NCBI RefSeq assembly: GCF_002441695.1
Contig: NZ_JXJW01000010.1
Coordinates: 1-64,000 of the forward strand
Length of the DNA: 64,000 bases
From: Pseudolactococcus piscium
GTDB taxonomy: Bacteria > Bacillota > Bacilli > Lactobacillales > Streptococcaceae
Direction: 5' to 3'
A program made the position numbers and the translations under genes. A model generated the notes under the pieces. It was not told the origin of the DNA. It made no database searches and was given only the letters and a program-made list of their open reading frames with translations. Positions 1 to 64,000 of the stretch are shown one piece after another; the first letter of the stretch is position 1; each line of letters opens with the position of its first letter.

Positions 1-90
1 AAATTTTAAAATATGTCGACATCAATGCTACCTAAAGACTAATCAGTTGATCATTATGGTATGGAGGCAATGACTATTTTGAAATTAGAA

Positions 91-115
91 AAGACCTTCC
101 TTTTTGGAAAGTCTT
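91..115 (-). terminator. Possible terminator hairpin
   Basis: A 10-bp stem (AAGACTTTCC pairing with GGAAGGTCTT, one G-T pair) around a 5-nt loop; on the minus strand it is followed by a short T-rich run. It lies in the 355-nt stretch left of ylbG, where I see no supportable gene. Confidence 0.4.
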
Positions 116-285
116 TCTGATGCGGTCTACTTCAAAGTGCACACTACCCCTTTATTTTATAGGTATTGATGATTTGTGCAGACTGTGACAAACGAATGGA
201 AGATATCCTAGTACATGCCCATTTCTCAAATCAAGAAAATGATTGCCGTTTCCTTATCAGAGTATGATATTAGATTATACGACAT

Positions 286-321
286 CATAAAAAGGAAAGT
301 GGCCAATACCAGCTTTCCTTT
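286..321 (-). terminator. Rho-independent terminator of ylbF-ylbG
   Basis: An AAAGGAAAG/CTTTCCTTT stem with a further TGG/CCA pairing inside it, followed on the minus strand by a T-run. It sits about 35 nt past the ylbG stop codon. Confidence 0.8.
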
Positions 322-355
322 CATCATTTCTTATCGTTCTTTATAAATCCCTAGG

Positions 356-679
356 CTAGTCGTCAGCTGTTTTTTTCTCACTATTTACCGTTTCTTGAAA
401 CGCACTTGAAAAATCTCTATCTAGGTTATCAAATTCAGAAACCTTCACGTCTTGAACAAAGTGTAGCGCTTTTAGCTTAGGTAGCACAGATTCGAGCGAT
501 GCGGTATCAACATATAAAAGCGCATATCTTGCTTTTTTACTGCTATATACCATCTCGCCAAATCGGCTGAGTTGTCTCACGTGCTTGTAGCTACTATAGA
601 AGATGTAAACAGCTGTCCTGCCAACAATTTCAAGCGTCGGCACATCAGCATTATCCACCGCAGGTATGCTTTTTGCCAT
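356..679 (-). CDS. ylbG: YlbG family protein (DUF2129/UPF0298)
   Basis: A small cytoplasmic protein of 107 aa recognised as YlbG by its length, its N-terminal beta-rich core (AVYIFYSSYKHVRQL) and its position directly behind ylbF. The ATG lies inside the ylbF 3' end (29-nt overlap) after a strong AAAGGAGG site, so the two are probably translationally coupled. Its biochemical role is unknown. In firmicutes YlbG is often encoded beside YlbF, a component of the complex that steers RNase Y, so a link to RNA decay is an inference from context only. The acidic/lysine tail looks disordered. Confidence 0.8.
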   Translation of the reverse strand: MAKSIPAVDNADVPTLEIVGRTAVYIFYSSYKHVRQLSRFGEMVYSSKKARYALLYVDTASLESVLPKLKALHFVQDVKVSEFDNLDRDFSSAFQETVNSEKKTADD

Positions 680-1037
680 GGTGTCCTCCTTTCTTCAGCG
701 GGAGATGTTCATCTACAGAAATATCGGCAGAAATCACCCCTGCAATTTTGATAACGAGCTCTGAAAGTGCACCTTGCACGTCATTTTCAGCTAGTTTAAG
801 CTGAAAAATTTCATCAGTCATCATAAGTTCTTTCTGTAACGACCTAATTTCTGGTCTATGGGCGATATAGGCTTGATTCTCCGTCAAAGTCCGTAATTTG
901 CCCTGTAAAGCATCATCAGAATCAAAAGCTAATTTTTTTGCTGTATATGCCTTGACAACTGCCAAATCTAAAAATCGATGACTTAAGTCATCTGCCAAAT
1001 CATCCAAGGCTATTATATTTTCATCTATTATCAACAT
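651..1037 (-). CDS. ylbF: YlbF/YmcA family regulator (DUF964)
   Basis: A 128-aa helical protein of the YlbF/YmcA family. In Bacillus, YlbF, YmcA and YaaT form a complex that directs RNase Y cleavage of certain mRNAs. The start MLIIDENIIALDD resembles streptococcal homologues. The tail ends in HHGKKHTCGG and keeps only one Cys, whereas the Bacillus tail is Cys-rich and linked to an Fe-S cluster, so cluster binding here is doubtful. No Shine-Dalgarno sequence precedes the ATG. Instead an extended -10 (TGATATAAT) ends 7 nt before it, suggesting a leaderless transcript. It is cotranscribed with ylbG. Confidence 0.8.
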   Translation of the reverse strand: MLIIDENIIALDDLADDLSHRFLDLAVVKAYTAKKLAFDSDDALQGKLRTLTENQAYIAHRPEIRSLQKELMMTDEIFQLKLAENDVQGALSELVIKIAGVISADISVDEHLPLKKGGHHGKKHTCGG

Positions 1038-1044
1038 TACTCAT

Positions 1045-1073
1045 ATTATATCAAAAAATTAGATGCCTGACCA
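1045..1073 (-). promoter_or_regulatory. ylbF promoter with extended -10
   Basis: On the minus strand a TTGGTC -35 lies 18 nt from TATAAT, which is preceded by TGA (extended -10). The -10 ends 7 nt before the ylbF ATG, so transcription should start at or next to the start codon. Confidence 0.6.
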
Positions 1074-1085
1074 ATACATAAAATA

Positions 1086-1114
1086 CCTAAGCACATAAAA
1101 CTGATGTGCTTAGG
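1086..1114 (-). terminator. clpP terminator
   Basis: A perfect 11-bp stem (CCTAAGCACAT/ATGTGCTTAGG) with a 7-nt loop, followed by TATTTTAT on the minus strand, just past the clpP stop codon. Confidence 0.85.
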
Positions 1115-1122
1115 CATTTTTC

Positions 1123-1719
1123 TTATTTTAATTCGTTACGGTTCATGATTTCGTCAATAAACCCATAGTCTAAGGTTTCTTCAGCAGACATCCAGCGATC
1201 ACGCTCAGCGTCTTTATGAATTTTATTCACTGTTTGACCAGAATTTTCAGCCAAGATTTTTTCTAATGTTTTACGTGTACGTGATAAATGGTCAGCAACA
1301 ATCTGCATATCTGTTTGTTGTGTACCACCACCAGTACCACCCATCGGTTGGTGGATGAGGTATTCAGCATTTGGTAGCATGAAGCGTTTACCCTTAGCAC
1401 CAGATGAGGCGATGATTGTACCCATAGATGCCGCAACACCCATGACAATCGTCTGTACATCAGATTTGATAAAGTTCATCGTGTCTACAATAGCTAGACC
1501 TGCCGAAACCGAGCCACCTGGTGAGTTGATGTATAAATAAATATCTTTAGTCGCATCTTGGGCATCTAAGAACAAAAGTTGCGCAATAACAGCATTGGCC
1601 ATATTGTCTTCTACTTCGCCTGTAAGCATGATAATTCTGTCTTTCAAAAGACGTGAATAAATATCGTAAGCACGCTCACCGCGACTTGATTGTTCGATGA
1701 CTGTAGGAATGAGTACCAT
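1123..1719 (-). CDS. clpP: ATP-dependent Clp protease proteolytic subunit
   Basis: The serine peptidase core of the Clp protease (family S14). It forms a tetradecameric barrel fed by ClpX, ClpC or ClpE and degrades misfolded and regulatory proteins in the cytoplasm. The length (198 aa) is normal for the family. The catalytic triad is visible: Ser98 (AASMG), His123 (IHQP) and Asp174 (ERDRW). The start is supported by an AAAAAAGGAG site. It is monocistronic, between its own promoter and terminator. A CtsR heptad repeat overlaps the promoter, so heat-shock derepression is expected. Confidence 0.98.
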
Positions 1720-1752
1720 GTGAGAAGCTCCTTTTTTCTAATTAATAGATTC

Positions 1753-1781
1753 ATTATATCTTATTGGTCAGTGAAGGTCAA
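1753..1781 (-). promoter_or_regulatory. clpP promoter (SigA type)
   Basis: TTGACC (1776-1781), a 17-nt spacer and TATAAT (1753-1758) on the minus strand. The -35 and spacer are covered by the CtsR box. Confidence 0.85.
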
Positions 1782-1782
1782 A
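1766..1782 (+). promoter_or_regulatory. CtsR operator of clpP
   Basis: GGTCAGT-GAA-GGTCAAA: two heptads separated by 3 nt with a central A, matching the known CtsR pattern (A/G-GTCAAA-NAN-A/G-GTCAAA). It lies across the -35 and spacer, where a bound repressor would exclude RNA polymerase. Confidence 0.85.
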
Positions 1783-1862
1783 TATTTAACTTGCAATCAC
1801 CAACCTCAGTTAAACTCACTCTATTATATCAAAAAACAAGATTTTTTCTCTGTCCCAGCACT

Positions 1863-3299
1863 TTAGAGGTTGATAATCAGTAATTTTTCACGCGTCATGG
1901 CATCAATCGTGCGTGAAATACCATGCACACCCATACCAGAATTTTTAACACCTAAGAATGGGAAGTGGTCAGGGCCACGTTCTGTTCTACCATTAATTTG
2001 GACAGAACCTGCTTCTATTTTTTCTGCAATCGCTGCTGCACGTGAAAAGTCTCTTGAAAAGACTGATGCTTGCAAGCCATATTCAGATTGGTTAGCAAGT
2101 TCAATCGCTTTGGCATCCGATGACACACGAATAATCGGTAGTACTGGGCCAAATGGTTCTTCCCAAGCTAGACGCATATCTGGCGTGACATGGTCAAATA
2201 AGGTCGGATAAATCAAGTTATCTTCCCGTTTATTGCCAACAAGTAGGGTCGCACCATCAGCGATAGCATCTGTTATCAAGCCTTCAACATAATCAGCTGA
2301 TCCCTTATTAATCAGTGGGACAATCACTGGATTATCAATCGGCATACCGACTGTCAGTTTTTCAACTTCATCTTTTAATTTGGCAACAAGTTCGTCTGCT
2401 ACAGCTTCATTCACCAAGACGCGCTTGATTGCTGTACAACGTTGACCAGAATAGCTAAAGGCACCACTCATGATTTCAAACACTGCCTTATCGATGTCCG
2501 CATCTTCACAGACAATCGCAGGATCTTTACCGCCTAATTCTAAGACCATCGGTTTCATCGTTGAAAAGCTAGATAGATGACGACCAGTTGTCGCACCACC
2601 TGTGAAGGAAATCATATCAATTCCCTCATGCTCACTGACATAGTCCCCAATATCCGACCCCTTACCAGTCAGTAACTGTAAAATGTCAGCTGGGAAGCCA
2701 ACTTTGTCAAATGACTCGATAATTTTGACAGCAGAAATGGCACCTTGTGTAGCTGGTTTGAAGACAACTGCATTACCCGAAATCAAGGCCGGTGCAATCT
2801 TAGCAACAGATAGGTTCACCGGATAGTTAAAAGGTGAAATGGCAAGCACTGTCCCTAAAGGAATGCGTTTAATAATCGCAATCTTATTTTTTGACCCACC
2901 AGGATAGTTTTGTCCTGACATCGACGTGTCATTTGTATGAATATACTCTTGTACTGTATAGCGGATAAACTCCGCAGTTCTGGTGACTTCTTTAACCGCA
3001 TCGTTCCATGTCTTACCGACTTCTTGCATGATGATTTCTGCAATCTCATGTGCATCAACCTCAAGTTGGTCTGCCCATTTGTTTAACAGGTCAGCACGCT
3101 TAAATAAATCAAGGTCTGCCCAGTCTTTTTGTGCTTCTTTTGTCGCAGCAATCGCTAAATCGGCTTCTGCTTTTGAAATAGCTTGCACACGACCAACAAT
3201 CCTTTGCTCATAGGGACAGTCGATATCAATCAAGTTCCCAGAAGTTGAGGTAACAAATTTACCACCAACATAATACTTATATGTGTTAATTTCAGACAT
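1863..3299 (-). CDS. gapN: NADP-dependent non-phosphorylating glyceraldehyde-3-phosphate dehydrogenase
   Basis: Aldehyde dehydrogenase superfamily enzyme oxidising glyceraldehyde 3-phosphate directly to 3-phosphoglycerate with NADP+. It bypasses one ATP-forming step of glycolysis and supplies NADPH. Numbering from an upstream in-frame ATG at 3323, the catalytic residues are Asn166 (SPFNYP), Glu262 (LELGG) and Cys296 (GQRCT). Long stretches match streptococcal GapN, for example LAWEEPFGPVLPIIRV. I place the start at 3299 because AAAGGAG lies 7 nt before that ATG and inside the longer frame; this gives 478 aa. It is preceded by two promoter-like sequences. Confidence 0.92.
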   Translation of the reverse strand: MSEINTYKYYVGGKFVTSTSGNLIDIDCPYEQRIVGRVQAISKAEADLAIAATKEAQKDWADLDLFKRADLLNKWADQLEVDAHEIAEIIMQEVGKTWNDAVKEVTRTAEFIRYTVQEYIHTNDTSMSGQNYPGGSKNKIAIIKRIPLGTVLAISPFNYPVNLSVAKIAPALISGNAVVFKPATQGAISAVKIIESFDKVGFPADILQLLTGKGSDIGDYVSEHEGIDMISFTGGATTGRHLSSFSTMKPMVLELGGKDPAIVCEDADIDKAVFEIMSGAFSYSGQRCTAIKRVLVNEAVADELVAKLKDEVEKLTVGMPIDNPVIVPLINKGSADYVEGLITDAIADGATLLVGNKREDNLIYPTLFDHVTPDMRLAWEEPFGPVLPIIRVSSDAKAIELANQSEYGLQASVFSRDFSRAAAIAEKIEAGSVQINGRTERGPDHFPFLGVKNSGMGVHGISRTIDAMTREKLLIINL

Positions 3300-3407
3300 T
3301 TTTTTCTCCTTTATATCTACCAATTACCCATGTCTAGACGACAAAACAACACTGTTTCAAATACAGTCTTGAAGTCTCATCTAGCCATTTATTTCGCGGT
3401 CATTAAA

Positions 3408-3421
3408 GCCTGCATTCAGGC
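3408..3421 (-). repeat. Hairpin in the gapN 5' leader
   Basis: A perfect 5-bp GCCTG/CAGGC stem with a 4-nt loop, 110 nt upstream of the gapN start. On the minus strand a T-run precedes it and only TTT follows it, so it is probably not an efficient terminator. Confidence 0.4.
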
Positions 3422-3440
3422 AAAAAAACTCCCTTATGGT

Positions 3441-3452
3441 ATGACCGGTCAT
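3441..3452. promoter_or_regulatory. 12-bp palindrome just downstream of the gapN start point
   Basis: ATGACCGGTCAT is a perfect palindrome about 10 nt downstream of the predicted gapN transcription start. Its core CGGTCATT recurs at about 3397. Possible repressor operator; the binding factor is unknown. Confidence 0.4.
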
Positions 3453-3468
3453 TTTGGTATTAACTGCT

Positions 3469-3497
3469 ATTGTAAAATAATTCACAGCTTTTGTCAA
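3469..3497 (-). promoter_or_regulatory. gapN proximal promoter
   Basis: TTGACA (3492-3497), a 17-nt spacer and TACAAT (3469-3474) on the minus strand, implying a leader of about 160 nt. Confidence 0.8.
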
Positions 3498-3543
3498 CGT
3501 AATTGTCTGAAAATTCATGTTATTAGCGATTTGTTAGGAGATG

Positions 3544-3573
3544 TTTATAAACTTATAAGGACAGTCGTGTCAA
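3544..3573 (-). promoter_or_regulatory. Possible distal gapN promoter
   Basis: TTGACA (3568-3573), an 18-nt spacer and TATAAA (3544-3549) on the minus strand. Its -35 abuts the 3' edge of the folded segment at 3580-3636. Confidence 0.5.
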
Positions 3574-3640
3574 CGCCTTGGTAGTTTCCTCCGAAGATGG
3601 GCTTATCCCCTGACGGATCCCTACCTTTTCGATAGGTATA
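3574..3640 (-). other. Candidate structured RNA (three-way junction) of unknown class
   Basis: Read on the minus strand, GGTAG (3621-3625) can pair with CTACC (3580-3584) and enclose two hairpins: ATCC/GGAT and CC-A-TC(TTCG)GA-GG, the latter with a UUCG tetraloop. A competing hairpin CCTATC-GAAAA-GGTAGG (3620-3636) uses the same GGTAG strand, so the two folds exclude each other. It starts right after the HAD phosphatase stop codon and lacks a terminator T-run. It matches no riboswitch class that I can recall. The rest of 3300-3653 holds the gapN promoters. Confidence 0.4.
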
Positions 3641-3653
3641 TCTCTACTGCGAA

Positions 3654-4349
3654 TCACAACTTATCAACAAGTTCATACAAATCATTACCGACACCAAAAA
3701 GCGTCAACTGTGCTAGTGCTGCATCAGAAAATTTCGCGTTAAAACTTTTATCTGGTACAAGAAATACGCTTAGACCCGCTTTTGTGGCAGAAAGGGCGCC
3801 AGTAAAAGAATCTTCTACTGCAAGAGCTTGAGAAGCCTCAACACCTAATTTTGCTAGAGCTGCTAAATAAGGGTCTGGTAGTGGTTTATGTGCCATCACC
3901 TCATCTCCAAATACATGCACATCAAAATAGGTCAATAAGTCAGCATTTTCAAGTAAGGGAATCGCTCTGCTACTAACGGTTGAGCTGACAACCGCAAGTT
4001 TCAAACCTTTTTTCTTGGCCACTTGTAAAACAGCATGCGCACCTGATTTGATCGGAATTTTGTCAGCAGTCATCTGTGACAAAATGTAGGTTTCACGCGC
4101 TTGCCGAATGTCACTTACCATGGCGTCACCAAGGTCTGCTGCTAAAAGTTTACGCGTTTGTAGCCAAGACATGCCTGACCACGCAGCCAAATCATAAGCA
4201 TTTTTATCAATCCCCATCTTTTCAAAGGCATCAAGCCAGCCATCACGATAGGTATGTTCTGTATCAAGCAAAAGACCATCTAAGTCAAAGCAGATTGCCC
4301 TTAGATGATGTTTGCCATGTTCACAATTTGTTTGATTAATAATCGTCAT
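3654..4349 (-). CDS. HAD-superfamily hydrolase (beta-phosphoglucomutase/phosphatase-like)
   Basis: A 231-aa HAD subfamily IA protein. Motif I is FDLDG (nucleophile Asp22, acid/base Asp24), followed by a helical cap, motif II VVSST and a motif III/IV region including HKPLPDPY and VEDSFTGA. Members hydrolyse or transfer phosphate on small sugar phosphates; the substrate cannot be read from sequence. The start lies inside the 3' end of the PTS IIA gene (14-nt overlap), so it is the last gene of the PTS operon. It may clear phosphorylated sugar by-products, which is an inference. Confidence 0.85.
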   Translation of the reverse strand: MTIINQTNCEHGKHHLRAICFDLDGLLLDTEHTYRDGWLDAFEKMGIDKNAYDLAAWSGMSWLQTRKLLAADLGDAMVSDIRQARETYILSQMTADKIPIKSGAHAVLQVAKKKGLKLAVVSSTVSSRAIPLLENADLLTYFDVHVFGDEVMAHKPLPDPYLAALAKLGVEASQALAVEDSFTGALSATKAGLSVFLVPDKSFNAKFSDAALAQLTLFGVGNDLYELVDKL

Positions 4350-4788
4350 CTTCTGTCACGCCATTGTCAAGTGATTCAAGTAAGTCTGAAATAGGCTCTT
4401 GAATGCCATCGCGACCAGCCAAAACTGCTTGTTTCGCTAGATTTTCAACAGAGGTTTCTACTGAGCGCATCCCCAGACTTTCGATGATCATCGGTAGATT
4501 TAGGCCTGTCACAACCCGAACTTCGCTGTCAGCCGCCTTAAAAGCAGGATAAAGTTTCATTGCCGCATTATAAGGTGAAGCCCCAAACAAATCGACAAAT
4601 GCCAGCACCCCGTCACCTGTATCAACTGCTTTTATTTTAGCCGCAACATCCTCTTTGAATGCTTCAAATGCTTGACCTGCCACCAAAGCACTCGTTTCAA
4701 ACTGTTCTGGCTGACCAAATATCAACTCAACACTATCTTTAACGCCTTCAGCCATTTTGCCATGACTCACGACAATCATCCCAATCAT
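4336..4788 (-). CDS. PTS system mannose/fructose/sorbose-family IIA component
   Basis: A 150-aa cytoplasmic EIIA of the mannose family. It accepts phosphate from HPr on His9 (VSHGKMAEG) and passes it to IIB. The DLFGASPYNAA motif is typical of the fold. The ATG overlaps the end of the IIB gene by 4 nt (translational coupling). The acidic tail TEDDDY resembles the acidic tail of the IIC protein. With IIB, IID and IIC it forms a full transporter. The neighbouring 6-phosphogluconate dehydrogenase and RpiR regulator suggest gluconate as substrate. Confidence 0.93.
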   Translation of the reverse strand: MIGMIVVSHGKMAEGVKDSVELIFGQPEQFETSALVAGQAFEAFKEDVAAKIKAVDTGDGVLAFVDLFGASPYNAAMKLYPAFKAADSEVRVVTGLNLPMIIESLGMRSVETSVENLAKQAVLAGRDGIQEPISDLLESLDNGVTEDDDY

Positions 4789-5294
4789 GATTTTTCCCCA
4801 CTTTCCACAATTTTAGCCGCATCCTTGAGCGATACCTTTTTAGAAGACGGAATCGCTTGAAAATAAATATGTGTGCCAAATTTCGCTTCGATATCAAGCA
4901 AACGATTCAATTGCTCTCGCGTAATGGCAACCTCTTTGATAATTGGGATTAACCCTGGTCGTTGTGGAATCCCACCCAGGTTTAGCTCATCAATCGGTAC
5001 GCCACTTTCAATAAGTGTTGCCATGGCTTCTATCGTTTTGGTTAAAAGAATGACGTTATAGTTATCATATTGCCGATCCTGCCAATAGCGAACAGCGCCT
5101 TCTTCCTTCAGTACACGAACTTTTAGTCCTGTCCGCCCTCCAGCGCCTAAGATGATATTTTTTGTAAACTCATCATGCGCCGCAGCATCATCGGCCACGA
5201 ATATGGCATTAGCACCAGCCGATTTTGATAGATTCGTCATTACTTGTCCATGAATCAAGCGTGCATCAACACGCGCAATTACAACTTTACCCAT
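4785..5294 (-). CDS. PTS system mannose/fructose/sorbose-family IIB component
   Basis: A 169-aa EIIB that carries phosphate on His15 (RLIHGQV) from IIA to the incoming sugar at the IIC-IID membrane complex. It opens with the family pattern VVIARVDARLIHGQV and ends in a normal helical region. It sits 27 nt after the IID gene and overlaps IIA by 4 nt. Family assignment is firm; substrate is inferred from the operon. Confidence 0.93.
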   Translation of the reverse strand: MGKVVIARVDARLIHGQVMTNLSKSAGANAIFVADDAAAHDEFTKNIILGAGGRTGLKVRVLKEEGAVRYWQDRQYDNYNVILLTKTIEAMATLIESGVPIDELNLGGIPQRPGLIPIIKEVAITREQLNRLLDIEAKFGTHIYFQAIPSSKKVSLKDAAKIVESGEKS

Positions 5295-5321
5295 GATTAT
5301 TTCTCCATTTTTCTTTTTTAA

Positions 5322-6197
5322 TTATAAGATACCGATACCAGCTAAAACACCTAAGATGATTGTCAGACCAATCAAGGCCTTGGTCACGTTCATCCCTTTA
5401 CGTGTGAAGAAGAGATAAACACCAGCAACGACTGCTAACGGCAAGAGGCCAGGCATGATTTTATCTAATATGTCTTGAATGACAAATTCCTTACCTGATA
5501 GATTGAATTTCAAGCTTGAGCTGACTTTGACATAACTTGAAGCGAGAATCCCCATCATGAATAGTCCCATGATAGATAAACCCTCAATAATGCCCTTCAT
5601 CTTATCACCAACGATTTCACCCGCTGCTGTCCGACCAAGTTTATAGCCAAGTTGCGCAAAATAATTACCGATGCCAAGTTGGTAGAGTGAAAAAGCAATA
5701 AAGGGAAAGAGTGCACCAATCGCATTACCAGCTTGCGCCCAAGGAAGTGCAATGGCAATCAAAATGTATTGAATTGTCCCGGAATCAATGGCATCTCCGA
5801 TACCTGCGAGCGCACCCATCAAGCCTGATTTTGTATTGTAGATCAAATCGTCATCGATCGTAATCTCTTCTTGCTTATAAACTTCCTGTGCCCGTGCTTC
5901 TTCTAGTGACGCCATGATACCGGTGATTGTCCCACCACCCCAGGATAGCTGTGTATTGAAGAATAGCAGATGGCGTTGATAAGCTTCTGCCTGATCTTTA
6001 GGATCCTTGTAGAGTTTTTTGAGAACAGGTGTTAGGGCCCAGGTAAGTGCTGGTGCCAAATATTTATCAAAAGAGTGGGCAATTTCTTGCGCAAAGTAGA
6101 ATCTGACCCAAGCGGTTCTGACATCTTTTTTAGTTAACTTTTCTGGTGCTAATTTTTCTGGTACTAATTTTTCTGGTGTTTGTAGCTCATTTGTCAT
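5322..6197 (-). CDS. PTS system mannose/fructose/sorbose-family IID component
   Basis: A 291-aa membrane subunit pairing with IIC for translocation. The N-terminal half is cytoplasmic and amphipathic (RFYFAQEIAHSFDKYLAPALTW region) and the C-terminal part holds hydrophobic segments. I chose the ATG at 6197 because GAGGAGG precedes it; the frame stays open further upstream into the IIC gene but without a site. Residues about 8-22 consist of a PEKL[V/A] repeat encoded by three 15-nt tandem units at 6136-6180, an unusual extension before the conserved domain. Confidence 0.92.
   Translation of the reverse strand: MTNELQTPEKLVPEKLAPEKLTKKDVRTAWVRFYFAQEIAHSFDKYLAPALTWALTPVLKKLYKDPKDQAEAYQRHLLFFNTQLSWGGGTITGIMASLEEARAQEVYKQEEITIDDDLIYNTKSGLMGALAGIGDAIDSGTIQYILIAIALPWAQAGNAIGALFPFIAFSLYQLGIGNYFAQLGYKLGRTAAGEIVGDKMKGIIEGLSIMGLFMMGILASSYVKVSSSLKFNLSGKEFVIQDILDKIMPGLLPLAVVAGVYLFFTRKGMNVTKALIGLTIILGVLAGIGIL
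6136..6180 (-). repeat. Three 15-nt tandem repeats in the IID gene
   Basis: Units at 6136-6150, 6151-6165 and 6166-6180 differ by a few bases and encode PEKLx repeats. Gain or loss of a unit would keep the frame. Confidence 0.75.
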
Positions 6198-6222
6198 TTT
6201 AAAACCTCCTCGTTCCTCTTCA

Positions 6223-7059
6223 TCAATAATCATCGTCATCTTCATCAAACGCAACGCCTGAACCACCAGCATCTGAAGTCGCAACGGCTGTTTTACTTCT
6301 AGCTTCTGTAGTTACGAGGACATAAATGAAGGCAATAATTGCACCAACAATCGCATACGTTACCATTGTAATGCCAAGACTTTTCAGCATAGTTGCCATA
6401 AAGTAGGCAAGCATGAAGAAGGCAATGTAACTTTTTTTACCGATTACATAAACCGTTACCGCGATACCAATCGCAGCCAAACCACCACCGATTACTTCTA
6501 AGATATGAAAGATAATACCACCTGAGTTGGATTTAACAATATCGGCAATGACTGGTGTACCATAATACAATGTGACAAACATAAATGGCACATAAAGTAG
6601 GAAAGCAACGATAATCGGCATCAAAATAATTGAGCGAAACATGCCTTTTGTATCTGCTGCTGCTGCATATTTTTCAGTGTATTTTTGTTGAATGATCGTA
6701 TTAATGAAGAACCTAAATTGATAAAGATAAGACCCTAATAAACCAACTGGTACTGCGATAGCAATAGCAGCTTCTGGTTTCAGACCACCAAGTAAGGCAA
6801 CTGTTACAGCAACTGCTGCCGCAATCGCAGGCTCACTCGGCATTTGACCACCAGGTGAGAAGACACCCATATAGATCAGCTGAATTGCTGCAACGGTGAT
6901 CATTGCATCCGCAACCTGACCAAAAACGATCCCGACGACTAAACCTGTCATCATCGGTGTGAAACGAAGGGTCGTTGTTGCACCACCAAAGAATGACCGA
7001 GACATGATCGCCGCTATCCAAAGGGCAATTGCAAGTGCTTGAAAGACTGTAACGTGCAT
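6223..7059 (-). CDS. PTS system mannose/fructose/sorbose-family IIC component
   Basis: A 278-aa polytopic membrane protein, first gene of the IIC-IID-IIB-IIA-HAD operon. About seven hydrophobic segments are visible, with the family-typical GGQMPSEPAIAAAVAV stretch near residue 75 that belongs to the substrate path. A GAGGAGG site precedes the ATG. It ends in an acidic run (DEDDDDY). A cre-like site and a -10 box lie just upstream, so carbon catabolite repression is likely. Confidence 0.93.
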   Translation of the reverse strand: MHVTVFQALAIALWIAAIMSRSFFGGATTTLRFTPMMTGLVVGIVFGQVADAMITVAAIQLIYMGVFSPGGQMPSEPAIAAAVAVTVALLGGLKPEAAIAIAVPVGLLGSYLYQFRFFINTIIQQKYTEKYAAAADTKGMFRSIILMPIIVAFLLYVPFMFVTLYYGTPVIADIVKSNSGGIIFHILEVIGGGLAAIGIAVTVYVIGKKSYIAFFMLAYFMATMLKSLGITMVTYAIVGAIIAFIYVLVTTEARSKTAVATSDAGGSGVAFDEDDDDY

Positions 7060-7079
7060 AATTTCCTCCTCGCGACTTT

Positions 7080-7093
7080 TAAAATCGCTTACA
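7080..7093 (-). promoter_or_regulatory. cre site (CcpA operator) of the IIC operon
   Basis: TGTAAGCGATTTTA on the minus strand matches the cre consensus TGNAANCGNTNNCA at all fixed positions except one (T for C). It lies over the predicted transcription start, a location expected to cause repression. Confidence 0.65.
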
Positions 7094-7096
7094 TTT

Positions 7097-7125
7097 ATTA
7101 TAATAATTGCTATAAAAATAACTCA
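7097..7125 (-). promoter_or_regulatory. Promoter of the mannose-family PTS operon
   Basis: TATAAT (7097-7102) with a weak TGAGTT -35 17 nt away. A CATTACAG element upstream resembles the TTACAG elements before the 6-phosphogluconate dehydrogenase gene and may be a shared RpiR half-site. Confidence 0.55.
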
Positions 7126-7178
7126 GCTATTCCTGTAATGTCTATTAACTTTAGCATGAGCCAGTATACTTAATCCAG

Positions 7179-8075
7179 TCACTTCATTTTCACCGCATGA
7201 CCACCAAATTCATTTCTGAGGGACGCAACGACTTTCCCAGTAAAGGTATCCGCTTCTAAGGATCTATACCGCATCATCAAGGAAGAGGTAATAATCGGCA
7301 TCGGTACACCTAATCTCAGCCCTTCTTCGACTGTCCATCGTCCTTCGCCAGAGCTATACATGACCCCATCGATATTTGATAGCTTATTGTTTTTACTGAA
7401 AGCCGAGTAAGCCAATTCCATTAACCATGACCGAATCACTGACCCGTGATTCCACATATTCGCTACTTGAGCATTATCATAGGTATAAGGACTTTTTTCT
7501 AACAGCTCAAATCCTTCACCGATAGCGCCCATCATGCCATACTCGATCCCATTATGAACCATTTTTAAGTAGTGGCCACTTCCTGGAGCACCCGTAAATA
7601 AATAACCTTCTGACTGAGAGATTTTCTCAAAAATGGGTTCAATTCTTGGAAAAATCGCCTCATTCCCACCAATCATAAAGTTACCGCCATGTAAGGCACC
7701 TTCCTGACCACCTGAGCTACCAACATCAAAGAAGTGAATGCCTTTAGCCTCAGCTAATTGATAGTTGTCAATAGAATCCTGGTAAAATGAATTTCCACCA
7801 TCGATGAGGATATCGTCAGCAGACATTAAGTCTAGCAAGTCAAGCACCAGTTGCTTTGTGATCTTTCCTGCTGGTACCATCAACCAGACAACACGCGGTT
7901 TTGGTAACGCTTTCATTGATTGATCTAAACTACGACTACCTGTTACACCAATCGCTTCTGCTTCTGATACAAGTTGCTCAGAAATGTCATAAGCTACAAC
8001 TTGCACGTCATTACTATGTAAATTTGTTACAAGGTTTAATCCCATCTTTCCTAGACCAATCATGCCTACTTTCAT
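7179..8075 (-). CDS. gnd: 6-phosphogluconate dehydrogenase, decarboxylating (short form)
   Basis: Oxidatively decarboxylates 6-phosphogluconate to ribulose 5-phosphate. It is the short (about 300 aa) type, with an N-terminal Rossmann domain (GMIGLGKMGLN), a substrate loop IDGGNSFYQDS and the catalytic segment GHYLKMVHNGIEYG (Lys, His and Asn present), then a helical domain. The start at 8075 is set by the promoter: an earlier in-frame ATG at 8135 lies upstream of the -10. It stands between the PTS operon and the divergent RpiR gene, as in enterococcal gluconate operons. Confidence 0.92.
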   Translation of the reverse strand: MKVGMIGLGKMGLNLVTNLHSNDVQVVAYDISEQLVSEAEAIGVTGSRSLDQSMKALPKPRVVWLMVPAGKITKQLVLDLLDLMSADDILIDGGNSFYQDSIDNYQLAEAKGIHFFDVGSSGGQEGALHGGNFMIGGNEAIFPRIEPIFEKISQSEGYLFTGAPGSGHYLKMVHNGIEYGMMGAIGEGFELLEKSPYTYDNAQVANMWNHGSVIRSWLMELAYSAFSKNNKLSNIDGVMYSSGEGRWTVEEGLRLGVPMPIITSSLMMRYRSLEADTFTGKVVASLRNEFGGHAVKMK

Positions 8076-8106
8076 GATGTACCTGCTTTCCTTATTTGAT
8101 AATTCA

Positions 8107-8135
8107 AGTATAAGTAATTTTATTACATTTGTCAA
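8107..8135 (-). promoter_or_regulatory. gnd promoter
   Basis: Near-consensus TTGACA (8130-8135), 17-nt spacer and TATACT (8107-8112) on the minus strand, with the start codon about 25 nt past the expected transcription start. Confidence 0.85.
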
Positions 8136-8139
8136 GCAT

Positions 8140-8168
8140 TTACTGTAACTATTTTACATTAACTGTAA
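8140..8168. promoter_or_regulatory. Repeated TTAC(A)TGTAA elements upstream of the gnd -35
   Basis: A perfect palindrome TTACTGTAA (8140-8148) and a related TTAACTGTAA (8159-8168) lie directly upstream of the gnd -35 box. This is a plausible binding region for the divergently encoded RpiR regulator. Confidence 0.5.
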
Positions 8169-8304
8169 AAAAATATCTTTAATGATTAGTTATATCATTC
8201 TTGTTACTATCAAATACGTCAAAAGAAGCTTTAAATAAAAAGTTTTATCTGAATTTCTATACATCTATAATCTATCCTGGCTATTCAATCCCATCATTAA
8301 ATGA

Positions 8305-8340
8305 TGTAATTAAGTATCTTTTATGATAAATTTAATTACA
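8305..8340. promoter_or_regulatory. Inverted repeat in the rpiR promoter
   Basis: TGTAATTAA (8305-8313) and TTAATTACA (8332-8340) form a perfect 9-bp inverted repeat 18 bp apart, just upstream of a TATAAT -10 at 8347-8352. Likely autoregulatory operator. The remainder of the 317-nt gnd/rpiR intergenic region is AT-rich with no gene. Confidence 0.5.
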
Positions 8341-8392
8341 AAAGTGTATAATATAAACATCAGATAAAATAGAAAAATAAGAGGTAGCTGTT

Positions 8393-9235
8393 ATGAGTAT
8401 CGAATTTCAAAGTAGAATTAAAATTTATTATCACGATTTGAGTAACAAGGAGAAATCCTTAGCTGATTATTTATTGAAAGAAAGTGAAATTGCCAGTAGA
8501 CAGTCTATCCATGACTTATCAGCTAAAATCGGCATTTCAGTCGCAACAACATCACGGTTCGCTAAGAAAATAGGCTATAAAAATTTTCAAGAGATGCGAC
8601 TGTCTCTCAGTAATAACAAATCTGCAGGTCATTCTTTCTTCACCTCGATCAATGAAGATGATACACTTTTGAATATCGCCAGTAAAACCTTTAATACGAA
8701 TATCGCCTCTCTGCAAGCAACAGGCAGCATGCTATCGGAAAACATCCTCGAAAAGGCCTATAAACTACTGCAAAATGCCAATACACTGGCCCTTTTCGGC
8801 CTTGGTGGCTCAAGTGTCGTGACACTGGAAGCCTATCATAAATTTCTGAGAACACCACTTAAATGTTTTTACAACCAAGATTATCACATCCAGCTGATGA
8901 GCGCTGCGACATTAAATGAAAACGATGTTGCCCTCGTCGTATCTCATACTGGGCGCAATAGAGAGATTTTGGAGATTGTTAGTATTTTGCAGAGTAACCA
9001 GGTCCCCATTATTTCCATCACAAGTTCGCCTTCGTCACCCCTTGCTCAAAAAAGCACCGTTACACTCCTATCCATTTCTGAGGAGACTAACTATAGACCA
9101 GAATCCATCTCCTCTACAGTCGCCCAATTAACGATTGTTGACGCCTTGTTCATGCTTTATGCTAGCCATCAAAAGGCAGATGCTGTTAAAACGATTGAAA
9201 AAATCCGTGAAGTCATCAAGACAACACGAGTATAG
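8393..9235 (+). CDS. MurR/RpiR family transcriptional regulator (likely gluconate-responsive)
   Basis: A 280-aa regulator with an N-terminal helix-turn-helix domain of the RpiR type (residues about 1-75, including IHDLSAKIGISVATTSRF) and a C-terminal SIS sugar-phosphate-binding domain (about 120-260, with GLGGSS, SHTGRNREI and SITSSPSSPLA). SIS domains sense phosphorylated sugars, here plausibly 6-phosphogluconate. It is divergent from gnd and the PTS genes, the normal arrangement for a local regulator. An AGAGG site precedes the ATG and a terminator follows the gene. Confidence 0.88.
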   Translation: MSIEFQSRIKIYYHDLSNKEKSLADYLLKESEIASRQSIHDLSAKIGISVATTSRFAKKIGYKNFQEMRLSLSNNKSAGHSFFTSINEDDTLLNIASKTFNTNIASLQATGSMLSENILEKAYKLLQNANTLALFGLGGSSVVTLEAYHKFLRTPLKCFYNQDYHIQLMSAATLNENDVALVVSHTGRNREILEIVSILQSNQVPIISITSSPSSPLAQKSTVTLLSISEETNYRPESISSTVAQLTIVDALFMLYASHQKADAVKTIEKIREVIKTTRV

Positions 9236-9275
9236 GGAGTTGACTTGAGTTGATCGTATCAAAAAAGCACCTACA

Positions 9276-9295
9276 AAAGAGGGCTCTTTGTTTTT
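9276..9295 (+). terminator. rpiR terminator
   Basis: A short AAAGA/TCTTT hairpin with loop GGGC followed by GTTTTT, 40 nt past the rpiR stop codon. Confidence 0.55.
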
Positions 9296-9342
9296 ATCAG
9301 GGAATACTTTGGTAGGAGCTAGTTTATCACTTATTTTTTCCT

Positions 9343-10347
9343 TTAAGTTCGACTGCTACCTTCAAACGCTTGCTTTCTTAGTTCAGCTAATCTGTTTTCA
9401 CGTTTCTTAGTCAAATCACGGACAGCACCACGCGGAATGATATCCTCAAAGGTGACTTGACTGCTTGGAATATGCCCATCAAACTGTTTTAAATAGGCCA
9501 TCACTTCCCTGACGATGGCCGTTGGCGTTGAGGCACCAGCAGTTACAGCTACTGTAGATGTAGCATCAAACCCGTCAAACCAGTCAGCTTTGATTTCTGA
9601 TACATCGGCTATCCGGTGCGCTGGAACACCTGCTTGCTTCTCAGAAACTTCAGCAAGTCGATTGGTATTGTTTGACCGTGGATCACCAACAACGATGGTC
9701 AGATCGCATCCGACTGCCTGTTCAGCAACAGCTAGCTGACGTTCATTCGTCGCCTGACAAATGTCACTATGCTCAACCACTTGCGGAAATTTTACATGTA
9801 CGGCCTGCATGATGTCGCCCACATCCCAGATGCTCATGGTGGTTTGATTGGTCATAAATAGCTTGCCGGTCAACTCAAGATTTTCTAAATCTTTCAAGGT
9901 TGACAAGAGGTGAATTTTTTCAGGATCAATCCCCAACACCCCTTCAGGCTCTGGGTGACCTTTTTTACCGATATAGATAACTTGATAGCCATCTGCTAAG
10001 CGTTTTTTCACGATCTCATGGGTAATCAGAACATCAGGACAACTAGCATCTACTACCGTCAACCCCTTTTCATCAGCGCGTTTTCTGACAGCATCTGAAA
10101 TACCATGTGCTGTAAAAATGACAGTCCCATGATCGATTTGCTCTAGAATTGCCAATCTATTTTCGCCATCAATCGTCTTGACACCAATCTTTTCAAGACT
10201 TTCCGTTACATGATGATTATGGACAATCATGCCTAGAATATAGATTGGGCGTGGTAAATCTGGACTTTTAGACACGTTTTTGGCGATGACCATAGCGTCC
10301 ACAACACCATAGCAATAGCCCATAGGTGTAATATGTTTAATCTTCAT
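9343..10347 (-). CDS. ispH: 4-hydroxy-3-methylbut-2-enyl diphosphate reductase
   Basis: The last enzyme of the MEP isoprenoid pathway, an Fe-S reductase forming IPP and DMAPP. The three cluster cysteines are present: Cys12 (GYCYG), Cys103 (ASCPD) and Cys197 (DICQAT), plus Glu133 in HPEPEG and the NQTTMS motif. At 334 aa it is full length and close to Bacillus IspH. No other MEP gene is in the window, and lactococci and streptococci normally use the mevalonate route, so this looks like an orphan. No Shine-Dalgarno site; a TATAAA box ends 8 nt before the ATG. Confidence 0.92.
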   Translation of the reverse strand: MKIKHITPMGYCYGVVDAMVIAKNVSKSPDLPRPIYILGMIVHNHHVTESLEKIGVKTIDGENRLAILEQIDHGTVIFTAHGISDAVRKRADEKGLTVVDASCPDVLITHEIVKKRLADGYQVIYIGKKGHPEPEGVLGIDPEKIHLLSTLKDLENLELTGKLFMTNQTTMSIWDVGDIMQAVHVKFPQVVEHSDICQATNERQLAVAEQAVGCDLTIVVGDPRSNNTNRLAEVSEKQAGVPAHRIADVSEIKADWFDGFDATSTVAVTAGASTPTAIVREVMAYLKQFDGHIPSSQVTFEDIIPRGAVRDLTKKRENRLAELRKQAFEGSSRT

Positions 10348-10403
10348 AAGATATTTTTATACCCGGTTTCATTTTTTGATAATACCGAATTTTTTTTCGA
10401 TAG

Positions 10404-10409
10404 TATAAT
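10404..10409 (+). promoter_or_regulatory. -10 box of the cysK promoter
   Basis: TATAAT in the AT-rich ispH/cysK divergent region, with no convincing -35 at normal spacing, which suggests an activator-dependent promoter. Confidence 0.45.
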
Positions 10410-10451
10410 AGTATTATAAACTATTTACAAGACTTTTTGGAGGATACTTAC

Positions 10452-11378
10452 ATGTCAAAAATTTACGATAACATTACAGAGCTGATTGGCGCGACACCAA
10501 TCGTTAAATTACGTCACGTCGATGATGATTCTGCTGATGTTTATGTCAAGCTTGAAGCCTTTAATCCGGGCGGTTCAGTCAAAGACCGGATTGCACTGAA
10601 CATGATCCGCGCGGCTGAAGCTGATGGGTCATTAAAACCTGGTGGGACAATCGTTGAGCCAACCTCTGGTAATACCGGTATTGGCCTCGCCTTTGTCGGT
10701 GCTGCGCTTGGCTATAAAGTCATCATCGTCCTCCCTGAAACCTTTTCTATCGAACGCCGTAGACTGATACAAGCTTATGGCGCTGAACTCGTCCTAACAC
10801 CTGCTGCAGGTGGTATGGGAGCTGCCATCGCAAAGGCAAAAGAGTTGGCTGAAGACAACGGCTATTTCTTACCACTACAGTTTGAAAATCCAGCCAACCC
10901 CCGCATCCATGAAGAGACGACTGGTCCTGAAATCATCGCTGCATTTGGCGAAACTGGCTTAGATGCTTTTGTTGCTGGAGCAGGCACTGGCGGGACTGTT
11001 TCTGGTGTTTCACCCGTTCTAAAAAAAGCGAATCCAAAGATTGGGATTTATGTTGTCGAAGCTGACGAGTCTGCTGTCTTCTCTGGTGAAAAACCAGGCC
11101 CACATAAAATACAAGGGATCTCACCAGGTTTCATTCCAGGTACACTGAATACAAAAGCTTACGACGAAATCATTCGCGTCAGCTCAGACGATGCGATTGC
11201 TGCTGGACGTGCAGTTGGGTATGAAGAAGGCTTCTTACTTGGCATCTCTGGCGGGGCAGCTATTTTTGCAGCCAAACAGGTCGCTAAAAAACTAGGGAAA
11301 GGCAAAAAAGTCTTAACCATCGCACCAGATAATGGCGAACGCTATCTCTCAACCTTCCTCTATGATTTTGGAGAATAG
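10452..11378 (+). CDS. cysK: Cysteine synthase A (O-acetylserine sulfhydrylase)
   Basis: PLP enzyme making L-cysteine from O-acetylserine and sulfide. The PLP lysine is Lys44 (GGSVKDR) and the phosphate-binding loop is [19 protein letters not shown] contacts the substrate. The length of 308 aa is typical. The ATG at 10452 follows TTGGAGG with good spacing; a longer frame from a TTG would place that site inside the gene. Monocistronic with a strong terminator. Confidence 0.95.
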
Positions 11379-11400
11379 TCTGTGATAACTAGACAAGGAA

Positions 11401-11426
11401 AAACCGTTTAGCCAACGGTTTTTTTA
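11401..11426 (+). terminator. cysK terminator
   Basis: An AAACCGTT/AACGGTTT stem with a 5-nt loop followed by TTTTT. Confidence 0.9.
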
Positions 11427-11473
11427 TATATAAAATAGTCGTCTTTAAATAAAAACAGATGTAAATGGATCAT

Positions 11474-11510
11474 AAAAAAAAGCTAAACAACTATAAATCA
11501 TCTAGCTTTT
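11474..11510 (-). terminator. sodA terminator
   Basis: An AAAAGCTA/TAGCTTTT stem (11478-11485 with 11503-11510) followed on the minus strand by further T residues. Confidence 0.75.
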
Positions 11511-11557
11511 CGACCAACTATTTATCATGTAGGCCATTTTATATGTTTTAAAACTAA

Positions 11558-12169
11558 TTATTTTGCAGCTGCGTAGAGTTCGTTAACTTTATCCCAGTTG
11601 ACAAGGTCAAAGAATGCCGCAATATAGTCAGGACGCACGTTATGATATTTAAGGTAGTAAGCATGTTCCCAAACATCAAGACCAAGCACTGGTGTTTCAC
11701 CATCAGTAATTGGGTTATCTTGATTAGCTGTAGACGTAACTTTAAGTTCACCACTTGCGTCAACGACTAACCATGCCCAACCGCTACCAAAACGACCAGT
11801 TGCTGCTGTTTTAAAGGCTTCTTTGAAGGCATCAAAATCACCAAATTTAGCGACGATTGCTTCACCGATAGCACCAGTTGGGTTGCCACCAGCATTAGCT
11901 GCTAAGATTTCCCAGAAGAAACTGTGGTTGACATGTCCACCACCATTATTTTGTACAGCAGTACGAATATCTTCTGGAACTGAACTTAAGTCTTTAACCA
12001 AGTCTAGTGCTGATTTCTCAGCCAATTCTGGGTGCTTATCGATTGCTGCGTTCAAATTCGCTACGTAAGTTGCATGATGTTTGTCATGGTGTAGTTTCAT
12101 TGTTGCTTCATCGAAAAATGGCTCAAGTGCATCGTATCCGTAGGGAAGTTCTGGAAGTGTGTGTACCAT
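11558..12169 (-). CDS. sodA: Superoxide dismutase, Mn/Fe type
   Basis: Cytoplasmic enzyme dismutating superoxide to oxygen and hydrogen peroxide. All four metal ligands are present: His27 (KLHHDKHH), His82 (NHSFFW), Asp165 and His169 (LDVWEHAYY). The length of 203 aa and the [11 protein letters not shown] motif fit the Mn-cofactored type of lactic acid bacteria. AAGGAG precedes the ATG. It is a single gene with its own terminator. Confidence 0.97.
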
Positions 12170-12344
12170 AATGAGTTCTCCTTATAATCCTTAATAGGTT
12201 CTTTACTAAGTCTATTCTAACCCAAAACCGATTAATTAACTACTATTTTGTCTATAAATTATCAGCTAACTAGTCAAATTTCCAGCATGCGCATACAACT
12301 TACCCGATATTTCAAGCGAGTTGATAGGCCTTATTGCCACCAAA

Positions 12345-12377
12345 AAACACTTATGATCAGTTACATCATAAGTGTTT
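12345..12377 (-). terminator. rpoBC terminator
   Basis: A perfect 13-bp stem AAACACTTATGAT/ATCATAAGTGTTT with a 7-nt loop followed by TTTTT-like sequence on the minus strand, immediately after rpoC. Confidence 0.9.
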
Positions 12378-12383
12378 GTTTGT

Positions 12384-15300
12384 TTAATCAGTTACTTCTT
12401 CAACAACAGCCTCTGTTTCAAGAACTGGCGCTTCAGTTTTTTTTGCTAGTGGTTCAAGATTACGATAGCGTGCCATACCAGTACCAGCTGGGATGATTTT
12501 ACCAATGATAACATTTTCTTTAAGACCAAGTAATGGGTCTTTCTTACCACGAATCGCAGCATCTGTAAGCACTCGAGTTGTTTCCTGGAATGATGCAGCA
12601 GATAAGAATGAATTTGTTTCAAGAGATGCTTTAGTAATCCCCATAAGGACAGGACGAGATGTCGCAGGTACACCACCATCAAATAGAATTTGTTGGTTGG
12701 CCTGTTCGAAATCACCAATATCCATGAGCGTACCAGGCAAGAGATCTGTATCACCAGCATCCATCACACGAACTTTACGGAGCATTTGACGCACCATAAC
12801 CTCGATATGTTTGTCGCCGATTTCAACCCCTTGACTTCTATAAACTTTTTGCACTTCTCCAAGGAGATACGTTTCAACTGAAAGTGTATCACGAACTTGA
12901 AGCAAGTGTTTAGGTTGAATAGAGCCTTCAGTTAACGGTGTCCCACGGTGGATAAAGTCGCCAACTTCAACATGCATACGTGATGCAAATGGCACTTCGT
13001 ATGTTCTTGTATCTGTTTCGCCTTTAACCGTCACTTCTTTTTTACGTGTCGCAGCTTCTTCAGTAATTTCGATGACTTCACCGGTTACTTCAGTAATGAC
13101 TGCTTCCCCTTTAGGGTTACGCGCTTCAAAGATTTCTTGGATACGAGGGAGACCTTGTGTGATATCTTCAGATGATGCAACACCACCCGTGTGGAAGGTA
13201 CGCATTGTCAACTGTGTACCAGGTTCACCGATAGATTGGGCTGCAATTGTACCAACTGCTTCACCAACTTCAACAGCATCGCCTGTTGCTAAGTTGACAC
13301 CATAACAATGTTTACATACACCATGACGTGTTTTACATGTAAAGACTGAACGGATCGTTACTTCTTTGATATCAGCTGCAATGATTTGTGCAGCAATTGC
13401 TTCAGTAATCAACTCATCTTCACCGATGATTAATTCACCAGTTTCAGGATGCACGAGTGATTTACGTGTATAACGACCGTTAAGTCGTTCTGACAATGGT
13501 TCAACCATTTCTTTACCAGTCGCGATATCGCTAATGACAAGACCACGGTCAGAGCCACAATCGTCTTCACGAATGATAACATCCTGGGCAACGTCAACCA
13601 AACGACGTGTCAAGTAACCAGAATCGGCTGTTTTAAGGGCCGTATCGGTCATCCCTTTACGGGCACCATGGGTAGAGAAGAACATTTCCAAAACGGATAG
13701 GCCTTCACGGAAGTTAGAGATGATTGGGAGCTCCATGATTTTACCATTGGGCGCTGCCATCAATCCACGCATCCCCGCAAGTTGGGAGAAGTTGGAGATA
13801 TTACCACGGGCACCAGAGTCCATCATCATAACGATCGGATTTGACATATCCTGGGCATCAATTAATCGATGCTCAAGCTCTTCTTTAGCACCACGCCATA
13901 CATCTGTAACTGCCGTATATCGTTCGTCATCAGTGATCAAACCACGACGGAATTGCTTGGTGATCATGGCAACTTTATCATGGGCAGCATCAATAATCAA
14001 ATGCTTGTCTTCAACAACAGGGATATCTGCAATACCTACAGTTAAACCAGCTTTAGTTGAGTGATGGTACCCTAAGTCTTTCAAACGGTCAAGCATTTCA
14101 GAAGTCAATGTCGTACGGAAACGTTTGAAGACTTCTGCGATGATATTTCCTAAATGTTTTTTCTTAAATGGGGGTACCAAGTCAAGATTTTCGATAAAGG
14201 TCTTAACATTTTCGCCTGGTGCCATAAAGAAACGGTCATCAGTTTGCGCTGTTAAGTTATCTTGTGTTGGCTCATTCAAGTAAGGGAATTCTTCAGGCAT
14301 GATCGCGTTGAAAAGTACTTTACCAACAGTTGTCGCCATGATTTTATCTTTTTGGTCATCAGTCCAAGGCTTGTTCAATGATTTGGTTGCGATACCAACA
14401 CGTGTGTGCAGGTGAACGAACCCATTGCGCCAAGCTACTTCGGCTTCATCAGCGTTAGCAAATACCATGCCTTCGCCTTCACGACCCGCTTCTTCCATGG
14501 TGATGTAGTAGTTACCCAAGACCATATCCTGTGATGGTGTAACGACTGGCTTACCGTCTTTCGGGTTTAGAATATGCTCAGCAGCAAGCATTAAAATACG
14601 TGCTTCTGCTTGGGCTTCTTCAGAAAGTGGTAAGTGAATCGCCATTTGGTCACCATCGAAATCGGCATTGTAGGCTTCACATACAAGTGGGTGAAGACGA
14701 ATCGCACGACCATCGATCAATACTGGTTCAAAGGCTTGGATACCGAGACGGTGAAGTGTCGGTGCGCGGTTAAGCAATACTGGATGTTCTTTGATCACAT
14801 CTTCCAATACATCCCAAACATCTGGATCTTGACGCTCAACTTTACGTTTTGCAGCACGGATATTTGGCGCCATATCACGTTTAACCACTTCGCTCATGAC
14901 GAATGGTTTAAACAATTCAATCGCCATTTCACGTGGGACACCACATTGATACATTTTGAGTGTTGGCCCTACGACGATAACTGAACGACCAGAATAGTCG
15001 ACACGTTTACCAAGTAAGTTTTGACGGAAACGACCTTGTTTCCCTTTTAACATATGGCTAAGTGATTTAAGTGGACGGTTACCTGGTCCAGTGATTGGAC
15101 GACCACGACGACCATTATCAACCAAGGCATCAACGGCCTCTTGTAGCATCCGTTTTTCATTTTGAACAATGATATTCGGTGCATTTAATTCCATCAAGCG
15201 TTTCAAACGGTTGTTCCGGTTGATAACACGACGGTATAAATCATTCAAGTCTGACGTCGCAAAACGGCCACCATCAAGTTGTACCATCGGACGCAAGTCC

Positions 15301-16010
15301 GGTGGGATAACTGGTAAGACGTTAAGGACCATCCACTCTAGTTTATTGCTTGATTTGTTAAAGGCATCTAAAACGTCCAAACGACGAATCGCTTTAACCC
15401 GTTTTTGACCAGTTGCTGTTTGTAATTCTTCTTTAAGTGCTGAGATTTCAGCAGGTAAGTTAACAGCCATCAACAAGTCTTGAATCGCTTCAGCACCCAT
15501 TTTAGCAACAAATGAACCGAAACCGTTCTTGAGCATTTGTTCGCGATATTCACGCTCAGTCAATAATTGTTTCTTCTCAAGTGCTGTTTCTTTTGGATCA
15601 ATGACCACATAACTTGCAAAATAGATAATTTCTTCAAGAGAACGTGGACTCATATCCAAGGCTAGACCCATACGTGATGGGATACCTTTAAAGTACCAGA
15701 TATGTGACGTTGGCGCTGCTAATTCAATATGCCCCATACGTTCACGACGTACTTTTGCACGTGTAACTTGTACACCACAGAGTTCACAGACTTGGTTTTT
15801 ATAGAAAACACCTTTAAGTTTTCCACAGCTACATTCCCAATCTTTAGATGGACCAAAGATACGTTCATCAAAAAGGCCTTCACGTTCTGGTTTTTGTGTC
15901 CGATAGTTAATTGTTTCAGGTTTTTTGACTTCACCAAAAGACCAAAAACGGATTTTTTGAGGGGATGCAATCCCAATTTGCATACTCTCAAATTTATTTA
16001 CATCTACCAT
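12384..16010 (-). CDS. rpoC: DNA-directed RNA polymerase subunit beta'
   Basis: The clamp subunit of RNA polymerase that carries the catalytic Mg2+. Visible landmarks: the N-terminal zinc ribbon (CSCGK and CELCGV near residues 60-80), the active-site [10 protein letters not shown] near residue 448, the bridge-helix/trigger-loop region with [24 protein letters not shown], and a second Cys cluster with CRTRH-type spacing ([11 protein letters not shown]). The length (1208 aa) is usual for streptococci and lactococci. CAGGAG precedes the ATG. It lies 204 nt after rpoB; that gap shows no gene and no clear terminator, so the two should be cotranscribed. Confidence 0.98.
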
Positions 16011-16214
16011 TTTTTCTCCTGTAATCGAGAAGATTTTCAGTCAGAAGCTTTTACTTACTGATCAAAATCTTTTGTTCTGGTTTTTATGTTCTGACGTCTA
16101 CTTGATACTAGACCTATCACCAGTAAATTTCATGAGCCTACATATGAGCATTTAAGCCATGAAAGTTACGGTTATGATGGCTATCAAGAAAAGATCAGAG
16201 CGTTGATGACCTTG

Positions 16215-19200
16215 TTATTTAGCGATATCAATTGCTGTCTGTTCTGCTTCGATTGCTTGTGCAACAGCTGCTTCTTTTGCTTCTAGCATATCTACTGTCA
16301 CTTCAACTTTTTCAGCATTATGTGGATCTGTATCATCATCTAATTCGCGAAGTTCTAAGACGTTATCATCTGCATCCAATACTTGCATATCTAGTCCAAG
16401 TGATTGTAATTCTTTAACTAAAACTCGGAATGATTCTGGAAGACCTGGCGCAGGGATTTTTTCACCTTTAACGATTGCTTCATAAGCCTTAGTACGGCCT
16501 ACAACGTCATCTGACTTATACGTCAAGATTTCTTGAAGGATATTAGCAGCACCATAGGCTTCTAATGCCCAAACTTCCATCTCACCAAAACGTTGTCCAC
16601 CAAATTGTGCTTTACCACCAAGTGGTTGTTGTGTGACAAGTGAGTATGGTCCGACTGAACGGGCATGAAGTTTATCATCTACCATGTGGTGAAGTTTGAT
16701 CATGTACATGACACCAACTGACACACGGTTATCGAAGGCTTCACCTGTACGGCCATCATAGAGGACAGTCTTAGCATCATCAGCCATGCCTGCTTCTTTA
16801 ACGGTATTCCAGATATCTTCATCACTTGCACCATCAAAGACTGGTGTTGCAATATGCAGATCAAGTGTACGAGCAGCCATACCAAGATGGAGCTCCATTA
16901 CTTGTCCGATATTCATCCGTGATGGTACACCGAGTGGGTTCAACATGATATCAACTGGTGTGCCATCTGGTAAGTAAGGCATATCTTCAACTGGTAAAAT
17001 ACGGGATACAACCCCTTTATTACCGTGACGACCGGCCATTTTATCCCCGACATGAATTTTACGTTTTTGAACGATAAAGACACGGACAAGGATATTCACA
17101 CCTGTTTGTAGTTCATCGCCATTTTCACGACGGAAGATTTTTACATCGTGTACAATACCATCGGCACCATGTGGTACACGAAGTGAGGTATCGCGAACTT
17201 CACGCGCTTTTTCACCAAAGATAGCACGTAATAAACGTTCTTCAGGCGTTGGATCTGTTTCCCCTTTAGGGGTTACTTTACCGACAAGGATATCGCCTTC
17301 TTTGACTTCTGCACCAATTCGGATAATCCCGAATTCATCCAGATGACGCATCGATTCTTCACCAACGTTTGGAATTTCGCGTGTAATTTCTTCTGGTCCA
17401 AGCTTTGTATCGCGTGTTTCAGATTCGTACTCTTCGATAGCGATCGACGTGTAAACATCATCTTTAACAAGACGTTCACTCATGATAACCGCATCCTCAA
17501 AGTTATACCCTTCCCAGGTCATATAAGCAACAAGTGGATTTTGACCAAGGGCCATTTCTCCACCTTCCATAGAAGGACCATTACCGATGATTTCATCTTT
17601 AGCCACTTTGTCGCCTACGGCAACAAGCGGACGTTGATTGTATGATGTACCTGAGTTAGAGCGACGATATTTTGTGACAGTGTACTTGTCAAGTTCGCCT
17701 GTTGTCCGACGAATACGGATTTCCGCACCATCTACAAACTCAACTGTTCCATCATGTTTTGATAGAATCGCTGCACCTGAATCATGGGCAGCTTGATGTT
17801 CCATCCCTGTACCGACATATGGTGCATGTGGATCAATCAGTGGCACAGCTTGACGTTGCATGTTCGCTCCCATGAGGGCACGGTTGGAGTCATCGTTTTC
17901 CAAGAAAGGAATACATGCTGTCGCAACGGCAACTACCTGTTTAGGAGAGACATCCATAAAGTCGACTTTATCAGATTCTACCTCGATATTGTTACCGCGT
18001 GTTCTGGCCATAACTGTTTCGCCAGCGAATTGATTGTCATCTGTTAATGGTGAATTAGCTTGCGCTACGATGTAGTTATCTTCTTCATCAGCAGTTAAAT
18101 AGTGAATATCGCTTGTGACAACACCATTACTGCGATCAATACGACGATATGGTGACATGATGAAACCATATTCATTGATTTTACCAAATGATGACAAGTT
18201 ATTGATCAACCCGATATTAGGACCCTCAGGTGTTTCAATCGGACACATGCGACCATAATGCGTATAATGTACGTCACGTACTTCATATCCTGCACGGTCA
18301 CGTGTCAATCCACCAGGTCCGAGGGCTGACAAACGGCGTTTGTGAGATAACTCAGAAAGTGGATTATGTTGGTCCATGAACTGTGATAACTGTGAACTAC
18401 CAAAGAATTCTTTGATTGCTGCAGTTACAGGACGAATATTGATCAATGACTGAGGTGTCATGTTTTCATCATCGGCTGAACTCATGCGTTCACGAATGAC
18501 ACGTTCCATACGGCTCAAGCCGATACGAACTTGGTTTTGTAATAATTCACCTACAGAGCGAATACGACGATTTCCCAAGTGGTCGATATCATCTACTCTA
18601 CCAACGCCTTCATTAAGCGTCAACCAGTAGTTCACATTTGCAATAATATCAGCAGGTGTCAAGTGACGTACTTCTGGTGAAATTTGACCATTTGAAATCA
18701 CGTTAACAACTTTTTCTGGATCTTTAGGCGAGTAAACTTTAACCATTTGAATCTCGATTGGTTCTGTTAACACAGCATCATCTGATGGATAAAGCGTTAC
18801 AGTGTTTAGGCCATTGTCAAGTTCAGTTTCGATTGAGTCTAATACATCACGTGTCAACTCAACATCTTGATCAACTAAGATTTCACCAGTTTCACTGCTA
18901 ACAAGCGCTTCAGCTAAAGTGAAGCCGAGTAGGCGGTTTTTAAGGGCTAGTTTTTTGTTAACTTTATAACGACCAACTGGCGCAAAATCATAACGACGTG
19001 GATCAAAGAAACGCGCTGTTAAAAGACTACGAGAGCTGTCTGCAGTTTTAGGCTCACCAGGGCGAAGGCGGTCATAGATGTCTTTGAGGGCTTCTTCTGT
19101 CCGTGTATCATTTGCAAATTTATGAATATCTTTTTCGATGGTTGCGCGTGTTAACTCGCTATCACCAAGGATTTCAAAAATATCATCATCAGAACCAAAA

Positions 19201-19799
19201 CCTAAGGCACGTAAAATCGTTGTAAATGGTAATTTACGTGTGCGGTCAATTCTGACATAGCCAATCCCTTTAGCATCAGTGTCCAATTCGAACCAAGCGC
19301 CACGGTTAGGGATCGTTGTATGACCATAAGATTCTACGCCATTTTTATCAACTTTTGGATGGAAATAAGTACCCGGTGAACGTACTAATTGAGAAACGAT
19401 GATCCGTTCCGCACCGTTTACGATAAAGGTTCCCATCTCTGTCATGATTGGGAAATCACCAAAGAAGACTTCTTGCGTTTTTAACTCACCAGACTCTTTA
19501 TCTACAAGTCGGAAAGTCACAAATAAAGGCGCAGAATAGTTCGCATCGTGCGCGCGTGCTTCTTCAATAGTGTATTTTGGTGCTTTCATCTCATAACCGA
19601 CAAATTCCAGGTCTTTAGTGCCTGCAAAGTTATCGATTGGTAACATTTCTTTAAATACATCAGCCAAAGACTGATCTAAGAAACGTTGGTATGAGTCAGT
19701 TTGAATTTCGATCAAATTAGGTAAATCAAGTACTTCTTTGATTCGCGAAAAGCTGCGTCTAGTACGGTGTTTACCGTATACTACGTCATGTCCTGCCAA
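16215..19799 (-). CDS. rpoB: DNA-directed RNA polymerase subunit beta
   Basis: The second large core subunit. The protein (1194 aa) starts at a TTG codon ([19 protein letters not shown]) preceded by GAGGAG with 6-nt spacing; the TTG start gives the usual streptococcal N-terminus. The rifampicin pocket near residues 466-505 ([21 protein letters not shown]) keeps the wild-type Asp, His and Ser positions, so the allele should be rifampicin sensitive. The catalytic-side [13 protein letters not shown] and C-terminal [15 protein letters not shown] motifs are intact. Confidence 0.98.
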
Positions 19800-19879
19800 G
19801 ATCTTCTCCTCTAATACTTATGGTTATGTCTAAAACACGAAAGTGCTAAACATCACCTTTACAGTGGATTGTGCAATAC

Positions 19880-19901
19880 GGTCAAGTTGATAGGCTTGAC
19901 C
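19880..19901 (-). repeat. Hairpin in the rpoB leader
   Basis: A perfect 7-bp GGTCAAG/CTTGACC stem with an 8-nt loop, about 80 nt upstream of the rpoB start codon; part of a long structured leader. Confidence 0.55.
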
Positions 19902-20002
19902 ATCCTTTGGTTTGTCGTTATACTCTTTTTATGAAAAACAAAGAATTTTCAGAAAGATTTTTTTTCTGTTACAAATGCTATTTTCAAGCACCCAAGACGT
20001 CA

Positions 20003-20066
20003 AAAAAAAGCAACGAAAATACATCTTCTCGTTGCTCACAAAGCACTAGGGACAATATTTCCTAGC
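20003..20066 (-). ncRNA. rpoB upstream leader/attenuator (Lacto-rpoB-like candidate)
   Basis: Downstream of the promoter at 20092-20120 the minus strand reads a CTAGG/CCTAG hairpin (20046-20065) and then a strong terminator: stem GCAACGAGAA/TTTTCGTTGC (10 bp with one G-T) followed by eight T residues. The transcript would be about 80 nt if it stops here, or continue as a leader of about 285 nt into rpoB. Rfam describes a conserved Lacto-rpoB motif before rpoB in Lactobacillales; I recognise the location, not the full consensus. Confidence 0.6.
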
Positions 20067-20091
20067 ATTTTGCCGACAAACTATTTAATCA

Positions 20092-20120
20092 ATTATACCA
20101 TATTTAAGCCTTGAACTCAA
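20092..20120 (-). promoter_or_regulatory. Promoter of the rpoB leader
   Basis: TTGAGT (20115-20120), 17-nt spacer, TATAAT (20092-20097) on the minus strand. Confidence 0.8.
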
Positions 20121-20139
20121 GAAAAAAACGAACAGCATT

Positions 20140-20228
20140 ACCTATACAAGTCCTCAGATGACGTGTTCTTTGATAAGAGAAATACAGCTTCCTTTCGCTT
20201 AGTTTTTGCTTTTAAAAATTGTATAGGT
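20140..20228. repeat. Long-range inverted repeat between pepO and rpoB
   Basis: ACCTATACAA (20140-20149) and TTGTATAGGT (20219-20228) are perfect 10-bp inverted copies 69 nt apart. No gene is visible between them. Function unknown; it lies upstream of the rpoB promoter. Confidence 0.45.
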
Positions 20229-20311
20229 TAGGCAATTCTGCATCGCCAATTTGACGGCGTCGGTAAGCGAAAAATAGTGCAGCTACTCCACCAGCATAAC
20301 TGGGAAAAAAC

Positions 20312-20335
20312 AAAAAAGCACCTAAATGCTTTTTT
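20312..20335 (-). terminator. pepO terminator
   Basis: An AAAAAGCA/TGCTTTTT stem with a 6-nt loop and a further T-run on the minus strand, directly after the pepO stop codon. Confidence 0.8.
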
Positions 20336-20346
20336 AACCTGATACC

Positions 20347-22242
20347 TTACCAAATTTTGACACGATCTGACTCTGAACGCCACATGCCATCACCTTCCTT
20401 GACATCAAATGTGTCAAAGAATTCATCTAAATTACTGACTTGGATATTTGCACGGAGTTTACCTGGTGCATGGACATCCATCGATAGCAACATTTGTTGG
20501 TATTCTTGTGACGCTTTAATCCGCCAAATCTCGCCCCATTGTGTAAAGAAGGCTTTTAAGTCAACATCAGTTTCACGAAGCGCCGCTGTCATTGCTGCTG
20601 TTAAGCCACCCGCATCCGCGATATTTTCTGATACAACCAGTTTGCCATTTACTTTAGCGCCAGCGATGTCAAGCCCGTCGAACTCAGCAATCATCAAGTC
20701 CTGCTTGGCTTCAAAAGCTTTAAAATCTTCATCCGTCCACCAGTTGTTCATGTTACCAAATTCATCGAACAAGGCCCCATTATTGTCAAATGCGTGTGAA
20801 ATTTCATGTGCAATAACCGCACCGATACCACCATAATTTTGACTTTTCGTTTGCTCAGTTTCTGAGTAAAATGGTTTTTGTAAAATAGCCGCTGGAAAAA
20901 CAATCGTATTGCTATCTGGACTAAAGTAAGCATTGACCATGTGGGCTGGCATATGCCATTCTGTCTTGTCAACAGGTTCATTAAATTTGGCATAGTGACG
21001 GTGACTACGTACCACGTTAAAACGCGCAACCAGACTATAAATACTTTCATGTGTAACTGTAAATTGTTTATAGATGTCTGGGAGTTTATCTGGGAAACCA
21101 ATAAACACGGTCATCGCATCTAATTTTTTGATGGCTTTATCAATTGTCGGGCGGCTCAACCAAGTATTTTTGTCCAATCGTTCTTGATAAACTTTAATCA
21201 TCTCCGTCGTCATCCGTTTGACGTCTGCCTTAGCCGATTCACCAAAATAGGTGTGACCATAGTAGAGGCCAACTGCTTGTGAATATTGGTCCGTCGCTAA
21301 ATCAAAGGCATGTTTTTCTTGGCTTCGTGCTTCAGATGTCCCTGATAATTTTCTAGAAAATTCACTACCTAATATCCGTAAGTCATCAGATAAATAATGC
21401 GTCGAACTTCTGATTATTTTTACTAACATCCAAGATTTGATCAGCTCAAAATTTGCCTCATTCATGATAGCATCGAAATTGGCATAGACACGTTTTTCAT
21501 AAACGATAACTTGATTTGGTAGCTTACCAAGTAATCCCTCAATTACGTCAGCAAAAGGAACTGTTGTGAGCGCTTCTATAAATGCCTTAATCGGCACCGG
21601 ATTATAAAGCTCAGCATACTTAGCCCATTCTTCTGAAGTGTTAGCATATTGTGCAAGAATGGCATCAAATTTAACGATATTCTCTGCATGGTTTAGCGCG
21701 ATTGCCTGCTCATAGCCAAAATCAGATAAAATCTTTACCGTATTTGCGACATAAAAGTCGAGTAGTTCCGACTTACGCGGATGATCCTCGGCATAGTAAG
21801 TTGTATCTGGTAAAATCAAGCCAGCACCACTAAAAGTCAAGGCATAGTGGACAGCATCTTTCATATCGGTATCAACTGACAGACCAAAAGGCACTGGGAC
21901 TTGAGAGTTCAAAATGAGCTCCGGTAAACTTGCAACCAGCGCGGCATAATCTGATAGTTTCTCAATTTTGTCGATTTCGGGTCTGACAGGATCCGTCCCA
22001 AACTCAAAGCGTTCTATAAAATCACCAGCTTTTTTATAGAATTTAGCAAACTCAGTCATGACAGGCTCATCAAAGGTATCAATCGTCGAAAAATCGTGCA
22101 TCAACGTTTGTTCGTTATGAATCACCAACTCATCAAAAGCAGCAATTCTAGGGCGATCTGACGGTATGTCAGTGTGTGTTAACCAGTCAGCATTAACTGC
22201 TTCAAATAAATCATCTTGTAGTCTAACCATTTGTAAATCCAC
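20347..22242 (-). CDS. pepO: M13-family neutral endopeptidase (PepO-like)
   Basis: A 631-aa zinc metallopeptidase that trims oligopeptides in the cytoplasm; no signal peptide is visible. The zinc motif HEISH is at residues 479-483 (VIAHEISHAFDNNGALFDEFGN region), the third ligand glutamate is in SENIADAGGL, and the C-terminus ends CMWR-like as WRSESDRVKIW. The length matches lactococcal PepO (about 630 aa). The start codon lies inside the 3' end of the upstream oxidoreductase gene (20-nt overlap), so they form one operon. Confidence 0.93.
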   Translation of the reverse strand: MDLQMVRLQDDLFEAVNADWLTHTDIPSDRPRIAAFDELVIHNEQTLMHDFSTIDTFDEPVMTEFAKFYKKAGDFIERFEFGTDPVRPEIDKIEKLSDYAALVASLPELILNSQVPVPFGLSVDTDMKDAVHYALTFSGAGLILPDTTYYAEDHPRKSELLDFYVANTVKILSDFGYEQAIALNHAENIVKFDAILAQYANTSEEWAKYAELYNPVPIKAFIEALTTVPFADVIEGLLGKLPNQVIVYEKRVYANFDAIMNEANFELIKSWMLVKIIRSSTHYLSDDLRILGSEFSRKLSGTSEARSQEKHAFDLATDQYSQAVGLYYGHTYFGESAKADVKRMTTEMIKVYQERLDKNTWLSRPTIDKAIKKLDAMTVFIGFPDKLPDIYKQFTVTHESIYSLVARFNVVRSHRHYAKFNEPVDKTEWHMPAHMVNAYFSPDSNTIVFPAAILQKPFYSETEQTKSQNYGGIGAVIAHEISHAFDNNGALFDEFGNMNNWWTDEDFKAFEAKQDLMIAEFDGLDIAGAKVNGKLVVSENIADAGGLTAAMTAALRETDVDLKAFFTQWGEIWRIKASQEYQQMLLSMDVHAPGKLRANIQVSNLDEFFDTFDVKEGDGMWRSESDRVKIW

Positions 22243-23254
22243 CTTCTAAAATTTGAATGACTGCTAGCATCTGATGATCTGAGATTAATTTATCAGATCC
22301 ATTTATGAGTGTCTCATAGATGCTATCATAGACACGACCATAATCACCAAGCTCTGATGGGATTGTCTTTTCGATCCGATCGCCATTTTGATTATGATAG
22401 GTTAATTGCCCATAAGCTTGGGGACTATCTTGTCCAAAACCGATAGCACCTGGCATGATGCCGACCTTAAGATCATTTTCCTGCTGATCTACATCTTGCT
22501 TGATAAAGGTACCTTTAGTCCCTTGAATCAGCCATTTGTGATAAGGGACAAGTGCCGACTCAGTCGCATGAACACTTGCTTTCATCTGATTTGGATAATA
22601 AAGATCAACTGCAAAATGATCATCCACTGGACTATCCGGGTTTCTCGTACTGCGAATATCATAGGCGACACGTTCAGGCTCACCAAATAAGGCAATCATT
22701 TGGTCGATGAGATGCACACCATGACCATAGAAAGAGCCATCCAAATGCGTCCCTGTTAACACTGCATCATTCGGTCTAAAATGATCCATGTGGACTTGAA
22801 TGTCGATAATCCGACCTAGATAGCCCGTCTCAATCACTTTTTTAATCGTTAGATAGTCGCTATCAAAGCGTCTATTTTGAAAGGGCATGAAGAAGCAGTT
22901 ATTGGCTGCAGCAAGTGCGACTAGCTCCTGCATTTCAGCACTTTTTTCAACAGCAGGCTTATCTAGCAAGACATTTTTTCCAGCTGTTAACAGCTGTTTG
23001 GCTAAGTTAAAGTGGGTTTTAGCTGGGGTCACGACGACAACAAGATCAAGAGTTTGATCATTGATAATGTCAGCGATATCAGTGGAGAAGCTTGTCCCAC
23101 TAGCTTCCATGCGATGTTGTGCATCTGGATTTTTCATCAAAGTCGGTGTCACGACACGAGCTATCTCGATCGTTTCACGTTCTTGTACATATGGTATATG
23201 GTAACGATTAGTAGATTTACCAAATCCGACATAAGCTATTTTCATTTTTTTCAT
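22223..23254 (-). CDS. Gfo/Idh/MocA-family oxidoreductase
   Basis: A 343-aa NAD(P)-dependent oxidoreductase: N-terminal Rossmann fold (IAYVGFGKSTNRYHIPY), the VVVVTPAKTHFNLAKQLL and NVLLDKPAVEKS motif that holds the conserved Lys of the family, then a C-terminal sheet domain (about 130-330). The substrate is unknown; members act on sugars or inositol. It overlaps pepO. The ATG has no Shine-Dalgarno sequence; a -10 box ends 6 nt before it, which predicts a leaderless mRNA. An ATG three codons later has no site either. Confidence 0.85.
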   Translation of the reverse strand: MKKMKIAYVGFGKSTNRYHIPYVQERETIEIARVVTPTLMKNPDAQHRMEASGTSFSTDIADIINDQTLDLVVVVTPAKTHFNLAKQLLTAGKNVLLDKPAVEKSAEMQELVALAAANNCFFMPFQNRRFDSDYLTIKKVIETGYLGRIIDIQVHMDHFRPNDAVLTGTHLDGSFYGHGVHLIDQMIALFGEPERVAYDIRSTRNPDSPVDDHFAVDLYYPNQMKASVHATESALVPYHKWLIQGTKGTFIKQDVDQQENDLKVGIMPGAIGFGQDSPQAYGQLTYHNQNGDRIEKTIPSELGDYGRVYDSIYETLINGSDKLISDHQMLAVIQILEGGFTNG

Positions 23255-23260
23255 GTCTTC

Positions 23261-23290
23261 ATTTTACCATACAACCTAGACATAACTCAA
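23261..23290 (-). promoter_or_regulatory. Promoter of the oxidoreductase-pepO operon
   Basis: TTGAGT (23285-23290), 18-nt spacer, TAAAAT (23261-23266) preceded by TGG (extended -10). The box ends 6 nt before the ATG. Confidence 0.7.
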
Positions 23291-23296
23291 TCAATT

Positions 23297-23314
23297 GGGA
23301 TATGACGATATCCC
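23297..23314. repeat. Perfect 7-bp hairpin upstream of the oxidoreductase promoter
   Basis: GGGATAT-GACG-ATATCCC, adjacent to the -35 box of the oxidoreductase promoter; no T-run follows. May be an operator. Confidence 0.4.
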
Positions 23315-23430
23315 ACCCTCGACATAGATGACTGAGAAACGCACTTACAGGTAAACCTAGCAAGACGATGACAACATCAAAACGTGCCACCTTTTCAGTT
23401 AGCGTCGACATCCGTACCTAAATCTACCTA

Positions 23431-23452
23431 ACAAAAAAAGCGCCAGGCGCTT
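23431..23452 (-). terminator. nrdG terminator
   Basis: AAGCGC/GCGCTT hairpin followed by TTTTTTT on the minus strand; the stem overlaps the nrdG stop codon. Confidence 0.75.
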
Positions 23453-24050
23453 AAATCATTTTTTCTTTGTGGAACTGCACGACGGCGTTTTCAGCATCAT
23501 TTAACTTATCCCAAATGACAACATGCCCAGCCTTTAAAGACTTGGGAACATCGATGATACGCTGATTGCTTGACCCCCGAAATTGTAACAAGAGATTTTT
23601 TTTAGAGAGATCGAAACGACCGTCAACTAGGATGTCAATGTTGTCCAGCAACTCTAGTTTATCAGGCGTTTCCAGCATCAACTCATCCCAAGTATAGCCA
23701 GTCCAGGACCAGATATCTTTATCTGGCAACTCACGTCTAATCCGCTTGACTAGTGGCAAGACGGTGCCAGTATTTAAAAATGGTTCCCCACCCAACAAGG
23801 TAAGTCCTTGGACATAAGACAAGGCCATATCTGACATAATCCGGTCTTCTAGCTCCTTTGTATAAGGTGTCCCGAATCTAAAGTTCCAAGTCGCTTCGTT
23901 ATAACACCCTTCACAGTGGAAGGGGCAGCCACTGACATAGAGGCTATTACGAACCCCTTCCCCATCTACGAAATTTAAGGGCTTGTAGTCAGCAATATAG
24001 CCCTTTGACATATCTTGTGCTCGCCATTCTTGTGGTTTTGGATGATTCAT
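23451..24050 (-). CDS. nrdG: Anaerobic ribonucleoside-triphosphate reductase activating protein
   Basis: Radical-SAM activase that installs the glycyl radical on the anaerobic reductase NrdD. The 4Fe-4S motif CxxxCxxC is at Cys42, Cys46 and Cys49 (SGCPFHCEGCYN), followed by GGEPFLN. The length of 199 aa is normal. Its ATG overlaps the stop of the small upstream gene (ATGA), so translation is coupled. nrdD itself is not adjacent: the next genes upstream are a flippase and era. Confidence 0.93.
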   Translation of the reverse strand: MNHPKPQEWRAQDMSKGYIADYKPLNFVDGEGVRNSLYVSGCPFHCEGCYNEATWNFRFGTPYTKELEDRIMSDMALSYVQGLTLLGGEPFLNTGTVLPLVKRIRRELPDKDIWSWTGYTWDELMLETPDKLELLDNIDILVDGRFDLSKKNLLLQFRGSSNQRIIDVPKSLKAGHVVIWDKLNDAENAVVQFHKEKMI

Positions 24051-24193
24051 TTTTTGCCTGATTTCTTTTTCTCAAGATATTGCGCTTTTATCATCTCAAG
24101 TTTACTTTGCTTATCTGTTTTTTCGACTTTAAGTTTTTCATGAAACTTTTGAACCGATTGCTGTCCTTTATTATCTAGCTGGAATTTACCCAT
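24047..24193 (-). CDS. Small conserved protein upstream of nrdG
   Basis: A 48-aa lysine-rich protein starting MGKFQLDNKGQQSVQKFHEK. Streptococci carry a similar 47-48 aa gene within their nrdD-nrdG operons, and I judge this to be its counterpart from memory of that family. An AAAGGGG site lies 5 nt before the ATG at 24193; an ATG directly before it is too close to the site. The stop overlaps the nrdG start (ATGA). The function is unknown; the high charge and lack of hydrophobic segments suggest a soluble protein. Confidence 0.75.
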   Translation of the reverse strand: MGKFQLDNKGQQSVQKFHEKLKVEKTDKQSKLEMIKAQYLEKKKSGKK

Positions 24194-24230
24194 CATTTCC
24201 CCTTTCACATTAATAGCCTATTCCTATTTT

Positions 24231-25856
24231 TTAAATATGTAACTTGCGTCTTAGAGATGCACCTTTTTCACCTAGTAACTTGTCTAAATAACCGAGTTTA
24301 GCCGCCATCACAACATAGGCTACCAAACCAGCACCTCCAGCAACAACTGTCGTCAAAAGCACCCTATCCGGTAATAGCCATTTTACAAGACTCACGACAA
24401 GTGCCATGATCAAGGTCATCACAAGAATACCAAGTATCCCTCTATAAGTTGCTTTGATTGAAAACTGCGAGACTTGTTGAATCTTACGTAAAAATAAATA
24501 AGCACCAACACCAAAGGCAAGCGTTGTCGAAATCATGGGACCATACGTTTCAAACAATAAGATAGCTGGCACTTGAAGTACGAGTTTAATACCCAGTGTA
24601 ATACCGAAATAACGCATAGATATCCGACTATGATGCAAAGCTTGCAACATCGGTGATAGCATGGCATAGCCAGCCAATAAGATACTCTGTAAGAAAGCAA
24701 ATACAAACAAATTAAGTTGCAGTTGACTTGGTGCAACATAAAAAATAGTGTGAATTTGACGTGCTAATAACGCCAACCCAACAACTGCTGGAATCATAAA
24801 AACTGCAAAGAGTTGAATACTATAGCTAATTAACTGCGCTAGGTCTTTCTGCTGTTTCTGGACATAGGCTGCTGTCACTAAAGGAATACTTACGCCACCT
24901 AAGGTCGTTGCGACGCCAAGTAATACCATGGTTAATTTATCCGCATTAGCTGAAAAATAGGCAAAAAATATTTTCAACTGTGTATCAGAATAGTTTGACA
25001 CCAGTCTCATGATATGTGGAAACGTCGACTGGTCAATTAATTTAAAAATCTGAATCGCTGACCCAATGATAATAAACGGAATCGCCTGTGTTAGGGTTTG
25101 TGTCATCAAGTTTATGGCATTAATCTGGTGCTTAGATGGACCAGGATTCATGATTTTCTCAAGATCGCCTTGTTTCATCAAGGAGATGATCAAAACAATA
25201 GAACTTGCAATCATACCAATAAAAGCTGCTGTAGTAGATTGCGTGACTGCTTCCACCCAATTTCCCGACCCTAATTTCATGATTGTGTAGGCAGTAACTA
25301 GCATCCAGATCACTCTAAAAACTTGTTCTAACAGCTGACTAAGTGCATAAGGCTTCATATTGTTGAGCCCTTGAAAATAACCACGAATGACTGACATTGC
25401 CGGAAAAATAAGGACCCCTAAAGACAAACTTTTCATGACCGGGATCAACTCATCGCCGCCACCTAATAATGACGCAAAGAAAGGGGCAAGAAAATACATA
25501 ATTCCTGCAAAAACGACACCCATTAACAACATAAAAAATAACATCTGCCGAACTAATCGATAAGACATGTTTCGGTCGCCAAGCGCGTTGTACTTAGCGA
25601 CTTCTCTGGAAATCGCCACAGGAATACCTGCTGTTGAAATGAGGAGAAATAAGGCATAGACATTATACCCCATGGAAAATACTGCATTGGCTTGGTCACC
25701 ATGCGTCCCCATCCAGGCATACCAGGGAATCAAATAGACCACCCCTAGTATCTTAGATAAAAAATCGGCTCCCGTTCTCCAAAAGGCACCCGCCAACATC
25801 TTACTTTGCTGGTTTTGTGAGTTAGACATATCTGCTAAAGATTCTGCGTTTTCCAT
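24231..25856 (-). CDS. MOP-superfamily polysaccharide/lipid II flippase (YtgP/MurJ-like)
   Basis: A 541-aa membrane protein with about 14 hydrophobic segments, starting the first helix with GAFWRTGADFLSKILGVVYLIPWY. The GIPVAISREVAKYNA segment and RGYFQGLNNMKPYALSQLLEQ are typical of the Gram-positive YtgP/SpoVB group, of which YtgP acts as a lipid II flippase in Bacillus. The role in peptidoglycan export is an inference from family. AAGGACG precedes the ATG. It lies 15 nt after era, so both are probably in one transcript. Confidence 0.85.
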   Translation of the reverse strand: MENAESLADMSNSQNQQSKMLAGAFWRTGADFLSKILGVVYLIPWYAWMGTHGDQANAVFSMGYNVYALFLLISTAGIPVAISREVAKYNALGDRNMSYRLVRQMLFFMLLMGVVFAGIMYFLAPFFASLLGGGDELIPVMKSLSLGVLIFPAMSVIRGYFQGLNNMKPYALSQLLEQVFRVIWMLVTAYTIMKLGSGNWVEAVTQSTTAAFIGMIASSIVLIISLMKQGDLEKIMNPGPSKHQINAINLMTQTLTQAIPFIIIGSAIQIFKLIDQSTFPHIMRLVSNYSDTQLKIFFAYFSANADKLTMVLLGVATTLGGVSIPLVTAAYVQKQQKDLAQLISYSIQLFAVFMIPAVVGLALLARQIHTIFYVAPSQLQLNLFVFAFLQSILLAGYAMLSPMLQALHHSRISMRYFGITLGIKLVLQVPAILLFETYGPMISTTLAFGVGAYLFLRKIQQVSQFSIKATYRGILGILVMTLIMALVVSLVKWLLPDRVLLTTVVAGGAGLVAYVVMAAKLGYLDKLLGEKGASLRRKLHI

Positions 25857-25871
25857 TTTATATCGTCGTCC

Positions 25872-26771
25872 TTAAAAATCATCTTTACGATAGCCCATTG
25901 CTTGGATATCGACCTTCTTATCACGCCAATTTGCCTTGATTTTAACCCATGTTTCAAGATAAACCTTATCACCAAGCATGAGTTCAATATCACGACGTGC
26001 CATTTTACCTACCTTACGAATCATATCTCCGCCTTTGCCAAGAATGATCCCTTTTTGACTTTTACGTTCGACATAAATCGTTGCCATGATATGTATTTTA
26101 TTAGTCTCTTCATCACGTTTCATCGAGTCAACTGTAACAGCGATCGAATGTGGAATTTCTTCACGCGTTAAAATGAGTACTTTCTCCCGAATCATTTCCC
26201 CAACTAGGAAGCGTTCTGGATGGTCTGTAATCATATCATCTGGGAAGTATTTAAAGCCTTCCTCAAGATTACCTTTCAGGATATCAAGTAATTTATCTGT
26301 ATTGTTACCTTCTAGGGCAGAGATTGGAATGACTTCCTTAAAGTCCATTTGTGTGCGGAAATCATCAATCTGTGCTAAAAGTCTATCGGGATGTACTTTG
26401 TCGATCTTATTGACGACTAAAATGACGGGTACATTAGCTTGCTTCAGGCGTTCGATAATCATATTATCACCCTTGCCACGTGTTTCATCAGCAGGGACCA
26501 TAAATAGTACTGTATCCACTTCGCGTAAGGTAGAATAAGCAGATTCTACCATATAATCACCTAATGCATTATGTGGTTTGTGAATACCCGGTGTATCGAT
26601 AAAGACGATCTGCTCAGTCTCTGTTGTATAAATCCCTTGGATTTTATTTCGAGTTGTTTGTGCTTTATCACTCATGATGGCAATTTTTTGCCCCATGACG
26701 TGATTGAGTAAGGTCGATTTCCCGACGTTTGGGCGACCAATGATAGATACAAATCCTGATTTAAATGTCAT
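25872..26771 (-). CDS. era: GTPase Era
   Basis: Essential GTPase that binds the 3' end of 16S rRNA and acts in 30S assembly. G1 is GRPNVGKS (residues 12-19), G3 is DTPGIH, G4 is NKID, and the C-terminal KH RNA-binding domain shows GxxG as GKGGDM. The length of 299 aa is the family norm. The gene is upstream of the flippase gene. Its own Shine-Dalgarno sequence is weak (AGAAAG). Confidence 0.97.
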
Positions 26772-26791
26772 ATTTTTCTTTCTATATGAGG

Positions 26792-26815
26792 TGATCTTGG
26801 CAATCTTGCCAACGA
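26792..26815. repeat. Inverted repeat before era
   Basis: TTGGCAA and TTGCCAA arms separated by 2 nt (CTTGGCAATCTTGCCAACG region) just upstream of the era start. Might be a leader hairpin or an operator. Confidence 0.35.
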
Positions 26816-26870
26816 CTATGCTGATTAACGACGCGCCCTAAATTGGACATAACTGTTTTCATTATAACAC

Positions 26871-26891
26871 AAAAAGCCGTTGCCGACTTTT
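26871..26891 (-). terminator. cshA terminator
   Basis: AAGTCG/CGGCTT stem (one G-T pair) with a GCAA loop and TTTTTG after it on the minus strand. Confidence 0.75.
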
Positions 26892-26899
26892 CATTTCTG

Positions 26900-28477
26900 T
26901 TACTTATCACCCTTGTTGCGAATTACGAAACCAGGTTTCTTTTCAGTCGCATGCGGATGCACTTTTTGTTTATCTTTTTTGTAATAATCTTTTTTGTTAC
27001 GGTCATCACGATCGCGACCACCACCGCTGCGTTTGTCACGGTTAAAACCGCCACCGCCGCCACGACGATCATTACGGCCACGACTACCGCCACCACGATT
27101 ACCACCACGGCCTCCGCCGCCGCCTTTACCACCCTCACCGTTAAATGGTAATGGTTTTTCAGGTGCGATATCCACTTTAGGACGTGTATCAGGATCGCTG
27201 ACTTTAGCTTGAAGTAACAATGAAACTAATAGTTTAGCATCGTATTCAGCTAGTAATTTATCAGCATCTTCATCAAATTTGTTTAATTTAGCTGAGATTT
27301 TTTCATCAGTTAAATCACGTTTGATTTCATCGAAAGCAACAGCGAGGCTAGCTTGGTAAGCTTCTTCACGTGTTGGTGGCTTCATGCCTTTCATTTCTTT
27401 CTTAGTCAAACGTTCGATTGCACGTAGGTAACCCATTTCGTTGTTAGATACAAACGTAATAGATAGACCTGATTTACCAGCACGACCAGTACGGCCGATA
27501 CGGTGAACGTATGATTCTTGATCTTGTGTGATATCGTAGTTATAAACGTGTGTTACACCTGAGATATCAAGACCACGCGCTGCAACGTCAGTCGCAACAA
27601 GCACATCTAAGTTATCATTTTTAAAGTCACGCAATACTGCTAAACGTTTTTGTTGTGCTAAATCGCCATGGATACCCTCAGCACGGTAGCCGAGAAGTTT
27701 TAAACCACGTGTAATTTCATCAACACGACGTTTTGTACGACCAAAGATGATTGCTAATTCTGGTTTTTGTACGTCGATTAAACGTGTTAAAACATCAAAT
27801 TTTTCAAATTCTTTAGTCTTCACGTAGTATTGATCAATCAAATCAGAAGTCATTTCTTTTGATACGATTTTAACGTGTTGTGGTTCTTTCATAAATTTCA
27901 CGCCGATTTTCTTGATTGCATCAGGCATTGTAGCTGAGAACAAGAGAGTTTGGCGTGTTGCTGTTGGTGTTGCTTTGATGATGAACTCGAGGTCATCGAT
28001 AAAGCCCATGTTAAGCATTTCATCTGCTTCATCAAGGATTAATGTTTCGATATCCCCAAGTTGCAAGGCACGACGTTTGATTAAGTCAACCATACGTCCT
28101 GGTGTACCAACAACAACGTGTGCACCAGATTTAAGTGCTTTAATTTGTTTATCAATACTAGCACCACCAAAGACTGAACGTACTTTAACGCCTTTGTCAC
28201 GGCCAAATCGGAACAATTCTTCTTGAGATTGAACAGCTAGCTCACGAGTTGGTGCAATCACCAAAGCTTGTAAGCCACCATTGATATCAATTTTATCAAG
28301 TGTCGGTAGGCCAAAGGCAGCTGTTTTACCAGTACCAGTTTGGGCTTGACCAATCACGTCCTTACCATCTAAGGCAAGCATGATCGTTTGTTCTTGGATA
28401 GGTGTTGGTGTTTCGTAACCAGCTTTACTTACTGCTGATAAGATGTCTTCTGATAAACCAAGTTCTGTAAATTTCAA
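26900..28477 (-). CDS. cshA: DEAD-box ATP-dependent RNA helicase CshA
   Basis: RNA helicase used in mRNA decay and ribosome assembly, usually cold-inducible. Motifs: Q motif (PTPIQEQTI), I AQTGTGKT, Ia PTRELA, II DEAD, III SAT, VI HRIGRTGR. Two RecA-like domains fill residues 1-360. After about 430 comes a Gly/Arg/Asp-rich tail (GGGGGRGGNRGGGS region) for RNA binding. I place the start at a TTG (28477, MKFTELGLSED) because TGGAG lies 6 nt before it and overlaps the upstream ATG at 28489. This gives 525 aa. Confidence 0.95.
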   Translation of the reverse strand: MKFTELGLSEDILSAVSKAGYETPTPIQEQTIMLALDGKDVIGQAQTGTGKTAAFGLPTLDKIDINGGLQALVIAPTRELAVQSQEELFRFGRDKGVKVRSVFGGASIDKQIKALKSGAHVVVGTPGRMVDLIKRRALQLGDIETLILDEADEMLNMGFIDDLEFIIKATPTATRQTLLFSATMPDAIKKIGVKFMKEPQHVKIVSKEMTSDLIDQYYVKTKEFEKFDVLTRLIDVQKPELAIIFGRTKRRVDEITRGLKLLGYRAEGIHGDLAQQKRLAVLRDFKNDNLDVLVATDVAARGLDISGVTHVYNYDITQDQESYVHRIGRTGRAGKSGLSITFVSNNEMGYLRAIERLTKKEMKGMKPPTREEAYQASLAVAFDEIKRDLTDEKISAKLNKFDEDADKLLAEYDAKLLVSLLLQAKVSDPDTRPKVDIAPEKPLPFNGEGGKGGGGGRGGNRGGGSRGRNDRRGGGGGFNRDKRSGGGRDRDDRNKKDYYKKDKQKVHPHATEKKPGFVIRNKGDK

Positions 28478-28672
28478 ATATATCTCCATTCAAATAGAAA
28501 TGGCATTTTCGGTTATTTTCTAGTTTTTCTGTAAAAAAATGGTGTTAATCAAACAGTTCAGATATAAATATCGTGATATAAAAAACTTGTCTGCATTTCA
28601 AGCAAACAAGCTTAAAACGCTAAATCCAAATACTCCATTGAGTTAAAATTGCCCCAATTGGACAACTTATTT

Positions 28673-28681
28673 AGTATAGCA
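28673..28681 (-). promoter_or_regulatory. cshA promoter, extended -10
   Basis: TGCTATACT on the minus strand, no good -35. The implied 5' leader is about 190 nt, unusually long, as in cold-shock genes. The leader contains no clear reading frame. Confidence 0.6.
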
Positions 28682-28750
28682 CAATTTTCATGAAAATAGT
28701 AGGCTGATATTTGGGAATACGTTTTCATTGAGATAAATAGCAATTCGTCT

Positions 28751-29611
28751 TTACTTTTCAGCACGTCTTACCTTCAAAACGCCTGCGACGACCCCAATTA
28801 GACCAATGCTAAAGATAGCTAAAATCAGACTATCTTGAGCTGCTGTCGTCAACTGAGCATTTAGAGACAAGCCAATACCAAAAGTAGCTTTGTATTCTGT
28901 CAATGTTGACTTGGACACCTGTCCAAACGTTGTTTTAAGCTGTTCATCTAACAAAATCTGCCGAAAAAGCGAGGCACTATAGGCACCTGGATAGCACTTC
29001 ATGATCGTTTGACCAATCTCAGGCAGTGCCCCCATCGGAATGTAGACACCGGATAGAAAGCCAGATAAGGTACCGACCAGTGTCCCAAGGGACGTTAAGC
29101 TTGACCGATTTCGAGTTACACTCAAGATAGCCAGGCTCAAGGCTGAGCTGACCACACTATTTAAGACAAGCGCACCACAAGCTAGACCAAGGGATTTTAG
29201 CGAAATGACCACACCATCCATCTGAGCAAACAAGCCTAATCCGATACCGAAAACCGCCAGTTGCATGATAATACCGATGATCACACTGGATAAAAAGCAG
29301 CCCATGTAAATAGCAAACGTCGATGTTTGTGTCAGGCGAAAGGCATTCATTCGCCCTGAACTCTTATCTACTACTAATTGGGAGATTGCATGAAAACAGG
29401 CTGTCATGCCTGTTACTGATAATATGCCGGATAGCACCCAAATATCAGCGAATTTAACGCCTTCACGAAAAGACTTAAGCGACTCTATATAGTTTTGCTT
29501 TAAAAAAGCGAAATAAAGGACGAGTACAATCAGTGACGTCAGGAGTGAGTAGCATATCGTGCTTCGTTCACTAAAATACAGTTTTAAATTGCGTTTCATT
29601 ATGGTTATCAT
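28751..29611 (-). CDS. ABC-2 type transporter permease
   Basis: A 286-aa membrane protein with six hydrophobic segments and the ABC-2 family segment GTLSGFLSGVYIPMGALPEIGQTIMKCYPGAYS-like near the middle, which resembles drug or peptide exporters. It overlaps the ATPase gene by 4 nt (ATGA). A LytTR/DUF3021 pair lies just upstream, so the exporter may serve bacteriocin immunity or envelope stress. No terminator was recognised after it. Confidence 0.85.
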   Translation of the reverse strand: MITIMKRNLKLYFSERSTICYSLLTSLIVLVLYFAFLKQNYIESLKSFREGVKFADIWVLSGILSVTGMTACFHAISQLVVDKSSGRMNAFRLTQTSTFAIYMGCFLSSVIIGIIMQLAVFGIGLGLFAQMDGVVISLKSLGLACGALVLNSVVSSALSLAILSVTRNRSSLTSLGTLVGTLSGFLSGVYIPMGALPEIGQTIMKCYPGAYSASLFRQILLDEQLKTTFGQVSKSTLTEYKATFGIGLSLNAQLTTAAQDSLILAIFSIGLIGVVAGVLKVRRAEK

Positions 29612-30501
29612 GATGTCATTTCCTTTCCAGTAAGCGCGACAAACACCTCATTCATCGTCCCATGCTGATAGGTAAACGTCGTCACATAGGGTTGAATCAT
29701 GTTTAAAATCGAAATAGCAGCCTGGGCATCGGCAACTGGCACGATAACCGGAAACCTATTTTCCGATCTCCCTAACACACGGCAGATATCGCTTAACTGA
29801 CCTGCTTCTATCTGCAAATTTTCTTTGGTATACGTTTGGATGAGTGCTTGAGCTGACCCATTTGCAATAAGTTTGCCATCATCAATAATATAAACATTAT
29901 CAGCAAAATTTGCCTCATCTAAATAGTGGGTTGTCAAGAAAATCGTCAAGTTTTCTGTTTGACGCATGCCTTCAAGCATCTCCCATATAGCTAATCGTGT
30001 TTGAATGTCCAGTCCTGTCGTTGGTTCATCCAAAAATAAAATGTCTGGTTGGTGTAAGATACTAGTTGCAATGTCAACACGTCGCCTCTGACCACCTGAC
30101 AAATGATCTACCTTTTGTTTACACAAGGCTGTCAACTGGGTGAGTTTGATCACTTGGTCAATTCTTTCCTTGGGGATGTTTTGATAAAGTCCTGCTTGAA
30201 TTTTTAGGTTATCTAAAACAGACAAGGCACCATCTAATAGACTGTCTTGAAAGACGATACCAACCTTAGCACGCACCTGTGATAGATGCTCTTTGCTCGC
30301 TAAGTCATCATAGTAGATCTCTCCACTGGTCGGCTGAACTAAAGTCGTCAGCATACCGATAGTCGTCGATTTGCCAGCACCATTTGTCCCTAAAAGTGCT
30401 GTAAAACTCCCCGCTTCGACTGATATATCTAGCTGACTCACTACCTCTCGAGTTCCATATTTTTTTGATAGGTTTTTAGCTGTTAATCGTCTTGTTTGCA
30501 T
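29608..30501 (-). CDS. ABC transporter ATP-binding protein
   Basis: A 297-aa ATPase of the drug-exporter (DrrA-like) type. Walker A GTNGAGKSTT, signature LSGGQRRRV, Walker B ILFLDEPTTGLD and H-loop TTHYLDEA are all intact. The start at 30501 (MQTRRLTAKNLSKKYG) follows GAGGGAATCAGA; the frame is open for 13 more codons but without a site. The C-terminal 80 residues resemble the extension that contacts the permease. Confidence 0.9.
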   Translation of the reverse strand: MQTRRLTAKNLSKKYGTREVVSQLDISVEAGSFTALLGTNGAGKSTTIGMLTTLVQPTSGEIYYDDLASKEHLSQVRAKVGIVFQDSLLDGALSVLDNLKIQAGLYQNIPKERIDQVIKLTQLTALCKQKVDHLSGGQRRRVDIATSILHQPDILFLDEPTTGLDIQTRLAIWEMLEGMRQTENLTIFLTTHYLDEANFADNVYIIDDGKLIANGSAQALIQTYTKENLQIEAGQLSDICRVLGRSENRFPVIVPVADAQAAISILNMIQPYVTTFTYQHGTMNEVFVALTGKEMTS

Positions 30502-30584
30502 TCTGATTCCCTCACGCTCTTCTTTTAATAACCTTAGCATATCAAACTGTCTATGATAAATATAGGTATCGGTGACTAAGGTGT

Positions 30585-30627
30585 AAAAAAAAGAGCATAA
30601 GCTGTCATTACTGACACGTCATGCTCT
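30585..30627 (-). terminator. Terminator of the LytTR/DUF3021 operon
   Basis: AGAGCAT/ATGCTCT outer stem (30592-30598 with 30621-30627) with an inner TGTCA/TGACA stem and eight T residues after it on the minus strand. Confidence 0.85.
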
Positions 30628-30653
30628 CTTTGCTATTGATTTCTTGCTGTATG

Positions 30654-31058
30654 CTAGGCTTCTTTATTGTCATCGTCATTGCCATCGTCTGATTTTAATG
30701 ACTTGAGTAACTGATTCATCTCTTTTGCAGCCTGCTTGTCTAATTCATAACTGATAAAAATAAGCACGAGTGTGACACCTGCTGACAACAAGAGCCCCAC
30801 TAGTGATAGCTGCCAGTTAAAGACATAGCTACCTAAACTGACAATCAGAACAACACCAACAACTGCCAGATAGTTTTTAAAATCAGTCTGAACATAGGTT
30901 AAAAACAAGGTGCAAAATAGGGTACTAAGGGCACAGACCGCCATCACTTCTAAGACAATAAAATTAGTCAGGGAGGTGCCACCTAGTATATTGATAACTA
31001 GAATCATTGTTGTCGCCATTGAAAACGTGGCAAAAAATAGGATGAGTTTATTCTTCAA
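30654..31058 (-). CDS. DUF3021 family membrane protein
   Basis: A 134-aa protein with four hydrophobic segments (about residues 7-27, 33-53, 64-84, 88-108) and a charged cytoplasmic tail. The DUF3021 pattern of TYVQTDFKNYL followed by two helices is clear. It is encoded 4 nt overlapping a LytTR regulator. In streptococcal LytTR systems such as HdrRM and BrsRM the membrane partner holds the regulator inactive. The same role is inferred here. Confidence 0.82.
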   Translation of the reverse strand: MKNKLILFFATFSMATTMILVINILGGTSLTNFIVLEVMAVCALSTLFCTLFLTYVQTDFKNYLAVVGVVLIVSLGSYVFNWQLSLVGLLLSAGVTLVLIFISYELDKQAAKEMNQLLKSLKSDDGNDDDNKEA

Positions 31059-31513
31059 TCTACAATCCGTCCTTTCATACCAAGCATGTGTTTTAACTCT
31101 GAGACATACTTTCTAGAAATTGTAACACGTTCATGATTATCAAGTTCTGCCTCAAACCGGCCACTCAATGTAGGATAAATCATTTCAACCTTTTTGAGAT
31201 TCAAAATCATCGACTTAGAAATCCGGATAAACTTTTGCTCTGCTAATTTTTCTGCTATCTGATAGAGTTTGTCTTTCACTTCAAAGACATCATCTTGTGT
31301 ATAGACAAATGTTTTTTTATCTACTGACTCAAAATATAAAATGCCTTTGATCAATATCCGATAGTATTTTTCACCTTTTGTAGCGATGATATCATGCTGC
31401 TCATCAGCTTTGACACGTGCCATCAAAGCACGATGTTCATCTGTTAAGGCATGAATGTTAAACACGATCTGTTCCTCTTGTGTTTTAGGAACTAGCGCAA
31501 CAACAACCTTCAT
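31055..31513 (-). CDS. LytTR-type DNA-binding response protein
   Basis: A 152-aa regulator without a receiver domain. The LytTR domain occupies residues about 50-148: YFESVDKKTFVYT, KFIRISKSMILNLKKVEM and YPTLSGRFEAEL, ending with ISRKYVSELKHML. This class binds direct repeats and works with a membrane inhibitor, here the DUF3021 protein encoded next. The Shine-Dalgarno sequence is weak (GGTG). The ABC genes downstream follow a terminator and have their own start region; they may be targets, but I see no certain direct repeats. Confidence 0.88.
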   Translation of the reverse strand: MKVVVALVPKTQEEQIVFNIHALTDEHRALMARVKADEQHDIIATKGEKYYRILIKGILYFESVDKKTFVYTQDDVFEVKDKLYQIAEKLAEQKFIRISKSMILNLKKVEMIYPTLSGRFEAELDNHERVTISRKYVSELKHMLGMKGRIVD

Positions 31514-31645
31514 TTATCACCATTTCTCTCATCTTATTCACCCTAAAAAGTCAGCAGCAGCTATATGGCCCCTCATGATGACCTAGACAAGGCGGCCCAT
31601 GCTAGCAAAAATCCCCACGTAGGCGCAGGAATCTTCTATATGCTA

Positions 31646-33202
31646 TTATCTTTCAACAAACGGCGTATCAGACAAGACCACATCAGGATATTTATCTGCA
31701 AACCAGCGTTCAGCAAATTGGTTTTCAAACAAGAACAAGGGATTATCAAAACGATCCTTAGCTAGGATGTTACGTGAACTAGACATACGTTCATCCAAGT
31801 CATCTGGTGAAATCCAACGGACAGTCTTTTTACCCATCGGTGTCATGACCACTTCAGCATTGTATTCGCCAACCATTCTGTGTTGGAAGACTTCAAACTG
31901 GAGTTGACCTACTGCACCCAACATATACTCACCTGTTTGGTAACTTTTATATAGTTGTATCGCACCTTCTTGTACCAACTGTTCAATCCCTTTATGGAAT
32001 GACTTTTGTTTCATGACATTCTTAGCTGAAACTTTCATGAATAATTCTGGTGTAAAGGTAGGCAGTGGTTCAAATTCTATTTTCAGTGACCCAGTTGTCA
32101 GTGTATCACCGACTTGATAAGTCCCCGTATCATAAACCCCGATAATATCACCTGCAACTGCATTTTCGACATTTTCACGTGATTCAGCCATAAACTGCGT
32201 CACATTACTCAACTTAACTGCTTTTCCGGTACGGGCAAGCTTGATCGACATACCACGTTCAAACTCACCTGAGATGATACGAACAAAGGCAATCCTGTCA
32301 CGGTGACGCGGGTCCATGTTGGCTTGGATTTTAAAGACAAATCCTGAAAATTCTGGAACTGTAGGTAACACTACTTCCTCAGTTAGTGTTTTATGCCCTT
32401 GAGGCTCTGGCGCAAACTCTAAAAATGAATCTAGGAAAGTCTGTACCCCAAAGTTAGTCAAGGCCGACCCAAAGAAGACAGGTGTTAATTCCCCTGCTAA
32501 TACAGCTTCCGCATCAAAAGGGTTACCCGCTTCTGTCATTAACTCAATATCACCTTTGGCTTGTTGGTAGAAAGGATTTTGTGCAAAGACTTGATCTCCC
32601 TGATTAAAGTCAACAAAACGCGTGTCTCCTTTATAAAGCTCTAAACGCGTGTTATGCATATCATAGAGGCCTTCAAAATTTTTCCCCATTCCAATCGGCC
32701 AGTTCATTGGCGTAGATAAGATACCTAACACGTCTTCTAACTCAGCTAATAAATCAAGTGGTTCACGACCATCACGGTCAAGTTTATTAATAAAGGTAAA
32801 GACTGGAATACCGCGTTGTTTGACAACTTGGAACAGCTTCTTCGTCTGCGCTTCAATACCCTTGGCGCTGTCAATCACCATGACAGCAGCATCTACTGCC
32901 ATCAAGGTCCGATAAGTATCTTCCGAGAAGTCCTCATGCCCTGGTGTGTCAAGGATGTTAACACGTTTTCCAGCATAGTCAAATTGCATGACTGAAGAGG
33001 TCACCGAAATCCCACGTTGCTTCTCGATATCCATCCAGTCTGATTTAGCAAAATGCCCTGTTTTCTTTCCTTTTACAGTACCTGCTTCACGAATTTCTCC
33101 GCCAAAATAAAGCAATTGTTCTGTTATCGTCGTTTTACCAGCATCCGGGTGACTGATGATTGCAAAGGTCCGTCTACGCTTAATTTCTGATTCTAATGTC
33201 AT
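31646..33202 (-). CDS. prfC: Peptide chain release factor 3
   Basis: Translational GTPase that recycles RF1/RF2 from the ribosome after peptide release. G1 is SHPDAGKTT (residues 17-25), G2 region GISVTSSV, G3 DTPGHEDFS and G4 [10 protein letters not shown]; domains 2 and 3 follow. The length of 518 aa is normal. AAAGGAAAACAAATG gives a good start. An extended -10 lies about 75 nt upstream. Confidence 0.96.
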
Positions 33203-33275
33203 TTGTTTTCCTTTAAACCGCAGCTACAAGTGGGTTTAGCCTGCTTTCAGCTGTATATTTTACTCAATACCTCCT

Positions 33276-33284
33276 ATTATATCA
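33276..33284 (-). promoter_or_regulatory. prfC promoter, extended -10
   Basis: TGATATAAT on the minus strand in the 180-nt divergent region with the LysM gene. No clear -35. Confidence 0.6.
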
Positions 33285-33368
33285 CACTTATAAAAAGCTA
33301 TTTGTAATAATTCGTAACATTTTGTCATAAAACTTTCATGTTATTTTCATATTACTCGGGTATTTGTC

Positions 33369-33377
33369 TGATAGAAT
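33369..33377 (+). promoter_or_regulatory. Promoter of the LysM protein gene, extended -10
   Basis: TGATAGAAT ends 7 nt before the ATG, placing the start of transcription at the start codon. Confidence 0.55.
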
Positions 33378-33384
33378 AAGTCTC

Positions 33385-34014
33385 ATGAAAACATTTAATC
33401 TTAAGCAGTCTAATTTGACTGCTACCCTGTCTAAAAAATCGGTGGCTTTCTTAGCCACTACTCTCATTGCTGCTGGCCTTTTTGCTACAGCGACAACAGC
33501 AAGTGCTGACGAAGTGACTTACGTTGTTAAACCGGGAGATACACTATCTCAAATCTCAGATAAATTTTATAATGATCAAACGCATATTCAAAGTATTGCC
33601 AAAGCAAACAATATTAGCAACATCGCGATGATCTATGTCGGCGAATCATTGACATTTAATACAGATGCAACATCTGATACTGAAACACCCGCTAAATCAG
33701 TAGTAGCCCAAGCTGCAGCGCCAGCTGTTGCTGTACCAGCTCCTGCTGCAACACCTGCACCTACAGCATCTATCGCAACAGGTAATGGTTTCACTGCAAA
33801 CTCGGCTAAAGAAGCGATTGCTATGACTGAATCAGGCGGTTCATATTCTGCTCAAAATGGTCAGTATTACGGTCGTTACCAATTGACGTCTTCTTACTTA
33901 GGTGGAGACTTCTCTCCTGCTAACCAAGAACGTGTGGCAGATAACTATGTCGCAGGACGTTATGGCTCATGGGAAGCTGCTTGGCAGTTCCATTTATCTC
34001 ACGGTTGGTATTAA
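33385..34014 (+). CDS. Secreted LysM protein with lysozyme-like (Apf-type) C-terminal domain
   Basis: A 209-aa exported wall protein. Residues 1-41 form a signal peptide (hydrophobic SVAFLATTLIAAGLFATATTA, cleavage at ASA/DE). A LysM peptidoglycan-binding domain follows (YVVKPGDTLSQIS ... VGESLTF, about 44-90). Then an Ala/Pro-rich linker, then a C-terminal domain with AMTESGGSYSA, YYGRYQL and WEAAWQFHLSHGWY, like aggregation-promoting factors and short transglycosylases. The glutamate in TESGG is the likely catalytic acid. No Shine-Dalgarno sequence precedes the ATG at 33385. A terminator follows. Confidence 0.88.
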   Translation: MKTFNLKQSNLTATLSKKSVAFLATTLIAAGLFATATTASADEVTYVVKPGDTLSQISDKFYNDQTHIQSIAKANNISNIAMIYVGESLTFNTDATSDTETPAKSVVAQAAAPAVAVPAPAATPAPTASIATGNGFTANSAKEAIAMTESGGSYSAQNGQYYGRYQLTSSYLGGDFSPANQERVADNYVAGRYGSWEAAWQFHLSHGWY

Positions 34015-34037
34015 ACTTACTCAGCTAGTCTAAACTA

Positions 34038-34067
34038 AAAAGTACTTCTTTGTGAAGTGCTTTTTTT
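34038..34067 (+). terminator. Terminator of the LysM protein gene
   Basis: AAGTACTTC/GAAGTGCTT stem (one G-T) with a 5-nt loop and a run of seven T. Confidence 0.9.
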
Positions 34068-34079
34068 ATGTCCGTTCAC

Positions 34080-34100
34080 CTATTATGCATTGCACAATAG
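34080..34100. promoter_or_regulatory. PadR operator candidate 1
   Basis: A 21-bp imperfect dyad with outer arms CTATT and AATAG and inner TGCA/TGCA. It resembles the second dyad 12 nt downstream in its CTATTA/TAATAG arms. Confidence 0.5.
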
Positions 34101-34112
34101 CAAAATATATGA

Positions 34113-34137
34113 TACTATTACGTTATACATAATAGTA
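34113..34137. promoter_or_regulatory. PadR operator candidate 2
   Basis: TACTATTA (34113-34120) and TAATAGTA (34130-34137) are perfect 8-bp inverted copies 9 bp apart, directly before the AAAGGATG ribosome-binding sequence. Autorepression by PadR is the obvious inference. Confidence 0.6.
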
Positions 34138-34152
34138 AAGGATGTGTGAAAA

Positions 34153-34476
34153 ATAGACTATATAAATGAAAGTCAACTGCGAAAAGGCATAGTTGAGGGG
34201 TTTTTACTAATGATTATTGGTCAATCTGATGATCTCTATGGATATGAAATTTCAAACAAGTTTAGTAGCTTTGGCCTCAAAGACGTCTCAATGGGAACAA
34301 TTTATCCTATACTAACAAAGTTTGAAAAAAACGACTGGGTCACAACAGAAGTCAGAAAATCTGATGAGGGACCAAGTCGAAAATATTATACACTCTCTCC
34401 TAATGGTAGATTGGCACAAGTAGATTTTAGTGACCGATTTAATAAGTTTATTGATATTTTTGAAAGTTTGAGGTAA
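34153..34476 (+). CDS. PadR family transcriptional regulator with unusual start
   Basis: A winged-helix regulator. From the first ATG (34210) only 88 aa are made and the first helix is lost. The same frame is open upstream and encodes KIDYINESQLRKGIVEGFLL, the typical PadR N-terminus, back to a TGA at 34147. That stretch has no ATG, GTG or TTG. An ATA codon at 34153 lies about 10 nt after AAAGGATG and gives 107 aa, the normal PadR length. The winged part shows YGYEISNKF and GTIYPILTKFE. It is coupled to the DUF1129-like gene 3 nt downstream. Confidence 0.75.
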   Translation: MDYINESQLRKGIVEGFLLMIIGQSDDLYGYEISNKFSSFGLKDVSMGTIYPILTKFEKNDWVTTEVRKSDEGPSRKYYTLSPNGRLAQVDFSDRFNKFIDIFESLR

Positions 34477-34479
34477 GAA

Positions 34480-35160
34480 ATGGCAAGTCAGCAATACACG
34501 AACCTACTAAGTACAGAGACCCGTTCTGTAATAAAAGCATTGTCTAAGAACAACCAATTATTTGTCACTGATTTTTTATTGACGATGACTGGTGATATCT
34601 TGTTAAAAGATGAGACGATTGTCCAATTAAAATTAGCTGAAGTGATCAACGATATCGCTCAGGCTGAAAAAGATGGCTATACTGCCCAAATGCTCTTAGG
34701 AACTGACCCTAAAAAAGTCGCAAAAGCTATTTTAGCCGCTATGCCAAACAAAAAAATAGGGACGCTTATCAAAGAAAATTTGACACTATTTTGTATCACC
34801 TTAATTTTTGTGATTTTCCTATCTAGTATTGGCATACATAACATAAATGGGATTGATAAAGCATATTTTTCAATTATATCTGCACTCCTGACACCCTTAA
34901 TAATCGCTTGCCTCATTTTTATCGCTTTAAAACTAATCAATTTTTCCGCATTTAAGAGTCGTTTAATCAAAGGATTATGTCTTTTTATTTGTACATTTGG
35001 GATAGTTTACTTATCATCTTTTCTTTTTAGCAGACCAATATACTGGTTAAGTTTTGAAGTGCCTCTTATTTTGGAAACAGGTCAACTTATCGCCGTACTA
35101 CTCTACTTGATTAGTCTAGTCTATTATTTTTGGATCGTTAACAAACAACAAAAAGTCTAA
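34480..35160 (+). CDS. DUF1129-like membrane protein, PadR partner
   Basis: A 226-aa protein with a soluble helical N-terminus (1-100; contains YTAQMLLGTDPKKVAKAIL, like the DUF1129/HAAS type domain) and four or five hydrophobic segments after residue 100. PadR genes are commonly paired with such proteins; the pair may sense envelope stress. The start is 3 nt after the padR stop with GAGG overlapping it. The function is unknown. Confidence 0.7.
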   Translation: MASQQYTNLLSTETRSVIKALSKNNQLFVTDFLLTMTGDILLKDETIVQLKLAEVINDIAQAEKDGYTAQMLLGTDPKKVAKAILAAMPNKKIGTLIKENLTLFCITLIFVIFLSSIGIHNINGIDKAYFSIISALLTPLIIACLIFIALKLINFSAFKSRLIKGLCLFICTFGIVYLSSFLFSRPIYWLSFEVPLILETGQLIAVLLYLISLVYYFWIVNKQQKV

Positions 35161-35254
35161 CTGCCTCCAGCTAATATAAGTAATCCTAGCTATTCATAAA
35201 TATGCCTCCTACTGACTTAATATCTATAGTCAAGTAATTTATAGTCACTATTTG

Positions 35255-35294
35255 CGACATTGAACTGGCATTTCAGTTCAATGTCGTCTTTCTT
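35255..35294 (+). terminator. Terminator of the padR operon
   Basis: A 13-bp stem CGACATTGAACTG/CAGTTCAATGTCG with a 6-nt loop followed by TCTTTCTTT. Confidence 0.8.
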
Positions 35295-35307
35295 TAGCCA
35301 ATTAACA

Positions 35308-35398
35308 AAAAAATCAAGCATATCATGATGTGAACCCCAGAATACTTGATTTCAAAAGTTTATATTTTGCGGGTCACATCATCATACTTGATTTTAAC
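35308..35398 (-). repeat. Imperfect inverted repeat with internal third copy
   Basis: AATCAAG...ATGATGTGA...CCC (from 35308) is repeated inverted as GGG-T-CACATCAT...CTTGATT (to 35398). A third ATCAAGTAT-like segment at about 35340 can pair with the same arm. On the minus strand the outer arm ends in TTTTTTT, so it can serve as terminator for the small gene at 35416. The mutually exclusive pairings are unusual for a plain terminator. Confidence 0.6.
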
Positions 35399-35415
35399 TG
35401 TTTCTATTTTAAGCT

Positions 35416-35703
35416 TCATATCGTTCCAATAACATCATAGTTTTCAACCGTTGCTGAAGGATACTTAGTCGCTATTGCACTTTCATATGCCTTGGCATAC
35501 TTAGATAATAAAATCGTCTCTTTCGTGTCACTGGTCCCAAGCGTCTGATATAAACCATTCAGCGTGACAAAAGTAACCGCATCTTCTCCAAAGGCTACAT
35601 CAATCATTTTTTTAGCTTGATGAAAATAGGCTTCTTGCGATTTAGCGTTAAACAAAATACGACCAAGATAGGCTTCATCATCAATTTTAGTAACATAATA
35701 CAT
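35416..35703 (-). CDS. Hypothetical protein, CcpA-controlled
   Basis: A 95-aa soluble protein that I do not recognise (MYYVTKIDDEAYLGRILFNA...). It has no signal peptide, Cys or membrane segment. Mixed alpha/beta content is suggested by alternating hydrophobic stretches. Start: AAGGAG lies 4 nt before one ATG and 7 nt before the next; the second (35703) is better. Real expression is supported by the promoter with a cre site upstream and a hairpin terminator downstream. Confidence 0.65.
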   Translation of the reverse strand: MYYVTKIDDEAYLGRILFNAKSQEAYFHQAKKMIDVAFGEDAVTFVTLNGLYQTLGTSDTKETILLSKYAKAYESAIATKYPSATVENYDVIGTI

Positions 35704-35761
35704 CATATTTCTCCTTCACAAGGCTAACTTTAGCTATACAAGGTCCTTATACCTCGACATC

Positions 35762-35791
35762 AGTATACGAAATCGCTTTCATTTTGTCGAA
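35762..35791 (-). promoter_or_regulatory. Promoter of the 95-aa gene with cre site in the spacer
   Basis: TTCGAC (35786-35791), 18-nt spacer, TATACT (35762-35767). The spacer contains TGAAAGCGATTTCG (35768-35781), matching the cre consensus except for the last base. Binding of CcpA there would block transcription. Confidence 0.65.
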
Positions 35792-35907
35792 CATTTACAG
35801 GGGATGACCTATTACCTTAAGCTAATCTAGTTTAATGTGCACGATACGGTGTCTTTTACTCATTTCACAAATAGATAAAGCTGGATGCTAATGCTTAACT
35901 GTAAGCA

Positions 35908-35937
35908 AAAAAGGTTGAGTTCTCACTCAGCCTTTTT
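35908..35937 (-). terminator. Terminator of the phosphonate-type operon
   Basis: AAAAGGCTGAGT/ACTCAACCTTTT stem (G-T pair) with a 4-nt loop and following T-run on the minus strand, at the nucleotidase stop codon. Confidence 0.85.
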
Positions 35938-37447
35938 AATAGGTAATGTTAAAGTCTAATGGTTCATCGACTGCTAATTGTCCCGTTTCCTCTAAATAGG
36001 CAATCATCAAGTCTTGAATCGTTAATCCAGTGTCTTGAATGACTTCTGCTTTTTTATAGGCATTATATTCCCCACCACCTACAGCACGATAGTTATTCAG
36101 TGCAATGGTTAAAACTTGATCATCTGAAAGTGCTTTGCCTTGATAGCTGACCTTAGTCACACGACTACCGACAGGTTTAGAGACGTCTATCGTGTAAGCA
36201 AGTCCATAATAAAAATCATAGTTATAATGCTCTGTTTTCGGTATCAACCACTTAGGATTAATGACTAGTTGTTGATTTTCTAAGGCAAAATACTCAGCTG
36301 TTTTCTCAATATTTTGTTTGACTTGTGCACCTGTCAACTTGACATGGAAAAGGGTATTATCAAATGGATAATTCCGCAAAATATCACGTACTTTTACATC
36401 ATTTGGTAGAGACAGCGTATTATTATTCATGCTAACGATAGAGATATCAGCACCTGTTACCTGTCTTTGAACATGCGCAGTTAAGGCAAGAATGGCATTA
36501 CTTGTCTGTGCCAACTCAAGATGGCTTTGGGCTGCAACGACTTGATCTAAATGGACGATTGGTTGATCAAGATAGGTATTAACCTCAGCTTGCAGATCAT
36601 CAAGTTCAGCTTTTAACTCAGCAGATTGTGTAATCCCTGGCGTTTTTAGCTCACTTGTGATAGTCGGTTTTAAATTTTGATCAAAGGCAACGGTAATGTC
36701 AAAATACTTGCGAGCCATATTGGGCGGTTGCAAGGTGTAGGTGCCATGAACATCGCGTCCCTCGATCGTCGCATGCTGATGACCTGTTAGTAACAAATCA
36801 AAATCAAGTGCTTCTAGGAGTTCATACCCAACATTTTCACCTGTATCTGACAAGCGTTCACCAGTCTCTAAATCAGACTCAAAGCCGCCATGATAAATCC
36901 CAATCACAAAATCGACTTGTGATTTCAACCGTTCAAGTTCTTGCTTCATGGCTGGAAAAACAGGCATGATTTGAATATCGGAGATATTTTCAGGTTTTTC
37001 CCAGATATTGACATAGTCTGTCACAGCACCTATGAGGCCAATTTTTAAGCCATTTGCAAGTGTCTTAATTTGAGCTGGAAACAGCTGTTTCCCTGCCTGG
37101 TCTAATACGTTTACCGCTGTCACTTTAGCATTCAGCTGTGCTAAATTCTCTTTTAAAAATGAAAAACCATAGTTAAAATCATGATTCCCTAGGGTAATGA
37201 CATCATAGCCACCCGCATTCATCACTTTCGCAATCCCATTATCTGAGCGCTTCTGATTTTGATAATAGTTAATAAATGGTGAGCCTTGAAAAATATCACC
37301 ACCATCAATCACAAGCGTATTATCGTCTTTATCAAATGCGTCGATTACTTGCATGAGGCCCATGGCTTGTACATTATCAGACAAATAATCAGTCGGATAG
37401 AGGTAGCCATGGACGTCACTTGTATAATAAATCTTCATCTTTTTCAT
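35936..37447 (-). CDS. Bifunctional metallophosphatase/5'-nucleotidase
   Basis: A 503-aa enzyme with a calcineurin-like metallophosphatase domain (residues 1-230: TSDVHGYL, DGGDIFQGSP, TLGNHDFNYG and TGHQHATIEG metal-binding motifs) and a C-terminal 5'-nucleotidase domain (about 300-480; NNYRAVGGGEYNAY). It likely hydrolyses nucleotides or 2',3'-cyclic nucleotides. No signal peptide is visible, so it should be cytoplasmic. It starts 7 nt after the second phnE, last gene of the importer operon, which suggests the imported compound is a phosphorylated nucleoside or phosphonate. Confidence 0.88.
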   Translation of the reverse strand: MKKMKIYYTSDVHGYLYPTDYLSDNVQAMGLMQVIDAFDKDDNTLVIDGGDIFQGSPFINYYQNQKRSDNGIAKVMNAGGYDVITLGNHDFNYGFSFLKENLAQLNAKVTAVNVLDQAGKQLFPAQIKTLANGLKIGLIGAVTDYVNIWEKPENISDIQIMPVFPAMKQELERLKSQVDFVIGIYHGGFESDLETGERLSDTGENVGYELLEALDFDLLLTGHQHATIEGRDVHGTYTLQPPNMARKYFDITVAFDQNLKPTITSELKTPGITQSAELKAELDDLQAEVNTYLDQPIVHLDQVVAAQSHLELAQTSNAILALTAHVQRQVTGADISIVSMNNNTLSLPNDVKVRDILRNYPFDNTLFHVKLTGAQVKQNIEKTAEYFALENQQLVINPKWLIPKTEHYNYDFYYGLAYTIDVSKPVGSRVTKVSYQGKALSDDQVLTIALNNYRAVGGGEYNAYKKAEVIQDTGLTIQDLMIAYLEETGQLAVDEPLDFNITY

Positions 37448-37454
37448 CAGACAA

Positions 37455-38264
37455 CTAGCCTTTCAATAGATATGAGCGGATATGATCAGAAATTTGTTCA
37501 ATCACAAGAATCAAGACAAAGAGTCCGATTAAGATTGAGCCAACTTGTGGCCATTTGTAGGCACTCATGGCAAAAATCATCGGCGCACCGATACCACCAG
37601 CCCCAACAAGACCTAAAATACTGGCATCCCGTAAATTCATATCCAAACGGTAAAGTAAGATAGATAGGAAGTCAGGCATCAGTTGGGGGATAATCCCAAA
37701 CCGTATTTTTTGGAAGGTCGTCGCACCAGATGCCTCCATAGACTCGATAATGCCTGTATCTAAATCCTCGATTGTTTCGATAAATAGTTTGGAAATCATA
37801 CCGATTGACATGAGTCCCAAGGTAAGCGCACCAGCAGATGGGCCAGGGCCTGTCACCCGAATAAACATCAACCCATATACAAAAGGTGGCACTGTCCGGA
37901 TCGTCATGATAAATAAACGAATGATATAGGCTATCCAAGATGGCATGATATTTGTTGCAGATAAAAAGGATAAAGGTACTGCAATGACTGCACCAACAAG
38001 CGTCCCTAAAATCGCAATCGCGATTGTTTGCAACAAGAGATAGCCGACACCTGACGTATCTAGTGCAAATAAAAATTTTAAATCCGGATGGAAAATCCCT
38101 TTAAAGATATTGCCTGCAATTGCTGTGCCTTTTTCAGACATACCAGACATATTCATCACGGTCATCGACCAGATGAAGACACCACATATCACGGCAAATA
38201 TCACTAAATAATAGGGCCAGCGGCGAGGACTTTGTTCATATTTTGCTTTTATTAAATCTGTCAT
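37455..38264 (-). CDS. phnE: Phosphonate-type ABC transporter permease (second)
   Basis: A 269-aa permease of the PhnE family with six hydrophobic segments and the ABC-contact EAA loop EASGATTFQKIRFGIIPQLMPDF. AAGGAGG lies before the ATG at 38264; a GTG immediately upstream is in frame but closer to the site. It is paired with another PhnE gene upstream, 10 nt apart. Confidence 0.9.
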   Translation of the reverse strand: MTDLIKAKYEQSPRRWPYYLVIFAVICGVFIWSMTVMNMSGMSEKGTAIAGNIFKGIFHPDLKFLFALDTSGVGYLLLQTIAIAILGTLVGAVIAVPLSFLSATNIMPSWIAYIIRLFIMTIRTVPPFVYGLMFIRVTGPGPSAGALTLGLMSIGMISKLFIETIEDLDTGIIESMEASGATTFQKIRFGIIPQLMPDFLSILLYRLDMNLRDASILGLVGAGGIGAPMIFAMSAYKWPQVGSILIGLFVLILVIEQISDHIRSYLLKG

Positions 38265-38274
38265 CACATCCTCC

Positions 38275-39090
38275 TTAGGTTAACTTACGACGGATCACTT
38301 GACTGATCAGCTCAATCGCAATAACGGTGATAAGTAGGGTCAGTAAAATCATCCCAACACTTGGATAATCACGGTTATTGACTCGGTCATTGAGAATCAA
38401 TCCGATACCACCTGCACCAACATAGCCAAGGATAGCAGCGTATCTGACATTCCCTTCGAAGTTAAACAGGGTAGTTGACAAATAAATCGGCATGATTTGT
38501 GGTGCTATGGTAACTGTGAAGGCTTTGAGTTTTGTTGCACCCATTGACTCCATCGCTTCAAAAGCACCCATATCGACAGTTTCGATCACTTCAAACATTT
38601 GTTTTCCCATGTAAGAAAATGAGAAAATAAAGATGGCAAGTGTCCCTGCAAAGGTACCTAGTCCAAAGATATATGTCGCGATAAGTGCCGTCACAAGGGT
38701 TGGTAGCGTCCGAAGAAAGGTAAATAAGATGCGAACCACTTTATTAATGACTTGATTGTGGACGATATTACTAGATGCTAGAATAGCAAAAGGAATGGCA
38801 AAGACACTCCCTAAAATAGAGCCGATAAAACTCATCTTAATCGTATCTAATAAGGGTTTGACGACTTTGGGTAGATAGCTTGTGTCAGGTGGGACCATTT
38901 TTTTGAGCATATCAAAGAAATTCGCCCCTCTTTCGATGAGCACAGAAAACTGAAAATTGGTAAATTTCAGAGAAAAAATCAAAAGTCCTAGGAAAATCAG
39001 CCAGACAATCGGTGTACGCGTTGCCTTTTCATAGACCACTTCACCTGTATCCAAGACTAATTTTTTAGGCTTGAAAATTTTATCATACAT
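38275..39090 (-). CDS. phnE: Phosphonate-type ABC transporter permease (first)
   Basis: A 271-aa PhnE permease with the EAA loop ESMGATKLKAFTVTIAPQIMPIY and GYVGAGGIGLIL near the end. The start at 39090 (MYDKIFKPKK) is preceded by AAAGAGG, which overlaps the phnC stop codon; a longer frame runs into phnC. Two different PhnE subunits suggest a heterodimeric channel. Confidence 0.9.
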   Translation of the reverse strand: MYDKIFKPKKLVLDTGEVVYEKATRTPIVWLIFLGLLIFSLKFTNFQFSVLIERGANFFDMLKKMVPPDTSYLPKVVKPLLDTIKMSFIGSILGSVFAIPFAILASSNIVHNQVINKVVRILFTFLRTLPTLVTALIATYIFGLGTFAGTLAIFIFSFSYMGKQMFEVIETVDMGAFEAMESMGATKLKAFTVTIAPQIMPIYLSTTLFNFEGNVRYAAILGYVGAGGIGLILNDRVNNRDYPSVGMILLTLLITVIAIELISQVIRRKLT

Positions 39091-39091
39091 A

Positions 39092-39832
39092 TTAAGCCTC
39101 TTTTCTGTAAACATCATCTAAGACTTGCTGTGTCACACTACTAGATGGTCCATCAAAAACAATTCTGCCCTTTTTAACAGCGATGATACGATCTGTATAT
39201 TCCAACGCTAACTCCACATGGTGAATATTGATCAAGACGGTTTTATTTAACTCTTTATTAATGCGTTTAAAATCGTCCATCACTTCACGTGCCGTTACAG
39301 GATCAAGTGCGGCAACTGGTTCATCTGCCAAGAGGATATCTGCATCTTGTGCCAAAGCACGGGCTAATGACACACGTTGCTGTTGCCCACCTGAGAGCTG
39401 ATCGGCTCTAATATAGGCCTTATCAAGAATGCCAACGCGGTTTAAGGCATCAAGTGCTTTGAGTTTGTCCGCTTTAGAAAATAAGCCAAAACAAACGCTT
39501 AAAAAGGACATATTAGGCACACGAGAACTGAGTACATTGCGAATAACAGACACACGTGGTACCAGATTATAAGATTGGAAGATCATCCCAACATTTTTTC
39601 GGAATTCACGAAGTGCTTTCCCTTTTAATTGGGCAACATTTGTCTCATTGACCATGAGTGTACCTTCAGTCACATTATTTAGACCATTAATCGTCCGAAT
39701 GAGTGTCGATTTACCGGCACCAGACGTCCCAATAATCCCGATGAATTCACCTTGTTGGATCTCAAGATTCACATCTTCAAGACCACGGGTACCATTTGGA
39801 TACACTTTTGAAACATTTTCAAACTTAATCAT
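39092..39832 (-). CDS. phnC: Phosphonate-type ABC transporter ATP-binding protein
   Basis: A 246-aa ATPase. Walker A GTSGAGKST, signature LSGGQQQRV, Walker B ILLADEPVAALD and H-loop NIHHVEL mark the PhnC type. AAGGAG precedes the ATG. It is separated from phnD by a 12-bp stem hairpin that probably lowers expression of the membrane genes relative to the binding protein. Confidence 0.92.
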   Translation of the reverse strand: MIKFENVSKVYPNGTRGLEDVNLEIQQGEFIGIIGTSGAGKSTLIRTINGLNNVTEGTLMVNETNVAQLKGKALREFRKNVGMIFQSYNLVPRVSVIRNVLSSRVPNMSFLSVCFGLFSKADKLKALDALNRVGILDKAYIRADQLSGGQQQRVSLARALAQDADILLADEPVAALDPVTAREVMDDFKRINKELNKTVLINIHHVELALEYTDRIIAVKKGRIVFDGPSSSVTQQVLDDVYRKEA

Positions 39833-39974
39833 TTAGTGATTACTCCTTATATTACAGTGTTTTGGCGGTGTACTTGTCTTCTAGCTTTGTTTTACGATGC
39901 TTGATTGCTATCACATATCGACATATTTTTCATCATAAGGCTATCAACAACCTGCCAAAACGCAAGTAAACACG

Positions 39975-40013
39975 AAAAACAAACAGCCTACATCTGCCTG
40001 ACTGCTTGTTTTT
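39975..40013 (-). terminator. Hairpin between phnD and phnC
   Basis: AAAAACAAGCAG/CTGTTTGTTTTT stem of 12 bp (one G-T) with TTTTT at its 3' side on the minus strand. It is a likely partial terminator or processing site, so that phnD mRNA exceeds phnCEE. Confidence 0.75.
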
Positions 40014-40045
40014 CTTGTGTTTAGATATGAACGCTAGCGCTTAGC

Positions 40046-41098
40046 TTATTTAGCGTTTTTTTGCAACAATTTTTCTGCTGCAAATTCTGATTTGTAATCA
40101 GATTCTTTTGCATCTTTATATCCTTCATGTGAGTAAACAGCAAGAATTTTCTTACCATCTTCAGTCTTAGCCATCTCTTTAACCGCTGCTTTCAACGCTT
40201 TTTGGAAATCTGATGTCATTACTTTTGATTGTTTTGAAACCAGGATACCATCGTTATAAATCGCTGGTGTTACACCGATAACATTTGTTTCAGCCCAAAT
40301 CGACTCTTTTTGACCATAAGTTGTTGTCCAAGCATTGGCGTAATCACGACGCGCATCAGCATACATTGGTAACACATCGATTTGACCTGAAGCAAGACGT
40401 GCAAGACCAGAACCATAAGAATCGATCGTCACACTATGTGTCAAATCAGTCACTGTATGTTTAACATTTTCATTCAACCAAAGTGATGGGTAAACATAGC
40501 CAGCAGCTGAAGTTGTTGAAGAAAGTCCCCAGTTAGCATCTTTAAGGTCATTCCAAGTTAATTTTTCACCGGCATTGACTTTTTTAGCTAAGGCTTGTCC
40601 TTTTTCTGATGGGCCTGTCACCAAAATAGACCGATAGCTTGTTGCTTGTTTGTCAGTCTTTTCAGTTGCTTTGCCATCATTCCAATCTTTTGCCTGACTT
40701 GAGTCTTTGCTAAGACCGGCACGTGTTGCTGTTAAAATCACATTTACGTCATCTTTATATAAAGCAAAAGTAGAGCCAGGGACACCATAACCAACATCAG
40801 CAGCGCCAGAAGCTAGTGCTTCTCCAACTGCTTCATAGTTCGTGCCGACTGTCACATCAACTTTTTTTACAGTATAGCCTTGTTTTTTAAGCTCATCTTT
40901 CAACAATGATGCCATCGGTTTTGTTGCAATGGCAATATCATCAGGGTTTCTAGATGGCACAAACGAAATTTTCAAATCATCGATTGTCTTGCTCTCTGAT
41001 TTTGTATCAGAAGTTTTGCTACCACAAGCTGCTAGTGCTGCGACCGCAAACAAAGCAACGCCTGCTGTAACGAGACCACGTGTAAGTCCTTTTTTCAT
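40046..41098 (-). CDS. phnD: Phosphate/phosphonate-type substrate-binding lipoprotein
   Basis: A 350-aa solute-binding protein of the PhnD family, anchored by a lipobox (ALAACG, Cys25). The mature protein shows FVPSRNPDDIA, GYGVPGSTFALYKD and the phosphate-recognising SSTTSAAGYVYPSLW segment, then RRDYANAW. The ligand may be a phosphonate or a nucleotide-like compound; no C-P lyase gene is in the window. GAGGAG precedes the ATG. Confidence 0.9.
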   Translation of the reverse strand: MKKGLTRGLVTAGVALFAVAALAACGSKTSDTKSESKTIDDLKISFVPSRNPDDIAIATKPMASLLKDELKKQGYTVKKVDVTVGTNYEAVGEALASGAADVGYGVPGSTFALYKDDVNVILTATRAGLSKDSSQAKDWNDGKATEKTDKQATSYRSILVTGPSEKGQALAKKVNAGEKLTWNDLKDANWGLSSTTSAAGYVYPSLWLNENVKHTVTDLTHSVTIDSYGSGLARLASGQIDVLPMYADARRDYANAWTTTYGQKESIWAETNVIGVTPAIYNDGILVSKQSKVMTSDFQKALKAAVKEMAKTEDGKKILAVYSHEGYKDAKESDYKSEFAAEKLLQKNAK

Positions 41099-41136
41099 GA
41101 AAATGGATACTCCTCAATGTTTTTTTGTATGATTTT

Positions 41137-41160
41137 ATATGAGAAACAATTGCCTCATAT
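41137..41160. promoter_or_regulatory. Inverted repeat in the phnD leader
   Basis: ATATGAG (41137-41143) and CTCATAT (41154-41160) flank a 10-nt loop about 40 nt before the phnD start. Possible operator or RNA hairpin. Confidence 0.4.
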
Positions 41161-41287
41161 ATGACTACTTGTCTAATATATCATACTTTTGAGGTTTTGG
41201 TATCTTTTTTTTTCAAAATTTTTTTGATAATTTTCAGATAGCTTAATCCATCTAAATTATCTCCCATGTTATATTTCAAGTTATAAA

Positions 41288-41312
41288 AAAACACCTGTCT
41301 TCAAACAAGTGT
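41288..41312 (-). terminator. murF terminator
   Basis: ACACTTGT/ACAGGTGT stem with a 6-nt loop followed by TTTTTT on the minus strand. Confidence 0.85.
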
Positions 41313-41347
41313 CCTCTCTATATATAACTGATATGACTAGCAGGTTC

Positions 41348-42706
41348 CTAGCAAAGACCTTCTATAAGTGCTGATAGCTTCATGGAGTTACTTCCCTTTA
41401 GCAAGAGTTGATCTTGAGGCGCTAAGGTGTTTAACAAGTCTTTGAGAAGTTCATCTAAGTCATCTGTTTCATTATCTTTTCGGAAATATTTGATAGCATC
41501 AGGTTCAAATACAGTCTTGGCAGCTGATGCAAGTGGTTCGATTTCTTCACCATAAAGATAAAGTAAATCTAGTTTTTGAGGATCCAGTGCTGTTATCATC
41601 TGAGCATGGAGTTGCGGTGATTGCTCACCTAACTCTTTCATGTCAGCCAGGACAGCGATTTTTTTGCCATCAGGATTACGATCTATTGTTTGAAATGTTT
41701 CTAGTATTAAGCGCATGGCAGTCGGATTGGCATTATAGACATCTGATAAGATATCCGCGCCATTTGAGGATTTGAGCCACTCAACCCGGTTTTTAGTGAG
41801 ACTCAAATCTGCTAATGCCCGCTTGATGTTCTCTGGGCTTACACCCTCTAACATCCCGATGTAAGCTGCAACCATGGCGTTGGTCGCATTAAATTTACCA
41901 GGAATCGGGATCATTAGCTGTTCATCCAGAAAATTCACCGTAAACCGTAAGGCATCTTTATACTCGTACAAGTCAACAATATGGATATCTGAATCCGCGC
42001 CAAAGCGTGTAATTTTCTGATTTTCAGGTAAGTAAGCATTAATGATTTTATCTGCTGGGGCAATCAACTCCCCACCAGGGACTAATCCGTCAACAATCTG
42101 TAGCTTACCTTCTGCGATTTTATCTCGTGTGCCGAAAAATTCGAGATGACTTTCCCCAATTAAGGTAATAACAGCCAGTTTAGGTTTTGCTAAGGTCGAT
42201 AAGAGATGGATATCTCCCATATGGTCCTGTCCCATTTCTAGGACAAGCTTCTGCGTGCCTTCTGGCATATGAAGAACAGTGTAAGGCAAACCGATTTGGT
42301 TATTATAATTTCCTTGGGTTTTATACGTTTTGTAGGTTGTCTCAAGGATTTGTGCCGCCATGTCTTTAGTTGTTGTTTTACCATTACTCCCGGTAATCGC
42401 AATCACATCGACTTTTGTTTTCTCTAAATAATAGGCTGCCAATACTTGAAATGCTTGTTCAGTATTCGTAACGAGTATGTGAGGAAAGGCAACTTTTTTC
42501 TCAGAGAGTGTCACAACAGCTCCCTTATCAAAGGCTGTTGGGATAAACTCATGGCCATCGCGTGCACCTTTTAACGGCAAGAAAATGTCTCCGTCTTGGA
42601 TTAACCGGCTATCAAATTCAATATTTTTTAGTATAAGGTTAGGATAAGCAGAAAGGTCATTTTGTGCGCTAACGACACGTGCAAGTTCATGTAAGGTTAA
42701 ATTCAT
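41348..42706 (-). CDS. murF: UDP-N-acetylmuramoyl-tripeptide--D-alanyl-D-alanine ligase
   Basis: Adds D-Ala-D-Ala to the peptidoglycan precursor in the cytoplasm. The ATP loop is TGSNGKTTTKD (Lys110), followed by the Mur-ligase central domain (LEMGQDHMGDI, GESHLEF) and the C-terminal domain starting at KNRVEWL...DVYNANPTAM. The length of 452 aa is normal. It is separated here from ddl, its usual neighbour in streptococci, by about 6.4 kb. The Shine-Dalgarno sequence is weak (CAGG). Confidence 0.96.
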   Translation of the reverse strand: MNLTLHELARVVSAQNDLSAYPNLILKNIEFDSRLIQDGDIFLPLKGARDGHEFIPTAFDKGAVVTLSEKKVAFPHILVTNTEQAFQVLAAYYLEKTKVDVIAITGSNGKTTTKDMAAQILETTYKTYKTQGNYNNQIGLPYTVLHMPEGTQKLVLEMGQDHMGDIHLLSTLAKPKLAVITLIGESHLEFFGTRDKIAEGKLQIVDGLVPGGELIAPADKIINAYLPENQKITRFGADSDIHIVDLYEYKDALRFTVNFLDEQLMIPIPGKFNATNAMVAAYIGMLEGVSPENIKRALADLSLTKNRVEWLKSSNGADILSDVYNANPTAMRLILETFQTIDRNPDGKKIAVLADMKELGEQSPQLHAQMITALDPQKLDLLYLYGEEIEPLASAAKTVFEPDAIKYFRKDNETDDLDELLKDLLNTLAPQDQLLLKGSNSMKLSALIEGLC

Positions 42707-42736
42707 TGGGTTACCTGATTCTTTTTCATATCTTAT

Positions 42737-42745
42737 ATTTTAGCA
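42737..42745 (-). promoter_or_regulatory. murF promoter, extended -10
   Basis: TGCTAAAAT on the minus strand about 30 nt before the murF start, so murF is independent of the interrupted cluster. Confidence 0.5.
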
Positions 42746-42878
42746 AAAAAACAACTATTTTTCTTGCTTTACTTGTTATTTGTAACTCATATTAGTGAAG
42801 TTGTGCTAATGATCAAGCAGCATGACAGCTCACGATTCCTTCATCCATCCCATGCATCTATCTCATTTTTACCTTTTT

Positions 42879-42895
42879 TTTACATAAAACTTACA
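42879..42895 (+). promoter_or_regulatory. PhoP-type box before the PAP2 gene
   Basis: TTTACA (42879-42884), 5-nt spacer, CTTACA (42890-42895): direct repeats of 11-bp period, matching the PhoP pattern TTNACA-N5-TTNACA of Bacillus with one mismatch. An extended -10 TGTTAAACT (42914-42922) follows without a -35. Confidence 0.45.
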
Positions 42896-42986
42896 TAAGG
42901 AGATAACTAACAGTGTTAAACTAATAAGTGAGGCGGCCAACTCATACCACACAACATCACGCTAATCATAAAAAGGAGACTGCCAA

Positions 42987-43931
42987 ATGGCACTCACACA
43001 GTCACAGCCTACCCCAAAACCACGCTTCCAAATCGAGAAGATTGTTCTTGGCATCGTTGTTTTATTACTGATCATTGGTGCAATTTTTGATAAACCGATT
43101 TCTCGCACACTCATGGATCAAAACTCAATTTTTGGTACCATATTCCAAAACTATAGCCTGATTTTTCCTAGTATTATTATTTTTATGGCTGCCCAAGTTT
43201 TATTTTATCGCATTCAAAAATTAGAAAGCAATGCTATCGGCAAATTTTCAGTCATGTTTTTAACAGGCGTTGCTGCGATTTATGAAACATGGCAAGCAGT
43301 TAAAACCGCCCTTTTTTATACGATTGCTTCACTTAATAACATAAAACATAAAGCACCTATTGGTGCTGCTAATAACGACGGTGGTGGCAAGGCAGTTTCA
43401 CCAACCTGGTATTTACCTACACTAATTATCTTAACGCTTATCCTTGTCATCATCGGTTTCGCTTTATGCCATAAATGGCTTGTAGCCAAGGATGAAGCAG
43501 AAATGCAACGTCTCACTTATGTTGCCATAGCGGCTATCGTTGCTGTATTTGCAGCCGATACGATCGTTAACAGCATGAAGGCACTATGGGGACGTATGCG
43601 ACCTTATGAAATGAATCAGGGCTGGACTAATTTCACCTCATGGTTACAAATTAATGGTGAAAATGGTCATAAATCATTCCCATCAGGCCATTCACAAGAA
43701 GGCTGGATAGCCCTTCTCCTTCCCTTGTTCGTTTCACCAAAACTGGGTAATAAGCGCCGCAACACCTTTATCTTCGCTGTTATCTTTGGCTCTCTAGTCG
43801 CTATTTCACGACTGAGACTTGGTGCGCATTTCCTAAGTGATGTGACAATGGGGTCATTTATCTCGATTGTTGTCATCTATGCAACCGCTAGACTCTTAAA
43901 CGAAAAACTCATGGGAGATCCTCTCCACTAA
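42987..43931 (+). CDS. PAP2-superfamily membrane phosphatase
   Basis: A 314-aa integral membrane phosphatase. The three PAP2 motifs are present: KALWGRMRP (Lys198 to Pro206), PSGH (232-235) and SRLRLGAHFLSD (Arg275, His281, Asp285). Six hydrophobic segments surround them. It may recycle undecaprenyl diphosphate or act on phosphatidate; substrate unknown. AAAAGGAG precedes the ATG. A PhoP-like box upstream suggests phosphate control. Confidence 0.88.
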   Translation: MALTQSQPTPKPRFQIEKIVLGIVVLLLIIGAIFDKPISRTLMDQNSIFGTIFQNYSLIFPSIIIFMAAQVLFYRIQKLESNAIGKFSVMFLTGVAAIYETWQAVKTALFYTIASLNNIKHKAPIGAANNDGGGKAVSPTWYLPTLIILTLILVIIGFALCHKWLVAKDEAEMQRLTYVAIAAIVAVFAADTIVNSMKALWGRMRPYEMNQGWTNFTSWLQINGENGHKSFPSGHSQEGWIALLLPLFVSPKLGNKRRNTFIFAVIFGSLVAISRLRLGAHFLSDVTMGSFISIVVIYATARLLNEKLMGDPLH

Positions 43932-43946
43932 TCAATAGCTAGTAAG

Positions 43947-43979
43947 AAAAAAACCGATGTCAATAGGCACGGTTTTTTG
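43947..43979 (+). terminator. PAP2 gene terminator
   Basis: AAAAAACCG/CGGTTTTTT stem (43948-43956 with 43970-43978). Confidence 0.85.
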
Positions 43980-43998
43980 TCTTTCTTTGAGAGCCTTA

Positions 43999-44565
43999 TC
44001 AGGCATGATTTTTTCTATTCCAGATAAAGGCATACCTAGTTAAAATCAGTAAACCAACAACCCAAACTAACATCGCTAAAATACTGATATCAGTGAGTGC
44101 TAAGTGACCTGAATTCATAAATATATTCGTATTTGCACCAACAAAAGATAGACTAATCAGGTGTGATAAGTAAGTATTTTGAACAAAATCTGGTAACATG
44201 GCTAGTACTAGCGCAATCATCGTTATCCCGAATCCAAAGAGTGTAGCCTGGGTTTGATTTTTAGTGAACAGTGCGATAGATAGATTAGCTAATATAAATA
44301 TGACGCAGGTGCCTATGGCGATGAATAAATAAAGGGGCCAGTTTGGCAGACTAACTCTAATCAGAAAAGGGAAGATAAGGCATGACCCTATCGATAGGAT
44401 AAAAGGAAAAATAATGATGGAGATAATGTATTCTTTTAACGTTACACCAGCTAAAATAAGCGTTCGTAAATTTTTCTTTTCCTTTTCCTCACTTACCATG
44501 ATCGACACAAAGCAACCCGATGTCATGCTATAGATGAAATTTAAAACAAAGTTTAAGAACAACAA
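43999..44565 (-). pseudogene. ABC-2 permease, N-terminal part deleted
   Basis: A 188-aa fragment equal to the C-terminal half of an ABC-2 permease. It enters directly at the segment SIMVSEEKEKKNLRTLILAG, which normally lies well inside the protein, and holds five hydrophobic segments. The apparent TTG start has no ribosome site. The frame is open back across the junction with the ATPase fragment. An internal deletion that removed the end of the ATPase gene and the start of this one explains both. Confidence 0.8.
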
Positions 44566-44831
44566 TTTACCTTGATATTGCGGGATAAACGATACATGAT
44601 CCCAATGTCAAGGAGGTCATCACTTCCTATCTGTCTGCTATCTTTACCCAATACCCAGGCCTGTCCACTATCTTGTGTCAACTGGCCAGTCAAGATATTT
44701 ATCGTTGTTGATTTACCAGATCCAGATGGCCCTAAAAAACCAAATATCTCTCCCTCGGAGATGGTAAAACTGATATCCTCAACTGCCATTCTGCCATTAA
44801 ATGCTTTCGTTACATGCCTTAGCTCAATCAT
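44553..44831 (-). pseudogene. ABC transporter ATPase, C-terminal part deleted
   Basis: Only the first about 80 aa of an ABC ATPase remain: the A-loop region, Walker A GPSGSGKST and the following helix up to DLLDIGIM. The signature, Walker B and H-loop are missing. The last residues (YRLSRNIKVNCCS) come from out-of-frame reading of the permease remnant, then stop. It cannot bind and hydrolyse ATP. A TATAAT at 44906-44911 lies upstream. Confidence 0.85.
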
Positions 44832-44850
44832 TTTCTGCTACCTTACCTAG

Positions 44851-44862
44851 CTTACTAGTCAG
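44851..44862. promoter_or_regulatory. ACTAGT-centred dyad upstream of the ABC remnant
   Basis: CTTACTAGTCAG, a dyad with one symmetric mismatch, between the -10 and the start of the truncated ABC ATPase. Resembles a TetR-type operator; no such regulator is in the window. Confidence 0.35.
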
Positions 44863-44954
44863 TTTTGTATGCTATTATCCTATCATTAGTCTATTAAACT
44901 TCTTCATTATAACAAATTCTTTTATTTCAAGCTATTGATAGCCTATAAACAATA

Positions 44955-44983
44955 AAACCACTATCAACCTAGACTAGTGGTCT
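44955..44983 (-). terminator. Terminator of the beta-glucoside operon
   Basis: ACCACTA/TAGTGGT stem with an 11-nt loop, followed by TTTATT on the minus strand. Confidence 0.7.
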
Positions 44984-45042
44984 TATTATCTATTTAAAAT
45001 AAGCAAGCCTTCTATAATAAAGCTGCTCTTATCCCGAACCCA

Positions 45043-45357
45043 CTATCCCTGAATTACTTGATAGAGGGTAATAATTTCTTTGGCCAAATCGACGAAAGCG
45101 ATGCCTGTCATCAAATGATCCTGGGCATGTACCATATAAATAGAGACATCAACTGCTTCCCCATTTGCTGCTTTAGTTAACAGCTCTGTCTGACCGTGAT
45201 GCGCTTTGACGATAGCCTCATTTGCTGCTTGAATAGCAGTATCAGCTTTTGTAAAATCACCTACTTTAGCGGCTTGAATCGCTTCAATCGCTGAAGACTT
45301 TGCCTCTCCACCATACATAATCAGTGGCATAATGACAGCCATCTGTTCGTCGTTCAT
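45043..45357 (-). CDS. PTS lactose/cellobiose-family IIA component
   Basis: A 104-aa helical EIIA. The phosphorylated His is His78 in MVHAQDHLMT. It transfers phosphate to a IIB protein, which is not encoded here. GGAGG precedes the ATG; the gene lies 12 nt after the GH1 gene. Confidence 0.93.
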   Translation of the reverse strand: MNDEQMAVIMPLIMYGGEAKSSAIEAIQAAKVGDFTKADTAIQAANEAIVKAHHGQTELLTKAANGEAVDVSIYMVHAQDHLMTGIAFVDLAKEIITLYQVIQG

Positions 45358-45369
45358 CGTGTTCCCTCC

Positions 45370-46806
<1,437 letters not shown>

Positions 46807-46848
46807 CTAAATGATGCTCATTTTCTTTAAAATTGACTATCGAGATAC

Positions 46849-48153
46849 TTAATTATTTGCTGCTGCATTTTCTTGCTCTTGTTTAACAGTAATTTGATCC
46901 ATTTTTTTAGCAAATGGTAAGTAAATGAAGAAAGTCATCACCAGACAAACTGTTTGTAAAACTGCTGCTTGCCAACCGTTTACTAAAAATCCAGAAATAA
47001 TTGGTGGTGTTGTCCATGGGACAACCACGCCACCAAACATCGGTACCAATCCGATATAAATCGCAAAATATGTCAATAATCCTGATGCGACTGGTGCAAC
47101 TACAAATGGCAAGAACATGATTGGATTCATTACAATCGGCGCAGCAAATATCACTGGTTCATTAATATTGAAAAGACTAGGGACAATTGATAATTTGCCA
47201 AGCTCTTTATATTGACTTGATTTTGCTAACGTGACCATGAACAAGACCAAGCCTATTGTCATACCTGCTCCAGTTACAGTCATATACTGATCAAGAAATT
47301 GTTGCGTTACAATCTTACCACCATTTGCAAGCGTCAAAGCTTTACCAGAATCTAGAATCACTTTATTATCAACTGAATTAGCTGTTAATAATGGTCCCAT
47401 AATACCACCAACAATCGTTGAGCCATGAATGCCTAGGAACCAAAACAGGGGAATGAGTAGCCCCATGATAATTACCCCTGGTAGAGAAGAGGTGACACCT
47501 TGTAATGGTGTTTGTAACACTTTATAAATCCAGTCAAAGAATGTCGTTTGAAATTTATCAAAGATGATGTAAACAATTAATGTGATCGAGACAATCGCCA
47601 CACCTGGTATTAAGGCTGTAAATGACCCCGCCACATTGGGTGGTACACCCTCAGGCATTTTGATGCGGATGTCATGTTTAATAAACCAAGCATAGGTCGC
47701 ACCGACAAATAGACCGACAATAATCCCAACGATCATGCCTTTACCGCCAGTCCACTCTTTATTGATGACATTCTCAATGATGTTACCACTTTTGGTCTCT
47801 GTCATTTCTGAACTCATGAGTAAGATAAAGGATGCCATCGCGATCATCCCTGCTGGTAAACTTTCTTGAATCCCCTGTTCTTTTACGTAACAAATAGCAA
47901 TACCCATTGCCCCAAAAATTGCCATCAAGGCAAATGTGGCACCATATGCTTGATTAAAGTAAGGCGTTAAGCCAGCATTATCTAGGGCAACACTGACGGC
48001 CTTGATTGGAAAATTGGCGAGTAGTAAAAAGATTGAGCCAATAATGGAAAAGGGCATGGTGTAAAGCATCCCATTTCTAAAGCCAACCATGGGCTTAGTT
48101 GAGACAAACCGCATCACCTTTGGTATTAATGTCTCATTGATAAATTCCTTCAT
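46849..48153 (-). CDS. celB: PTS cellobiose/lichenan-family IIC permease
   Basis: A 434-aa membrane channel of the lactose/cellobiose PTS. About ten hydrophobic segments, with GIHGSTIVGGIMGP and FNINEPVIFAAPIVMNPIMF (substrate site glutamate in NEP). No IIB is fused or adjacent, so a IIB from elsewhere must serve; in lactococci the PtcBA proteins do this for CelB. It is the first gene of the operon. AAGAGGAG precedes the ATG. Confidence 0.93.
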   Translation of the reverse strand: MKEFINETLIPKVMRFVSTKPMVGFRNGMLYTMPFSIIGSIFLLLANFPIKAVSVALDNAGLTPYFNQAYGATFALMAIFGAMGIAICYVKEQGIQESLPAGMIAMASFILLMSSEMTETKSGNIIENVINKEWTGGKGMIVGIIVGLFVGATYAWFIKHDIRIKMPEGVPPNVAGSFTALIPGVAIVSITLIVYIIFDKFQTTFFDWIYKVLQTPLQGVTSSLPGVIIMGLLIPLFWFLGIHGSTIVGGIMGPLLTANSVDNKVILDSGKALTLANGGKIVTQQFLDQYMTVTGAGMTIGLVLFMVTLAKSSQYKELGKLSIVPSLFNINEPVIFAAPIVMNPIMFLPFVVAPVASGLLTYFAIYIGLVPMFGGVVVPWTTPPIISGFLVNGWQAAVLQTVCLVMTFFIYLPFAKKMDQITVKQEQENAAANN

Positions 48154-48192
48154 GATAGATACTCCTCTTAAATTAATTAACGATAGCTAGAT

Positions 48193-48206
48193 GGTAAGCG
48201 CTTACT
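48193..48206. promoter_or_regulatory. cre site of the beta-glucoside operon
   Basis: GTAAGCGCTTAC is a perfect 12-bp palindrome (48194-48205) with the core of the CcpA cre site. It lies just downstream of the TATACT -10 at 48215-48220, over the transcription start, so it should repress. Confidence 0.8.
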
Positions 48207-48214
48207 TGATTATC

Positions 48215-48220
48215 AGTATA
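48215..48220 (-). promoter_or_regulatory. celB promoter -10
   Basis: TATACT on the minus strand with no good -35 (TTTATT). A TTCTAGAA-centred dyad occupies the spacer region and could be the site of the RpiR regulator encoded next. Confidence 0.55.
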
Positions 48221-48285
48221 ACTTATCTTCTAGAAATAATAAATAGGATTTGTCCATCTTGAAACGCGTTACACTGATTGAAACA

Positions 48286-48323
48286 AAAAAAGTTAAGCTA
48301 CTCAAATTGAGCTTAACTTTTTT
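48286..48323 (-). terminator. Terminator of the second RpiR gene
   Basis: AAGTTAAGCT/AGCTTAACTT stem (48290-48299 with 48310-48319) with flanking A/T runs; symmetric, and it overlaps the last codons of the gene. Confidence 0.85.
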
Positions 48324-49063
48324 GATTGATCGACGTTTTCCGTCTTAACATGATGTGCCATTACTTCCAGTAAGGCAAGGACTGGTAGTTGTGTTGTTAA
48401 TTTAATTTCTCTTGCATAGGCAAACTCATCTATCATATAGTAGGAGAAGTTAAAATCCGACATTTTTGAAATCGTCGATGCATCGTCATTCGTTATCGAT
48501 ATGATCTTCGCCCCATTCTTTTTAAAACGATCTAGCTGTTCGATCACTTCGCTCGTTTCACCTGAAACTGATAGGACAATCATGCAAGACTGTTGATAAC
48601 TATCCCTAGGAATTGGTAAATACGGGTCTGTAATGACGAAGGATTGGATCCCCACGTTATTAAAATATCTATACCCATATGCTGCTAATGCGCCACTAGT
48701 CCCTATCCCCATAAAGGTCGTATAGTGACTAGCTTCAATCAGTTGACAAGCCTGTGACAACTTTTCTTGAAATGCATCGCCAGTTAGGCCTTTTAAAAAA
48801 GCATTTAACTGTAAGAAATTGGCATAATAGCTTTCCAAAGAGGTCTCAACCTGATTAGGCTGCAGGATATAGAATTTAAGCTCTGAAAATCCAGTAAACC
48901 CTAAATGTCGACAGAATCTAACAATCGTTGCCGTTGATACATGGGTCAACTGTGCAAACTCTCTTATAGTCATTTGACTCACTTCAGTCATATGATCTGT
49001 CAAGTAGTTGTAAATTTGAAACTCAGTCTCATTTAGTTTTTTGATTTTCTCGATTTGAAACAC
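48302..49063 (-). CDS. MurR/RpiR family regulator of the beta-glucoside operon
   Basis: A 253-aa protein with an N-terminal HTH (MTIREFAQLTHVSTATIVRFCRH) and C-terminal SIS domain (GIGTSGALAAYG, SVSGETSEVIEQ, SITND). Likely senses a phosphorylated beta-glucoside. The start is a GTG at 49063: AAAAAAGGGG ends 6 nt before it, while the ATG at 49069 touches that site. It lies upstream of celB in the same direction and ends in its own terminator. Confidence 0.88.
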   Translation of the reverse strand: MFQIEKIKKLNETEFQIYNYLTDHMTEVSQMTIREFAQLTHVSTATIVRFCRHLGFTGFSELKFYILQPNQVETSLESYYANFLQLNAFLKGLTGDAFQEKLSQACQLIEASHYTTFMGIGTSGALAAYGYRYFNNVGIQSFVITDPYLPIPRDSYQQSCMIVLSVSGETSEVIEQLDRFKKNGAKIISITNDDASTISKMSDFNFSYYMIDEFAYAREIKLTTQLPVLALLEVMAHHVKTENVDQSKKLSSI

Positions 49064-49122
49064 AAACATCCCCTTTTTTCCCGAGGCTAGCTTGCTATCG
49101 AGTATCAATTTTTAAGCTAACA

Positions 49123-50172
49123 TTAACTTTGTAATTTACTTTCACGACTGTCAAATGCTGCCACTGCTAGCGCAACTAATTTCTCAATCAAATCACCATA
49201 AGTTAAGCCCATATTTTCCCATAAAAGGGGGTACATTGAAAACTGAGTGAAGCCTGGTATGGCATTAATCTCATTCAAATAGAGTTGATTGTCAGGTGTC
49301 ATGAAAAAGTCACAGCGCGATAGGCCTGTCCCAGCAACTGCACGATAGGCGATCTCCGCAAACTCCCGCATTTTTGCTATCGTTTCGTCAGGAATTTCTG
49401 CAGGAATGGCCATGGTAATTTGATTATCGATATACTTGGACTGATAGTCATAAAAGGCGACGTCTTTAACCACCTCACCTGGCAATGTCGACGACACATC
49501 TGAATTGCCAAGTATGGCCACTTCGATTTCACGCGCGTTAACCCCCTGCTCGATCAGAATCCGATTATCAAATTTGATGGCTTCATCGATTGCGCTCGGT
49601 AAGTCTGCCGCTGTTTCAACTTTTGAAATGCCGACAGATGACCCCATGTTAGCTGGTTTAACAAAGACAGGATAATTTAGCTTATCATTAACTTCTGCTA
49701 TCTTCTGCTCTATCTCAGATAAATCAGTCAGTGCCACATAAGGTACCTGTGGGACATGAACGGACTCAAAAACGTGTTTGGCCATGATCTTATCCATGGT
49801 CACGCTAGCTGATGTGATACTAGGACCCACATAAGGCATCCTAAGAATTTCGAGGAAGCCTTGAATAGACCCATCTTCGCCCATCGGCCCATGAAGGATT
49901 GGGAATACAACGGCATCTTTTTCATAAATACTAGCCGGTGACACAAAATCAGATGCACCACTTGTCGCATTCGTCATTAACTTGGTCCCAACTTGGGGTG
50001 TCTCAGTAAAAGACTGTGTTTTGATGAAGTCACCTGCTTGTGTGATAAAAAAAGTATGCACTACAAATTTAGCATAATTTATAGCAAAAATAACACTCTC
50101 AGCTGATAGTACGGATACCTCTCGTTCAGCACTACGCCCACCATATAGTAAAATCAAAACTTGTTTTGTCAT
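49123..50172 (-). CDS. ddl: D-alanine--D-alanine ligase
   Basis: ATP-grasp enzyme that makes the D-Ala-D-Ala dipeptide for MurF. Motifs: [14 protein letters not shown] at the start, [25 protein letters not shown], and the Mg-site [10 protein letters not shown]. The length of 349 aa is normal. AAGGAG precedes the ATG. The Phe in YVALTDLSE-region and the [12 protein letters not shown] motif give no hint of D-Ala-D-Lac activity; specificity is inferred as D-Ala-D-Ala. Confidence 0.96.
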
Positions 50173-50203
50173 CTTATCTCCTTGAAATCATATCGTCTTT
50201 CTT

Positions 50204-50212
50204 ATTATATCA
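50204..50212 (-). promoter_or_regulatory. ddl promoter, extended -10
   Basis: TGATATAAT on the minus strand about 30 nt before the ddl start. Confidence 0.6.
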
Positions 50213-50297
50213 TAAAACAATCGTGCTATCTTTTACGCCCTACAGATAATCATTACTTTCTACGCCATGATAAACCTTGTTAAGTAGGGATCATCAG

Positions 50298-50321
50298 CGT
50301 AAATCAAATAAGGTTTACGCT
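50298..50321. repeat. Hairpin in the recR-ddl gap
   Basis: GCGTAAA/TTTACGC perfect 7-bp arms with a 10-nt loop (50298-50304, 50315-50321), next to the recR terminator. No T-run of its own. Confidence 0.4.
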
Positions 50322-50323
50322 AT

Positions 50324-50362
50324 AAAAAAAGTGGTGAGCCCGCTTAGTGGGCTTACCAACTC
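50324..50362 (-). terminator. pbp2B-recR terminator
   Basis: GGTAAGCCC/GGGCTCACC stem (one G-T) with a 7-nt loop followed by ACTTTTTTT on the minus strand. Confidence 0.9.
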
Positions 50363-50403
50363 TCTTGTTTTTCCAGTTATTCAGTGAGACTTGCCTAAAC
50401 AGC

Positions 50404-51003
50404 TTATATTTCCTGACGATTTTCAACTGCCTTGCTTAGCGTCACCTCATCAGCATACTCGATATCACTCCCAACAGCTAACCCTCTTGCCAAGCGTGTC
50501 ACTTTAATCCCTGCAGGCTTGATCATCCGAGCCAAATACATGGCCGTAGCCTCACCATCACTAGTTGCATTTGTCGCGATAATAATCTCTGCTACCTCAC
50601 TATCCATTAGCCTTGTAATCAAAGTTTTGACGTTAATATCATCTGGACTCACACCATTCATGGGGCTAATCGTGCCATGTAAGACATGATATAGACCAGT
50701 ATATTCCCTAATTCTTTCCATAGCAAGGACGTCTTTTGATTCCTCTACTACAAAAATAGTCGTCTTATCTCTTGCATCATCCGTACAGATATTACAAGGA
50801 TCCGCATCCGTCAGATTACCGCAGATACTACAAAAATGAAGATCTCGCTTCGCTGACAAGAGATTTGCCGCGAAGGCATTTACGTCATCATCTGACATCC
50901 CTATGGTATAAAATGCCAGTCTAGTCGCTGTTTTTTGACCAATACCTGGCAGTTTTGCATAAGACTCGATGAGCTTAGCAATTGGTTCTGGATAATAAGC
51001 CAT
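50404..51003 (-). CDS. recR: Recombination protein RecR
   Basis: A 199-aa DNA-repair protein loading RecA with RecF and RecO. The four-Cys zinc motif is [16 protein letters not shown], preceded by a helix-hairpin-helix ([16 protein letters not shown]) and followed by a Toprim domain ([21 protein letters not shown]). The start at 51003 ([14 protein letters not shown]) follows AGAGGACAAGG and matches the usual N-terminus. It is downstream of pbp2B as in streptococci. Confidence 0.95.
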
Positions 51004-51107
51004 CCTTGTCCTCTTAAATTTCAAACACATCTGCTGAAATTTTTTCTTTCAAAATATTAGTCGCTAAATATTTGCACGCCTTAGTCATACACTAGCTGCG
51101 TTACCTA

Positions 51108-53222
51108 TCATTTGAACCCATACATTGTATTGTACAGGTTAACGATGTCTCTTGTCACATCTTGATTGGCATGGGTAGTTACCCCACCGTCTTTGATGAT
51201 TGTATCTGGAATCATGACACCAATCGCAATTTGTGGCTTATCTGATGGGGCATAGGCAACCACATTATTGACTGATGTATAAACTTGGTTGCCAGCTGCA
51301 TCTAATGTGAAGGTCTCTGATGTCCCTGTCTTAGCATTAATACTCACACTAGCACCATTCATGACATCTTTACCAGTTGCCATGCTACCACCATGGGTTA
51401 CTTGATACATCCCTTGTTGCAGTAATTTAATATTATCCTGAGAGATAGGAATGGTATTGAGCGTTTTTGAGGCAATTGTTTTCTCTAATTTGCCCAATGG
51501 GCCAGCTGTTGTACTCCCATAAATCCCATCGACAAGACGTGGGGTAACGCGTTTGCCATCGTTTGCGATCGTTGCAGCATACTGTGCTAATTGCATCGGT
51601 GTATACGTATCATACTGTCCAAAACTTTCATCCAGATAGTTGGCTGCATCTGCATCTTGTCCAATAAAACCATTTGAGGCCCCTGGTATATCAATACCCG
51701 TTGTCACACCTAGCCCATACTCTCCATAAGTTGTCCGCATTTTCTTAAATGAGTCATCTAGTTTAGAGGTAAATATTGTCATACCTGGTTGATAAGGCTG
51801 ACCCATTATATTTAACGCTGTTTGAATCATATAGGTATTAGAAGAATACTCTAGGGCTTGAACAGCGGTAATGGGTGTTACTCGGCCGTTTGTAAACCAA
51901 GACTGTTTGGATGGAGAGCCTAGTATATTAATCGGTTGGTCGTTCAGGACTTGGTTACCAGACAGGACATTGTTTTCCCATCCCGCAGTAATTGTACCCA
52001 TTTTGACCACAGAACCCGGTGGAAAGCCACTTTGAATTGTCCCTAGTGCATCGTCGGTAATTTGACCCGTTTTTTTGTCATGCGCAATCCCTGCCATGGC
52101 GTAAATACCACCTGTTGAGGGATTCATCACCACTGCATAGGCACCTTGAGAAAGTGCACCGTAGCCTTCACGCTGTAAGGCATCAAAATTACGTTTCAAG
52201 ATATCTTGTACACCTTGCTGAAATTTTGAATCAAGTGTTAGTTTGAGATTACTACCTGCCTCACCCTTTACAAGCGTCTCCTCTTTCTTAACATTCCCTT
52301 GTTTATCTACTATGACGCGCTTAACAGCATTCGTTCCATGTAAGGCATCTTCATAGCCTTTTTCCAGATAAGAGGTCCCTACACGATCGTTACGTGAGTA
52401 ACCTTTTTTAAGGTAAGCCGCTAAATCTTCAGCTGGAATCCCTGTCTTTTCACTTGTCACCGTACCTAAAATACTGGTCAGCGTTGAGTCATGGTATTCT
52501 CTTTCCCAAGTGCTACCGACTGAGATGCCTTTAAAGTAACGTTCATTTTCAGCAATTTTGGCTTGCTGTTCAGCTGTAAAATCACCTGATGCGATGATCG
52601 TCGTCGCAAAATTAGATGTCGCATTCATTTTTTTATAGAGCATGGCAGCAATCTGGGTATTCAAATCAAATGTACTCTCTGCTTGTGTCACTTTTTTTAC
52701 ATATTTTGCATAAAGTTTGCCTTCATCTAATCTCTCGCCAGTTTTCTTGTCGATAAGCTCTTTATCAGGGACACGACTTTGTACTTTAGCAAAGTTCTCT
52801 GGATCCGCTAGGAAGAAATCAATCCGATCACGCTCAGTTAAGCTGTCTGTTGAGACAGACTCTGGAATCACACTGACTAACTTGATGGCAACCTGGCGCA
52901 TCGTTTCTGCCGACATCATATTTGTACGTGTAAAGTTTATCGTCTGAACTGACTTGTTGCTGACCATGGGGCTGCCAGTCGCATCAAAGATTTGTCCTCT
53001 TGCTGTCCCTTCTGTCACAGTCGACATAGAACCCGACGTCGCAAGTTTCTTATCATAAAAGCCTTTATCTGCGATTTGCATCTGATAAAGTCTACCAATT
53101 AATACTAAAAATAGGGCAAAAATGATAAAGAACAGGACATTTATACGCTTCAATATAGCTTTTGATGGATTCTCTAACACTTGGGGAGTTTTATTATTTT
53201 TTAACTTTTTTTTCGATTTCAT
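51108..53222 (-). CDS. pbp2B: Penicillin-binding protein 2B (class B transpeptidase)
   Basis: A 704-aa membrane-anchored D,D-transpeptidase for peripheral peptidoglycan synthesis. One N-terminal membrane helix (INVLFFIIFALFLVLIGRLYQ), a dimerisation domain, then the penicillin-binding domain with SxxK (GSVVK near 400), SSN (YSSNTY) and KTG (NAKTGTSE). The ATG at 53222 is preferred: the earlier ATG at 53231 lies inside the TATAAT -10 box, which ends 7 nt before 53222. No Shine-Dalgarno sequence is present, so the mRNA may be leaderless. Confidence 0.93.
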   Translation of the reverse strand: MKSKKKLKNNKTPQVLENPSKAILKRINVLFFIIFALFLVLIGRLYQMQIADKGFYDKKLATSGSMSTVTEGTARGQIFDATGSPMVSNKSVQTINFTRTNMMSAETMRQVAIKLVSVIPESVSTDSLTERDRIDFFLADPENFAKVQSRVPDKELIDKKTGERLDEGKLYAKYVKKVTQAESTFDLNTQIAAMLYKKMNATSNFATTIIASGDFTAEQQAKIAENERYFKGISVGSTWEREYHDSTLTSILGTVTSEKTGIPAEDLAAYLKKGYSRNDRVGTSYLEKGYEDALHGTNAVKRVIVDKQGNVKKEETLVKGEAGSNLKLTLDSKFQQGVQDILKRNFDALQREGYGALSQGAYAVVMNPSTGGIYAMAGIAHDKKTGQITDDALGTIQSGFPPGSVVKMGTITAGWENNVLSGNQVLNDQPINILGSPSKQSWFTNGRVTPITAVQALEYSSNTYMIQTALNIMGQPYQPGMTIFTSKLDDSFKKMRTTYGEYGLGVTTGIDIPGASNGFIGQDADAANYLDESFGQYDTYTPMQLAQYAATIANDGKRVTPRLVDGIYGSTTAGPLGKLEKTIASKTLNTIPISQDNIKLLQQGMYQVTHGGSMATGKDVMNGASVSINAKTGTSETFTLDAAGNQVYTSVNNVVAYAPSDKPQIAIGVMIPDTIIKDGGVTTHANQDVTRDIVNLYNTMYGFK

Positions 53223-53229
53223 TAGTACC

Positions 53230-53235
53230 ATTATA
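53230..53235 (-). promoter_or_regulatory. pbp2B promoter -10
   Basis: Consensus TATAAT on the minus strand ending 7 nt before the pbp2B ATG. A T-tract sits at the -35 position. Further upstream a CTGCT...AGCAG hairpin followed by nine T (about 53250-53300) looks like a terminator or attenuator. Confidence 0.55.
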
Positions 53236-53395
53236 CGATAATTTATAGTAAAAAAAAACTGCTAATCTCGATAAGCCGATCTTTTTCAAAAGCAGATGAG
53301 TAGTTGTTTATTTTTTTTATTGACAATAAATCCTGTAGAAAAGCTCTTGTTTCCTATATTCAGTCAGACATACTCTAATTTTTTTTCATAAAACA

Positions 53396-53404
53396 TGATA
53401 TAAT
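53396..53404 (+). promoter_or_regulatory. LCP gene promoter, extended -10
   Basis: TGATATAAT about 34 nt before the LCP start codon; no clear -35. Confidence 0.65.
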
Positions 53405-53437
53405 ATGAACATATTTATTAAACAATTGGAGCATATT

Positions 53438-54340
53438 ATGAGTAAAAAAAGAAGACAGCCGGATCGTAAGAAAAAGCATCCTGTGTTAAAAGTGATTTTA
53501 ATTCTAGTTGCATTACTTATCATTGCTATTTCAGCAATCGCCTATACACTCTATAAAAATGTTGACACAACATTTTCAAATTCATACACGCGTTTTCCAA
53601 AAACAACGCAGGTTGATTTTAAAAATGCACAACCGTTTACAACACTCATCATTGAAACGGGGACAAATAATTCAAAAAACATCGCTTATGCTGCTGTTTT
53701 AGCTTCTACAAATAAAGCAACAAAGCAAACGACTTTTATGAATTTCCCAGTTTTTGCAACATTGCCTAATACAAAGACGATCAACGATATCTATAGTAGC
53801 GAAGGTACTGTTGGTATTATCCAATCGATCAAAGACTTGATGCATGTTTCAGTTAATAAAGTCATTCAAATTGATATTGATAAAATTGGCTCGCTAATAG
53901 AAGCAACAGGTGGCGTATCGATGCAAAATCCCAGAGCCTTCAATGCAGAAGGCTATCAATTCAAGCAAGGCACGATCAGTTTAAAGACCGCTGACCAAGT
54001 CCAAGCTTATCTGACACAACTTGGCGATAACGATCTTGATGCATCGATTACACGTATCCAAAATGTCTCGATGGCACTTTACGGCAACGTTCAAAATGGG
54101 TTACGTAACACAAAAATCGAAAATATCAATTACTATCGTAACATTCTCCATGCTTTTACAAATATGTCCAAAACAAATGTGACTCTTGACGATGCAAAAA
54201 CGATTGGCCTGAAATATAATCAAGCACTCATGCATACAAGCAAGCTAAATCTCCATACAACAGATGTAGCTGGTAAAGAAGGTGTATCTCAGGCTGAACT
54301 AGATACTGTTAAATCACTTTTTGAGAAATCATTAAAATAA
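53438..54340 (+). CDS. LytR-CpsA-Psr (LCP)-like protein with degenerate active site
   Basis: A 300-aa membrane protein: a basic N-terminus, one membrane helix (about 15-37) and an extracellular LCP-like domain. LCP enzymes transfer glycopolymers from lipid carriers to peptidoglycan using conserved Asp/Arg residues (GxDsR, RSD, PRD). Here the equivalent positions read ETGTNN, NIAY and PVFAT, so the catalytic residues are absent; SLIEATGGVS and RIQNVSMALY remain. The start (53438) follows TTGGAG; an upstream in-frame ATG overlaps the -10. Divergent from pbp2B. Confidence 0.75.
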   Translation: MSKKRRQPDRKKKHPVLKVILILVALLIIAISAIAYTLYKNVDTTFSNSYTRFPKTTQVDFKNAQPFTTLIIETGTNNSKNIAYAAVLASTNKATKQTTFMNFPVFATLPNTKTINDIYSSEGTVGIIQSIKDLMHVSVNKVIQIDIDKIGSLIEATGGVSMQNPRAFNAEGYQFKQGTISLKTADQVQAYLTQLGDNDLDASITRIQNVSMALYGNVQNGLRNTKIENINYYRNILHAFTNMSKTNVTLDDAKTIGLKYNQALMHTSKLNLHTTDVAGKEGVSQAELDTVKSLFEKSLK

Positions 54341-54542
54341 GGGCTCAAAAAACTTATCATGCTAAGTAAGCAGTAAACAGGTCCAGTTTTTAAGTTAAGC
54401 AAGGCTGTAAGCACAGTCATAAATCGATAAAATGTGTTGTGTACTCATCCATTTTAGTTGATTCATGGCTTTTTTTGCTGTAAAAAAACGATGATGGAAT
54501 TGCTTCCCCACCGTAGACCATAGTACCATTTTGCTTGATTAC

Positions 54543-55445
54543 TTACTTCATCACAATGTAGTCTGGCACTGCACGATCATCCTGACTTGCAATAATTGTT
54601 TGACCATTTACTGCAAGTTGGCTTGACCCACCACTATCCAGCAACAACATATTTTGGAGATTCAATTTTGATACCGTATTCATAATATTATCGTAACCTG
54701 CACCTGTATCACTCATGATCGCATAGAGATTATTATCTTTATCATTCGCAATAAAAATATGAATTTTCCAGTCTACTGAACCATCATTCGGTTGCACTTT
54801 GCCATCTCGAATCATCGCTCCCCCGAAATCATAGGCTTGTTGCCCACCATTTTTAATAATGGTAGCAGCAGACGTCCTTGAATCATATATCTGACATGAG
54901 CCATCTTTATTGATCACAAAAGCATACTGAATGGTTGTACCTGCGCTCCAATCCTGGATCAACTTGCCATTATTAATTTGGAAGCCTAGAACCTGACCTG
55001 TTTGCATGTTAAATGCTGAGGCATTCATAATTAAGGCATTTGGATATTTAGCGATAACTTCAGCCATCTTCATCCGTTGATCAGTAAGATTGGTCACTGT
55101 TTTGAGGACTTGAGGATTATTGATCCGATAAATCGTGATCTTATTTGCTGACATGTCTGTAAATTTATCTAATTTTACCTTTGATGGCACTTTGACCCAT
55201 GCTGCATCTTCGGCATCATCTACCACTTCCATGCTGCCAGCCGCTGCTGGTGCCCCCTTTTGCTCGATATAGCCATTTGAAGCTGACGTTTTACTAGGCT
55301 GATCAGCGCTACTTATCCTTGGTTTATCAGCAGACGAAAACTTCCCTTTAAGGACATATGCACCTGCACCAATAGCTATTAAAATAATGATTATTGCCAG
55401 GTAAACTGGCCAACTCTTCTTCTTTTTCTTTCTTGTGCGTTCCAA
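54543..55445 (-). CDS. epsL: Phosphodiester glycosidase family protein (EpsL-like)
   Basis: A 300-aa protein with a basic N-terminus, one membrane helix (about 12-32), a Ser/Asp-rich stalk and an extracellular NAGPA-type phosphodiester glycosidase domain (LIMNASAFNMQTGQ, GFQINNGK, DSGGSSQLAVNGQ, PDYIVM). EpsL occupies the same end position in L. lactis eps clusters. It may trim or modify polymer ends; the role is not established. The start is a TTG at 55445 after GGTGGAGG with a 5-nt spacer. Confidence 0.85.
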   Translation of the reverse strand: MERTRKKKKKSWPVYLAIIIILIAIGAGAYVLKGKFSSADKPRISSADQPSKTSASNGYIEQKGAPAAAGSMEVVDDAEDAAWVKVPSKVKLDKFTDMSANKITIYRINNPQVLKTVTNLTDQRMKMAEVIAKYPNALIMNASAFNMQTGQVLGFQINNGKLIQDWSAGTTIQYAFVINKDGSCQIYDSRTSAATIIKNGGQQAYDFGGAMIRDGKVQPNDGSVDWKIHIFIANDKDNNLYAIMSDTGAGYDNIMNTVSKLNLQNMLLLDSGGSSQLAVNGQTIIASQDDRAVPDYIVMK

Positions 55446-55574
55446 CTTAACCTCCACCTATTCTTTAATCAAGACCAAATATATCTCTCGTATAAACCTT
55501 TGCTTTAACATCTTCTAGTTCTTTGGCATATCGGTAAATGTTTTAAATTCTTTTGATATCAAATTGATATTTCT

Positions 55575-55603
55575 ATTGATTAATCATATTATTTTTAATC
55601 AAT
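55575..55603. repeat. AT-rich inverted repeat upstream of epsL
   Basis: ATTGATTAA (55575-55583) and TTAATCAAT (55595-55603) with an 11-nt loop. The 402-nt stretch 55446-55847 is very AT-rich and shows no other gene or clear element. Confidence 0.45.
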
Positions 55604-55847
55604 ATTTGAAAAAAACTTAGTTATTCACGAGAGTCTTTATAAAAATTTTATTCACACAAAATATGAAACTAAATTTTTTATCTGATCTACTTTACTAACT
55701 CAATTTGTAAATTTTTGAAAAAATATATATAAACTAATTTTCAATCGACATATTTCCAAGATTAATAGTAACTCAAATCAGTTTCTCTTACTAAATAATC
55801 CTAATTACTGCCGACTATTAAAAGAATTTTTAGGATTTTATTTTGTA

Positions 55848-56645
55848 TTATTTATTTTCTAAAGGACCTAATACTTTTCTAATCTTAATTTTTTCCCAAA
55901 TATATTCAATAAATTCCTTAACATTAAAACGATACTTCAGTGAATCTTTTAGGTAATCACTACAATAGTAGCTAGAGGAATAACTTGAAACTCCTAACAT
56001 GCTAAGTAAATGGGCTCCATCTTTGCTGAATGATCACTCTTTGAAATACTATTTTTTTGAATTCTTTAATCAACTAAAACGTCAGAGAGGTAAAAAAAAT
56101 TATACTTATCTGATATTCTCAATGCAAATTCCCAATCTTGGAATCTTGATAGATTTAGTTTAAACTTGTTGTGCTCAAATACTTCTCTTTTAGAAACAAT
56201 CGTCTGAGTACTTATTATATTGACGTATAGTAAATCTTTAATATTAATCCAGCCTTCCTCACGAAAAATGACTACTTTTTTAATTCCTAAGTCAGCTTTT
56301 TCTTCAATCATCTTAATAATTTCAGCTAAAAGCTTGCCTTCTCTCCATAAATCATCACTATCCTGGAATGCAATTATGTCTCCTAAAGACTCTTTAATTC
56401 CAATATTACTTGCGTAATTTGCCCCATAATTTTGATGAAGCTTAATAAGTGTTACTCTGCTATCATCTAATTTTTCTACCTCTTCAATAGATTTATCCTT
56501 TGAACAGTCATCCACAATTACTAATTCGATATTAAATCGTTTTCCATTCTTTTTGATTTAATACACTACGAATTGCTTCTATGATGGTAGTTTCCCTGTT
56601 ATATAATGGTATTATTACTGAAACCAAACTATTTTCACTAATCAT
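55848..56645 (-). pseudogene. Glycosyltransferase family 2 gene, inactivated by three lesions
   Basis: About 265 codons of a GT-A glycosyltransferase can be read if three breaks are repaired. The start ATG at 56645 gives VSVIIPLYNRETTIIEAIRSV, then an extra A in an AAAA run (56540-56543) shifts the frame. The next part runs ELVIVDDCSKD ... YLSDVLVD, interrupted by an in-frame TAA at 56066. After SISKSDHSAK a missing base near 56022 shifts the frame again into GAHLLSMLG...GPLENK, ending at 55848. Coding similarity continues across all breaks. Confidence 0.85.
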
Positions 56646-56667
56646 TCTTTTCTCTCATTTCTATAAC

Positions 56668-57567
56668 TCAGTCAATTATTTTATTCACAATAAAATCAGT
56701 TTCCTTTTTGACTACTGCGTTATAATTGGAAATTGCTTTCAATATTCTCTTATTCTTTATTAGTTGAGCTTTTTTTTCAGATTTATCTTGTGCTGCAAAA
56801 TTGGAACTTCCCTCTTTATGATAAATTTCCAATTCTGGAATATATAATTGAGAAAAATTTAATCTTCTACAAATTAAATTTAAATAATCTTCTTCTGTAT
56901 AAAGAAATGTGTCAGGATAAAATCCTTTATATGTCTTTAGATATGTTTCAGTAAAAAAAATAGCTGCTCCGTGTAGTCCATTTTTTTGTAAATCTAAATA
57001 GACACTTTTACTAGTTATTTTTTTTTCTGGTTTTTTCTTTATAAATAAAGATTTGATACTTTTAATCCTATCCCACATTCTCAAAGGAATAAGGTATAGG
57101 TAAATCGTATTCTTAATATAGTATCTTCTTATTTTTTTTATATTTGAAAACGCTTCTCCCATTACATTATAAGGATTTTGGTTATTCAGATCATTTCCGA
57201 TAATTGATGTTCCAATAAATGCACAGTTATTATCAATAGGCATATTAACCAATTTTTCAAGATATTTTTCATCTTCAATGAAAGTGTCTGCATTTATCGC
57301 GAAAATATTAAAAATATTTTTATTTTTCAAATATTTAATACCTGCGTTATTGCCTCTTGCAAAACCAATGTTTCCATCAGTTTTTATGACATTAATATTA
57401 GTTCTATCTTTGTATTTTTCTTTTAACTGGTAAAAAGAGTCATTAGGAGAACCATTATCAACTATCACTATTTCATAGTCTTTAAATGACTGATTTGTTA
57501 GCGAATCTACGCATCCAAAGACATCCTTATAAACAATATAATTAAGTATAACTATCCCTATTTTCAT
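56668..57567 (-). CDS. Glycosyltransferase family 2 (rhamnosyltransferase-like)
   Basis: A 299-aa cytoplasmic GT-A enzyme: GIVILNYIVYKDVFGCVDSL start, IVIVDNGSPNDS nucleotide-binding, GNIGFARGNNAG and DTFIEDEKYLEKL (DxD-like) motifs, and GAAIFFTETY...YTEEDYL acceptor side. Typical of EPS rhamnosyl- or other transferases; sugar unknown. The gene is distinctly AT-rich. TTAGGAGAGG precedes the ATG. Confidence 0.87.
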   Translation of the reverse strand: MKIGIVILNYIVYKDVFGCVDSLTNQSFKDYEIVIVDNGSPNDSFYQLKEKYKDRTNINVIKTDGNIGFARGNNAGIKYLKNKNIFNIFAINADTFIEDEKYLEKLVNMPIDNNCAFIGTSIIGNDLNNQNPYNVMGEAFSNIKKIRRYYIKNTIYLYLIPLRMWDRIKSIKSLFIKKKPEKKITSKSVYLDLQKNGLHGAAIFFTETYLKTYKGFYPDTFLYTEEDYLNLICRRLNFSQLYIPELEIYHKEGSSNFAAQDKSEKKAQLIKNKRILKAISNYNAVVKKETDFIVNKIID

Positions 57568-57582
57568 TTTTTCCTCTCCTAA

Positions 57583-58728
57583 TTAATGAGCAAACAATAT
57601 AGAACTATATGGATAAATGCCATACCCACTTCCTCCTATTGGCTGATGAAGTGTTGAGTTAATAAAAACGATAATTAAAACTATTATATATAAATAGGTC
57701 AATATTCTTTTCGTAGAAACATCTTTTATATACTCAATTGGAGCAAAATATGCAATTGAACAAAACCAGGAAATATACATTCCTATTCTTGCAACAGATT
57801 GTCCGCCAGTTCCTTTTAAAAATAGAATTAGAAAATCTAGAATAACAGATGAGAGAAGTAACAAAATTGCTTTGTCATTCTCTTTTTTCAATGTAGAATA
57901 TATAAAAAAGTAACCGATTAAAAAAACCAACCTATATAGATTATTAATAGATATTCCGGAAGTATAGTTTACTACTGAAAGATTTCCTCCAAAGTATTGA
58001 CTGTATTTATCAGAAAACAAACCAACTGAATATAAAACTTTAAATAAAATATTTACTGAAGTTAATATTAATATCAGAGAAACAAAATAAAGAGTAAACA
58101 ATTTACTCAATTTTTTTCCTTTTCCATTGCTCAACCAATACACAAATATTAAAAATAACCCTCCAAACCAGCCACTAGAATGAAAAGTTACAGCCAAAGC
58201 AATCAATAGGATTGGCATTTTTATTTTATTAGTTGACATATAATAACTTATTGCTAAAAGTACCAATGAAATAGCAAGTGACTGCCTTAAAAGACATAAT
58301 GTCAACCCATAAAACAACATTAAATATGTAAAAAGACTTAATACTACACTAGTAGATTTTCTAAAATTTACAAAACTCAAATAAGCTGCAGTATTTGTTA
58401 TTAAAGAAACGGTAAACAATAAAACGTTGAGATTACTAGTAAACCTAGATACAATGTAATTGATAAAATTATATCCTAATTCAATTCCAGATGAATAATT
58501 CATCATTTGCGAAAAATGATTACTATTAGTAGCAATGTAAAAGGTAGACTGACCGTATACTCCAATATCAGTACCTACATTTAAATTCCTAATCCCTGCA
58601 AAAATTGCTAAAACTAATATAGACAACATCATAAATAAATAATACAAACTAATATTTTTTAATCTGAAAATTTCTGATATTTTTGAAAAAGTTAAAGCAA
58701 CGGAAAAACAAATAAAATACGGAAACAT
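57583..58728 (-). CDS. EpsG-family polysaccharide polymerase (Wzy)
   Basis: A 381-aa membrane protein with about ten to twelve hydrophobic segments. The EpsG pattern is visible in FAGIRNLNVGTDIGVYGQ and in ALAVTFHSSGWFGGLFLI. It should join repeat units on the outer face of the membrane. It is AT-rich and foreign in composition compared with the housekeeping part. It lies 15 nt upstream of the GT2 gene. Confidence 0.87.
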   Translation of the reverse strand: MFPYFICFSVALTFSKISEIFRLKNISLYYLFMMLSILVLAIFAGIRNLNVGTDIGVYGQSTFYIATNSNHFSQMMNYSSGIELGYNFINYIVSRFTSNLNVLLFTVSLITNTAAYLSFVNFRKSTSVVLSLFTYLMLFYGLTLCLLRQSLAISLVLLAISYYMSTNKIKMPILLIALAVTFHSSGWFGGLFLIFVYWLSNGKGKKLSKLFTLYFVSLILILTSVNILFKVLYSVGLFSDKYSQYFGGNLSVVNYTSGISINNLYRLVFLIGYFFIYSTLKKENDKAILLLLSSVILDFLILFLKGTGGQSVARIGMYISWFCSIAYFAPIEYIKDVSTKRILTYLYIIVLIIVFINSTLHQPIGGSGYGIYPYSSILFAH

Positions 58729-58747
58729 TTTTTCTCCTAAACAATGT

Positions 58748-59662
58748 TTATTTCCTCCAATAAATTGGTAACAACTTATTTAAGCTATCTAAATTTCGAT
58801 CCTTCTTATCATTGATATTGGCTAAAGCAACATTTTGACTGTTAATAGTTGAAACAAAAAAACCAAATAATCTATCGGAGTATTTTGCTTTAACAACTGA
58901 GATTCCAGATGATTGTTCAATTGCTTTTAACCATAAATCATCCGTATATGGGGCATAAGCTTTTATTTTTTTAATATCATACAATTCATTTGGCATACAA
59001 TTGGGCGGGTATAAAACCCCACCTACGCCATAAGCAATCGAACGCTCATCACCAATTCCATAGAAAAATTTTTGCCGCCATGTCGTTGATGATTGTAAAA
59101 TCCCCATATTTTGCTTATAATTAACTACTATGCCTGCAGATACACATTGAGGAAACTTTACGTAAGAATTAAATAAAGTTTGAATTAATTTTTTTGAGTA
59201 TATAGTATCATCATCAACCGTAATAACTATGGCATCTTGAAAATCCTGGAAAGCAAAATAATATTTTTTATGAGAACGAATATCTTTTACGAATCGGATT
59301 TCTAATCCTAATTTTAATAATTCACTTAATTCATCTGTAATTAAAAACTCTTCTGAATCCGAATAATACAAAATTATCTTATCAGGCTTAAGAGTTTGCT
59401 GCATAAGCCTAGAAATAACAAGATGTATCTGACTTAATCGAGGGGAATATGTTGTAAGAGAAACAATTATTTTTATTTTTCTTTCTCTATCATTCAAAGT
59501 GCTACCACTTAAGTTTTGAAATTCTTTGTTTGCAATTCTATTGATTCTTTTTTCTATAAAATTTGGAAAAAAGGTCTGGATTATCCTATGAAAAAAGATA
59601 CCATGTATAATCCACCTAATTGGCACTGCCAATAATTGAATTTTATTTTTTGTGAAATACAA
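58748..59662 (-). CDS. Glycosyltransferase of the EPS cluster
   Basis: A 304-aa GT-A-like protein. IIVSLTTYSPRLSQIHLVISRLMQQTLKPDKIILYY marks the nucleotide-binding start, IVITVDDDTIYSKKL carries the DDD metal site, and YAPYTDDLWLKAIEQSSG follows. This type occurs in capsule and EPS loci. The donor and acceptor sugars are unknown. AT-rich. Confidence 0.8.
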   Translation of the reverse strand: MYFTKNKIQLLAVPIRWIIHGIFFHRIIQTFFPNFIEKRINRIANKEFQNLSGSTLNDRERKIKIIVSLTTYSPRLSQIHLVISRLMQQTLKPDKIILYYSDSEEFLITDELSELLKLGLEIRFVKDIRSHKKYYFAFQDFQDAIVITVDDDTIYSKKLIQTLFNSYVKFPQCVSAGIVVNYKQNMGILQSSTTWRQKFFYGIGDERSIAYGVGGVLYPPNCMPNELYDIKKIKAYAPYTDDLWLKAIEQSSGISVVKAKYSDRLFGFFVSTINSQNVALANINDKKDRNLDSLNKLLPIYWRK

Positions 59663-59686
59663 GACTTATCCTCGATAATCTATTTT

Positions 59687-60829
59687 TTAATTATAATATT
59701 CGGTTTCAATTTTTTTAACCATGGATTCAAGAGAGTATCTAGTCTTAAAACTATTTTTTATTGTTTCTTTAGAAAGACTACCTGCTTCATCAATGAAGTT
59801 TTTTATCATTTCGTAATAGTTTTCGTGGTTTGAAATTTCAAATAATTCACCATTTATCCCCGGTATAGTAACTTCGTTGTGCCCCATGACATTTGAAAGT
59901 AAAACTGGAACTCCTGCCCTCAAGGCTTCTACAGCAGAGTATCCAAAACTTTCTCCATTAGATGTTGATAAAAAAGCATCAAATCCGGCAACAAGGATCT
60001 CTGAATTTTCTTTGTAGCCAAGTAGGTGAAAATTATCAGAAATATCATAACTATCAACTCTGTTTTTAATTTCAGTTTCTAACGAGCCATTCCCAATCCA
60101 TACAAAGTGTATATTATTATCTACTTGGATTACTTCATGAGCTATTTTTAAGAACAAATCCGGATTCTTCTGATGATTCAATCTAGCTGTATTACCAAAT
60201 AGATAAACATTATCTGCTATTTCTAATTCTTTTCTTAAATTTTGTTTACTAGGAAAGTTTATATCTGGTAAACCATTGTAAATAACTTCAAATTTATTAT
60301 CTTTATCAATTTTATAACCAAGAGCAGAATATTTTTCGCCTTTAGATGTATTAAATGTTTTTGTGGTCATATGAATACTGAGTATTTTCTCGATTTCAAT
60401 AAATATTCTTTTTTTTATTCGAGAAAACTCCGGTGATAAAAACGAATACCAATGTGGCGTATAAAATACTTTTTTTACTTTTCTTCTTTTAGCGGCTAAT
60501 CTTCCTAAAACTCCTGCTTTAGAACTGTGGCAATGCACAATATCTGGCTTGATTTCCTTTATTAATTTACTCAATTTTAAATATGCTCTTATATCTTGAT
60601 TGAAATTTAATTCCCTAACAAAACTATTTATTAATACTGGAGTAACCTTTCCAGATAATTGCTTTATTGTTTGTCTAAATATTTCATCAACTTCATCATC
60701 ATTATAAGCAATCCACACATCAAATATTTCGTAATCAAGGTTAAGCATAAGATCACATAAATGCGTCCTTAAACCACCTTTTCCGCTTTGATTTATCAGT
60801 AATAATCTCTCTTTTTTTTTCTTTATCAC
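59687..60829 (-). CDS. Glycosyltransferase family 4
   Basis: A 380-aa GT-B enzyme: N-terminal acceptor domain with GGLRTHLCDLMLNL and IVHCHSSKAGVLGRLAAK, C-terminal donor domain with FGNTARLNHQKNPDLFLK and the E-x7-E type motif STSNGESFGYSAVEALRAGVPVL. It probably adds the second sugar after the priming transferase, as suggested by its position right after that gene (3 nt apart). Confidence 0.88.
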   Translation of the reverse strand: MIKKKKERLLLINQSGKGGLRTHLCDLMLNLDYEIFDVWIAYNDDEVDEIFRQTIKQLSGKVTPVLINSFVRELNFNQDIRAYLKLSKLIKEIKPDIVHCHSSKAGVLGRLAAKRRKVKKVFYTPHWYSFLSPEFSRIKKRIFIEIEKILSIHMTTKTFNTSKGEKYSALGYKIDKDNKFEVIYNGLPDINFPSKQNLRKELEIADNVYLFGNTARLNHQKNPDLFLKIAHEVIQVDNNIHFVWIGNGSLETEIKNRVDSYDISDNFHLLGYKENSEILVAGFDAFLSTSNGESFGYSAVEALRAGVPVLLSNVMGHNEVTIPGINGELFEISNHENYYEMIKNFIDEAGSLSKETIKNSFKTRYSLESMVKKIETEYYN

Positions 60830-60832
60830 CCT

Positions 60833-61519
60833 TTAATACGCGTCCAATCCTTTAATCATTTGTCCAATTGTCAGTGTGAGTAACCTGATGTCATGCCTAG
60901 TACTATGGTATTGGAGATAGTAGAGTTCAAGATCTGCTCTATCAGGGAAAAGCACTTTACTTCTGCCATGTGTTGTCCAATACCCTGTTATACCAGGCCG
61001 ACAGATGAGCAGAAGGGACAGGCGTTGACCATATTCTTTTGCTTCAAATAGGAGTATCGGTCTCGGCCCAACCAATGCCATATCCCCTTTAAGAACATTA
61101 ATGAATTGTGGCAGTTCATCTATTGAGTATCATCTAATAAACGCACCAATCCTAGTCACTCGGGGATCATTTGCTAATTTATTACCACTAGCATGATACT
61201 CTGCTTTAACCTCAGGATGCTGGTCTAGATAGTGCTCCGCATCAACAATCATCGTTCTAAATTTTAATATATGAAAAATCCGGCCATTTTTACCGTACCT
61301 TTCTTGCTTATAAAACATAGGACCGCGATCCTTTTTCGAACATACTCGATACGGTATAAAAAGAAACAACACCCCTATCAAAAACAAACATGCCCCGACT
61401 AGTCCCCCAATAATATCTAGGCTTCTTTTTATGCCTTTTTCAAGAATTGAAAATTTCTTAAAAGGAACTACTTGTTGTTTGTCTACTAAATTGATGCAGC
61501 TTCCGCTAATAGTCTCCAT
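60833..61519 (-). pseudogene. Undecaprenyl-phosphate sugar phosphotransferase (priming glycosyltransferase) with in-frame TGA
   Basis: The membrane enzyme that starts each EPS repeat unit on undecaprenyl phosphate. The gene has 229 codons in one frame: a hydrophobic helix (SLDIIGGLVGACLFLIGVLF), RGPMFYKQERYGKNGRIFHILKFRTM, then GAFIR followed by TGA (61130-61132), then YSIDELPQFINVLKGDMALVGPRPI and CRPGITGYW. A Lys or Arg normally fills the TGA position. Two peptides of 129 and about 82 aa would be made, neither complete. True mutation or sequencing error cannot be told apart here. Confidence 0.88.
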
Positions 61520-61545
61520 TTCTCACCTTATTCTTTCATAACCCC

Positions 61546-62310
61546 TTAAAATAATCCGAAAAATTTCTTTGTTTTAATTCGTGTTGGATTATCTAAATAA
61601 ATTATTTCATTTGACACAACTGATGCTGCATTATCTTTAAAGCATTGTGCTTTTGAAACCCCATATTTTTTTTCAATAATATCGAAGGCCTCTCTCATCT
61701 TAAATGCACGAGATGTCACATTATGCGCATCAGATGCAACGAATTGTGTTAACTGGTGTTCTATGATCTGAAAGGTTAAGTTTTGTATCTTTTTCCCAAA
61801 ATGCCCCGTTACACTTGATGCCGTAATTTGACTTAAGACACCTTGTTCGATAAACTCAAACAGTAAATTAGGATTTTCTATAATGCCACTATTGCGTTCA
61901 GGATGGACCAAAATGGGTTGAATCCCTTGCAGTTTCATATTGTAGAAAAGTTCCCCAGCATATCTAGGGACATGATTTGTAGGAAATTCAACCAACATAT
62001 AAGTTGACGTACCCGCACTTGTCAACAATTTTCCATCTGAAAAATCTTTCAATAAATCACCATATATTCGGACTTCTTGACCTGGTAAAACTTGGATAGG
62101 CAACTGATTCTCATCAATGATTGTTTTCACTTCTTTGACTTTAGCCAAAATCAAGGGAGCTTCATTATGATATTCAGGATTAAGATGAGGTGTCGCAGTA
62201 ATCACTGTGATGCCTTCGTCAATTGCTGACTTAAGCATCGTCAAAGTATCGTCAGCTGTTTTAGCCCCATCATCTATCCCTGGTAAAATATGGCAATGAA
62301 TATCAATCAT
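61546..62310 (-). CDS. wzh: Manganese-dependent protein tyrosine phosphatase (Wzh/EpsC type)
   Basis: A 254-aa PHP-domain phosphatase: MIDIHCHILPGIDDGAK at the start, TATPHLNPEYH, VHPERNSG and ASDAHN metal sites. It dephosphorylates the tyrosine kinase Wze and so tunes polymer length. It lies between wze and the priming transferase gene. Confidence 0.93.
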   Translation of the reverse strand: MIDIHCHILPGIDDGAKTADDTLTMLKSAIDEGITVITATPHLNPEYHNEAPLILAKVKEVKTIIDENQLPIQVLPGQEVRIYGDLLKDFSDGKLLTSAGTSTYMLVEFPTNHVPRYAGELFYNMKLQGIQPILVHPERNSGIIENPNLLFEFIEQGVLSQITASSVTGHFGKKIQNLTFQIIEHQLTQFVASDAHNVTSRAFKMREAFDIIEKKYGVSKAQCFKDNAASVVSNEIIYLDNPTRIKTKKFFGLF

Positions 62311-62365
62311 GTTTCTCCCCGCATGTCTACTTTACATTGTTTAATTTACGACTAATCAAGATTGA

Positions 62366-63061
62366 CTACTCTACACCATAGTAGTAGTAAGATGCTGAAT
62401 CATTCGGTTCGGTCCCATGCAGGACAACGCCTAAAATATTTGCATTGACTTGTTCAAGCAATTTTTTGGTCTTGAACAAGTCATCTTTCTTTGTTTGATT
62501 AGCATGAACAACAATGACAACGCCACCTAAATAGCTAGTTAATATTTGCGCATCCGTAACCGCAGAAAGAGGGGGTGTATCCACTAAAACAAGATCAAAA
62601 TGCCCTGTCACAGCATCAAGTAATTGCTTCATTGCATTGGATCCGAGCAGTTCTGAAGGATTAGGCGGAATAGGGCCTGAGGTGATAACTGTCAGGTTCT
62701 CAGAAACTCTTGTCCTTTGTAAAACATCTTGAATTGAAGACTGATTCATCAAAACGTTTGTCAGTCCTACTCTATTTTGCACCTTAAATGTTCTATTAAC
62801 AGTCGGCTTACGAAGATCGCCATCGATGACTAATACTTTTTTACCTTGTTGTGCAAAAGCAACCGCTAAATTAGCAACTGTTGTAGATTTACCCGCAGAT
62901 GCTTCTGATGAGGTGACTAGAAAACTCTTAATCCCTTGATCTGCCATTTTAAACTCAACTGTGGTACGAATTGTGCGGTATTGTTCAGAAATAGGTGATT
63001 GTGGGTTGACACTCGTAATAATAGCTCTATTATTATCTACATCTTTTTGTATTTTTGACAT
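62366..63061 (-). CDS. wze: Capsular/exopolysaccharide tyrosine kinase (Wze/EpsB type)
   Basis: A 231-aa BY-kinase. Walker A SSEASAGKST (51-60), Walker A' VLVIDGDLRKP (77-87) and Walker B VDTPPLSA. The C-terminus carries four adjacent tyrosines (SYYYYGVE), the autophosphorylation cluster. It works with the membrane adaptor Wzd, encoded 9 nt upstream, to regulate assembly. Confidence 0.95.
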   Translation of the reverse strand: MSKIQKDVDNNRAIITSVNPQSPISEQYRTIRTTVEFKMADQGIKSFLVTSSEASAGKSTTVANLAVAFAQQGKKVLVIDGDLRKPTVNRTFKVQNRVGLTNVLMNQSSIQDVLQRTRVSENLTVITSGPIPPNPSELLGSNAMKQLLDAVTGHFDLVLVDTPPLSAVTDAQILTSYLGGVVIVVHANQTKKDDLFKTKKLLEQVNANILGVVLHGTEPNDSASYYYYGVE

Positions 63062-63070
63062 GCTAAACTC

Positions 63071-63847
63071 CTACCTACTTCTTCTTTTTACTGGTCGTTG
63101 TGCATCATGCTCACTTCGTGAACTTGTTGGCACTTCATTTTTTTCTACTTTATTGATACTCTTTACAAAATCACTTTTTTGAGCATATGTTGTCACACCG
63201 AGCACTGATAAGCCAAGAGATTCAATATCTGCTTCACTATTAATTTTGTTATCAAAGACTTCCTTAAGGAAAGCGATACCGACACCTAAAATCAACCCAA
63301 CAACAACAGATATTGCTAAATAAAGTTTTGGTTTAGGGCTAACAGGTCTGGTCTGCGCTTTAGCTTTAGATAAAACATTAACATTGGTCACATTCAACAG
63401 CGTTGCTGCATCACTACTGAATATTTTTGCTGTTTCATCCGCAATTTTTTTGGCGATATAAGGATCACCATACTTAACGGTCAGTATGATAACCTGTGAG
63501 TTTGTTTGGTTTGATGCGGAAACTTTCTTTTGAAAAGCGTCGTTAGGCAAGTTTAAATTACGTTGTACTTTATCCAGAATGACTGGGCTTACGATCACTT
63601 GATTGATCGTATTTGCCATCTGGATATTGCCATTAACTTGTCCAGCATATTCAGCTGAATTCTCAGAATTTGGTAACTTAACAACTAATTGAGTTGTGGC
63701 TGTATATATAGGTCTAGCTATAAAAAATATATAAATACAACCTATTACTGTAACGACTAGCGTACTTAATAGGATCAAACCTAATCGTTGTCGAATCAGT
63801 TTAATGATACTTCTTAAATCAATTGTTTGTTCGTGTGTCTCCTGCAT
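63071..63847 (-). CDS. wzd: Chain-length regulator / Wzz-type kinase adaptor (Wzd/EpsA type)
   Basis: A 258-aa membrane protein: short cytoplasmic N-terminus, first helix about 23-44 (LILLSTLVVTVIGCIYIFF), extracellular coiled region, proline-rich segment QTRPVSPKPKLY and second helix about 178-198. The basic C-terminal tail (RPVKRRSR) contacts the kinase. TTGGAG precedes the ATG. It is the first eps gene within the window. Confidence 0.93.
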   Translation of the reverse strand: MQETHEQTIDLRSIIKLIRQRLGLILLSTLVVTVIGCIYIFFIARPIYTATTQLVVKLPNSENSAEYAGQVNGNIQMANTINQVIVSPVILDKVQRNLNLPNDAFQKKVSASNQTNSQVIILTVKYGDPYIAKKIADETAKIFSSDAATLLNVTNVNVLSKAKAQTRPVSPKPKLYLAISVVVGLILGVGIAFLKEVFDNKINSEADIESLGLSVLGVTTYAQKSDFVKSINKVEKNEVPTSSRSEHDAQRPVKRRSR

Positions 63848-63920
63848 GTCATCTCCAATAATTCATACTTAATTTTTTTAAATTTACTTAGCTGTAAGAA
63901 CATTTAATTCCAATAGCATC

Positions 63921-63982
63921 GTCACTTTAGCAATTTTCAAAGTAACTACTAAATTAATTACCATAGTTACTTTATTGATTGC
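63921..63982. promoter_or_regulatory. Triple GT[C/T]ACTTT repeat with large dyad upstream of wzd
   Basis: AAAGTAACTA (63939-63948) and TAGTTACTTT (63964-63973) are perfect 10-bp inverted copies, extended outward by GCAAT (63930-63934) and ATTGC (63978-63982). A third half-site GTCACTTT lies at 63921-63928. Likely operator array of the eps operon or of a gene beyond the window edge. Confidence 0.55.
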
Positions 63983-64000
63983 AATTCAGCAATGTCCATA

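Follow-up and report, generated by a model that had tools for sequence, protein, structure and literature searches.

A probable AUA start codon in a conserved PadR-family regulator gene of Pseudolactococcus piscium

Translation of a PadR-family regulator gene (padR, here PadR-A) of Pseudolactococcus piscium probably starts at an AUA codon, at position 34153 of the 64,000-nt stretch of DNA analysed here (the window), where a Shine–Dalgarno (SD) sequence would assist a weak start that would keep a probably autoregulated repressor scarce. The gene has no canonical start codon able to give its conserved N-terminus, an AUH codon (AUA, AUU or AUC) is kept at a constant distance from the SD across species, the codons upstream of the first in-frame ATG are under purifying selection, and a second PadR gene (PadR-B) also has an AUH codon at its start position.

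The PadR frame is open from 34150 to 34476 and is bounded upstream by an in-frame TGA (34147–34149). After AAA 34150 and ATA 34153, it contains no ATG, GTG or TTG before ATG 34210, confirming the original prediction of a frame with only an ATA at the expected start, and the predicted spacing of about 10 nt from the SD also holds, with AAAGGA at 34137–34142 lying 10 nt upstream of the ATA (Table 1). The product carries the PadR winged-helix domain (PF03551; E = 3e-19, 69.2 bits against a cut-off of 27). Its predicted fold (mean pLDDT 88.5) comprises helices at residues 6–22, 30–39 and 47–59, strands at 63–70 and 73–81 and a last helix at 83–106, placing the 107-aa protein in the small PadR-s2 type (about 110 aa, single C-terminal helix). 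In NCBIfam, no above-cut-off match was found for PadR-A, PadR-B or the downstream gene product. The SD region is overlapped by the in-frame GTG 34144 and by two out-of-frame codons, ATG 34142 and GTG 34146. In the window and in the nearest species, G003, GTG 34144 does not serve as the start because a TGA or a TAA follows directly, and both lack a canonical start that could give the conserved N-terminus.

Table 1 Coordinates of the padR region and of the second PadR gene with an AUH codon. Positions refer to the window except for PadR-B.
Feature	Position	Strand	Evidence or remark
Second copy of the palindrome motif, CTATTATG-CATTG-CACAATAG	34080..34100		7/8 arm positions pair
Near-perfect palindrome TACTATTACGT-TAT-ACATAATAGTA, candidate operator just upstream of the SD	34113..34137		11-nt arms, 91% complementary
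SD region AAAGGATGTG (AAAGGAAGTG in three relatives), one mismatch to the complement of the 16S 3′ end	34137..34146	+	Duplex −10.7 kcal/mol
In-frame GTG within the SD, stop TGA directly after (G003: GTG-TAA)	34144..34149	+	Sequence
ATA, proposed start codon	34153..34155	+	ATA/ATA/ATC/ATC/ATC across five species
PadR-family regulator, 107 aa from the ATA, with stop	34153..34476	+	Pfam PF03551; predicted fold
Earliest canonical start of the PadR frame, Met20 of the full protein	34210..34212	+	A start there drops helix 1 residues 6–19
Downstream membrane-type protein, 3 nt past the padR stop	34480..35160	+	Homologue beside padR in G003, G005 and G008
PadR-B (L136), ATC at the start codon	G000:C73, about 92219–92539	−	Relatives have ATG or GTG

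Close matches to PadR-A occur in 5 of 12 genomes of the genus, window included, and the gene was compared in four related species: G003 (95% identical), L. laudensis (G005), L. chungangensis (G008) and L. hodotermopsidis (G006). None of these four relatives has ATG at the codon equivalent to 34153. The ATA is not a sequencing error, since the independent genome of the nearest species, G003, shares it and the three further species have ATC. This pattern, together with the purifying selection on the codons that would have been dropped, also speaks against the second option of the original prediction, the loss of a helix through a recent mutation of ATG to ATA. In all five species the AUH stands at a fixed distance from AAAGGA-(A/T)-GTG; L. 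hodotermopsidis has 7 extra nucleotides between palindrome and SD, yet its SD–AUH distance is unchanged. Codons −2 and −1 vary among the five (stop/stop/V/V/S and K/K/I/I/K, respectively), and codons 0–18 are conserved, bearing out the prediction of a conserved PadR N-terminus upstream of ATG 34210: variation across codons 1–18 is nearly all synonymous. Specifically, 11 of these 18 codons, which follow the ATA, are variable, ten of them synonymously only and one by a D/N change, and the variable sites fall 3/0/8 on the three codon positions (binomial P = 0.009). With the SD distance constant, the codons before the AUH free to vary and the GTG stopped, AUA 34153 is therefore the best start candidate here.

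Selection acts on the gene as a whole, with a dN/dS of 0.067 against G003 (16 synonymous and 5 non-synonymous changes) and of 0.075 against L. laudensis, a comparison in which synonymous sites are saturated. Against L. laudensis, 19 of 19 residues match upstream of the first canonical start of the PadR frame, a longer stretch than in any other of the 24 window ORFs with a hit in the fetched part of that genome; one further ORF flagged, 41348–42739 (8/11), is murF, whose ATG is ordinary and whose leader is conserved. The same comparison against G003 flagged 20 of 60 ORFs and was uninformative because the two genomes are too close. The frame is intact in four of the five species. In the L. hodotermopsidis copy (L033, around 2700), deletion of a single base past about codon 70 disrupts the frame; this copy may be a pseudogene or reflect an assembly error.

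The second gene follows a similar pattern. G000, the genome to which the window belongs, contains three PadR genes over the Pfam cut-off, and the copy on C12 starts at ATG. The proposed start codon of PadR-B is ATC in G000 and G003 and ATT in G001 and G009 (4/4 species); in genus g5 of the same family, the corresponding codon is canonical in all 26 loci fetched (ATG in 23, GTG in 3), these coming from the best 30 of 132 matching genomes. PadR-A and PadR-B form separate clades, each fully supported. The AUH label changes four times on the tree and its well-supported branches force at least two of these changes, for a tree built on few columns, with several long branches and with the Listeria-type group described below left out.

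Several other explanations of the missing canonical start have to be weighed. One is the use of another near-cognate codon of the same frame, chiefly ATA 34162, which is our second choice after ATA 34153 and which we consider improbable. It is ATA 34162, not 34153, that aligns with the ATG of most PadR homologues (codon 5), and this codon too reads ATA/ATA/ATC/ATC/ATC in the five species. However, it lies 19 nt past AAAGGA with no SD of its own, and codons 0–2 are conserved as well, with one D/N change. Moreover, the L. laudensis ribosome-binding site of PadR-A, GAAGTGGTCATTATC, is nearly identical to that of PadR-B, GAGGTGATCATTATC, so that the two starts share one register and the PadR-B start falls level with 34153.

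A start at ATG 34210 would yield a protein without most of helix 1. This codon is the first canonical start of the frame and is itself conserved in all five species, but no SD-like sequence was seen before it, and the nearly exclusive synonymous variation of the codons upstream shows that these are translated. Such a start, at Met20, would be destructive, because helix 1 spans residues 6–22 of the predicted fold and 14 of its 17 residues would be removed; in solved PadR-s2 proteins, helix 1 contacts the last helix of the dimer-mate (PMC3506622). PadR proteins with solved structures align from residues 5–7 onward. On coding conservation and predicted fold we reject a start at ATG 34210 as highly improbable. 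No better are the chances that padR is decaying in this lineage and makes no functional protein. The lack of a canonical start, the frameshifted L. hodotermopsidis copy and an SD weaker in the window and G003 than in the relatives would all fit decay; the low dN/dS between the window and G003 and the frame kept intact in four of the five species do not.

We give very little credence to a ribosomal frameshift, or transcriptional slippage, on an A run that would link the out-of-frame ATG 34142 to the PadR frame. The window and G003 both retain ATG-TGT-(G/A)AA-AAA-TAG over the A run, and a single shift would join the frames. However, no separate SD serves ATG 34142, which itself overlaps the SD, both the ATG and the A run are missing in L. 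laudensis and L. chungangensis, and the ATG is also missing in L. hodotermopsidis. Least probable of all is a start at the in-frame GTG of the SD, with the AUH as an ordinary isoleucine codon, the relatives then having an ordinary GTG start and the window needing read-through of a stop at codon 2: all 13 loci from three PadR groups do carry a GTG in frame, exactly 9 nt upstream of the AUH, and loss of an ATG would be tolerated wherever such a GTG exists, but the GTG is followed by stops of two kinds (TGA in the window, TAA in G003), is part of the SD with no second SD upstream, is separated from the AUH by codons that are not conserved and is missing in frame from two AUH candidates, L101 and L147. 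Of the 15 AUH candidates, 11 have a GTG in frame within the SD that competes as a start, and a stop excludes it only in the window and G003. Our confidence in the AUH reading is therefore firm for the window and weaker for the rest; outside the window and G003, that GTG could be the start.

The strength of the SD differs among these genes. The 16S 3′ end, GGATCACCTCCTTTCT, is present in the genome, and the SD duplexes of G003 and the three other PadR-A genes have energies of −9.7, −16.0, −16.0 and −15.8 kcal/mol; those of PadR-B are −17.2, −17.2, −13.8 and −13.7, and that of infC −8.9. The median of control duplexes is −8.55 for 46 window genes, kept from 60 ORFs after 14 had been dropped beforehand (padR itself and rows that appeared to be short, to lie antisense or to lack a clear start). 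In seven of nine AUH PadR genes, the SD duplex is stronger than those of all 46 controls. The window's own SD is not exceptional, with 9 of the 46 controls at least as strong; 13 are at least as strong as that of G003 padR. The PadR-B SD at L136, GAGGTGATC, is a perfect complement of the 16S 3′ end.

Further candidates come from a survey of 199 distinct PadR loci, a non-random sample made up of best matches, genus members and 60 regions drawn mainly by rank. Within 10 codons of the anchor, the canonical start lying nearest was ATG in 135, GTG in 29 and TTG in 25, with none in 10. At twelve codons, nine rows lacked a canonical start, and four of these are real candidates: L001, L002, L101 and L147. 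The last two have ATC at the start position and no nearby in-frame canonical start, L147 (G029:C24) belonging to another genus of the family and L101 to a Bacilli MAG. The remaining rows were discarded, L013, L051, L134 and L186 having been wrongly anchored, with canonical starts present, and L070 read in a shifted frame. A Listeria-type PadR group (family f7; L239, L250, L263 and L264) shows the pattern GG(A/G)GGTG-6 nt-AT(C/T) in its start region. Among the four loci fetched, three carry ATC or ATT, and their sole in-frame canonical codon is a GTG in the SD, apart from one locus with an additional TTG upstream of that GTG; the fourth has TTG directly before ATT. Generalizing from these loci, AUH starts may have arisen repeatedly and been selected among autoregulated PadR repressors of the Lactobacillales, at least twice separately in Lactococcus_A and probably also in Listeria-type and further genomes. 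Such genes would form a class of IF3-sensitive repressors, with starts that gene finders would miss by choosing the GTG in frame within the SD or an ATG farther downstream. We offer this wider claim tentatively, as one that falls somewhat short of probable.

To our knowledge, very few bacterial genes start at AUA, AUU or AUC, and those that have been studied are kept low on purpose. The E. coli gene for IF3, infC, starts at AUU. Like padR, infC keeps a near-cognate start across species; unlike padR, for which the sequence suggests transcriptional autoregulation only and control by IF3 is proposed by analogy, infC is autoregulated at translation by IF3. All eight infC loci fetched from the genus read AAGGAGAACAATCATAGC, as does L167, without a canonical start between the SD and the coding region, whereas an in-frame ATG stands at that place in three of four loci from other families. 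Judging from these letters, the infC start in the genus would be AUC or AUA, either codon lying in AAGGAGAACAATCATAGC. Besides padR, the genus thus appears to have at least one gene that begins with AUC or AUA, in agreement with the infC starts already known.

The closest precedents are in Staphylococcus aureus, for which PMC13009471 describes ribosome profiling that places AUA starts at ccpN and infC and an AUU start at cvfC1, with extended SDs, and reporters in which near-cognate starts give about 10% of the AUG output, and up to 30% for ccpN in rich medium. As portrayed there, ccpN (AUA) and cvfC1 (AUU) resemble padR in encoding a repressor and a possible regulator, respectively, and in combining a conserved AUH start and, for seven of the nine AUH PadR genes, a strong SD with initiation that would be low. 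They belong to other protein families, their starts were mapped and the weakness of those starts was measured, whereas both are deduced from sequence for padR, and the SD of the window padR is not exceptionally strong. Streptomyces sigR, which starts at GTC and is repressed by IF3 (PMC5472188), likewise is a regulator gene held low by a non-canonical start; it differs in encoding a sigma factor, in its codon and in that IF3 repression was shown experimentally. Literature searches that covered few subscription journals, and papers in part, returned no report of a PadR gene with an unusual start codon. AUA- and AUU-started repressors with extended SDs are already known, and padR would add to them a member from the PadR family.

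At AUA 34153, the start that we favour, the SD region AAAGGATGTG, whose end lies 6 nt upstream, would position the 30S subunit, the weak codon–anticodon match would lower initiation, and the start may, by analogy with infC and sigR, be sensitive to IF3. A weak start combined with palindromes over the gene's own leader would keep an autoregulated repressor scarce. The AUA start that had originally been proposed to keep the repressor scarce is now better supported than its mutational alternative; the scarcity itself we infer. If this reading is true, AUH starts in two PadR paralogues would tie the amount of repressor to the condition of the initiation machinery. Annotation would err systematically at such genes, where the true start has a start-like GTG before it, in the SD, and an ATG after it.

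The case for autoregulation comes from the leader, the neighbouring genes and kin. A palindrome as good as the candidate operator arose in only a few of 200 shuffles of the leader (1 for the window, 4 for G003, 2 for L. laudensis and 1 for L. chungangensis), with the best palindrome of L. chungangensis at the site equivalent to 34080–34100; the L. hodotermopsidis leader palindrome is unremarkable, matched in 148 of 200 shuffles. No sigma-70-type promoter consensus was found on the + strand. In G003, L. laudensis and L. chungangensis, as in the window, padR follows a LysM protein gene and precedes the gene for the membrane-type protein, and the membrane-type gene is probably in the same operon as padR and a likely target; its product scores 22.7 bits against Pfam DUF1129, below the cut-off of 29.1. 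LmrR of Lactococcus is an autoregulated PadR-s2 repressor of the same family and size as the padR product. The Listeria proteins LftR, LltR and LstR also share this family and size, and the accessible part of PMC6624303 presents several such PadR-s2 repressors as repressing their own genes and, in that part, mentions no unusual start codon. With the palindromes, the kept gene order and these autoregulated kin taken together, padR is likely to be autoregulated. Three weak matches to the downstream gene, 34480–35160, lie close together in the L. hodotermopsidis region (L141), perhaps representing a family of such genes.
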